From an uncultured Pelagibacteraceae bacterium (GTDB taxonomy: Bacteria > Pseudomonadota > Alphaproteobacteria > Pelagibacterales > Pelagibacteraceae), in assembly GCA_902607525.1 (NCBI GenBank), contig CACLKK010000007.1, positions 1 to 37,910 of the forward strand: a DNA stretch of 37,910 bases, read 5' to 3'. The translations under genes and the position numbers were made by a program. The notes below the pieces were generated by a model. It was not told the origin of the DNA, did no database searches, and saw only the letters and a list, made by a program, of their open reading frames with translations. Of this stretch, positions 1 to 37,910 are shown one piece after another. Positions within the stretch are counted from its first letter, which is position 1. Each line of letters opens with the position of its first letter.

Positions 1-918
1 ATTTTCTTCCTCTTCTAATATTCTTATAGATTCTTCTTCTAAGCTTTTTTCTTTTTCTTTTAGTAATATTTGTTCCTCTCTTATTTTTCTTATGATCTCA
101 TCATTTGATCTTCTTTTTTCTTCAGCTTTTAACCTTCTTTCTTTTTCTTTTTTTAAATTATTCTCTTCTTTTTCTTTTAGTATTCTGTTTTCTTCTTTTA
201 TCTTTGATAGCTCTTCTAGTTCTAATCTTCTTACTTCTTCAGTTTTAGCTTTTTTTAATTCTTTTTTTGCGATTCTTCTTTGTTTTTCGTTTTCTATTTT
301 TTCCTTATAATGTTGATCCAATTCTTCCTTTTCTTTCTGTTCTTCTTCTATTCTTTTTTCTTTTAATTTATTGATTTCCTCAAGAGCTATTATGTTTTCA
401 TTTTCTATTTTTTCTAATTTTTCAGTGTAAGTTTGATTCATCCCTTCCAATTTTTGTTGCTCATCTATTATTCGCTTTTCTTTTAATTGAGAAATCCTTT
501 CAAGCTCTTCCAGTTTTTCTTGTTCTGCTTTAGCTATACCCTCCTTATAAATTGGATCAATTTTCTCCCGCTCTTCTTTTTCTTCTTTTGTCTTTCTCTC
601 TTGTTCAATTCTTATAAAGCTAATTTCTTTTAATCTATTTTCTTCCTCTTTTTTTAGCTGTTTTTCTTCTTCTTTTAACTGCTTTTGTTCTTCTTTAATT
701 TGTTTTTCTCTATTTTTTTCTTTTAATTTTTCTTTTTCCTTTTTTTCTCTTTCGCGTTTTTCTGTGAAATTTTTATAAATTTTACCTAGAGTTTTAAATT
801 TAAAATCCACAGCTTTTTGCAGATCTATACCCACTCCATTAATTTTATTTTTATTATAATTTTTGGTTTTTCTTTTTTTAATAATTTTTTTAACTCTCTT
901 TTTATATTTTTTCCTCAT
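1..918 (-). CDS. Lys/Glu-rich coiled-coil protein, N-terminal part (runs off left edge)
   Basis: Not a recognised family. The minus frame opens at ATG 918 and has no stop down to base 1, so at least 306 residues are present and the C-terminus lies outside the window. GAGAGG sits just before the ATG. Residues 1-27 are very basic. A short normal-composition stretch (about 28-48, IDLQKAVDFKFKTLGKIYKN) follows. From about residue 50 on it is almost all K, E, R, Q, L and I, as in a long charged coiled coil. Residues 121-160 and 161-200 form a 40-residue repeat that begins again at 201, each starting D/N-x-x-Y and carrying LKEKRI 25 residues later. It has no signal peptide. It could be a structural or scaffold protein; function unknown. 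Confidence 0.75.
   Translation of the reverse strand, partial: MRKKYKKRVKKIIKKRKTKNYNKNKINGVGIDLQKAVDFKFKTLGKIYKNFTEKREREKKEKEKLKEKNREKQIKEEQKQLKEEEKQLKKEEENRLKEISFIRIEQERKTKEEKEEREKIDPIYKEGIAKAEQEKLEELERISQLKEKRIIDEQQKLEGMNQTYTEKLEKIENENIIALEEINKLKEKRIEEEQKEKEELDQHYKEKIENEKQRRIAKKELKKAKTEEVRRLELEELSKIKEENRILKEKEENNLKKEKERRLKAEEKRRSNDEIIRKIREEQILLKEKEKSLEEESIRILEEEEN
199..558 (-). repeat. 120-bp in-frame repeat (40-residue coiled-coil units)
   Basis: Within the coiled-coil gene, the D/N-P/Q-x-Y element recurs at codons 121, 161 and 201, exactly 120 bp apart. LKEKRI recurs at codons 145 and 185. The third unit keeps DQHYKEKI but then diverges. This suggests internal duplication with drift; other repeats may lie beyond the window edge. 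Confidence 0.6.
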
Positions 919-1020
919 AATCCCTCTCAAAAAAACAATTATTGTATACCTATTTCAACTGCTAAAAAGATACTAAAGAGTTCGATTTGGGTTTCGTAAT
1001 TGAGCTACATATACCAAAGT

Positions 1021-1094
1021 TCTCGGCATAGGCTTGGGAAGCTTGTGTACTGTCAAAGGTACCGTGGGTTAGAATCCCACTCTCTTCGCCACCA
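1021..1094 (+). pseudogene. Degenerate serine-tRNA-like 3' portion
   Basis: The 3' end has clear tRNA form: T-stem GTGGG (1064-1068), seven-base loop TTAGAAT, CCCAC (1076-1080), a seven-base acceptor strand TCTCTTC, G73 and CCA (1089-1091), then a second CCA. A long variable arm (about 1046-1063) precedes it and an anticodon-like hairpin with loop TTGGGAA lies at 1034-1040. The long variable arm and G73 are serine-like. The T-loop has TTAGAAT instead of TTCGAAT. No matching 5' acceptor strand (expected GAAGAGA) is found at the right distance; the best partner, AAAGAG at 975-980, would make it far too long. I read it as a decayed or truncated tRNA, possibly left by integration. Confidence 0.45.
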
Positions 1095-1095
1095 A

Positions 1096-1794
1096 TTACC
1101 ATTCTCCAATTGGAGCACGAAGAGCATATCTTTTTAAAAAATAGTTTTTTAAATGTTTTCCGTGAAATCCAAAAACAGAATTTGAATCTTGCCCATAAAG
1201 ACGATTAACATTTTCCAAAGAAAATTCAGAAGCAAGTTTTGGGGGAGCAAAAAGAATTCCTTCACTAATCATCTGATCATATAGATAGTGACAAATAATA
1301 ACATCTTCATTTTTAAGAGGTAGTTTTAAAGAGTCAAAATTTATTTTTTTAGTAGTCTCAACTAGTTTACGGCTACGTAACGAGAATCCTCCATTACCAA
1401 CGCAGTTTTTTTTCATATTTAAAGTTAAATTAGAATTAAAATGAACTTTTTCTGACCAAGGAGCGCCTATATAGTCATATTTAAGAAATTCATCTTTCCA
1501 AAGACGTGCGCTTACAACAAAACTATCAGCTTGTACAATTAAGCAGTGAGATGTTTTAAAATATTTATGTAAATCTTCTATAATTAATCGATTGTAACCC
1601 ATAAAATCTATTGCAGGTATTGAAACATATTCTATGTCCGAATATTTTTTTTGAGGTAAGGACGAAGATAGAAGTTTAGTAGCTCCAAATTTTATATTAT
1701 GTAAAGATATTCTCATTGCTATTTGAGTTTCTTCTATATCTACAGATGTAACAGCTAAAAGGGTAACATTAGGTAACTCTAATTTTTTTTCCAT
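1096..1794 (-). CDS. DUF5672 family protein
   Basis: A 232-residue protein that matches DUF5672 in my recognition. That family is usually found among glycan and surface-polysaccharide genes and looks glycosyltransferase-related. Visible family features are the early VTLLAVTSVD strand, the central LIVQADSFV acidic motif (D about 90), the YDYIGAPW segment, and GNGGFSLRSRK near residue 133, followed by an NEDV acidic motif. There is no signal peptide or membrane segment, so it is likely cytosolic. It lies 15 bp from the MORN gene on the same strand, and its stop is next to the tRNA remnant. A sugar-transfer role is inferred, not shown. Confidence 0.72.
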   Translation of the reverse strand: MEKKLELPNVTLLAVTSVDIEETQIAMRISLHNIKFGATKLLSSSLPQKKYSDIEYVSIPAIDFMGYNRLIIEDLHKYFKTSHCLIVQADSFVVSARLWKDEFLKYDYIGAPWSEKVHFNSNLTLNMKKNCVGNGGFSLRSRKLVETTKKINFDSLKLPLKNEDVIICHYLYDQMISEGILFAPPKLASEFSLENVNRLYGQDSNSVFGFHGKHLKNYFLKRYALRAPIGEW

Positions 1795-1809
1795 TTTAAA
1801 TATAAGAAT

Positions 1810-3093
1810 TTATATGCACTCAACAACACCATTTGCACCTAATTTAACTTTAGTTTCTAGACCATATGCAGGAGTTTCATCAAGGTCTAATACTTCTATT
1901 TTTTTTTCTAAAACATTGTAATTAGATTTTGGTAAGCAAAGTTCTTTTGCTTTAAGTTCAAAATCTGCTTTTAATTTATCCATAATTTTTTTACCTCTCT
2001 TTGTATTACTTTCATACTGACTAATTCTAACCCATTTTCTTGCAACAATTTCAATTTTACGTGTATCTTTCCCCGAAAAATCTTTTGCTTGAGTTTCTTC
2101 TTTATCTTTGCATTTAACAATAGAACCTTCTGTACTAACACAATCACCAACACCCTGTTCTATTCCAGAATTAAAAGTGCCTATGTAAGCACTTCCATCA
2201 GAATATGTAAAAGTTCCTTTGCCGTGTCGTTTTCCATTTACAAATTCTCCTTCATATTTTTTACCATCAGGATAAAATAAAGTTCCTTCTCCATGTAATT
2301 TATCATTTTTAAATTTTCCTAAATACTTTCTGCCATTTTTCCATACTTTAGTTCCGTTACCATGGCTTTTACCATTTTGCCATTCTCCGTAATATTTATC
2401 TCCATTTGCCCAAATAAAAGTTCCATAACCATGTGGTTCAAAATTTTTAAAGTCACCTATATATCTTGCTCCACCAAGATATCTTGATATTCCTTTAATA
2501 ATTTTTCCATTTTTAAATAATCCTTTATATCTATGCCCAGATTCTGCTTTGTAAGAACCTTTACAATTTGTCCATTGTTTTAAATCGTTACCTTGACAAA
2601 TAAATACAGATTCTTGCTCTTTTTTTAATTCTTCTTGTGCTTTTAAAATCTCCTTCTCTTCTTTGCTAATTTTTGCTTTTTCTATTTTTTCTTTATCCCA
2701 ATTTCCTTTAACATCCATACAATAGCTAACTCTTTTTCCATTTAGTTTAAAAATTTCCATATCGATTCCGCTTTCCTTTTTATATTCTAACTTAATGACG
2801 GACTTTGATTTAGAGTTTAAAAAATATTGATAATAGATTGCCTCGCCCTTTGCACTTTTTATTTTTTCACTAATAATTTTGTTTGCTTCTATCGATTTTA
2901 TTTTATCAGAAAAATTTTGAATTGCACCATCAGCCGTTTTCAATTCTACTTCAATAGTATTTTTTTTAAGATTTATTATATAATTTCCCATTACAGCATT
3001 ACTAATTTTGCACTCTTTAAAAAAGTACATATCTGCAAAGCTGGTATTACTAAGTAAAGTGCTTACTAAAATTATTATAAAAAAATTTCTCAT
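1810..3093 (-). CDS. Exported MORN-repeat protein
   Basis: 427 residues. An N-terminal signal peptide ends near TSFA-D (residues 1-20), so it is probably exported. Residues about 21-130 form a novel domain, and 135-162 a charged helix rich in K and E. About six MORN repeats of 22-23 residues start at Y189 and then near 211, 234, 257, 280 and 303, each of the form YxGxFxNGxxHGxGTxxxxDGxx; the first and last are degenerate. A basic C-terminal domain of about 100 residues follows. MORN repeats often bind lipids or act as spacers, but no enzymatic domain is visible. A promoter-like pair lies just upstream (3105-3133). Its cellular role is unknown. Confidence 0.8.
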   Translation of the reverse strand: MRNFFIIILVSTLLSNTSFADMYFFKECKISNAVMGNYIINLKKNTIEVELKTADGAIQNFSDKIKSIEANKIISEKIKSAKGEAIYYQYFLNSKSKSVIKLEYKKESGIDMEIFKLNGKRVSYCMDVKGNWDKEKIEKAKISKEEKEILKAQEELKKEQESVFICQGNDLKQWTNCKGSYKAESGHRYKGLFKNGKIIKGISRYLGGARYIGDFKNFEPHGYGTFIWANGDKYYGEWQNGKSHGNGTKVWKNGRKYLGKFKNDKLHGEGTLFYPDGKKYEGEFVNGKRHGKGTFTYSDGSAYIGTFNSGIEQGVGDCVSTEGSIVKCKDKEETQAKDFSGKDTRKIEIVARKWVRISQYESNTKRGKKIMDKLKADFELKAKELCLPKSNYNVLEKKIEVLDLDETPAYGLETKVKLGANGVVECI

Positions 3094-3104
3094 TCGAATT
3101 TAAC

Positions 3105-3133
3105 AGTATAATAAGGTGTTTTGTTTTAAACAA
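3105..3133 (-). promoter_or_regulatory. Putative sigma70 promoter of the MORN gene
   Basis: On the minus strand, TTGTTT (3133-3128) is followed after 17 bp by TATACT (3110-3105). Transcription would start near 3098, leaving a leader of only a few bases before the ATG at 3093. The -35 box sits inside an imperfect-centre palindrome TTTGTTT-T-AAACAAA (3120-3134), which could be an operator. Confidence 0.4.
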
Positions 3134-3164
3134 ATAATTGATTTAAATACTATATATTTTGCTT

Positions 3165-3170
3165 TATAAT
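3165..3170 (+). promoter_or_regulatory. Perfect -10 box for the 16-codon microORF
   Basis: TATAAT lies 42 bp before the microORF ATG at 3213. The best upstream -35 candidates are weak: TTGATT at 3138-3143 is 21 bp away, longer than ideal. The position gives a leader of roughly 35 bases that contains AGGAGG. Confidence 0.4.
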
Positions 3171-3212
3171 TTAGACTGATTCGTAATTTAATTAATTAAT
3201 AGGAGGCATATT

Positions 3213-3263
3213 ATGGTTTGGGTAGCTGCAGCAGTAGTAGTAATTTGGTACATGAATAAGTAA
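3213..3263 (+). CDS. Putative 16-residue membrane microprotein
   Basis: ATG GTT TGG ... TAA encodes MVWVAAAVVVIWYMNK. It is preceded by AGGAGG at 3201-3206 with a six-base spacer, one of the strongest ribosome sites in the window, and a TATAAT box lies further upstream. The peptide is a single hydrophobic helix with aromatic residues near both ends (W3, W12, Y13) and a K at the C-terminus, as expected for a tiny membrane peptide. The stop abuts the stop codon of the opposing NlpC/P60 gene. It is far shorter than usual annotation cutoffs. No known family comes to mind. Confidence 0.5.
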   Translation: MVWVAAAVVVIWYMNK

Positions 3264-3992
3264 TTAAGACATTCTTCTTATTCCAATTACTTTTAAATTT
3301 GCCGTTTTGTAAATTCTATCGATAGTTTTTTTGATAGGCATTATTAGTGTTTTCTTTTTTGGTCCGTAAGCATGGATTAGTCTGTGCTTTGAAGTAGCAA
3401 TAGCTACATGACCCTTCCAAAAAATTAGATCGTTTTTCTTTATATTTTCTATTTTAATTTTTTTCTTAAAATATCTGATTTGATCTTTTGTATCTCTTGG
3501 ACAAAATTTATTATTAAAGTTAAAAGGCAACTGCACAAGCGCTGAACAATCAATACCACTATAATGTTTGCCTCCCCATTTATATTTTATATTGATAAAT
3601 TTTTTTATATTTTCAAAAATATTGTTTGTCTTATAATTAATTTTTTTTATATCCTTTTTTTTAATCCAAAAACTGTCAAATTTATAATAATTTTTTTTAC
3701 TTTCTATAACTTTAATTTTAGATCCAAAACTAAGTTTTTTTTTAATTTTAATGCCTGGTCTTGAATATATTATTGCACTTAAACTGAACACTTTATGAGT
3801 ATTTTTTTGATTAGGATAAAATTTTTTTCTTTTTATGTAGCCTTGATAATTATCTTGATCATTTTTAATTTTGATCCATGATTTATTTTTTTTTAATATT
3901 TTGAATGTTTCCCCATACAAAAGTTGTGTGGAGAGTTTGGATTTTGTACTCTTTTTTGTATATACGTTTATTATCGGTAGATTACTTCTCAC
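3264..3992 (-). CDS. NlpC/P60 cysteine peptidase with two SH3-like domains
   Basis: 242 residues. Residues about 8-60 and 66-115 look like two bacterial SH3 domains. Residues 120-242 are an NlpC/P60 peptidase with the expected triad: C149 in GIDCSAL, H195 in WKGHVAIA and H207 in LIHAYG. This family cleaves gamma-D-Glu-diamino-acid or related bonds in peptidoglycan stem peptides. There is no signal peptide, so it may act in the cytosol, as YkfC-type enzymes do in wall recycling. It overlaps the AmpG-like permease gene by four bases (ATGA), which suggests translational coupling and a shared role in handling muropeptides. Substrate is inferred. Confidence 0.82.
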   Translation of the reverse strand: MRSNLPIINVYTKKSTKSKLSTQLLYGETFKILKKNKSWIKIKNDQDNYQGYIKRKKFYPNQKNTHKVFSLSAIIYSRPGIKIKKKLSFGSKIKVIESKKNYYKFDSFWIKKKDIKKINYKTNNIFENIKKFINIKYKWGGKHYSGIDCSALVQLPFNFNNKFCPRDTKDQIRYFKKKIKIENIKKNDLIFWKGHVAIATSKHRLIHAYGPKKKTLIMPIKKTIDRIYKTANLKVIGIRRMS

Positions 3993-5359
3993 TTCAATTT
4001 GAGTTTATCTCTTATAAACCACAGACAAATTAAAGAGGGGATTACCATAATTGCAGTTATTACAAAAAATATTCCCCAATCTCCATTTAACCAATCAACC
4101 ATTGCTCCCGATGAAGCTGCAAGAGTTGTTCTGCCAGCTGTACCGATCGATGCAAGTAGAGCATATTGAGTAGCTGTATATGTTCTATCTACTAACATAG
4201 AAATAAAGGCTACAAAAGCAACAGTGGCGAACGCAGCAGCAATATCGTCAAAAATTACAGCTACAGCAAAAAGCAATTCAGATTTTCCTGTCCAAGCAAG
4301 GAGAGAAAATAAAAGATTTGTAGATGCCATTAATATTCCAGATACAAACATTGCTTTGATTACTCCTGAGCGGATTGCGAATAAACCTCCGAGAAGAGTA
4401 AAAATAACTGTAGTTATCCATCCCAAGCCTTTAGAATAAAGGGCAATATCTGATTTTGAAAAACCCATTTCTTTATAAAACACTATGGACATTCGTCCAA
4501 GGAAAGCTTCTCCAATTTTAAAAAGAAATACAAATCCTAAAATTCCTATAGCAATTTTAAATCCATTTTTTTTAAAAAAACTTACAATGGGGCCGCCAAT
4601 AGTTCCGCTCACCCATGCAACTGATTTTGTTGCTGCGTTAGAAGATCCCAGTTTTTCTTCTATCATTTTATCAGTCCTTCTTTGAGATTCTTGTCTTTCT
4701 GTTGGTTGTGGTTCGTGAACAAACATAAGACCGATGTTGCAAGCTATAATAACTATTCCAAGCACTAAAAAAGTAATTTGCCAATAATTTTCAAATCCTG
4801 ATTGTTGGAAGTATTCAGCGGCGTTGAGTGCTATTACACCTCCTAATTTATATCCTGTCCACCAACCAACCACTGCCATAGCCGCGCCAGCTTGCATAGA
4901 TTTTCCTTCATCTTGTCCAATCTGTTCAATTCTCAAGGCATCAACAGTGATATCTTGAGTTGCTGAAGCAACAGCAATAATGAGGCCAATTGTAATTACT
5001 AGGGCTAGATTTGCTGTTGGATCTACTACACTCCAACATACTAAACTAATTAAAATAATTAGTTGCATTGTTACAATCCAACCACGGCGGTGACCAATTT
5101 TACTAGTTAGCCACGGAATACGAATTCTATCTATTATTGGGGCCCATAAATAATTAAATGCGTAAACAGCAAATATTAATCCTGCCCAACCGATAGTACT
5201 ACGACTTAAGCCATCTTCTTTTAACCAAAGACTTAAACTACTTCCAATTAATACCCATGGAAATCCACTTATAATTCCAAGCAAAAGAATTCTTATCATC
5301 CGTTTATCAAAGTAAACGGAAAAAGTTTCAGACAATGTTTGTTTTTTATATATTTCCAT
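3989..5359 (-). CDS. AmpG-like MFS permease
   Basis: 456 residues with about 12 or more hydrophobic segments. The N-terminal pattern (GISGFPWVLIGSSLSLWLKEDG, WAPIIDRI, GHRRGWI) fits the PAT/AmpG branch of the major facilitator superfamily. AmpG imports GlcNAc-anhydroMurNAc peptides across the inner membrane. Related PAT members carry other substrates, so the muropeptide assignment rests partly on the overlapping NlpC/P60 gene downstream. TrkH is 16 bp upstream on the same strand, so one transcript trkH-permease-peptidase is likely. Confidence 0.8.
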   Translation of the reverse strand: MEIYKKQTLSETFSVYFDKRMIRILLLGIISGFPWVLIGSSLSLWLKEDGLSRSTIGWAGLIFAVYAFNYLWAPIIDRIRIPWLTSKIGHRRGWIVTMQLIILISLVCWSVVDPTANLALVITIGLIIAVASATQDITVDALRIEQIGQDEGKSMQAGAAMAVVGWWTGYKLGGVIALNAAEYFQQSGFENYWQITFLVLGIVIIACNIGLMFVHEPQPTERQESQRRTDKMIEEKLGSSNAATKSVAWVSGTIGGPIVSFFKKNGFKIAIGILGFVFLFKIGEAFLGRMSIVFYKEMGFSKSDIALYSKGLGWITTVIFTLLGGLFAIRSGVIKAMFVSGILMASTNLLFSLLAWTGKSELLFAVAVIFDDIAAAFATVAFVAFISMLVDRTYTATQYALLASIGTAGRTTLAASSGAMVDWLNGDWGIFFVITAIMVIPSLICLWFIRDKLKLK

Positions 5360-5375
5360 TTATCACCAATAAGTT

Positions 5376-6824
5376 TTAGTTTTTCCAAAACGAAGGAAAG
5401 AACAAAACTAACACTGCAAACAGTTCAAGCCTACCAAGAAGCATACCTAAACTCAAACTTAATTTAGAAAAAGTTGGTAAATTACTGAAATTTCCATCAG
5501 GGCCAATTACATCACCTAATCCCGGACCTACATTTGATATTGCAGAAGCAGATCCTGAAATTGCCGTTATAAAATCTAAACCATTTATAGATAAAAGAGC
5601 AGCTAAAATAAAAAAGATAAAAAAATAAAGAAATACAAAAGTTATTATTGAATAAATAAAACTATTAGTAATTTTTTCATTGTTATACTTTATAGAAAAT
5701 ACACCTCTTGGATATACGAGCTTTTTAATTTGGTTTAATATAAAATGTCCAAGTATTTGGAACCTAAAAATTTTAATACCACAAGTTGTAGAACCAGCAC
5801 ATCCACCAATAAACATTAAAAAAAGAAAAAATATCAATGGAAATTTTCCCCAAGAACTAAAATCTGCAGTTACATATCCCGTTCCTGATAAAACAGATAC
5901 AACATTAAAAGTAGATATTCTTAGATTGTCTAAAAAATTATATGTACCGCTGCTTATAAGTAAATATAAAAACATTAAGAAAATAGAAATAATTAAAATA
6001 TAAAATAAACCTTTAATTTGTGAGTCTTTAAAAAATATTTTTTTATCACCTCTCACAAATTTTAAATAAGAAATGAATGGTATGCTTCCTAAAATTATAA
6101 AAATTATTGCAATAATTTCAATTTTTGGATTTTCAAAATAACCGATTGAACTGCTATAAGTAGAAAAGCCTCCCGTAGCAATTGTCGTCATAGCATGTGC
6201 GATGCTGTCAAATACGTTCATGCCAACAAGCCAATATGAAATACCACATGCAAAAGTTAAAAAAAGATAAATTACTGAAATAATTAAAGTTACTCTACGC
6301 GTTCGTGGTAAAATTTTTTCAGTTGTATCAGAACTCTCCATCCGAAATAATTGCATACCTCCAATATTTAGGAGAGGTAGTATTGTTATTGCCATTACGA
6401 TTATACCTATCCCACCAAGCCACTGTAAAATAGATCTCCAAATAAGAACACTTTTTGGAGCTGTATCTAAATTTGTAATAATTGTTGAACCAGTAGTTGT
6501 TATTCCTGACATACTTTCAAAAAAAGCATCAACATATGATAAATTAAGATTAGATAATAAAAATGGAATACATCCAAAAATAGCAATACTGAGCCACGAC
6601 AAAGCTGTTAAAAGAAAAGCTTGTTGTAAATTCAATTTTCTATTTTCTTCTAGATTTGTAAGCACTAAAAGTATTCCAATAAATGCTGTTACAGTTGCCG
6701 ATGATAGAAAAGTATTGCTTTTCTCGTCATATAAAAATTGTACAAAAAATGGTATAAGCATGAATGTTCCTAATATTATTAGGAGCACACCAATTGAAAA
6801 AAAAACAGTTTTGTTGTTGTTCAT
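5376..6824 (-). CDS. trkH: TrkH family potassium uptake protein
   Basis: 482 residues, the usual TrkH length. It has repeated membrane-pore-membrane units, including pore loops around SGITTTGSTI (about residue 105), ATGGFST (about 215), SGTGYVT (about 315) and the final NVGPGLG (about 435). TrkH forms the K+-conducting membrane part and normally works with the cytosolic regulator TrkA, which is not in this window. It is the first gene of the minus-strand run, and its start faces lysK across 100 bp. No Shine-Dalgarno sequence is evident before the ATG. Confidence 0.93.
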   Translation of the reverse strand: MNNNKTVFFSIGVLLIILGTFMLIPFFVQFLYDEKSNTFLSSATVTAFIGILLVLTNLEENRKLNLQQAFLLTALSWLSIAIFGCIPFLLSNLNLSYVDAFFESMSGITTTGSTIITNLDTAPKSVLIWRSILQWLGGIGIIVMAITILPLLNIGGMQLFRMESSDTTEKILPRTRRVTLIISVIYLFLTFACGISYWLVGMNVFDSIAHAMTTIATGGFSTYSSSIGYFENPKIEIIAIIFIILGSIPFISYLKFVRGDKKIFFKDSQIKGLFYILIISIFLMFLYLLISSGTYNFLDNLRISTFNVVSVLSGTGYVTADFSSWGKFPLIFFLFLMFIGGCAGSTTCGIKIFRFQILGHFILNQIKKLVYPRGVFSIKYNNEKITNSFIYSIITFVFLYFFIFFILAALLSINGLDFITAISGSASAISNVGPGLGDVIGPDGNFSNLPTFSKLSLSLGMLLGRLELFAVLVLFFPSFWKN

Positions 6825-6853
6825 TTTTGAAACCGGAGGTTATTTAAAAATAT

Positions 6854-6883
6854 TTGAAATTCAACATAATAAGACCTTATTAT
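6854..6883 (+). promoter_or_regulatory. lysK promoter within a perfect palindrome
   Basis: TTGAAA (6854-6859) and TATTAT (6878-6883) are 18 bp apart, giving a start near 6890 for lysK. The -10 box is the right arm of the perfect dyad ATAATAAG-AC-CTTATTAT (6866-6883). The left arm read on the other strand is also TATTAT, so the same element could serve trkH divergently. Confidence 0.45.
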
Positions 6884-6924
6884 ACCTGTATTTTACTCAT
6901 GAAATTTAATAAATCTTTTATATC

Positions 6925-8487
6925 GTGATTGATAAATCAGCAATTCAAGCAACCAGCTCTTGGCCATTTGTTGAAGCAAGAAAATTGGTTAAAGAAAGAC
7001 AAAAAATTTACGAAAAAAAAGGTAAAATCACTTTGCAAACTGGTTATGGTCCAAGCGGTTTACCACACATAGGAACTTTTGCTGAAGTAGCACGCACTAC
7101 CATGATGGTTAATGCCATAAAACAGTTAATCGATATTCCAACTGAAATAATTACTTTTTCTGATGATATGGATGGTTTAAGAAAAGTACCTGAAAACATT
7201 CCAAATAAAGAAATATTAGAAAAAAATTTACATAAACCGCTTACCAGCGTTCCAGACCCTTTTAAAAAATATGGTAGCTTTGGAGAACATAACAACGAAA
7301 TGTTAAAAAAATTTTTAGATGAGTTTAAGTTCGATTATATTTTTAAAAGCTCTACCGATACATATAAAAAAGGATTATTTAATTCTGCTTTACTTTTAGT
7401 TTTGGAAAAGTATGAACAGATAAAAGAGATTGTTCTTCCTACTTTGGGAAAAGAAAGACAAAAAACTTATAGCCCCTTTTTACCGGTATGTCCAGAAACA
7501 GGAAAAGTTTTAGAAGTTCCGGTTATTGAAATAAAAAAAAATGAAGGAAAAATTATTTATCAACATGAAAACAAAAAAAAAGAAACAGAAATTATTAATG
7601 GAAAATGTAAATTGCAATGGAAAGTGGATTGGGCGATGAGATGGTATTCCTTTGATGTTGATTACGAAATGTACGGAAAAGATTTAATTGAGAGCGCAAT
7701 TCTTTCCGGAAAAATTTGTAAAATTCTTGGAAAAAAAAGCCCAAATGGTTTTGCATACGAAATGTTTTTAGATGAAAAGGGTGAAAAAATTTCTAAATCA
7801 AAAGGAAACGGAATAACCATCGAAGAGTGGTTGAAATATGCTTCTCCTGAAAGTTTATCTTTATACATGTATCAAAACCCAAAAAGAGCAAAAAAACTTT
7901 ATGCTGATGTTGTTCCAAAAGCTGTTGATGAATACTTAACATCCATTGATAAATTTAGTGAACAAGATGATAAACAAAAACTTCTGAACCCGGTTTGGCA
8001 TATACATAAAGGCAACCCACCAAAAGAAAAATCGATTATGCCATTTTCAGTTTTATTAAATTTGGTCGGAACCAGCAATGCTAATGACAAGGAAGTATTA
8101 TGGAAATTTATAAAAAAAAATAAAAAAAATATTAAAGTTTCAGATCATCCTATTTTAGACGGTTTAGTGGGTTATGCATTAAAGTATTTTGAAGATATAG
8201 TTAAACCAAATAAAAAATATAGAAAACCAAATGATAAAGAAAAAAAAGCATTAAAAGATTTAGTTAAGAGATTGAAAGAATGCCAGGAACAGACAGATCC
8301 TGAAGCAATACAAACAATTGTTTATTCAGTAGGGAAAGATAATGGATATCAAGAAAATTTAAGAGAATGGTTTAAAGCGATCTATGAAATAATTTTTGGA
8401 GATCAAGACGGCCCAAGAATGGGATTTTTTATAAGTTTTTTTGGCATAAAAGAAAGTATAGAACTGATTAACAAATATATTAAATAA
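6925..8487 (+). CDS. lysK: Lysyl-tRNA synthetase, class I
   Basis: 520 residues, charging tRNA-Lys with lysine. It is a class I enzyme: a HIGH-type signature PHIGT at 47-51 and KISKS at 288-292. Class I LysRS is typical of archaea, spirochaetes and alphaproteobacteria, whereas most bacteria have the unrelated class II form. The start is GTG at 6925; no better in-frame ATG precedes the conserved N-terminus. The stop overlaps the pyrD start (TAATG), suggesting coupled translation. Confidence 0.95.
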   Translation: MIDKSAIQATSSWPFVEARKLVKERQKIYEKKGKITLQTGYGPSGLPHIGTFAEVARTTMMVNAIKQLIDIPTEIITFSDDMDGLRKVPENIPNKEILEKNLHKPLTSVPDPFKKYGSFGEHNNEMLKKFLDEFKFDYIFKSSTDTYKKGLFNSALLLVLEKYEQIKEIVLPTLGKERQKTYSPFLPVCPETGKVLEVPVIEIKKNEGKIIYQHENKKKETEIINGKCKLQWKVDWAMRWYSFDVDYEMYGKDLIESAILSGKICKILGKKSPNGFAYEMFLDEKGEKISKSKGNGITIEEWLKYASPESLSLYMYQNPKRAKKLYADVVPKAVDEYLTSIDKFSEQDDKQKLLNPVWHIHKGNPPKEKSIMPFSVLLNLVGTSNANDKEVLWKFIKKNKKNIKVSDHPILDGLVGYALKYFEDIVKPNKKYRKPNDKEKKALKDLVKRLKECQEQTDPEAIQTIVYSVGKDNGYQENLREWFKAIYEIIFGDQDGPRMGFFISFFGIKESIELINKYIK

Positions 8488-9533
8488 TGTTTTCTGTATT
8501 AAGACCGCTCTTATTTAACCTGGACCCAGAAACGGCTCATGATTTAGCTATTAAATCACTTAAGTTTAATCCTTTTCCTAGCAGAATGTTTGAGGTTGAG
8601 GACGAAGAAATGTTAAATATAAAATTATTAGGAAAAAGTTTTCCAAACCCTATTGGTCTAGCAGCAGGGTTTGATAAAAGTGCCGAAGTTTATAATTCAT
8701 TGCTAAGATTAGGTTTTGGATTTGTAGAAGTCGGAACGGTTACACCGTTAAAACAATATGGAAATCCTAAACCTAGAATATTTAGACTTGAAGATGATCA
8801 GGCTTTAATAAATAGGCTGGGATTTAATAATGATGGGATGGAAGCAATAAAGGCTAGAATTAAATCTGAAAAAAATATTGGTATATTGGGAGTTAATATT
8901 GGACCAAACAAAGAAACTAAAGATCAAAAAAATGATTTTTGTTTAGGGTTAAAAAACTTTTTTGATGTAGCAGATTATATTACTATAAATATTTCTTCAC
9001 CAAACACCGAAGGTTTAAGAGACTTTCACGATCAAGAAAGACTTATAGAACTTATAACTTCTCTGAATAAAATAAAAAAAGATAAAGAAACAAATATTCC
9101 TTTATTGTTAAAAATATCACCGGATATAAATAATAATTACATTCCAGAAATTGCAGAAACCGCTATAAAAAGTAACGTTTCTGCAATTATACTAACAAAC
9201 ACAACAAATGGTAATAGAGCTAATTTGAAGAGCGAATTAAGAAAAGAAGAAGGAGGGCTTTCGGGTGATCCTTTGCACGAAATATCAAACAATATTATTA
9301 AGAAGTTTTATAAAGAATTAAAAAATAAAATTCCCATCATTGGAGTTGGAGGTGTTAATTCAGGAAAATCTGCTTATGAAAAAATCCTTGCAGGAGCATC
9401 ACTCTTGCAGCTTTATACTGGATTTGTTTACAGAGGACCTTCCGCTGCAAAAGATATAAAAAAAGAATTAATTCAAATTTTAAAGACAGAAGGAATAAAA
9501 AATATAAAAGATGTTGTGGGAAAAGGTGTATAA
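8487..9533 (+). CDS. pyrD: Dihydroorotate dehydrogenase (quinone), class 2
   Basis: 348 residues. It oxidises dihydroorotate to orotate in pyrimidine synthesis and passes electrons to membrane quinone. The N-terminal helical extension (residues 1-40) is the class 2 membrane-association element. Family motifs include NPIGLAAGFDK, GFGFVEVGTVTP, NRLGFNNDG and INISSPNTEGLR with the catalytic serine, then TNTT and a GVGGV phosphate loop. It begins within the lysK stop codon and ends flush against the convergent ccdA-like gene with no spacer. Confidence 0.96.
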   Translation: MFSVLRPLLFNLDPETAHDLAIKSLKFNPFPSRMFEVEDEEMLNIKLLGKSFPNPIGLAAGFDKSAEVYNSLLRLGFGFVEVGTVTPLKQYGNPKPRIFRLEDDQALINRLGFNNDGMEAIKARIKSEKNIGILGVNIGPNKETKDQKNDFCLGLKNFFDVADYITINISSPNTEGLRDFHDQERLIELITSLNKIKKDKETNIPLLLKISPDINNNYIPEIAETAIKSNVSAIILTNTTNGNRANLKSELRKEEGGLSGDPLHEISNNIIKKFYKELKNKIPIIGVGGVNSGKSAYEKILAGASLLQLYTGFVYRGPSAAKDIKKELIQILKTEGIKNIKDVVGKGV

Positions 9534-10250
9534 TTAACCAATCTTTTCAAACCAAGGAAAGTATTCTAATATAAAAAATCCAAGAATTTGCAAGCGATCA
9601 GTTAAAATAGCTATTCCCGTTAGCAATAAAATAGCCCCACCTATTTTATTTATGTTTGATAAATTTTTTCTAAAAGTTTTAGAAAATAAAAAAAATTTGT
9701 CAATTAAAACTCCAGATATAATAAAAGGTATAGCCAAACCTAAAGAGTAAAACGATAATAATAAAATACCTCTGTTAGCATTTTCTTCTAATGCAGCTAA
9801 AGTTATAATTGAGCCAAGAATAGGCCCTATGCAAGGCGTCCAACCGAAAGCAAAAGCCGCTCCAACAATTAAAGGAAAGGTCAAATTATCACTATATTGA
9901 CTAGTAAAAATTCTTATATCTTTATTCATAAAATTAAAATTAATAAATCCTAATAGTTGAAGAGAAAATAATATTATAATGGAAGCGGCTATGATTCTAA
10001 AAATATTAGAATTAACTAAAAAAAATTTTCCAATAAGTGTAGCGGTAGACCCTAATGTTATAAAAACAAAAGAAAACCCTAAAGTAAAAAAAACTGTTTT
10101 AATAACTATTAAATTTCTTTTTTTTTCTTTTATTTTATCAAGTGATGTGCCTGAAATATAAGAAATATATCCAGGAATTAACGGTAAAACACAAGGTGAT
10201 AAAAAACTAATTAGTCCAGCTAAAAAAGCTACAGTTAACGTTGCGTTCAT
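9534..10250 (-). CDS. ccdA: CcdA-type cytochrome c biogenesis / thiol-electron transporter
   Basis: 238 residues with about six membrane helices. The two conserved cysteines are present, C20 in FLSPCVLPLIPGY and C140 in GWTPCIGPILG, each in a proline-rich helix. CcdA carries reducing equivalents from cytosolic thioredoxin to periplasmic thiol proteins, supporting haem attachment to cytochrome c. It shares one base with the upstream TauE/SafE gene, so the two are probably cotranscribed. Confidence 0.9.
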   Translation of the reverse strand: MNATLTVAFLAGLISFLSPCVLPLIPGYISYISGTSLDKIKEKKRNLIVIKTVFFTLGFSFVFITLGSTATLIGKFFLVNSNIFRIIAASIIILFSLQLLGFINFNFMNKDIRIFTSQYSDNLTFPLIVGAAFAFGWTPCIGPILGSIITLAALEENANRGILLLSFYSLGLAIPFIISGVLIDKFFLFSKTFRKNLSNINKIGGAILLLTGIAILTDRLQILGFFILEYFPWFEKIG

Positions 10251-11341
10251 TAATACATTGATGGCTGATTCATTTTCTCAGATCTCCATCTGCTTATAGT
10301 TCTTCTTAAAAAAGAAACAGCTACTCCGGCAACCAACGCCAAGAAAATAGAGGAAATTCCATAAACGATTGGGTAATTATTGGATAAATTAAAAATAGTA
10401 TTTCCAAATTCACTTATTTCGACAACCTTATCAGTTGGGATTCTAAGACTTGGTGTCCCATTTCTGAAAAATGTATCGTATGCCATCAAAACTCCTACTG
10501 AAAGCATAAGCAAAGCTAGTAAAGTTTTTAATTCTGATCCTTGAAGTTTTTGTCCAATTTTTTGACCAGAGTGAACTCCTGCTATGGAACCTGTGATTAA
10601 TATTAAAACAAGGACTAAATCAATTGTATTATACGTAAAGGCATGAGACACAACAACAAATCCGGTTACAAATATTGTAACGAACAAAGATGTGCCCGGC
10701 ACTAATTTTGTTGGCATACCAATTAGATAGATCATAGCTGGCACCATTAAAAATGCTCCTCCTACACCCATGATTGCAGCAACAAAACCTACAACAATAC
10801 CTAAGATAATTGGAACTAGGGCACTTTCATATAATTGAGATTTTTTAAATCGCATTCTAAAAGGAAGTCCATGTATCCAATAATGAGTGTGTAATTTTTT
10901 TTTAATTATTACTTTTTTTTTAATTCTATCAATTTCCATCAACCCATCTCTAAGCATAAAACTTCCTATGATAGCTAAAACATACATGTAAGCTAATGTT
11001 ATAACTAAATCTATTTTATCTATTCCTTTAAAATATCCAAAAGTTAACATTCCCATAGCAGTTCCGATTAGACCACCTCCAATAATCATCCAGCCCATTT
11101 TTAAATCCATGGTTTTTTTAAACCAGTGGGTTAAAGTACCAGAGGTTGATGATGCTAAAATATTATTAGCTTCATTTGCGACCGCATAAATTGGAGGAAT
11201 TCCCATGAAAATTAAAAAAGGAGTCATTAAAAAGCCACCCCCAACCCCGAACAATCCTGACAGGAACCCTATTACATAACTTACAAAAAGTATTAATATT
11301 ACGTTTATTTGAACTTCAGCTATTGGTAAGTAAATTTCCAT
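10250..11341 (-). CDS. TauE/SafE family permease (putative sulfite / organosulfur exporter)
   Basis: 363 residues and eight or so membrane segments. The two halves each begin with the family glycine motif: GLFGVGGGFLMTPFLI near residue 30 and AIMGVGGAFLMVPAMI near residue 190. The loop between them is long and basic (about residues 135-165). Members move sulfite, sulfoacetate or related anions; the actual substrate cannot be read from sequence. Pairing with a ccdA-like thiol carrier hints at sulfur handling. It faces rpmB across a 110-bp divergent spacer. Confidence 0.85.
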   Translation of the reverse strand: MEIYLPIAEVQINVILILFVSYVIGFLSGLFGVGGGFLMTPFLIFMGIPPIYAVANEANNILASSTSGTLTHWFKKTMDLKMGWMIIGGGLIGTAMGMLTFGYFKGIDKIDLVITLAYMYVLAIIGSFMLRDGLMEIDRIKKKVIIKKKLHTHYWIHGLPFRMRFKKSQLYESALVPIILGIVVGFVAAIMGVGGAFLMVPAMIYLIGMPTKLVPGTSLFVTIFVTGFVVVSHAFTYNTIDLVLVLILITGSIAGVHSGQKIGQKLQGSELKTLLALLMLSVGVLMAYDTFFRNGTPSLRIPTDKVVEISEFGNTIFNLSNNYPIVYGISSIFLALVAGVAVSFLRRTISRWRSEKMNQPSMY

Positions 11342-11404
11342 TTGAAAATCTTTAAATATAACTATTCCTCGATACTAAAGTTGTCAATATTTTAATATAT
11401 TACC

Positions 11405-11433
11405 TTGATTCCATTTTCTACTGCATCTATATA
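11405..11433 (+). promoter_or_regulatory. Putative rpmB promoter
   Basis: TTGATT (11405-11410) and TATATA (11428-11433) have an ideal 17-bp spacer. Transcription would begin near 11440, leaving about 12 bases of leader that include part of AAGGAA before the ATG at 11452. Confidence 0.4.
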
Positions 11434-11451
11434 CAGCTAAGGAAATTTAAT

Positions 11452-11730
11452 ATGTCAAAGAAATGCGAACTAACAGGCAAGTCCCCCTTAAAAGGTCATA
11501 AAGTGAGCCATGCAAATAATAAGGCCAAAAGGAAATTTTTTCCCAACCTAAAAAAAGTGACTTTTAAAAGCGATATATTGAAAAGAAATATTAAACTAAA
11601 TGTTAGTAATTCAGCATTAAGGACAGTGGATTATAAGGGTGGATTAGATTTTTACTTAAAAAGTGCCAGGTCATTCAAATTATCATCAAGAGCAAAAAAA
11701 CTTAAAAATAAAATAATCGCTAAAGTTTAA
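11452..11730 (+). CDS. rpmB: 50S ribosomal protein L28
   Basis: 92 residues, strongly basic, matching alphaproteobacterial L28, which is longer than the E. coli form. The start MSKKCELTGKSP and the NNKAKRKFFPNL segment (residues 22-33) are diagnostic. It is the first gene of a short plus-strand pair with the queuosine-precursor transporter, six bases downstream. Confidence 0.97.
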   Translation: MSKKCELTGKSPLKGHKVSHANNKAKRKFFPNLKKVTFKSDILKRNIKLNVSNSALRTVDYKGGLDFYLKSARSFKLSSRAKKLKNKIIAKV

Positions 11731-11736
11731 TTATTA

Positions 11737-12324
11737 ATGATTAGGTTAGAAAACCGTTTTTTTTTTATTTTAGCTTTTTTAATGGGTTTGGTAGTTACAC
11801 TATCAAACTACCTTGTTAAGTTTCCTGTAAGCCATTTTGGCCTTAGTGATTTATTAACATACGGAGCCTTTAGTTACCCAGTTGCATTTTTAATTACTGA
11901 TTTATCCAATAGAAGATATGGTAAGGATGCTGCAAAAAAAATTGTATATTTAGGATTTGCACTTGGAATTCTTTTAACTCTTTATTTTTCAACTAATTAT
12001 TCAGATTTGATTTCAATTAGAATCGCGATTGGATCTGGGACAGCATTTCTCATCGCTCAACTAATTGATGTCAATATCTTTGATCGTTTAAGAAAAAAAA
12101 TTTGGTTTGCAGCACCTTTAGCTTCATCTTTAATAGGATCAAGCGTAGATACTTTTTTATTTTTTTCTATTTCTTTTTATGGAACGAATATAAATTGGAT
12201 AACTTTATCTATTGGTGATTTATCAGTAAAAATAATTGTAGCATTAGTGATGTTAATACCTTTTAGGTTAGCAATTTCTTATATTAAAGAAGCTTCAGTT
12301 GTAAAAAAAAAAATTAATGTATAG
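11737..12324 (+). CDS. yhhQ: YhhQ/VUT family queuosine-precursor transporter
   Basis: 195 residues with about six membrane helices. The family (formerly DUF165) pattern is visible: N-SNYLVKFP near residue 23, [13 protein letters not shown] with its acidic/basic cluster near 50-62, [18 protein letters not shown] near 95-112, and [12 protein letters not shown] near 131. The E. coli homologue imports queuosine precursors such as 7-cyano-7-deazaguanine. Its 3' end overlaps the 3' end of the opposing cobT by 11 bp. Confidence 0.88.
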
Positions 12325-14125
12325 TTTTGTTATCTTTTCCTGAAAAAAGTTTGGTTAATTGGTTAACCATTACATCTCCAAGTTCTTGAACGTCAGCTAT
12401 TTTAATTGCTTTTTTATAATACCTAGTTACATCGTGACCTATACCGATAGCAAGAATTTCTATATTTGAATTTTCTTCTATCCATTTAACAGCTTGCTTT
12501 AGATGTTTTTCTAAATAGTCACCTGAATTTACAGACAAAGTTGAGTCGTCGACTGGCGCGCCATCTGATATAACCATTAGTATTTTTCTCTCCTCTTTTC
12601 TTGAAGAGATTCTTTTAAATGCCCAAAGCAAAGCTTCTCCATCAATATTTTCTTTTAATAAACCTTCTTTAAGCATTAAACCAAGATTTTTTTTTGACTG
12701 TCTCCAAGGCTTGTCTGCAGATTTATAAACAATGTGCCTTAAATCATTTAGTCTTCCAGGATTCGTTGGTTTGTTTTCTAAGTTCCATTGTTCTCTACTT
12801 TTTCCACCTTTCCAATTTTTTGTTGTAAAACCTAAAATTTCAACTTTGACAGAACACCTTTCTAAAGTTCGTGATAAAATATCAGCACATATTGCTGCAA
12901 CAGAAATTGGCCTTCCTCTCATAGAACCAGAATTATCGATAAGAAGTGTAACTATAGTATCTTTAAATTCAGTTTCTTTTTCCATTTTATAAGATAGAGA
13001 ATGAAATGGATCGGCAACTATTCTGGATAATTTTGAAGCATCAAGAATTCCTTCTTCCAAGTCAAATTCCCATGATCTATTTTGTTTTGCCAATAATTGT
13101 CGCTGGAGTTTATTAGCAAGTTTTGCTATTAAATTCTGTAAATTAGTGAGCTGCTGATCTAAATTTTTTCTTAGCCTAAAAATCTCTTCTTCGTTTTCTA
13201 AATCTTCAGCATTTTTTATTTCATCATATTTACTAGTAAAAATTTTATATTTTTCTTTCAGTAAATTTTTTTTATTTTTTTGAAATAAATTTGGATCACC
13301 CACAACTTCTTTTGTTTCTTTATCATCTGCATCTTTATTTTCGCTGAAAGATTCAAAGTTGGCATCAATAACATTTGCATCAGAATCGCTGGATTTATCC
13401 TGATCTTTTTGGGCTGAACTGTTTTCATCTTGATTTTCATCAGATGAAGACGCGTCTTCTTTTGAAGTTTCTTTTTTTTCCTCTTTCTCCTTTGAATCTG
13501 AATCTTCAAAGTCTAAATTATTGATTAAATCAGCTATTAATTGATTGAATTGGTTTTGATTTTCAACACAATTATCTAGCTCTTTAAGTTTTTTTTTAAG
13601 GTTTTTGTCAAATAAATTCTTCCAATGACTTAATACTTTTTTTGTAGCTTCATTTTGATTTATTTTGAAAAAATGACTTCTTAAATATAATTCAAATGCT
13701 TCTGTAATTGGGACGTCTGACTCAGTTCTAATTTCTTCAATTTTTCTGTTTTTAAACTTATTCTCGTAACACTGTGTTATATTATTCTTTACGCCTTTTA
13801 ACTTATCTGAGCCAATTTTTTCATATCTTATTTTTTCAGCGATAGCATATAATGCTCTAGCCATTGATCCTGTTGGTTGGTTTTTATTATAAATTTTTTC
13901 GTCAGTATATTTTATTTTTAAAGCTTCGGAGTCAGCAAAAGCTCTTAAATAGGTAAAATCTTGTAGTTTTTTTAAATTTACAATTTCAGGAAGATTTAAA
14001 GAATTTTTTTTGGAGCTTAAGTCGTTTCCAAATTTAATTTCAAGATTATAATTTTCAGAAATAGCTTTAACAGCTGAAGAGACAGCAGATTTAAATCTTT
14101 CCTTTAAGAGTTCATGTTCATCCAT
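12314..14125 (-). CDS. cobT: CobT-like cobaltochelatase subunit with VWA domain
   Basis: 603 residues. An N-terminal helical CobT region (1-200) is followed by a very acidic, low-complexity linker (about 210-275), a helical stretch, and a C-terminal von Willebrand A domain with the MIDAS motif DNSGS near residue 395. In B12-making alphaproteobacteria CobT joins CobS and CobN to insert cobalt into hydrogenobyrinic acid a,c-diamide. Pelagibacter-type cells are generally not B12 producers, and no other cob gene is seen here, so the substrate here may differ. It is nine bases downstream of cobS. Confidence 0.9.
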
Positions 14126-14134
14126 TTGAAAGTT

Positions 14135-15109
14135 TTATATTTTAATATTAATTGATGATTCTGGTAAATCTTCACCAAAACATCTTTGATAATACTCTGC
14201 GATTATATTTTTTTCTAAATCATCGCACTTATTAAGAAAAGTTACTCTAAACGCATATCCTACATCTTTAAATATTTCAGAATTTTCTGCCCAATGTAAA
14301 ACTGTTCGTGGACTCATTACTGTAGAAATGTCTCCGTTTACAAATCCTTTTCTAGTCAAGTCAGCAACTTTTATCATATTTGAAACAATTTCTTTGCCTT
14401 CTTTCGTATTTAAGCCTTTTGATTTCGCAAGAATAATTTCTAACTCTTTATCAAATTTTAGATAATTTAAAGTTGTAATAATATTCCATCTGTCTAGCTG
14501 TCCTTGATTTATTTGCTGTGTTCCTTGATAAAGTCCAGTTGTATCGCCCAATCCTATTGTGTTTGTAGTTGCAAACAATCTAAAGAAAGGATGCTGATGT
14601 AAAACTTTATTTTGATCCAATAAAGTAAAACTTCCTTCTTTTTCAAGAACTCTTTGAATTACAAACATTACGTCAGGTCTACCAGCATCATATTCATCAA
14701 ATACTAATGCCATTGGATTTTGTATAGACCAAGGAAGTATACCCTCTCTAAATTCTGTAATTTGCTTATTATCCTTTATTACAATTGCATCCTTTCCAAT
14801 TAAATCTATCCGACTTATATGACTATCCAAATTTACTCTTAAGCATGGCCAATTTAATCTGGCCGCAACTTGTTCTATGTGAGTTGATTTTCCAGTTCCA
14901 TGATAACCTTGAATTAAAACACGCTTGTTGAATGCAAAACCTGAAATGATAGCTAAAGTTGTGTCTCTATCAAATTTATAGTTGGTATCAATTTCGGGAA
15001 CATATTCATTTTTTTTTGAAAACCCATCAACTTTCATTTCTGTATCAATTCCGAAAATTTGTTTTACAGAAATTTTCATATCAGGAGTTAATTCTGCTAG
15101 TTGTGTCAT
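14135..15109 (-). CDS. cobS: CobS-like AAA+ ATPase
   Basis: 324 residues of a MoxR/CobS-type AAA+ ATPase. Walker A is GYHGTGKST (68-76) and Walker B is ALVFDEYD (134-141); the sensor-like FATTNT motif lies near residue 184. CobS assembles into rings with CobT to power metal insertion by CobN. The MoxR-VWA pairing is also a general chaperone arrangement for metal or cofactor loading. It sits between the J-domain gene (five bases upstream) and cobT in an order shared by many alphaproteobacteria. Confidence 0.93.
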
Positions 15110-15114
15110 AATTA

Positions 15115-15633
15115 TTATTTTCCAATCATCATAAGTTTAAGATGGCTATATGCCAAAGTAATTATTTTCAACTTATCTTCAAACCTCTTGTTACCAGCGT
15201 TTCTATCAGGATGAAATTTTTTTACAAGAGTTTTAAACCGTTTTTTTACTACTGGCCAGCTGGAGTTTAATTCTAGACCCATAATTCTGTAAGCGTCTAT
15301 ATCTTTTGCGTTTAATTTTCTACCGTTTAAATTATTAATATTTTTTTCTTGTTTAAAAAAATTAAATTTATCATTTAAAGCATTTGTCCACAAAATACTA
15401 AAAAAATTATCCGAAGAACCAAATTTTTGCGTAGGTCGGTGCCAGGTGAGATCAGATTTTAAAAAATTTTCAATTTCATTTTGGTCCATTCCATCGAAAT
15501 AGTTCCAATTTTTGTTAAATAATTTTATGTGTTCTTCGCACAACCATCTGTAGTTCTTACTATTATCTTTTTCTAATGGAGCTTTAAACTTTCCACTTTC
15601 TTTACAGCTTTCCCAATCGCAAATGTTTTCCAT
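15115..15633 (-). CDS. J-domain protein of the CobST cluster
   Basis: 172 residues. The N-terminal half carries C5, C10, C32 and H35, likely a small zinc site, within a segment conserved in alphaproteobacterial homologues (Y-x-[21 protein letters not shown]). The J domain is at the C-terminus (about 113-172) with the HPD tripeptide at 141-143, which stimulates DnaK ATPase. A full-length DnaJ has its J domain at the N-terminus plus a G/F region, so this is a specialised co-chaperone. Its place beside cobS suggests it delivers DnaK to the CobST complex or its client. Confidence 0.88.
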
Positions 15634-15676
15634 TGTTTATAGGTATTATATGTTCTAAGATTTTAGAAGTAAAATC

Positions 15677-15928
15677 ATGAGTTTTTTTGACCAAATAAAA
15701 GAAAAAATAATTAAGTCAATTAATCCTAAAAATATAATATTAATTGATAATTCAAGTTTACACACTAAGCACAAATCTTTTGATTCAAACAAATATCATC
15801 TTAAAATTATAATAGAATCTGAAAAGTTAAAAAAAATGGATAAAATCACTGTTCACAGAAAAATCTTTTCTATTTTAAAAGACGAAATGCAAAGCAAAAT
15901 TCATGCATTAGAAATAGAAATAAAGTAA
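15677..15928 (+). CDS. BolA family protein
   Basis: 83 residues, a typical BolA length. The fold pattern is visible: helix, SSLHTKHK loop with the potential iron-sulfur ligand histidine near residue 29, then KITVHRKIFSILKDEM and the C-terminal KIHALEIEIK with the second conserved histidine near residue 76. BolA proteins pair with monothiol glutaredoxins and bind [2Fe-2S] clusters. It is divergent from the J-domain gene across 43 bp, as in many alphaproteobacteria, and ends four bases from the convergent aroB. Confidence 0.9.
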   Translation: MSFFDQIKEKIIKSINPKNIILIDNSSLHTKHKSFDSNKYHLKIIIESEKLKKMDKITVHRKIFSILKDEMQSKIHALEIEIK

Positions 15929-15932
15929 TTTT

Positions 15933-17045
15933 TTATAAAAAGTATGATTTTAAAAAACTCCTAATTTGATTTGCATGTATTGAGATTTTTTTTGGATCAG
16001 TAGTTTTTCCTATTTTTTTCAATAAAATTAAGTTAATTTTTTTATCTACATTTTTCTTATCTTTTTTCATAAAATAAACAATTTTATTAATCTCACTTTT
16101 TTTAAAGATTTTTTTAATATCCATAAGTAAATTTAATTTTAAATAATGTTTTTTTATCAAAAGTAGGTCTCTTTGTGATAATAGTTTTTTTTTATTTGAT
16201 AAGTCGCTAGCAATTATCATTCCAAGAAGTACTGCTTCGCCATGATTTAGCTTTTTTGAAAAATTTTTTGCTCCTTCAAAACCATGTGCAAATGTATGAC
16301 CAAAATTTAATATCATTCTTAAATTCTTTTCTTTTTCATCTTTTTGAATGATTTTACTTTTAATTTTACAACTTTTTTTAATTGCATTTATTAAAATATT
16401 ATTATTTTGTTTATTTATTATTTTTTTTCCATTCTTCGATAACCAAAAGAAAAATTTTTTATCGAGTATTAATGAATGTTTTAATATTTCTCCGTAACCA
16501 GCAACCATTTCTCTTCCTGGTAAACTTTTTAGAATTGATATGTCGCTTAAAACAAAATCGGGTTGATAATAAGTTCCTATAAGATTTTTTCCTTGATTTG
16601 TATTAATTCCTGTTTTTCCACCTATGGAAGCATCAACTTGGGCCAATAAGGTTGTTGGAATATTTACAAATTTTAATCCTCTTTTAGTTAAATTAGAAAT
16701 AAATGCAGATAAATCTCCAATAACTCCACCGCCAAATGCAATTACACAATCTGATCTATTAAAATTATTTTTTAAAAGTTTTTCAATAATTTTATTTGCA
16801 ACGCTAATACTTTTAGTTTTTTCATTTGAGTGTAGCTTAAATATTTTTATGTCATATTTTTTTAATGATATAATTAATTTTTTTAATAATTTTCTTGTTA
16901 ATTTATTATCACTTATAATGCATATTCTTTTTACATTAGGCAGATTTTTTTTTATAAGCATGCCAGTTTTTCTTAAAATATTGTTTCCAAAATAAATTGG
17001 GTATGACCTAGTTTTAGTTTGAATAATTAACTTATTGTTTTTCAT
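15933..17045 (-). CDS. aroB: 3-dehydroquinate synthase
   Basis: 370 residues. It converts DAHP to 3-dehydroquinate in the shikimate pathway using NAD and a divalent metal. Motifs seen are the NAD site VIAFGGGVIGDLSAF near residue 101, the IPTTLLAQVDASIGGKTGIN loop at about 126, GYGEILKHSLI with the metal-binding glutamate, and the metal histidines in FGHTFAHG and LNHGEAV. Its start overlaps the aroK stop region by 14 bp, so aroK-aroB are almost surely one transcript. Confidence 0.97.
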   Translation of the reverse strand: MKNNKLIIQTKTRSYPIYFGNNILRKTGMLIKKNLPNVKRICIISDNKLTRKLLKKLIISLKKYDIKIFKLHSNEKTKSISVANKIIEKLLKNNFNRSDCVIAFGGGVIGDLSAFISNLTKRGLKFVNIPTTLLAQVDASIGGKTGINTNQGKNLIGTYYQPDFVLSDISILKSLPGREMVAGYGEILKHSLILDKKFFFWLSKNGKKIINKQNNNILINAIKKSCKIKSKIIQKDEKEKNLRMILNFGHTFAHGFEGAKNFSKKLNHGEAVLLGMIIASDLSNKKKLLSQRDLLLIKKHYLKLNLLMDIKKIFKKSEINKIVYFMKKDKKNVDKKINLILLKKIGKTTDPKKISIHANQIRSFLKSYFL

Positions 17046-17541
17046 ATATATCTATAATTTTTTTAGAAATAATTTTTTTATTTATATTATTACAATTAAT
17101 TCTATGTTGGGCTAACCTATAAATTTTCTTTCTTTGAGCATATAATTTCTTAATTTTTGATAGCGTATCTTCACCATCCAGCAAAGGTCTTTTATTATTC
17201 CATTTTACTCTTTTAGCTAAAGTTTTTAAATCTATATCCAACCATATTGATATTGATTCTCGTAAAATTGTTTCTCTCACATTTTTATTTAAAAATGCTC
17301 CACCACCTAATGCTATAACACATTTATTTTTTTTTAGTGATTCCAAAACCTCTTTTTCTTCTTGTTTTCTAAAAAAGATTTCACCTTTTTTTTTAAAAAT
17401 TTCAGAGATTTTCATGGAAAATTTTTTTTCTATATTTAGGTCCGTATCTATAAATTTTAAATCTGTCCTTTTACATACAATTTTAGCCAATGTAGATTTG
17501 CCCACACCCATCATTCCCAATAAAATTAGGTTTTTTTTCAC
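17032..17541 (-). CDS. aroK: Shikimate kinase
   Basis: 169 residues. It phosphorylates shikimate. The P-loop GMMGVGKST is at 9-17, the shikimate-binding D34 and R58 type positions lie in FIDTDLNIEKK and FFRKQEEKEV, and the GGGAF loop is near 80. The lid WNNKRPLL is near residue 113. It precedes aroB with a 14-bp overlap and diverges from the small membrane protein gene at 17616. Confidence 0.95.
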   Translation of the reverse strand: MKKNLILLGMMGVGKSTLAKIVCKRTDLKFIDTDLNIEKKFSMKISEIFKKKGEIFFRKQEEKEVLESLKKNKCVIALGGGAFLNKNVRETILRESISIWLDIDLKTLAKRVKWNNKRPLLDGEDTLSKIKKLYAQRKKIYRLAQHRINCNNINKKIISKKIIDIYEKQ

Positions 17542-17600
17542 TGTTACCAGAAATTTTAAATTTGATTTTTCACAATTATGTCTTATTTTTCGAGTTTAAA

Positions 17601-17606
17601 TATAAT
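17601..17606 (+). promoter_or_regulatory. -10 box close to the 17616 start
   Basis: TATAAT ends only nine bases before the ATG at 17616. Transcription would begin about 17613, so the message would be leaderless or nearly so. No good -35 hexamer lies 16-18 bp upstream. Confidence 0.4.
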
Positions 17607-17615
17607 TTATAGATT

Positions 17616-17801
17616 ATGCAACTTAGATTACAGCCAAGAAAAAATAGAAATTTTATTAGCAGAGGTTTAATTTTAAAAACAATTTTAATTGTTCTATTTT
17701 TCTTTATAGGAATATTTTTGCTTGATAAAATAGATTTTCCAACACCAACAAAACTTATCAAGCAAGAAATTAGCAATGATAAGCTCACTACACTTAAATA
17801 A
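17616..17801 (+). CDS. Small single-span membrane protein, unknown
   Basis: 61 residues: a basic N-terminus (QLRLQPRKNRNFISR), one membrane helix at about 20-40 (ILIVLFFFIGIFLL), then a short extracytoplasmic tail. This orientation obeys the positive-inside rule. I do not recognise the family. The gene overlaps the next secreted protein gene by 26 bp, so the two are probably translated together, and a TATAAT box is just upstream. Minus-strand frames here are rejected because they lack a sensible start and overlap this pair. Confidence 0.7.
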   Translation: MQLRLQPRKNRNFISRGLILKTILIVLFFFIGIFLLDKIDFPTPTKLIKQEISNDKLTTLK

Positions 17802-19515
17802 ATTATCACTCTTTGTAATTATTTTAATAATATTTTCTTTCAAACCAACACTTGGTGAGGATGAGCCTGCGGACATTTGGAAAAAGAAAGAAGATGAAAA
17901 AAAAGAACTAAACGAAAGCGATGATGCAAAAGATGTTACAATTGAAAGTCCCATAATTTCAGACGATATAAGTAAAATAATTATAAAAATAGATGAAGAT
18001 AAAATTGTAGAAGATGGTCAGTCAGTAATTGGAATATTTGACCCTGAAGAAAATAATTTCAAATTAGATATGTGGTCACAAACTGATGGTGAAGATATAA
18101 AAAAAGTTTTAAAAAGAATAGATAAACTAAAACTTTCAAAACTTTCTGAAGATTTACTTTTTCAAATATTATTTACAAATTCTTACTCTCCAAAAAAAAA
18201 TCTAAATTCAGAAGATTTTTTAAAAATAAAAATTGACTGGTTGATCAAAAAAAAAAGAGTTAAAGATTTAGAAACTTTATTAAAAAATAATCTGGAGGTT
18301 GGACACAATTCCAAAGCTATAAAATTTTTGATCAATGAATATATCTCTTCAGCAAATATTAAATCTGCTTGCGATAATATAAATTTTATAGATTCTCAAA
18401 TTCAAAATAATTATTTAGAAAAATTTACAATTTATTGCTTAATAAACAGCGATCGAAAAGAAGAAGCCCAATTGGTTTATGATTTGCTATTAGAAAGAGG
18501 TTTTAAAGATAAATTTTTTCAAGATAAAATTAATTTTCTATTAGGTTTTAAAGAAACAACAACACAAAAAATTTTAGATGATAATCTTTTAAATTTTTAT
18601 TTATCGCACGTAACTCATGATAACTTTGAATATGAGCCGAATGATAAAACTTCGAAATATATATGGAGATATCTTTCTTCTGCTAATTTAATTCAAATAG
18701 ATAATTTTGAGGATGAGAATGTAATATCATCTTACGAACAAGCCGCAGCACAAAGCTCTTTTGAAAGTGATGAAATTTTTAAAATTTATCTTAAAATGAA
18801 TTTTAATTTTAATCAATTATCGAATTCTAAAGAAATTTATAAAAATTTACCAAATTACAAAGCTAGAGCTTTGATTTATCAAAGTCTTTTGTTAAGCGAT
18901 GATGTTGAAAAAAAGCTTAGTTTTGCTTTTTTACTAAAAGATTTATTTGTCAAAGATAAACTTTTAAATGTTTATAATACAGAATTATCAGAAATTTTGA
19001 AATCTATTGATCCAGATAAAATTCCAGACCAGTATGATGATTTAGTTAAAGATAATATAGATAAAAAACTAACAACCAAAGTTAAGTTTAATAATGATAT
19101 TTTGCACAGATCTAAAGTAATAAAACATTTTTTAGATGGCGAAGAAGAGTTAAGCAGAACGGAAAAAGATTTTAAATCAGTTTATAAAAAAATAAAAAGA
19201 AACAAAAAATATTTTATTTCGATTAAAGACATAGTTGTTTTAGAATCTCTTGTTGCTGATGGCATTTCTTTGCCTACTGATTTAGATTATACTTCGCTTT
19301 CTGCCAAATTGACCGTACCAAGAAATTTACAAGACCTTGTAAGCCAAAACCAAATGGGTTTAGTAATGCTTAAAATTGTAGAAATAATAGGAGAAGATAA
19401 TATTAAGGATTTAGACCCAGAGACTATATATTTTTTAAATAAAATATTAAATGAACTTAATTTAAAAAAAATAAGAAACAATATTTTGAGCGAAGCCTTA
19501 CCAACTAGGGTTTAA
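17776..19515 (+). CDS. Secreted alpha-helical protein, unknown
   Basis: 579 residues. A hydrophobic N-terminus (about 9-24) ending near TLG-E fits a Sec signal peptide, so it should be exported. An acidic, low-complexity stretch follows (28-60), and the rest looks mainly helical, rich in K, D, L and N, with repeated LL...L patterns suggestive of a helical solenoid such as TPR-like repeats. No catalytic motif is evident. The start at 17776 lies inside the small membrane protein gene; it places the signal peptide correctly. The paired arrangement suggests an envelope complex of unknown role. Confidence 0.75.
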   Translation: MISSLHLNKLSLFVIILIIFSFKPTLGEDEPADIWKKKEDEKKELNESDDAKDVTIESPIISDDISKIIIKIDEDKIVEDGQSVIGIFDPEENNFKLDMWSQTDGEDIKKVLKRIDKLKLSKLSEDLLFQILFTNSYSPKKNLNSEDFLKIKIDWLIKKKRVKDLETLLKNNLEVGHNSKAIKFLINEYISSANIKSACDNINFIDSQIQNNYLEKFTIYCLINSDRKEEAQLVYDLLLERGFKDKFFQDKINFLLGFKETTTQKILDDNLLNFYLSHVTHDNFEYEPNDKTSKYIWRYLSSANLIQIDNFEDENVISSYEQAAAQSSFESDEIFKIYLKMNFNFNQLSNSKEIYKNLPNYKARALIYQSLLLSDDVEKKLSFAFLLKDLFVKDKLLNVYNTELSEILKSIDPDKIPDQYDDLVKDNIDKKLTTKVKFNNDILHRSKVIKHFLDGEEELSRTEKDFKSVYKKIKRNKKYFISIKDIVVLESLVADGISLPTDLDYTSLSAKLTVPRNLQDLVSQNQMGLVMLKIVEIIGEDNIKDLDPETIYFLNKILNELNLKKIRNNILSEALPTRV

Positions 19516-19577
19516 ATTCCTTTTTACAAAAACACAATTGCTTGACTATAATAATCTTATAATTTATTCATGTTTAT

Positions 19578-20102
19578 ATGGCTTTAAGAGAAATATTAAC
19601 TGAACCAAATAGAGTTTTAAGGCAAAAATCATTGCCCGTAGAAAAAGTAGATGAAGATTTGCGTAAACTCATAGACGACATGTTAGAGACAATGTATGCC
19701 GCACCTGGTATCGGTTTGGCTGCTATACAAGTGGGTATTCCCAAAAGAGTTATAGTTCTTGATATAGCTCAAAAAGAAGGTCAAAAAAATCCGATGTGCT
19801 TTGTGAACCCTGAGATAAGTGAGAAATCAAAAAATAATTCAACTTATGAAGAAGGTTGTTTATCCGTACCCGGCCAATTCGCAGAGATAGATAGGCCAGA
19901 TCAATGTTACGTAAAATATTTGGATTATAATGGAGAACCAAAAGAAATTAAAGCTACCGGAATGTTAGCAACTTGCATTCAGCACGAAATGGATCATTTA
20001 GAAGGTATTTTATTTATTGACTATTTATCAAAATTAAAAAAAACAATGATTATAAAAAAGCTTTCGAAACAAAAGAAAGCAATAGAAAGAATTGTAGTTT
20101 AA
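19578..20102 (+). CDS. def: Peptide deformylase
   Basis: 174 residues. It removes the formyl group from new N-terminal methionines. All three family motifs are intact: GIGLAAIQ (44-51), EGCLS with metal ligand C94 (92-96), and HEMDH (136-140) with the other two metal ligands and the catalytic glutamate. It leads a def-fmt-truA run, so formylation and deformylation enzymes are coexpressed. Confidence 0.98.
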   Translation: MALREILTEPNRVLRQKSLPVEKVDEDLRKLIDDMLETMYAAPGIGLAAIQVGIPKRVIVLDIAQKEGQKNPMCFVNPEISEKSKNNSTYEEGCLSVPGQFAEIDRPDQCYVKYLDYNGEPKEIKATGMLATCIQHEMDHLEGILFIDYLSKLKKTMIIKKLSKQKKAIERIVV

Positions 20103-20118
20103 TTTCACTAATAAATTA

Positions 20119-21039
20119 ATGTCACTCAACATAGCCTTTATGGGAACTCCAGAGTTTTCCGTTCCCACATTAGACACATTGATAAAAAATAAATTTAATA
20201 TCGTAAAAGTTTATACTCAACCACCTAAAAAATCTAAAAGAGGGCAAAAAATTAATCCATCACCAGTAGAAGAATATTGTAAGACAAATAAAATAAGTTT
20301 TAAAAATCCTTTAACTTTAAATTCTACCGAAGAATTTGAAAGTTTTAGAGATTTAAATATTAATTTAGCAGTAGTTGTTGCATACGGACAAATAATTCCA
20401 ACAAATTATTTAAAAATAGTAAAATTTGGATTTATAAATGTCCATGCTTCTTTGTTACCTAGATGGAGAGGTGCCGCTCCAATTCAAAGAGCAATAATGA
20501 ACGAAGATAAAAAAATAGGAATTAGCATTATGAAGATTGAAGAGAAATTAGATAGCGGACCTGTTTTAACTACAAAAGAATTTGAATTAGATCAAAATGC
20601 AACTCATGGTGACATTGAAAAAAAAATTTCTATAGAGGGTGCAAATTTATTAGTTCAGAATTTAAAAAGCATTGAAGCAGGAGAAGCAAATTTTACAAAT
20701 CAAGATCATTCCCAAGCGACCTATGCAAAAAAAATAGATAAGCAAGAAACAAAAATTCACTGGAAAATAGATGCTAAAAAGGTGCTGGCGCATATACATG
20801 GTTTAAGTCCAAGTCCAGGAGCGTGGTTTGAATTTGAAGGTGAGAGATTTAAAATTTTAAGAGCTAAAATATTTTCAGAAAATGGAAAACCGGGTTATGT
20901 TCTTGATGAAAATTTAACTATAGGATGTGGATCAAATTCCATTCAAATTTTAGAACTCCAACGCCAAGGAAAAAGTAAACAAACTACCAAAGAATTTTTG
21001 TTAGGAAAGAAAATTAGCAAAGGATCAATTATAATTTAA
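20119..21039 (+). CDS. fmt: Methionyl-tRNA formyltransferase
   Basis: 306 residues. It formylates initiator Met-tRNA using 10-formyl-THF. The N-terminal domain has the catalytic N-H-D set: N107 and H109 in FINVHASLLPRWRGAAPIQ and the aspartate in EKLDSGPVL near residue 144. The C-terminal tRNA-binding domain starts near 205. It begins 16 bases after def and shares its last base with the truA start (TAATG). Confidence 0.97.
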   Translation: MSLNIAFMGTPEFSVPTLDTLIKNKFNIVKVYTQPPKKSKRGQKINPSPVEEYCKTNKISFKNPLTLNSTEEFESFRDLNINLAVVVAYGQIIPTNYLKIVKFGFINVHASLLPRWRGAAPIQRAIMNEDKKIGISIMKIEEKLDSGPVLTTKEFELDQNATHGDIEKKISIEGANLLVQNLKSIEAGEANFTNQDHSQATYAKKIDKQETKIHWKIDAKKVLAHIHGLSPSPGAWFEFEGERFKILRAKIFSENGKPGYVLDENLTIGCGSNSIQILELQRQGKSKQTTKEFLLGKKISKGSIII

Positions 21040-21776
21040 TGCAAAGATATAAGATTAAAATAGAATATGAAGGTACGCCATTTGTTGGATGGCAATTTCA
21101 AAAAAATGGTCAGTCAATACAAGAAGTTTTACAAAAAGCAATATTTAGATTTTCAAATGAAAATGTGACAGTTATAGGCGCTGGCAGAACAGATTCCGGA
21201 GTGCATGCTTTAGGACAAGTAGCGCACTTTGATTTAAAAAAAAAAATAAGGAAAACAAAAATTTTGCCAGCTATTAATCAAAATATTGGAAATAAACCGA
21301 TTACTATTTTAAAAGTTAATAGAGTAAATAAAAAATTTCATGCAAGACATGATGCAAAAAGAAGAACATATCAATATTTCATTGTTAATAGACAATCGCC
21401 TTTGGCGCTCCAAAAAAATAAGGCTTGGCATATACGAAAAAAATTAGATTTATTATCCATGAAAAAAGGGGCTAAGTTGTTATTAGGAACCCATGATTTT
21501 TCAACTTTCAGATCTTCATCATGTGGAGCAAAAACACCAATAAAAACTATGGAAAAAATATTAATAAAAAAAAGTAAAGACAAAATTACTCTACAATTTA
21601 CTTCTAGGTCTTTTTTACAACAACAGGTTAGATCAATGGTTGGATGTTTAAAATATTTAGGAGAATCAAAATGGGATTTAAAAGACTTTATAAAATCATT
21701 TAAATCAAAAAATCGAATTAAATGCGCTCCTCCCGCGCCTGCTTGCGGTCTGTACTTAACAAATATTGAATATTAG
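21039..21776 (+). CDS. truA: tRNA pseudouridine synthase A
   Basis: 245 residues. It makes pseudouridine at positions 38-40 of tRNA anticodon stems. The catalytic aspartate is D52 in GAGRTDSGVHALGQVAHFD. Other family segments are FHARHDAKRRTYQYFI and FLQQQVRSMVGCL. It starts in the fmt stop codon and its end overlaps the convergent HDAC-like gene by four bases. Confidence 0.97.
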   Translation: MQRYKIKIEYEGTPFVGWQFQKNGQSIQEVLQKAIFRFSNENVTVIGAGRTDSGVHALGQVAHFDLKKKIRKTKILPAINQNIGNKPITILKVNRVNKKFHARHDAKRRTYQYFIVNRQSPLALQKNKAWHIRKKLDLLSMKKGAKLLLGTHDFSTFRSSSCGAKTPIKTMEKILIKKSKDKITLQFTSRSFLQQQVRSMVGCLKYLGESKWDLKDFIKSFKSKNRIKCAPPAPACGLYLTNIEY

Positions 21777-22699
21777 TTTTCCAATAAAGATTTAACGTGG
21801 TAATCAACACTTTCTTTAAGAGCATTTAAATCATAACCACCTTCTAAAATAGATACAACTTTTCCACCACAAAGCTTTTTAGCTAGCGTTAATATTCTGT
21901 TAGTTAGTGTGTAATAATCTTTAGATTCCAAATTAATTTGTGCTAGAGGATCATCTTTATGAGCATCGAATCCAGCAGATAGTAGAATAAATTCAGGTTT
22001 AAATGTTTTAAGTTTTTTAAAAATACTGTCATAAGCATTTAAAAATTCATGTGGTTGTGTGTCAGCGCTTAAAGGAACATTTAATACATTGTCCTTATTA
22101 CCTTTTTCATTTGCAGCTCCAGAACCAGGATAATAAGGATATTGATGAGATGAAATGTATAAAACCTTTTCATTGTCATAGAAAATATCTTGAGTCCCGT
22201 TGCCATGATGAACATCGAAGTCAATAATTGCAACTTTTTTTAATTTATATTTTTCTAATAAATAATAAGCACCAACTGCCACATTATTATAGACACAAAA
22301 TCCCATAGCTTTTTGCTTTTCTGCATGATGTCCAGGGGGTCTTACAGCGCAAAAAGCATTATTAAAATCTTTTTTCATCACACCATCAATGGCAGTTAAA
22401 ATTGAACCTACAGCATCTTTTGTAGCATCTTTACTTCCAGGCGACACAATAGTATCTCCGTCTAAAAAATTTAAACCCTGCTTAGGAAAGGACTCAGTTA
22501 CATTATTTAGATATTCTTTATCGTGGGTAAACTCTAAATATTTAAGATCAAATTTTGCTGGCTTTTTCCAAATTAAATTTTTTGATTTTGTTTTTTTTAA
22601 GTGATCTATAACTACAGTTACACGGTCTGCTCTTTCAGGATGTCCTTGTCCTGTATCATGCTGCATGTAAGTATCAGTCGTTATAATTCCTGTTTTCAT
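21773..22699 (-). CDS. Histone-deacetylase superfamily amidohydrolase
   Basis: 308 residues of the arginase/deacetylase fold. The zinc-site and catalytic elements are intact: RPPGHHAE near residue 118, DFDVHHGNGTQ near 168, and the later SAGFDAHKDDPL. Bacterial members deacetylate polyamines, acetoin-pathway proteins or other acetylated substrates, and the sequence alone does not decide which. The start lies directly against the dapE stop (one-base contact), so it is cotranscribed with dapE and dapD. Confidence 0.9.
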   Translation of the reverse strand: MKTGIITTDTYMQHDTGQGHPERADRVTVVIDHLKKTKSKNLIWKKPAKFDLKYLEFTHDKEYLNNVTESFPKQGLNFLDGDTIVSPGSKDATKDAVGSILTAIDGVMKKDFNNAFCAVRPPGHHAEKQKAMGFCVYNNVAVGAYYLLEKYKLKKVAIIDFDVHHGNGTQDIFYDNEKVLYISSHQYPYYPGSGAANEKGNKDNVLNVPLSADTQPHEFLNAYDSIFKKLKTFKPEFILLSAGFDAHKDDPLAQINLESKDYYTLTNRILTLAKKLCGGKVVSILEGGYDLNALKESVDYHVKSLLEN

Positions 22700-23835
22700 T
22701 AAAAATAATTTTCTAAAATATTTACATATATTTTAGTCAATTTTTTAAGATCTGAAATAGGTACAGATTCATCAATTTTATGCATGCTTTTTCCGACCAA
22801 ACCAAATTCTAAACAAGGTGCAATTTTTCTAATAAATCTTGCGTCAGATGTTCCACCCGTTGTAGATAATTTTGGTTTAATTTTAGTAACTTTTTTAATC
22901 GTATTTTGAATCATATAGGTTGTCTTATTTGGTTTAGTTAAAAAAGCTTCACCAGACACCTCATATTTTACATTAAATTTACACTTAGTTTTTTTAGTAA
23001 TTGATTTAAATATGGAGTTTAATTTTCTTTTTAATGAACTGGATGAATGTTTTTTATTAAATCTAATATTAAACACAGCGCTAGCTGATCCTGGAATCAC
23101 ATTATCTGCATGATTATCTATATTAATTTTTGTTATTTCCAGATTTGATGGTTGAAAATTTTTGGTACCTTTGTCTAATTTTATTTCTTTTATTTTTTTT
23201 AAAATTTTAACTATTGTATTTGACGGGTTGTTTGCTCTATGAGGGTAAGCAACGTGGCCTTGCGTGCCATTTATCGTTAGCCGTCCAGTTATACTTCCTC
23301 TTCTTCCAATTTTGATCATTTCACCAAGTTTATTAGGATTAGTTGGCTCTCCAACTAAACAGAAATTAATTTTTTCTCTTTTTCTTTTTAAGTATTCAAC
23401 TACCCTTTTTGTTCCATTAATTGCTATTCCTTCTTCGTCTCCAGTAATTAACAAGCTTATAGAACCATTAAATTTTTTATTTTTTGCTTTGAATTTACTT
23501 ACTGCAGCCACAAAGCAAGCAATCGAAGCTTTCATGTCATTAGCTCCTCGACCAATTAATTTATTATTTTTAATAGCTGGTTTGAAAGGATTAACGCTCC
23601 AATCTTTTATATTTCCTGGAGGAACAACATCCGTATGCCCAGCATAGCAAAAGTTAGGAGATGATTTTCCTAACTTTGCGTATAGATTTTTAATATTTTT
23701 GAAATTTATTAATTGGCATTTAAAGCCAAGAGATCTTAAGTTTTTTGCTAAAATATTTATTGCTCCAGCATCTTTTGGTGTAACGCTGGGACGACGAATC
23801 AATTCTTTTGCTAATTTTAATTCACTGATTGGCAT
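22699..23835 (-). CDS. dapE: Succinyl-diaminopimelate desuccinylase
   Basis: 378 residues, M20 metallopeptidase family. It releases LL-diaminopimelate for lysine and peptidoglycan. Zinc-site motifs are GHTDVVPPG (H67, D69), the NDMKASIA aspartate near 100, DEEG near 134 and the C-terminal GxSMHKIDE histidine. The dimerisation domain with TGRLTINGTQGHVAYPH is in the middle. It follows dapD by seven bases. Confidence 0.96.
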   Translation of the reverse strand: MPISELKLAKELIRRPSVTPKDAGAINILAKNLRSLGFKCQLINFKNIKNLYAKLGKSSPNFCYAGHTDVVPPGNIKDWSVNPFKPAIKNNKLIGRGANDMKASIACFVAAVSKFKAKNKKFNGSISLLITGDEEGIAINGTKRVVEYLKRKREKINFCLVGEPTNPNKLGEMIKIGRRGSITGRLTINGTQGHVAYPHRANNPSNTIVKILKKIKEIKLDKGTKNFQPSNLEITKINIDNHADNVIPGSASAVFNIRFNKKHSSSSLKRKLNSIFKSITKKTKCKFNVKYEVSGEAFLTKPNKTTYMIQNTIKKVTKIKPKLSTTGGTSDARFIRKIAPCLEFGLVGKSMHKIDESVPISDLKKLTKIYVNILENYF

Positions 23836-23842
23836 GAGTTTT

Positions 23843-24670
23843 TTAATCTCTCAATAAATCGTTAATTGAAGTTTTGCTTCTTGTTTTTTCGTCTACCTTT
23901 TTTACGATAACCACACAATACAAAGATGGACCATCAGGATTATTTTTGCTAGGCATAGTCCCTGGCACTACCACAGAATAGTTTGGTACTTTTCCATAAT
24001 GTATTTCACCTGTTGCTCGATCAATAATTCGCGTTGATGCTCCTATATAAACTCCCATGGATAAAACCGATCCTTTTCCTACAATAACGCCTTCAGCTAT
24101 TTCAGCTCTGGCTCCTATAAAGCAATTATCTTCAATGATGGTTGGGTTTGCTTGCATAGGTTCTAAAACTCCACCAATTCCAGCTCCACCTGATATATGA
24201 CAATTTTTTCCAACTTGAGCGCAAGATCCTACGGATGCCCAGGTATCAATCATACTTCCTTGATCTACATAAGCTCCGATATTTACAAATGAAGGCATTA
24301 AGACAACATTCTTTGCAATAAATGCTCCTTTTCTTACGACACCATTCGGAACATATCTAAAACCTTCTTTAATAAATCTTTTTTCGTTCCATTTATGAGT
24401 TTTACCTTCTACTTTGTCGTACCAAGCAGCATAAGGACCTTTAGAAATTTTCATTTTATTAACTCTGAAACTTAATAAAATTGCTTTTTTAATCCACTGA
24501 TTAACAATCCATTCGTCATTTTTATTTTCTGTAACTCTTATTTTACCCGAATCTAACAACTCTATAGTTTTACTAATAGCATTTAATATTTTTCTACTAG
24601 ATTTAGAATTTACTTGGCTTTTATTATTCCAAGCTTCATTGATTATTTTTTCAAAAGAATTTGTATCCAT
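23843..24670 (-). CDS. dapD: Tetrahydrodipicolinate N-succinyltransferase
   Basis: 275 residues. It succinylates tetrahydrodipicolinate in the DAP pathway, the substrate source for DapE. The central region (about 105-230) shows left-handed parallel beta-helix hexapeptide repeats, with the conserved [19 protein letters not shown] segment. Its start touches the HAD gene's stop codon by one base. Confidence 0.97.
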
Positions 24671-25341
24671 TATGCAGCTTTAGCTAAGTTAATTTTTTTT
24701 AAAAATTCAGATAAATTATTTGTTTTATAATTTACAAATTCACTATCTGAAAATTTGCTTGCCCACGGCTCATCATTTTCTATCCAAACTGTTTTCATAC
24801 CCATTTCATATGCTGGTTTTAAATTTCTTGCAATATCTTCAACTAATACACATAATTTTGGGTCAATTTTATGTTTTTTGACTAATTTTTTGTAAGGCTC
24901 TAACAAAGGTTTTGGAATAAATTCAGCATCTACTATGTCAAAAATATCGTCAAAAAGATGGTCTATACCTATTTGCTTAGATACATTTACTGCATGCTTT
25001 CTTGAGCCATTAGTAAATATAATTTTTTTACCATCAAGCTTTTCAATTTCTTTACCAAGCGCAGGATCTTTTTGAAGGAAATCAATATTTATGTCATGTA
25101 CGAATTCTAAAAATTCATCTGGATCAATTTTGTGATTTTTTATCATACCATTTAGTGTTGTATTGTATTTATGAAAATAATTTTTCTGAACTTTTTTAGC
25201 TTCTTCTACGCTTATATTAAGTTTGTCCGAAATATATTTAGACATTCTTTTATCAACTTGTTCAAAAACTTTAGTTTTTCCAGAATATAAAGTGTTGTCC
25301 AAATCAAATATCCAATATTTGATAGAATTAAATGATTTCAT
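24670..25341 (-). CDS. HAD-family pyrimidine 5'-nucleotidase
   Basis: 223 residues. HAD motif I is FDLDNTLY with nucleophile D13 and D15; motif II is FTNGS near 110, and motif IV is LVEDIARNL near 168. The long helical cap and DNTLYSG signature match the pyrimidine 5'-nucleotidase (SDT1-like) subfamily, found between argB and dapD in many alphaproteobacteria. It overlaps argB by four bases (ATGA). Exact substrate is uncertain. Confidence 0.85.
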
Positions 25342-26213
25342 TTTCTTATAAGTGTTCCAGCACCTTTATCAGAAAATAATTCAAACAAGATAGAGTGTGG
25401 TTTTCTGCCATCAAGAATAACAACTGCTCTTACCCCATTATTTATGGCGTCAATGCAAGTTTTAACTTTTGGTATCATGCCCCCATGAATTGTTTCGTTA
25501 TTAACTAATTCTTTTGCTTCTGTAGTGTTTATTTCAGAAATTAATTTTTCATTGTTATCTAGAACACCATCAATATCTGTTAATAACATCAATCTTCTAG
25601 ATTTGATGCTTCTTGCTACTGCACCGGCAGCTGTATCAGCATTAATATTGTAGGCAATTCCTTTTTCATCAAGACCCATCGGTACTATAACAGGAATAAA
25701 ATCTTCTTTAATTATTTCTTTAAGAAGTTTTGCATCCACTCTTTTTGGTTTACCAACATAGCCTAATTCTTTATCTTCTTGCTCAACATAAATTATATTA
25801 TTTTTTTTTATCGTTATAGATTTTGCTTTGCATGATTTTTTTTCAAGAGCATTAACAATTTCTTTATTAAATTCTGTCATAACACTTTCAACAATATTAA
25901 TCATTTTTTCATCTGTAACCCTTAAGCCCATAACAAATTTACTTTTGATATTTTGCTCATCTAACTTTTTTTTGATTCCCAGTCCTCCGCCATGGACAAG
26001 TATAGGAGTCAAACCTAATTTTTTCAAAACTACTACATCTTCAATTAAATTATTTAAAAGAGACTGATCTAAAAGGACTTTGCCCCCACATTTTATTACT
26101 ATTTTCTCTTTTGAATATTTTCTAATATATTTTTCTACTTCTTGGCTAGATGGCCCATCTTTTGGCCAAAGCTCTTTTATTTTGTTTTCTAAATTTTGGG
26201 CTGGTTGTTGCAT
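25338..26213 (-). CDS. argB: Acetylglutamate kinase
   Basis: 291 residues, amino-acid kinase fold. It phosphorylates N-acetylglutamate in arginine synthesis. Motifs: KCGGKVL near 57, VHGGGLGIKKKL near 83, GLRVTDEKM near 106, YNINADTAAGAVA near 188, and GGMIPKV near 244. It has an N-terminal extension of about 30 residues as in other alphaproteobacterial homologues. It starts three bases after yidC, so the GTPase gene often found between them is missing here. Confidence 0.97.
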   Translation of the reverse strand: MQQPAQNLENKIKELWPKDGPSSQEVEKYIRKYSKEKIVIKCGGKVLLDQSLLNNLIEDVVVLKKLGLTPILVHGGGLGIKKKLDEQNIKSKFVMGLRVTDEKMINIVESVMTEFNKEIVNALEKKSCKAKSITIKKNNIIYVEQEDKELGYVGKPKRVDAKLLKEIIKEDFIPVIVPMGLDEKGIAYNINADTAAGAVARSIKSRRLMLLTDIDGVLDNNEKLISEINTTEAKELVNNETIHGGMIPKVKTCIDAINNGVRAVVILDGRKPHSILFELFSDKGAGTLIRK

Positions 26214-26216
26214 TTT

Positions 26217-27902
26217 TTAAACAGTTTTTACTTTTGTTCCTCTCATAATTACCCATTGTTGTGCAATAGTTAATATGTTGTTCACTGTCCAATAGACCAC
26301 CAGTCCCGAAGGAAAAGGAGCTAAAATAATTGTTAAAAACAAAGGAAAGAACATAAAAATCTTTGCTTGAATAGGATCTGGAGGAGTAGGATTTAATTTT
26401 TGCTGAACATACATGCTTAGACCCATTAATATTGGCCACGCCCCTATCATTAAGAAAGTTGGTGGATCCCAAGGAATTAAACCAAATAAATTAAAAATAG
26501 AAGTTGGGTCTCTTTCAGATAAATCTTTTATCCAACCAAAAAAAGGCTGATGCCTCATTTCTAAAGTAACATAAAGCATTTTATAAATTGCAAAAAAGAA
26601 TGGGATTTGTATTAAAACGGGCAAACATCCAGAAATTGGATTTACTTTTTCTCTTTTATAAAGAGACATCATTTCTTGCTGCAATTTAACCTTATCGTCT
26701 TTATGTAACTCTTTAAGTCTAATCATTTCTGGTTGAAGTATTTTCATTTTTGCCATTGATTTAAAGGAATAATTTGCGAGTGGAAAAAATATTAATCTAA
26801 CTAATGCAGTAATAATAACTATTGCAAAACCAAAGTTTCCGGTTAATTTGAAAAAATAATCGATCACAAAAAACAGAGGTTTTGTAAAGAAATAGAACCA
26901 GCCCCAATCTATCGCTAAATCAAATTTTTCTATTTTTAATTGTTCAGCATAACCATCAATAACAGCAACTTCTTTAGCTGCTACAAAAGCATTTATATTG
27001 TTAGTAATAGAATTGCCGGGATTAAGAATCTTTGGATTTTTTATTATATAATTGGCTCTGTATTTTTCATTTTTAGCTACAAACTCTGCTTTAAATTCAT
27101 TTCCTTTTTCCGGAACTATTGCAGTTAGCCAATATTTATCCGTAATACCCAACCAACCTTTTGAGCTATTGATAGTAAACTTTTCTTTTTCAATATCATC
27201 ATAATCTTCTTCTACAAGCTCTTCTCCAAACACTCCAAGAAAACCTTCGTGCAAAATGTATATTTGCATTCCCTCAGGCTTACCACCTCGAGTAATTTGT
27301 GCGTATGGGTAGAATTGAAAGGATTTATTTGAATTATTTTTTATACCTTGTGTAATTTTAAATAAAAACTTTTCATCTAGTTCAATTTTTTTTGTAAAAA
27401 TTAAACCCTCACCATTATCCCACTCGATTGTAACAGGATTATTTGGCGTTAGAGTACTATTTCCTTTAACTTTCCAAATTGTATCACCTAGTGGTAATTT
27501 TATCTTTTCATTTCCACCTGATGCCCAACCCGTTTCAATAAAATATTCTTCTGGAGAATTTTTTGGATTTAAAAAAATTACTTTGTTTTCACTGTTTAAA
27601 GATTCTTTGTAATTTTTGAAAATAATATCATCTATAATTGCTCCTTGTAATGATATTGATCCTTTAATATTTTCGTTTTCAACTTTTATTCTTTTTGTAT
27701 CACCCATCAATTCATCTCTTGTAATTTCGTTTACTAAATTTTTTTGACCTTCATCGATTGAAGGAGAAGAGGCATCTTCATTTTTTGTTATTTGCTTTTC
27801 TTCCGATGATTGTTCAACAATAGGAGCTTCAAAAAAAGTTCCCCAAAAAACTAATACTATTGTGGAAAGTATAACTGCCAACAAAACATTTCTTGTTTCC
27901 AT
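26217..27902 (-). CDS. yidC: Membrane protein insertase YidC
   Basis: 561 residues. It inserts and folds inner-membrane proteins with or without SecYEG. An N-terminal helix (6-24) is followed by the large periplasmic domain (about 50-335) and the conserved insertase core of five membrane segments (about 350-550), with YKREKVNPISGCLPVLIQIP and FPSGLVVYWTVNNI as family hallmarks. yidD is immediately upstream with no gap. Confidence 0.97.
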   Translation of the reverse strand: METRNVLLAVILSTIVLVFWGTFFEAPIVEQSSEEKQITKNEDASSPSIDEGQKNLVNEITRDELMGDTKRIKVENENIKGSISLQGAIIDDIIFKNYKESLNSENKVIFLNPKNSPEEYFIETGWASGGNEKIKLPLGDTIWKVKGNSTLTPNNPVTIEWDNGEGLIFTKKIELDEKFLFKITQGIKNNSNKSFQFYPYAQITRGGKPEGMQIYILHEGFLGVFGEELVEEDYDDIEKEKFTINSSKGWLGITDKYWLTAIVPEKGNEFKAEFVAKNEKYRANYIIKNPKILNPGNSITNNINAFVAAKEVAVIDGYAEQLKIEKFDLAIDWGWFYFFTKPLFFVIDYFFKLTGNFGFAIVIITALVRLIFFPLANYSFKSMAKMKILQPEMIRLKELHKDDKVKLQQEMMSLYKREKVNPISGCLPVLIQIPFFFAIYKMLYVTLEMRHQPFFGWIKDLSERDPTSIFNLFGLIPWDPPTFLMIGAWPILMGLSMYVQQKLNPTPPDPIQAKIFMFFPLFLTIILAPFPSGLVVYWTVNNILTIAQQWVIMRGTKVKTV

Positions 27903-28154
27903 TTATTTTTTCCTTTTTTTTAAATTTGGCACTGGATCAAATCCACTTCTTCCACCTAAAATTTTAATTGGGTGGCATCTTAAAATTCTTTTTGTACCTA
28001 AAATTAAACCTTTAAAGAAACCATTCAGTTTTAATGAATCTATAAAGTACTCTGAGCAAGTAGGAAGATATCTACAGTTTGATGGAAAATAAGGCGAAAT
28101 AAAATATTTATAAAATTTAATAATTATAATTAAAGCATTGCTTAATAATTTCAT
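27903..28154 (-). CDS. yidD: Membrane protein insertion efficiency factor YidD
   Basis: 83 residues. It has the YidD pattern: an amphipathic N-terminal helix, FISPYFPSNCRYLPTCSEY with two cysteines, a central IDSLKLNGFFKGLILGTKRILRCHP segment, and the GFDPVP C-terminus. It assists YidC-dependent insertion. It lies between rnpA (two bases) and yidC (directly adjoining) as in most bacteria. Confidence 0.96.
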   Translation of the reverse strand: MKLLSNALIIIIKFYKYFISPYFPSNCRYLPTCSEYFIDSLKLNGFFKGLILGTKRILRCHPIKILGGRSGFDPVPNLKKRKK

Positions 28155-28156
28155 AA

Positions 28157-28510
28157 TTAATTACCTGTTTGTCTTATCTTTTTAAAAGTTTCATTTACTT
28201 CATTAAGAACATTCTCGAATTTATCTTTGTATACATTATTTTTTCCAAAAATTACATAAGTGTAGTTTAAGTCAATTAGCTGCTTTTTTTTCGAAATTTT
28301 TTGTACAGCATACTTTAGTTTTCGTTTTATTCTATTTCTAACTACAGCGTTCCCTATATTTTTTTTCATTACAAAACTTATATTTAGGCATTTGTTGAAA
28401 TTTGTTAAATTTTTATCAAAATATATTGTAAAATATTTTGTATTAAGCCTTTTCTTTTTTAAAATTTTTAAAAAGTCTTTGTTGCGATTTAGGCTCTTAA
28501 ATTTGATCAT
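28157..28510 (-). CDS. rnpA: Ribonuclease P protein component
   Basis: 117 residues, very basic. It binds RNase P RNA and helps 5' tRNA maturation. The RNR box is visible as GNAVVRNRIKRKLKYAVQ (about 53-70). It is preceded by rpmH with 14 bases between, the usual rpmH-rnpA order. The RNA subunit gene is not in this window. Confidence 0.96.
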   Translation of the reverse strand: MIKFKSLNRNKDFLKILKKKRLNTKYFTIYFDKNLTNFNKCLNISFVMKKNIGNAVVRNRIKRKLKYAVQKISKKKQLIDLNYTYVIFGKNNVYKDKFENVLNEVNETFKKIRQTGN

Positions 28511-28524
28511 TTCGAAAACTTAAT

Positions 28525-28659
28525 TTAAGCAGATATTCTTTTTCTTCCTTTTACTCTTCGTCTCGCAAGGGTTTTTCTGCCACCTTTAGTTTTCATTCTG
28601 GACCTAAACCCGTGTCTTCTTTTTCTTACAATTCGGCTTGGTTGGTATGTTCTTTTCAT
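28525..28659 (-). CDS. rpmH: 50S ribosomal protein L34
   Basis: A 44-codon reading frame encodes [19 protein letters not shown] followed by [20 protein letters not shown] and KRISA. This is the full, typical L34 length. It heads the rpmH-rnpA-yidD-yidC operon. On the minus strand TGTACT (28723-28718) and TATAAC (28700-28695), 17 bp apart, could be its promoter. Confidence 0.98.
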
Positions 28660-28705
28660 AAAATTTATTTAGTTCTTCTTAAAATTTTTTGATAGTTATA
28701 GGTAA

Positions 28706-28723
28706 TAAGTACATATAAGTACA
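28706..28723. repeat. Tandem TAAGTACA direct repeat in divergent promoter region
   Basis: TAAGTACA occurs at 28706-28713 and 28716-28723, a period of exactly 10 bp, about one helical turn. The GTAC cores are also palindromic. It lies between rpmH and the TVP38-type gene and overlaps putative promoters for both, so it is a candidate protein-binding site. Confidence 0.45.
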
Positions 28724-28738
28724 GTTAAAAATTGATTT

Positions 28739-29464
28739 ATGAATTTAAACTCTTTGAAATTTAAACTTATTTTGGGAATAACTTATTTAGCTATACTTTC
28801 AATTGGTTTGTATTTTTTATTTACTGCGATCGATATAAAAGATTTAATGAGTTATGAATTTATAAGATCAAATAAAGATATTATTCTAGAGTACAAAAGT
28901 GAAAATTTTTTATTTCTGTCTGTTGTCTTTTTTATTTTTAGTATAATTTGGGTTCTTCTATTAGGATTTGCAGTGCCCCTGTTAGTATTTTCAGGTTTTG
29001 TTTTTGGTAAATGGTGGGGAATACTAATAGTACTGACGGCAACAACAATTGGTGCAGCTTTCTTATATATGCTGGTAGGTTTTTTCTTTCGAGATTCCGT
29101 TAAGGAAAAATTAGCTCCTAAATTTTCTAAGTTGAAAGAATTTTTTATTAAAAATGATATTCTTTATTTTACGAGTTTTAGATTTGTAGGCGGAGGAGGA
29201 GCGCCTTATGCTGTTCAAAATGTTCTTCCAATTTTATTTGATATGCCATTAAAAAATTATATTATTGCTACTTTCATTGGTAGCATGCCCTCGATGTTTG
29301 TAACTGTTGCTTTAGGAAGTGGAATAGAAAAAGTTATAGATGACAATGTGGAATTAAGCATTTATACCATTTTGTTTTCACCTGAAATATATATTCCAAT
29401 AATTGCTTTTTTTACAATTTTAATTATTGCATTTATAATTAAAAAGTTTTACTTGAAACAATAA
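28739..29464 (+). CDS. TVP38/TMEM64 (VTT/DedA-like) membrane protein
   Basis: 241 residues with five or so hydrophobic segments. The VTT-domain hallmarks are present: VPLLVFSGFVFGKWWGILIV near residue 82, then a second reentrant part with FTSFRFVGGGGAPYAVQNVLP near 145 and GSMPSMFVTVALGSGIE near 183. The family includes lipid scramblase-like and undecaprenyl-phosphate carrier proteins, but TVP38-type bacterial members are mostly unassigned. It is six bases before the putative dioxygenase gene. Confidence 0.85.
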   Translation: MNLNSLKFKLILGITYLAILSIGLYFLFTAIDIKDLMSYEFIRSNKDIILEYKSENFLFLSVVFFIFSIIWVLLLGFAVPLLVFSGFVFGKWWGILIVLTATTIGAAFLYMLVGFFFRDSVKEKLAPKFSKLKEFFIKNDILYFTSFRFVGGGGAPYAVQNVLPILFDMPLKNYIIATFIGSMPSMFVTVALGSGIEKVIDDNVELSIYTILFSPEIYIPIIAFFTILIIAFIIKKFYLKQ

Positions 29465-29470
29465 TCTATT

Positions 29471-30166
29471 ATGAAACATATACATTTAGATAAAATAAAA
29501 AGTTTAGAATCTGCTCCTAGAAAAGTTAATATTTTTTCTGAAAAAGAAATAAAAATGATACAGGAGCTCTATCATAGTTTGCCGGAAAGAACATTTAATA
29601 AAAAACAAAATGTTAAAAAAAAAGCATGGGTACAAAATTACAATAAAGAATTAGATAAAATTTACTTTAATAAACTTAAAGATGTATTAGGAGAGTATAA
29701 AATGGATTCTTTAAAGTCAGAAAATGGTGAAGATTATTATGGACTTTTCCATGAAAGTTTTTCTCCTCTACCATTGCATGTAGATTCTGGATTTGATGAA
29801 AATGCAATAATTTATAAACAAGTGATCACACCTTTGAGTCCAATTGGAGATACTATTTTTTTCAAAAAAAGATGGTACGGAAGATCAACAACTTTTACTA
29901 TTGATAAAAATGAATTAGAGTTTAAACCAAAACCTGGTCAAAATGATAGATCTTCCGCACATTTAGGAGACACGGAATTTGATAAAGAAACACATCAAAA
30001 ATATTTAAAACATATAGATATTAATAATCTCAAGGGACTTGAAATTGAAATGATATATAATTGGAAAGTTGGAGACACTCTTATTGTTGATAGAACTCAT
30101 ATTCACTGTGCTTCTTCGAGGATTAATCATAAAAAATTAGGACTAACGACTTTTACTAAAAAATGA
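29471..30166 (+). CDS. Putative Fe(II)/2-oxoglutarate-type oxygenase
   Basis: 231 residues, no firm family recognised. The pattern H103-V-D105 in PLHVDSGFDE, followed by H210 or H212 in DRTHIHCASSR and a nearby R217 or K222, fits the double-stranded beta-helix facial triad HxD...H plus a 2OG-binding basic residue. The QVITPLSP and GDTIFF strands fit between. These enzymes hydroxylate or otherwise oxidise small molecules or proteins. The stop overlaps the FkbM gene start (ATGA), so they may act in the same pathway. The assignment is inference. Confidence 0.55.
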   Translation: MKHIHLDKIKSLESAPRKVNIFSEKEIKMIQELYHSLPERTFNKKQNVKKKAWVQNYNKELDKIYFNKLKDVLGEYKMDSLKSENGEDYYGLFHESFSPLPLHVDSGFDENAIIYKQVITPLSPIGDTIFFKKRWYGRSTTFTIDKNELEFKPKPGQNDRSSAHLGDTEFDKETHQKYLKHIDINNLKGLEIEMIYNWKVGDTLIVDRTHIHCASSRINHKKLGLTTFTKK

Positions 30167-31092
30167 TTAAGTTTGTGTTTTCAAAAATAATAATTGTTAT
30201 TTCAAAAGTTCTTACCGTATTAAGATTGCGCGCCAGAACAGTGAACCAGTTAAATAAATTACGTTCCGAGTCTCATAAAATTGATGACTACAGAGGTAAT
30301 ATTTCTCAACTTATGGGAAATGAGAAACTAGTAGCATTAGATGTTGGTGCCCAGGGTGGTTTTTTTAATGCTAATATTTTTTCAAAAAATTATAACGATT
30401 TTTTTGATCCAATAGTAGTTGAACCGATTCCAGGCGAAGCAAAAAAGCTAGAGGAGCACAATTATAAGGTAATTCCAAATGCACTTTGGAGTACAAATTG
30501 CAAAAAAAAATTGTATATCTTAGGAAAACGTCCGGGTAGCTCTTCAATGTATAAACCTAATAAAAATGCATTCAATCTATATGGCTTTAAAAAAAAGGAC
30601 TTTCAACTATTTGATGTTACTGAAGAAATTGAAGTTGATTGTACAACGATTACAGAAAGTTTAAAAAAATTTAAAATAAAAAATCTTGATTTTTTAAAAA
30701 TTGATACGCAGGGATCAGAATTTGAAATTTTAAAAGGTCTAGGAGAATATTTGCCATTAGTAATGAAAATAGAGGCACAAATCATTCCAATGTATGAAGG
30801 AGTTCCAAATTGGAGTGAGTTAATAAATTATTTATATAGCATCAACTATATTACTTGTGAATGGATAGAAATAGGAAAACATTTAACTCGTACGCCAGCT
30901 GAAATGGATATGATATTTATACCTAACTATTTAACCGAAAGTGGGAAAAAAATAATTTTATCTAGAGAAAAAGAATTTATTAGTTTAATGGTAATTTTTG
31001 GTCAAATTAAGCTATTGCAAGCTATCTCCGAAACATTAAACTTTTCTAAAAATGCAGAATTACAAAAATTAAAAGATAAATTTTTCTATTAA
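30163..31092 (+). CDS. FkbM family methyltransferase
   Basis: 309 residues. The SAM-dependent fold shows at LVALDVGAQGGFF (near residue 62, motif I), VVEPIPGEAKKLEE (acidic end of strand 2), a mid-chain IPNALWS strand, and the FkbM signature LDFLKIDTQGSEFEILKGL (near 175). FkbM enzymes O-methylate sugars, lipids or peptides, and are common in surface-polysaccharide clusters. It overlaps the putative oxygenase gene and is 72 bases before the radical SAM gene. The acceptor substrate is unknown. Confidence 0.88.
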   Translation: MIKFVFSKIIIVISKVLTVLRLRARTVNQLNKLRSESHKIDDYRGNISQLMGNEKLVALDVGAQGGFFNANIFSKNYNDFFDPIVVEPIPGEAKKLEEHNYKVIPNALWSTNCKKKLYILGKRPGSSSMYKPNKNAFNLYGFKKKDFQLFDVTEEIEVDCTTITESLKKFKIKNLDFLKIDTQGSEFEILKGLGEYLPLVMKIEAQIIPMYEGVPNWSELINYLYSINYITCEWIEIGKHLTRTPAEMDMIFIPNYLTESGKKIILSREKEFISLMVIFGQIKLLQAISETLNFSKNAELQKLKDKFFY

Positions 31093-31164
31093 TGAAAATT
31101 TTTATTTTAATTGTTTAAATAGCTTTAGTGTGTTACTTTTTTCTCTTTTTTAAATAGGAAAGAA

Positions 31165-32607
31165 ATGGCAAAGGTTTTATTAGTTAATCCACCTTTTTAT
31201 AGATTGCTAGGATCTCATTATAATGCAAATTCATTGGGTATTGCTTATATAGCATCATATCTAAATAAACGTGGACATGATGCTTGGCTTTATAATGCAG
31301 ACTATGTAAGCGATAAAAATTACGGAAACCTAAAAAAATTATTTCAAAATTTTACAAATTACAAAAATTATTTTAAAGATTTGGATAACCCTTTATGGCA
31401 TGAAGTAAAAGATAAGATCTTACAGTTTAAGCCAGATTGGGTTGGATACACATCGTACACAGCAAACATAAGTGCAATTAAAATTATTTCAGATAAAGTG
31501 CGTGAAGCGAACCCTCATATCAAACAAGTTATTGGAGGAGTCCACGCAACCCTCGATAAAAAAATTTTAAACACATTAACTAGTATTGATTATAGTATTC
31601 AGAGAGAAGGAGAAGAAGCAATGACAGCTCTGGTAGAGAACAAGGATCCAAAAATTATTCCAGGTGTAATTTCAAGAGGAAAAGAATCTTTAATAGATAA
31701 TGGAATAGCGCCCGTAATAAAAGATATTGATAATCTTCCAATGCCGGAGAGAAATAAATTTTGGGGAATTTCAAAGGATGAAAGAAAAAATGTAGACGTT
31801 TCTTATATTAATACTATTAGAGGCTGTCCATATAAGTGCACATATTGCGCGTCTCCTTTTCATTGGGATAGAAAGACGACAAGACTAAGATCTCCTGAAT
31901 CTGTTATAGAGGAAATGAAACTTTTAAAAGAAAAATACTGGGAGGCAACAAAATACGACTATAGCGCGTCTGCCAATATATCTGAAAAAGATTCATTAAA
32001 AATTGAAGATAATACCATAGTATATTTTGTGGATGATGTTTTTACTGTTCATAAAAAACGTGTAAAAAAACTTTTAAGAATGATGATTGACCAAAAACTT
32101 GGCATGAAATGGAAATGCGAAGCTAGAGCGGATCACTTAGACGACGAAATATGCGAGCTAATGGTCGAAGCTGGATGTGAGAGGGTTAAAATAGGGTTTG
32201 AATCTGGAAGTAATAGAATTTTATCTCAAGTTAAAAAACTTGAAACTAGAGAAGAAATGTTAAAAGGAGCGGCCATGTTAAAAAAAGCCGGTGTTCCATT
32301 CTCTGGTTATTTTATGGCAGGATTTCCTGGCGAGACAGATGATGACGTTAAACAAACAATTGATTTTGCTAAAGAAGTGGAGGCTGACTACTATTCTTTA
32401 TCTGTTTTAGCCCCTTACTATGGAACAGAATTATATGATCAATTAATGGCTAATGGCCATGCTCTAGACCAACAACCATGGGAATATTTTTTTCATCAGT
32501 CTCCAAAGCTTATGGTAAATAATAAAATTTCTACAAAAGTACTTCAAGATTTTTTGGCACTTAATGATTTAAATAAAAAGAGTCAAAAAAAACGAGGTTA
32601 CATTTAA
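31165..32607 (+). CDS. Class B-type radical SAM protein with N-terminal B12-binding-like domain
   Basis: 480 residues. Residues 1-190 resemble a cobalamin-binding Rossmann domain (LLVNPPFYR, NSLGIAYIASYLNKRGHD, VIGGVHATL) but lack DxHxxG. The 4Fe-4S cluster cysteines are C221, C225 and C228 in RGCPYKCTYCASP. An insert of roughly 25 residues (about 255-285) precedes YFVDDVFTVHKK. The core continues with FESGSNRIL and GYFMAGFPGETDDD. Such proteins methylate or rearrange unactivated carbons in natural products, lipids and glycans. SD-like AGGAAAG is just before the ATG. Substrate unknown. Confidence 0.9.
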   Translation: MAKVLLVNPPFYRLLGSHYNANSLGIAYIASYLNKRGHDAWLYNADYVSDKNYGNLKKLFQNFTNYKNYFKDLDNPLWHEVKDKILQFKPDWVGYTSYTANISAIKIISDKVREANPHIKQVIGGVHATLDKKILNTLTSIDYSIQREGEEAMTALVENKDPKIIPGVISRGKESLIDNGIAPVIKDIDNLPMPERNKFWGISKDERKNVDVSYINTIRGCPYKCTYCASPFHWDRKTTRLRSPESVIEEMKLLKEKYWEATKYDYSASANISEKDSLKIEDNTIVYFVDDVFTVHKKRVKKLLRMMIDQKLGMKWKCEARADHLDDEICELMVEAGCERVKIGFESGSNRILSQVKKLETREEMLKGAAMLKKAGVPFSGYFMAGFPGETDDDVKQTIDFAKEVEADYYSLSVLAPYYGTELYDQLMANGHALDQQPWEYFFHQSPKLMVNNKISTKVLQDFLALNDLNKKSQKKRGYI

Positions 32608-32627
32608 TAATTTGGATTTTATTATTA

Positions 32628-33773
32628 ATGAGAAAGAAAATACCGCTTTTGCGCTTACCTTATACAAAAAACGAAAGATCATATATTTCCAGGGGATTGC
32701 AAGAAATTTTGAACAGTGGTTTTCTTACAATGTCAAAAAAAGTTACTCATTTTGAGGAGCTTTTTGCAAAATTTATAGGTACTAAATTTGCAGTAGCAGT
32801 AAACAGTGGAACAAGCGCTTTAGAAATTCCTCTTAGGGCATTAGGAGTTAAGGGAAAATCAATTATCATTCCAACCAACACTTTTATGGCTACCCCGCTA
32901 GCAGCACTGCATGCTGGAGCAAAAGTAGTATTTGCGGATATTTCTAGTGAAACTTTATCAATTGATCCCAAAGAAATTGAAAAAAGAATTACTAATAATA
33001 CAGTCGGAGTAATTCCTGTTCACATAGGAGGAATCATATCACCCCAGTGGAGAGAAATAGAAAAGATATGCAAGTCAAATAATTTATTTATACTAGAAGA
33101 CGCAGCTCATGCACATGGCTCAGAAATTAATAATAAAAAAGCAGGAACTTTAGGTATCGCTGCATCATTTTCGTTTTACCCTACCAAAATATTAAATACT
33201 GGCGAAGGTGGAATGATAACTACAAATGATAAATCTCTTTATAAAAAATTTATAACGTTAAGAGATCACGGAAAAGAAAATCCTAAAAAAAATATACATA
33301 CAGATTTAGGTTACAATTGGAGGATGGCAGAAATAACTGCTTTATTTGGTATACAACAAGTAAAAAAAGTTAATAAAATTTTATATGAAAGAAAAAAACA
33401 AGCAGATCTTTATAATAAAATATTAATCAATACTCCAAACTTAAAATTACAAGAAGTTCCTAAACAGCTTAAAAGCTCATATTATAAATATATAGTGTTT
33501 GTTAATAAATCAATCAGAGATAAAATTAAGACAAAAATGCTAAAAAATTTTGGAATTACTTTACCAGGCGAAGTATATAATACACTTTGCCATTCTCAGC
33601 CTGTACTTAAAAAAAATAAAAATTTATTAATTAAAAAAGGAGACCAAAGTTTTAAAAATGCAAAAAAAATATCCTCTGAGCAATTATGTTTACCATTATA
33701 TCCTGGATTAAAAGATGTTGAAATAAAATATGTAGCTCATTGTCTAAAAAAATTGTTAAACGATTTTGCGTAA
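32628..33773 (+). CDS. DegT/DnrJ/EryC1/StrS PLP aminotransferase
   Basis: 381 residues. PLP enzyme that normally transaminates nucleotide-linked keto-sugars. Family motifs: NSGTSALEIPLRALG near 61, IPTNTFMATPLAA near 84, EDAAHAHGSE near 155, and the Schiff-base lysine K187 in SFYPTKILNTGEGGMI. H-bonding DHG and GYNWRMAE motifs follow. It is 20 bases after the radical SAM gene and six bases before the epimerase, so this trio is very likely one transcript. Confidence 0.93.
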   Translation: MRKKIPLLRLPYTKNERSYISRGLQEILNSGFLTMSKKVTHFEELFAKFIGTKFAVAVNSGTSALEIPLRALGVKGKSIIIPTNTFMATPLAALHAGAKVVFADISSETLSIDPKEIEKRITNNTVGVIPVHIGGIISPQWREIEKICKSNNLFILEDAAHAHGSEINNKKAGTLGIAASFSFYPTKILNTGEGGMITTNDKSLYKKFITLRDHGKENPKKNIHTDLGYNWRMAEITALFGIQQVKKVNKILYERKKQADLYNKILINTPNLKLQEVPKQLKSSYYKYIVFVNKSIRDKIKTKMLKNFGITLPGEVYNTLCHSQPVLKKNKNLLIKKGDQSFKNAKKISSEQLCLPLYPGLKDVEIKYVAHCLKKLLNDFA

Positions 33774-33779
33774 TATTAA

Positions 33780-34637
33780 ATGTCTAAAAATATTTTAGTA
33801 ACTGGTGGATGTGGTTTTATTGGAAGCCATATTGTAGATTGTTTGGTAAAAAAAAAATTTAATGTAACTATTTTAGATTTAATTTTACCCAAAAGAAAAG
33901 ATGTTAAATTTATTAAAGGCAGCATTTTAAATAAGCCTTTAGTAGACAAATCATTAAAAAATATTGATTTTGTTTTTCATTTAGCTGCTGTGTCGGATGT
34001 AAATAAAGTAAAAAATATCCCTTCCAAAACAATAGAAACAAATATTATAGGCACGACCAATCTTCTTGAAGCAGCAAGAAAAAAAAAAATAAAAAAGTTT
34101 ATTTTTGCAAGTAGCTATTACTCTTATGGAGATGCTGGGAATTTATATACGACTTCTAAAACAGCTTCAGAGTTAGTAATAAAAAACTATAATTTACTAT
34201 TTGGAATTGAATATACGATTATTAGATACAGCACTGCTTATGGACCAAGAAACAGAAATGTTGATGCAATTTCTATCTTTGTTGATAGAGCTTTAAAAAA
34301 TTTAAATTTAATTATATTAGGAGACGGCAATCAAAAACGTAATTATGTGCACGTTGAGGATCTAGCGAAGGGTTCCATGATTGCTTTAAATAAAAAATCA
34401 AAAAACAAAACTCTTACGTTAACTTCAAAAAAAAGCATAAAAATTATTAGTTTAGCTAAAATTATTCTTAATCTTGCCAAATCTAAATCAAAAATTATTT
34501 TTAATAAAAAAAGAAAACGTTTTGATGATTTTACTTCTAGTGATAAATATTTTATAAAAAAAAAGGATCTATTTGGTTGGAAACCTAAATATAATTTAAA
34601 AACAGGATTGAAACAGTATATTAAAATGTTCTCGTGA
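33780..34637 (+). CDS. NAD-dependent sugar epimerase/dehydratase (extended SDR)
   Basis: 285 residues. The Rossmann motif TGGCGFIGSH is at residues 8-17, and the catalytic Y123-x-x-x-K127 lies in NLYTTSKTASE. The LAAVSDV motif near residue 70 and the YGPRNRN substrate loop near 155 are typical of nucleotide-sugar epimerases such as UDP-glucose 4-epimerase relatives. It is somewhat shorter than the usual 310-330 residues, partly through a shorter region near YYSYGDAG. It ends the cassette; its exact sugar is unknown. Confidence 0.9.
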   Translation: MSKNILVTGGCGFIGSHIVDCLVKKKFNVTILDLILPKRKDVKFIKGSILNKPLVDKSLKNIDFVFHLAAVSDVNKVKNIPSKTIETNIIGTTNLLEAARKKKIKKFIFASSYYSYGDAGNLYTTSKTASELVIKNYNLLFGIEYTIIRYSTAYGPRNRNVDAISIFVDRALKNLNLIILGDGNQKRNYVHVEDLAKGSMIALNKKSKNKTLTLTSKKSIKIISLAKIILNLAKSKSKIIFNKKRKRFDDFTSSDKYFIKKKDLFGWKPKYNLKTGLKQYIKMFS

Positions 34638-34699
34638 AATTAGAATTATCAAGTATTAGGTTTTAGTTAAGCAAGAAATTGCCATATTGTTCAAGTAAC

Positions 34700-34728
34700 T
34701 TGACAATGCAGTAAATAACAAAGTAAAA
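34700..34728 (+). promoter_or_regulatory. Putative promoter of the 34753 gene, overlapping a dyad
   Basis: A perfect -35 hexamer TTGACA (34700-34705) is followed after 17 bp by a weak GTAAAA. The hexamer overlaps an inverted repeat, TTGT-T-CAAGT-A-ACTTG-ACAA (34688-34707), that could be an operator. Confidence 0.3.
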
Positions 34729-34752
34729 GCTAATATCAAAGATGGTAGATTT

Positions 34753-34956
34753 ATGGGCATACATTACGATTACAAATCAAAACGTGGCGAGAGAGCAATG
34801 TTAAAGGAAGCCAAAAGAAAAGCAAGGTTGGCTGCTCGTAGAGCAAAAAGATTAATGTCTCCAGGTTCAGAAACAACCGAAAAAGAAGAAATTAAGACAC
34901 ACGATATTAAAAAGACAATAACATTGGATGATCTTACAAACCCAAGTCAAAAATAA
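34753..34956 (+). CDS. Small basic protein, unknown
   Basis: 67 residues, with a lysine/arginine-rich helix (about residues 9-34, AKRKARLAARRAKRL) followed by a more acidic tail from about 38. I do not recognise the family. The basic helix could bind RNA or DNA or the ribosome. The start is set at 34753; internal M16 (MLKEAKRKA) is a possible shorter start. It precedes another tiny basic protein gene by five bases, then dcd. Confidence 0.6.
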   Translation: MGIHYDYKSKRGERAMLKEAKRKARLAARRAKRLMSPGSETTEKEEIKTHDIKKTITLDDLTNPSQK

Positions 34957-34961
34957 AATGG

Positions 34962-35099
34962 ATGAAAGTAAATTCAAAAAAAGATTTAAGACGACAAAAA
35001 ATCGAAAGACTATTAAAAAGCAATCTTAAAAAAAGAAAAATTTTTCAAAACAAATTAAAAAAAAAAATAAATGAGCGTTTTATCAGACCGTTGGATTAA
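34962..35099 (+). CDS. Tiny lysine/arginine-rich protein upstream of dcd
   Basis: A 45-codon frame, [20 protein letters not shown] then about 25 more basic residues ending FIRPLD. Its shape (a [17 protein letters not shown] helix) recalls short, very basic proteins annotated as hypothetical in many alphaproteobacteria. The 3' end overlaps the first 29 bases of dcd. A competing 23-codon frame starts four bases earlier at 34958 and seems less convincing. Coding status is inferred. Confidence 0.45.
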
Positions 35100-35625
35100 A
35101 AAAATGGCTATTGAAAAAGAAATGATCAAGCCATTTGTTTCTGAACAAAAGCAAGATAAGGTAATTTCTTACGGATTGTCCTCATTCGGTTATGACGCAA
35201 GAGTCTCTAATGAATTTAAAATTTTTACCGATGTTGATTCAGCTATAGTTGATCCAAAAAATTTTAAAAGCAATAGTTTTGTTTCAAGAAAAGTTGATGA
35301 GTGCATTATACCTCCAAACTCTTTCGTTCTTGCTAGCACAGTAGAATATTTTAAAATACCAAAAGATGTTCTGGTTATATGTTTGGGCAAGTCAACATAT
35401 GCTCGGTGTGGAATAATTGTTAATGTTACTCCATTAGAACCAGGCTGGGAAGGTCATGTTACGCTTGAGTTTTCAAATACGACACCATTACCTGCTAAAA
35501 TTTATGCTAACGAAGGAGCAGCTCAATTTATTTTTTTAAAGGGTAATGAGGAACCATCCATAACATACGATAAAAGAAATGGAAGATATATGAAACAATC
35601 TGGCGTTACTTTACCAAAAGTATAA
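35071..35625 (+). CDS. dcd: dCTP deaminase
   Basis: 184 residues. It deaminates dCTP to dUTP as the first step toward dTMP. Family motifs: [15 protein letters not shown] near 31, [14 protein letters not shown] near 77, [24 protein letters not shown] near 107-130, and the C-terminal [12 protein letters not shown]. It starts inside the tiny upstream frame and is followed by murA after 11 bases. Confidence 0.96.
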
Positions 35626-35636
35626 TTTTAAAATTA

Positions 35637-36896
35637 ATGCAAAAATTGGAAGTTATAGGTGGTAAAAAAATATCAGGAACTATTGTAATTTCTGGTTCTA
35701 AAAATGCAACTTTACCAATATTAGCGTCAACAATTTTAACAAATAAGAAAATTACAATTAATAATATACCAGTAGTAAGAGATGTGGAAACTATGGCAGA
35801 ACTTTTAAAAACCATAGGTTCTAATGTAAAATTTGATAGAAAGAAAAAAAAAATAGAAATTTATAATAAAAAACCTTTAAAAACTTTTGCTCCTTATTAT
35901 CTTTTAAAAACTATGCGTGCAGGGGTTTTAGTTTTAGGAGCTTTACTAGCAAAATATAGAATCGCCAAAGTATCCTTGCCAGGAGGATGCGCTATCGGCT
36001 CAAGACCAATCGATCTTCATTTGGATGCCTTAAAAAAAATGGGAGCAAAAATTAAGATAAAAGACGGCTACGTACATGCTTCAGCGACAAAAGGCTTGAG
36101 AGGTTCTAATATAAAATTTTCAAAAATATCTGTAGGAGCAACTGAAAATATTTTGATTGCAGCATGTTTTGCTTCAGGCGAAAGCAAACTAAGAAATTGC
36201 GCTATAGAACCCGAGGTTGAAGATTTAATAATTTTTTTAAAAAAAATTGGTTGCAAAATTAAAAGAATTGGCAAACGCAGTTTAAATGTTTTAGGAACTA
36301 ATAAATTAAAATCTACAACTCATAAAGTTATTTTTGATAGAATAGAAGCGGGGACTTATATTATTGCTGCAGCATTAACAAAAGGGCACTTAAAAATTAA
36401 AAATATTAATCCCAAAATTATTTTAACAGAAATAAAATTACTAAACAAAATGGGAGTTAAAATAACCAAAAAAAAAGATCATATAATTGTGAATCGCACA
36501 GAAAGTCTCAAAAATATAAATATAGTAACCAAACCATATCCAGGATTTCCTACAGATTTGCAGGCTCAAATAATGATTTTAATGACAAAAGCTGATGGCA
36601 TTTCAACAATTCAAGAAAATATTTTTGAAAATCGTTTTATGCATGTTTCTGAATTAAGGAGAATGGGTGCTAAAATTGAAATTAAGGGCAATAAAGCAAA
36701 GGTTTTTGGAAAAAGTAAATTAAATGGAGCAGAATTAATGGCAACAGATTTAAGAGCATCAGTATGTTTAGTTCTAGCGGGGCTTATTCCTTCGAGCAAA
36801 ACAATTATAAATAGAATCTATCACTTAGATAGAGGATATGAAAAAATTGAAAAAAAATTATTAAAGTGTGGAGCGCAAATAAGAAGATTGCGATGA
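35637..36896 (+). CDS. murA: UDP-N-acetylglucosamine 1-carboxyvinyltransferase
   Basis: 419 residues. It transfers enolpyruvate from PEP to UDP-GlcNAc, the first committed step of peptidoglycan synthesis. The N-terminal GSKNATLP holds the PEP-binding lysine, and the catalytic loop PGGCAIGSRPIDLHL holds C118, the fosfomycin-target cysteine. Both inverse alpha/beta domains are full length. The stop overlaps the DUF2948 gene start (ATGA). Confidence 0.97.
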   Translation: MQKLEVIGGKKISGTIVISGSKNATLPILASTILTNKKITINNIPVVRDVETMAELLKTIGSNVKFDRKKKKIEIYNKKPLKTFAPYYLLKTMRAGVLVLGALLAKYRIAKVSLPGGCAIGSRPIDLHLDALKKMGAKIKIKDGYVHASATKGLRGSNIKFSKISVGATENILIAACFASGESKLRNCAIEPEVEDLIIFLKKIGCKIKRIGKRSLNVLGTNKLKSTTHKVIFDRIEAGTYIIAAALTKGHLKIKNINPKIILTEIKLLNKMGVKITKKKDHIIVNRTESLKNINIVTKPYPGFPTDLQAQIMILMTKADGISTIQENIFENRFMHVSELRRMGAKIEIKGNKAKVFGKSKLNGAELMATDLRASVCLVLAGLIPSSKTIINRIYHLDRGYEKIEKKLLKCGAQIRRLR

Positions 36897-37342
36897 ACCT
36901 TGACGTAACAAATAATCTTAAATTAATGGCAAGAAACAAAGAAGATCTTAAAGTCATGTCGGCTTATTGTCAGGATAGCTTAGTTTTTATAAAAGATATG
37001 GTTTTTTTAAAAAAAAATAAAAATTTTATAATGATGGTAAATAGATTTATGTGGGAAGACGCAGAGAAAGGAGCATTTAGACAAAGCAAAAGAATAAGAT
37101 GTGCAATAAAATTTGATGAAGTTTTAAAAGTTAAATCAAAAAAAATTAATCAAAAAAATAAAAATAGAGTATTAGAGTTTTTGGCAATTAAATGTAATGA
37201 AATCCCAAATAATAATTATGAAATAAAAATTCTTTTTGCAGGTGAAAGCGCAATTACTTTAGTTACAGAGTTTATAGAAGTTATTATGCATGATTTGGGA
37301 CAGGCTTGGAATGTAAAGCATTTTCCTAAACATAAAATTTGA
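36893..37342 (+). CDS. DUF2948 family protein
   Basis: 149 residues with the start at 36893 (MNLDVTNNLKL), which gives a four-base ATGA overlap with murA; a start at 36866 would overlap it by 31 bases for no gain. Family features are LKLMARNKEDLKVMSAYCQDSLV, MMVNRFMWEDAE and the conserved C-terminal HDLGQAWNVKHFPKH. Its molecular job is unknown, but it sits after murA in many alphaproteobacteria, so a link to wall synthesis is possible. Confidence 0.88.
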   Translation: MNLDVTNNLKLMARNKEDLKVMSAYCQDSLVFIKDMVFLKKNKNFIMMVNRFMWEDAEKGAFRQSKRIRCAIKFDEVLKVKSKKINQKNKNRVLEFLAIKCNEIPNNNYEIKILFAGESAITLVTEFIEVIMHDLGQAWNVKHFPKHKI

Positions 37343-37391
37343 ATGTTGATTTATTTAATAATATTAATTAAAACTACAAAGGGAGATATAA

Positions 37392-37607
37392 TTGGCTAAA
37401 CAAGATTTTTTAGAATTTAAAGGTGAAGTTAAAGAGTTATTGCCCAATGCGATGTTTAGGGTAAAGCTAGAAAATAATCATGAAGTTTTAGCACATACAG
37501 CTGGAAAACTAAAAAAAAATAGAATAAGAATATTGACCGGAGATAGTGTTTTGGTTGAAGTTACTCCCTATGATCTAACAAAAGGTAGAATAATTTATAG
37601 GTTTTAA
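37392..37607 (+). CDS. infA: Translation initiation factor IF-1
   Basis: 71 residues, one OB-fold domain that binds the ribosomal A site with IF2 and IF3. The sequence has [40 protein letters not shown] and [17 protein letters not shown]. The start is TTG at 37392, preceded by GGGAG (37381-37385) at a good distance; no ATG fits. It is followed after three bases by tRNA-Phe. Confidence 0.97.
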
Positions 37608-37610
37608 TTT

Positions 37611-37686
37611 GGCCAGGTAGCTCAGTTGGTAGAGCAGAGCCCTGAAAAGGCTTGTGTCGGCGGTTCGATTCCGTCCCTGGCCACCA
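37611..37686 (+). tRNA. tRNA-Phe (GAA)
   Basis: A 76-base cloverleaf. The acceptor stem pairs GGCCAGG with CCTGGCC, with A73 and encoded CCA. The D arm contains GCTCAGTTGGTAGAGC. The anticodon loop is CTGAAAA with anticodon GAA for phenylalanine, closed by GAGCC and GGCTT. The T arm has loop TTCGATT. It lies three bases after infA, so the two may share a transcript. Confidence 0.98.
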
Positions 37687-37717
37687 CGATTTTACGCCTC
37701 GAAAGTTATATTTGAAC

Positions 37718-37772
37718 TTGACATATCTCACTTAAATCTATTAAAGGGTTTTTTGTTGTAGATTTTCTACAA
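37718..37772 (+). promoter_or_regulatory. Cold-shock gene promoter and leader hairpin
   Basis: TTGACA (37718-37723) is a perfect -35, with a weak -10 (TATTAA or TTAAAG) about 15-17 bp later. The leader then carries the perfect hairpin TTGTAGA-TTT-TCTACAA (37756-37772), about 30 bases before the csp ATG. Long structured leaders commonly regulate cold-shock mRNAs. GGAACG is near the start codon. Confidence 0.45.
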
Positions 37773-37801
37773 TTAATTATAAACAAACAAGGAACGAGTA
37801 C

Positions 37802-37910
37802 ATGAGTCTTAAAGGTAAAGTAAAGTGGTTCAATGGAAAAAAAGGTTATGGTTTCATTGAGCGTGAAGATAAAGAAAAAGATGTTTTTGTTCATCATACA
37901 GCAGTTAGAG
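37802..37910 (+). CDS. Cold-shock (CspA) family protein, N-terminal part
   Basis: The first 36 codons of a small OB-fold RNA chaperone; the gene continues past the right edge. RNP1-like KGYGFI (14-19) and RNP2-like VFVHH (28-32) are both visible, with W9 and F10 in [10 protein letters not shown]. These proteins melt RNA secondary structure and are induced by cold or slow growth. It follows tRNA-Phe by 115 bases. Confidence 0.95.

Follow-up and report, generated by a model that had tools for sequence, protein, structure and literature searches.

A 16-codon gene adjoining nlpC in an uncultured Pelagibacteraceae bacterium and a SAR11 family of stand-alone, predicted membrane microproteins

The DNA analyzed here (the window) is a 37,910-nt stretch from an uncultured Pelagibacteraceae bacterium whose genome assembly comprises 770,570 bases and is ~58% complete. 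A 16-codon ORF was found between a divergently oriented gene encoding MORN repeats and a convergent gene of the nlpC type, which served as the syntenic anchor (Table 1). The nearest named relatives of this nlpC gene are uncultured Pelagibacteraceae isolates, e.g., AG-404-E02. The ORF, an AGGAGG at good spacing and a TATAAT box had been reported in a preliminary description of the DNA, and all three were confirmed in the sequence. The description had also stated that the stop of the ORF abuts the opposing gene exactly, which was confirmed as well. The stop codon touches that of nlpC, and the distance between the two genes was 0 nt in seven of eight same-genus orthologues and 1 nt in the eighth. 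The 119-bp gap mentioned in the description corresponds to the non-coding stretch 5′ of the ORF (3094-3212), while the full gap between the MORN-repeat gene and nlpC is 170 bp.

Table 1. Coordinates of the microprotein locus in the window and of additional micro-ORFs at related loci
Feature	Position or locus	Strand	Basis or remark
MORN-repeat gene, divergent, 5′ side of the ORF	1810..3093	-	ORF; Pfam MORN 7.3e-27
Conserved upstream block TTTTAAACAAATAATTGATTT	3124..3144	+	Common to same-genus orthologues
-35-like TTTAAA, 17-nt spacer to TATAAT	3142..3147	+	Promoter scan; consensus match only
-10 box TATAAT	3165..3170	+	Promoter scan
GATTCG element just 3′ of TATAAT, close to where transcription is expected to start	3178..3183	+	Enriched in family upstreams
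Shine-Dalgarno AGGAGG, 6-nt spacer	3201..3206	+	Anti-SD duplex -10.2 kcal/mol
Microprotein gene MVWVAAAVVVIWYMNK, 16 codons	3213..3263	+	ATG 3213, TAA 3261-3263; sequence and orthologues with synonymous changes
nlpC-type gene (SH3 + NlpC/P60), convergent, syntenic anchor	3264..3992	-	ORF; Pfam NLPC_P60 1.2e-13, SH3_3 8.8e-12
MHWILLGIAIGIVIYLADKYIF-type microprotein	L058, L060, L061, L066, L071, L084, L085, L087, L089, L090, L091, L097	nlpC strand	
Micro-ORF MGADILLISMGALIVLTWIWNNA	L072 1421	-	
Micro-ORF MEILIMVLIVVALTK	L116 1933	+	
Micro-ORF MSIFAVAIIIYIFAAG	L105 1698	-	
Micro-ORF MAIIIIGIIVLYTATT	L081 1683	+	

The ribosome site of the ORF was compared with those of 35 long ORFs of the window. 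Their anti-SD duplexes had a median of +0.3 kcal/mol, and none reached the -10.2 kcal/mol of the microprotein ORF even when the best start within the first 30 codons was taken, which bears out the earlier remark that Shine-Dalgarno sequences are weak elsewhere in this DNA. An AGGAGG followed by ATG is nevertheless at chance level in the window's genome when taken by itself, with 33 AGGAGG-N3-9-ATG sites in 770 kb versus 28 for the reversed control pattern. The proof of a gene therefore rests on comparison across genomes. Of the remaining upstream features, the block TTTTAAACAAATAATTGATTT is a possible activator site, and the GATTCG element, lying close to where transcription should begin, may serve as an operator.

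Same-genus SAR11 genomes were found to carry an ORF at the same position beside nlpC, with synonymous changes. Four genomes, the window's own included, encode MVWVAAAVVVIWYMNK; two of the other three carry several synonymous changes relative to the window, whereas the third (G005) is identical over the ORF. The peptides of other same-genus orthologues are MIWVAAAVVVVWYMNK, MIWVVAAVAVIWYMNK, MLWIAAAAAVLWYMNQ, MLWAVAALAVIWYLNQ, and MEVVIIAVIAIWYLTQ, and one same-genus genome possesses two tandem copies of MGALEVIAVVAVLYWFMNK. Among the four genomes with the identical peptide, pS was 0.41 and pN was 0. For eight gap-free orthologues, pN/pS was 0.21 and variation was in excess at third positions (entropy, p = 2.3e-4); the corresponding values for 53 copies of the MSG type described below were 0.38 and p = 2.8e-4. 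The two other sense frames gave pN/pS ratios of 0.71-0.94 over both sets (0.71-0.75 for the eight orthologues). The antisense frame with the best score mirrors third positions; it gave 0.30 for the orthologues and 0.53 for the MSG-type copies, a worse fit than that of the sense frame, which was the most constrained among the six tested. As a check on whether the ORF is a real microprotein, it had been proposed to look in relatives for conservation of the 16 codons with a bias to synonymous changes and for retention of the Shine-Dalgarno sequence, and both were observed. These comparisons show that the amino acid sequence is under selection and that the strong ribosome site is conserved, and the ORF is almost certainly a real microprotein gene. 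We therefore rejected a chance ORF, since it is conservation across genomes that makes this ORF significant, unlike the motif alone. In two genomes of the same genus with an intact nlpC (loci L010 and L011), other sequence abuts nlpC and no such ORF is present, and the gene thus appears to be dispensable.

Profile searches revealed relatives of 18-20 aa, including the MSGWEILAVVAVIYWLANK type and MSGLEILAVVAVIYILAK, and indicated that the ORF belongs to a SAR11 family of stand-alone hydrophobic peptides of ~16-22 aa that spans several genera. A re-scan of all retrieved DNA gave 79 distinct copies encoding 64 distinct peptides in at least six genera. Profile A2 had matches in 56 of 297 Pelagibacteraceae genomes, and the family was present in 19 of 31 genomes in genus g2, in 55 of 169 in g4, and in two of five in g6, most of the genomes counted being incomplete. 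In a class sample of 337 genomes, the window's own was the sole match, with none in the sampled Alphaproteobacteria outside SAR11. Members have in common a 16-22-aa ORF with an ATG start, a strong ribosome site, a hydrophobic core (commonly ~12 residues), and an aromatic and N/Q/K-rich C-terminus. The consensus is M-[V/L/I]-W-[A/V-rich]-WY-[M/L]-N-[K/Q] in the window's genus and MSG[W/L]EILAVVAVIYxLxN in other genera. The short form of the window and the MSG form are likely, but not certainly, homologous. This link is drawn from an intermediate peptide, MGALEVIAVVAVLYWFMNK, encoded in the same MORN-nlpC setting by a genome of the window's genus (G001), and from profile scores, with profile A3 scoring the window peptide at E 4.7e-4 when the window sequence is itself one row of that profile. 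The peptides have a mean GRAVY of 1.56 and a net charge of mostly -1. None of the 64 distinct peptides has K or R before the last four residues, and 61 have an aromatic residue within the last seven. The lack of early basic residues and the mostly negative charge set them apart from cationic antimicrobial peptides.

The upstream regions of 78 family copies showed a similar arrangement. AGGAG or GGAGG occurred 3-13 nt upstream in 60 copies versus 0.5 in shuffles, and the median anti-SD duplex of -8.0 kcal/mol indicates strong ribosome sites across the family. An exact TATAAT was present in 30 upstreams (8.9 in shuffles), TTGATTT, counted for the conserved upstream block, in 12 (1.5), and GATTCG or CGAATC in 27 (0.9), although these are not independent events because the family copies share ancestry. 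Some lineages carry GATTCG and others its reverse complement, CGAATC, both just 3′ of the -10 box. As judged from the predicted fold of the 5′ end, the ribosome site would be mostly exposed and is not clearly sequestered. An own promoter and monocistronic expression are strongly suggested.

Most family copies are single genes, and 65 of the 78 are convergent with the next gene. They occur, among other places, at the nlpC 3′ end, downstream of tRNA-Ser(GGA) (directly so in six genomes), and in the vicinity of a TRAP transporter, of an aconitase-like gene, and of a DUF2784-like gene, these last three being named from sequence by eye. No partner gene was consistently adjacent to the family copies. 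The loci are compact, with 0-1 nt between ORF and nlpC in the window's genus and ~90 nt in genus g2. Arrays or tandem copies were present in G001, G021, G056, and G048. The last three contain arrays of 3-5 divergent peptides (e.g., MWVPILALGALVWYFQNQ, MEWVILAGIVGLAYYLNQ, and MEWAVVALVVWYVWSQQ), the weakest members of which fall below profile significance and were included on the basis of their location, ribosome site, and composition.

A truncated tRNA-Ser copy lacking its 5′ part was identified at positions 1025-1091 of the window. It was not called by ARAGORN, and 62 of its 67 bases match the intact tRNA-Ser(GGA) of G008. The copy is a probable relic of rearrangement beside tRNA-Ser, and the stretch between it and nlpC therefore looks like a variable region. 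Hypervariable regions are known in SAR11, including one with flanking tRNA genes (PMC2217521). A tRNA-Ser remnant upstream of the g2 copies was first suspected by eye; of four copies tested, it was significant for L048 and L067 and not for L061 and L087. In G008, nlpC (L015, 1501-2199) appears to be broken, with 11 in-frame stops along the match, and the micro-ORF MIYVAGALVLFWLINQ persists downstream of tRNA-Ser. At the edge of the variable stretch of the window, a long open frame (1-930, minus strand) in low-complexity DNA runs off the left end; it probably encodes a K/E-rich protein, as the DNA is T/C-rich on the plus strand.

Additional micro-ORFs were observed at the related loci (Table 1). 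Genus g2 has another conserved microprotein, 22 aa long (MHWILLGIAIGIVIYLADKYIF type), encoded on the nlpC strand just after the nlpC stop. Its gene has a ribosome site of its own and is convergent with that of the MSG-type peptide. More hydrophobic micro-ORFs with strong ribosome sites occur beside family members (MGADILLISMGALIVLTWIWNNA, MEILIMVLIVVALTK, MSIFAVAIIIYIFAAG, and MAIIIIGIIVLYTATT), and SAR11 may hold several such micro-ORF families.

Searches with the few members of at least 20 aa gave no match in NCBIfam, PHROGs, or PADLOC at E up to 1 or in the PDB at E up to 10, most of the family being too short for such searches. Pfam returned only a sub-threshold holin match (14.9 bits versus a cut-off of 25.4). 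With no accepted match in any of these databases, assignment to a known family was rejected. A phage origin was rejected as well, in that three degenerate DNA patterns had no match in viral contigs; because each pattern must be matched exactly, more distant forms may have escaped. Searches of the open-access literature on small proteins, small RNAs, and microproteins of SAR11 brought up no description of the family. Given the lack of an accepted database match and of a description in this literature, we call it a new family of predicted membrane microproteins, unusual in being so small, in standing alone, and in forming arrays. In the Global Microbial smORF Catalog, smORFs are predicted down to a length of 30 nt (9 aa), and its authors report that homologue recovery drops drastically near 20 aa (PMC11364881). 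Because the catalogue starts at 30 nt, sequences of the family may be listed there, unnamed.

As judged by its sequence, the product is very probably a membrane peptide. The best explanation as a whole, to which we give an even chance, is a translated, stand-alone micropeptide of the inner membrane that serves as an accessory subunit or modulator. A short mRNA would be translated strongly to yield the peptide at a high level, and the peptide would insert in the inner membrane as one short helix, the ends of which would carry interfacial Trp/Tyr, with Asn/Gln/Lys at the C-terminus. There, like KdpF, CydX, and AcrZ, it may form a small accessory subunit of a larger membrane protein or modulate that protein or the bilayer; we propose this role tentatively. 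KdpF, CydX, AcrZ, and TorE/NapE are microproteins of ~29-60 aa that have a known partner through an operon or cognate complex, whereas the SAR11 peptides are shorter (16-22 aa), stand alone without a conserved neighbor, and can form arrays. The two groups are alike in being very small and hydrophobic, with a single predicted membrane segment, and in being kept by selection (cf. PMC6134056, PMC7267776). Two points count against this explanation: no neighboring gene is constant enough to be named as a partner, and the hydrophobic core, commonly ~12 residues, is rather short to cross the whole membrane. The gene is found in only some of the genomes, has relocated, and has been duplicated in tandem, which indicates an accessory role that depends on the niche. 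Expansion into arrays and turnover of the sequence are less usual for dedicated enzyme subunits and would also suit toxin-like or defence-like families.

The main rival, a serious one even though we consider it unlikely, is an Ibs-like toxin that depolarizes or stresses the membrane of its own cell and is held in check by RNA, e.g., by antisense read-through from the convergent neighbor. The tandem and array copies are reminiscent of the ibs genes of E. coli, which are multi-copy, and the convergent orientation of most copies, abutting in the window's genus, is in keeping with such a toxin. Length and hydrophobicity are almost equal to those of the Ibs/Sib type I toxin-antitoxin system: IbsC is 19 aa long, and a stretch of 15 aa that includes at least 10 hydrophobic residues is enough for toxicity (PMC8309996). 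The SAR11 family includes hydrophobic peptides of this kind (~18-19 aa, 10 or more hydrophobic residues). The compact SAR11 loci, however, appear to leave too little space for a dedicated antisense RNA gene; no antisense RNA family was found by Rfam, and there is no space outside nlpC in the window's genus, although antisense read-through may occur. Also unlike Ibs/Sib, the ribosome site is not evidently sequestered, and no sequence similarity is shown. The family lacks the cationic residues found in most such toxins, but C-terminal cationic residues are also lacking in IbsC, ShoB, and DinQ (PMC8309996).

The arrays can also be read as a diversifying peptide system of members of up to 22 aa that act collectively at the membrane under a common GATTCG/CGAATC control element near the transcription start, with each peptide having its own ribosome site and probably its own promoter. 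This reading strikes us as improbable; such collective action could serve, e.g., to exclude phage, to limit the cells themselves, or to modulate the membrane in a combinatorial way. Also improbable is an accessory function in a variable region by tRNA-Ser(GGA), with the gene acting against phage at the membrane through superinfection exclusion or abortive infection. The copies directly 3′ of tRNA-Ser(GGA), the truncated tRNA-Ser copies in the window, L048, and L067, and the patchy presence and array diversification agree with an anti-phage role, but neither PADLOC and PHROGs nor the viral contigs, searched with the three degenerate patterns, gave a match, no defence gene was recognized beside family copies, and the TRAP, aconitase, and DUF2784 neighborhoods are not visibly islands.

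A regulatory small RNA with an incidental reading frame would account for the short transcription unit, for the GC-rich hairpins that follow some array members, and for terminator-like sites that slightly exceed the shuffled mean. It is largely refuted and very improbable, as codon-position statistics speak against an incidental ORF, the sense frame is the most constrained, and the ATG and ribosome site are conserved across genera. The leader peptide or attenuator offered as an option in the preliminary description, to which a short ORF with a strong ribosome site would be suited, has next to no probability and fails because no same-strand gene follows the ORF in the window before position 6925, most family copies face a convergent gene, and no downstream gene is common to the family loci.

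SAR11 are among the most abundant bacteria of the ocean, and their genomes are extremely streamlined. Taken together with selection on 16-22 codons in several genera and with the arrays, this suggests that the gene is unlikely to be idle. Genes of this length are largely missed by standard annotation and homology searches, and the family supplies concrete peptides and loci with which existing metatranscriptomes and metaproteomes can be searched. It also raises the question of the minimum size of a stand-alone membrane gene.
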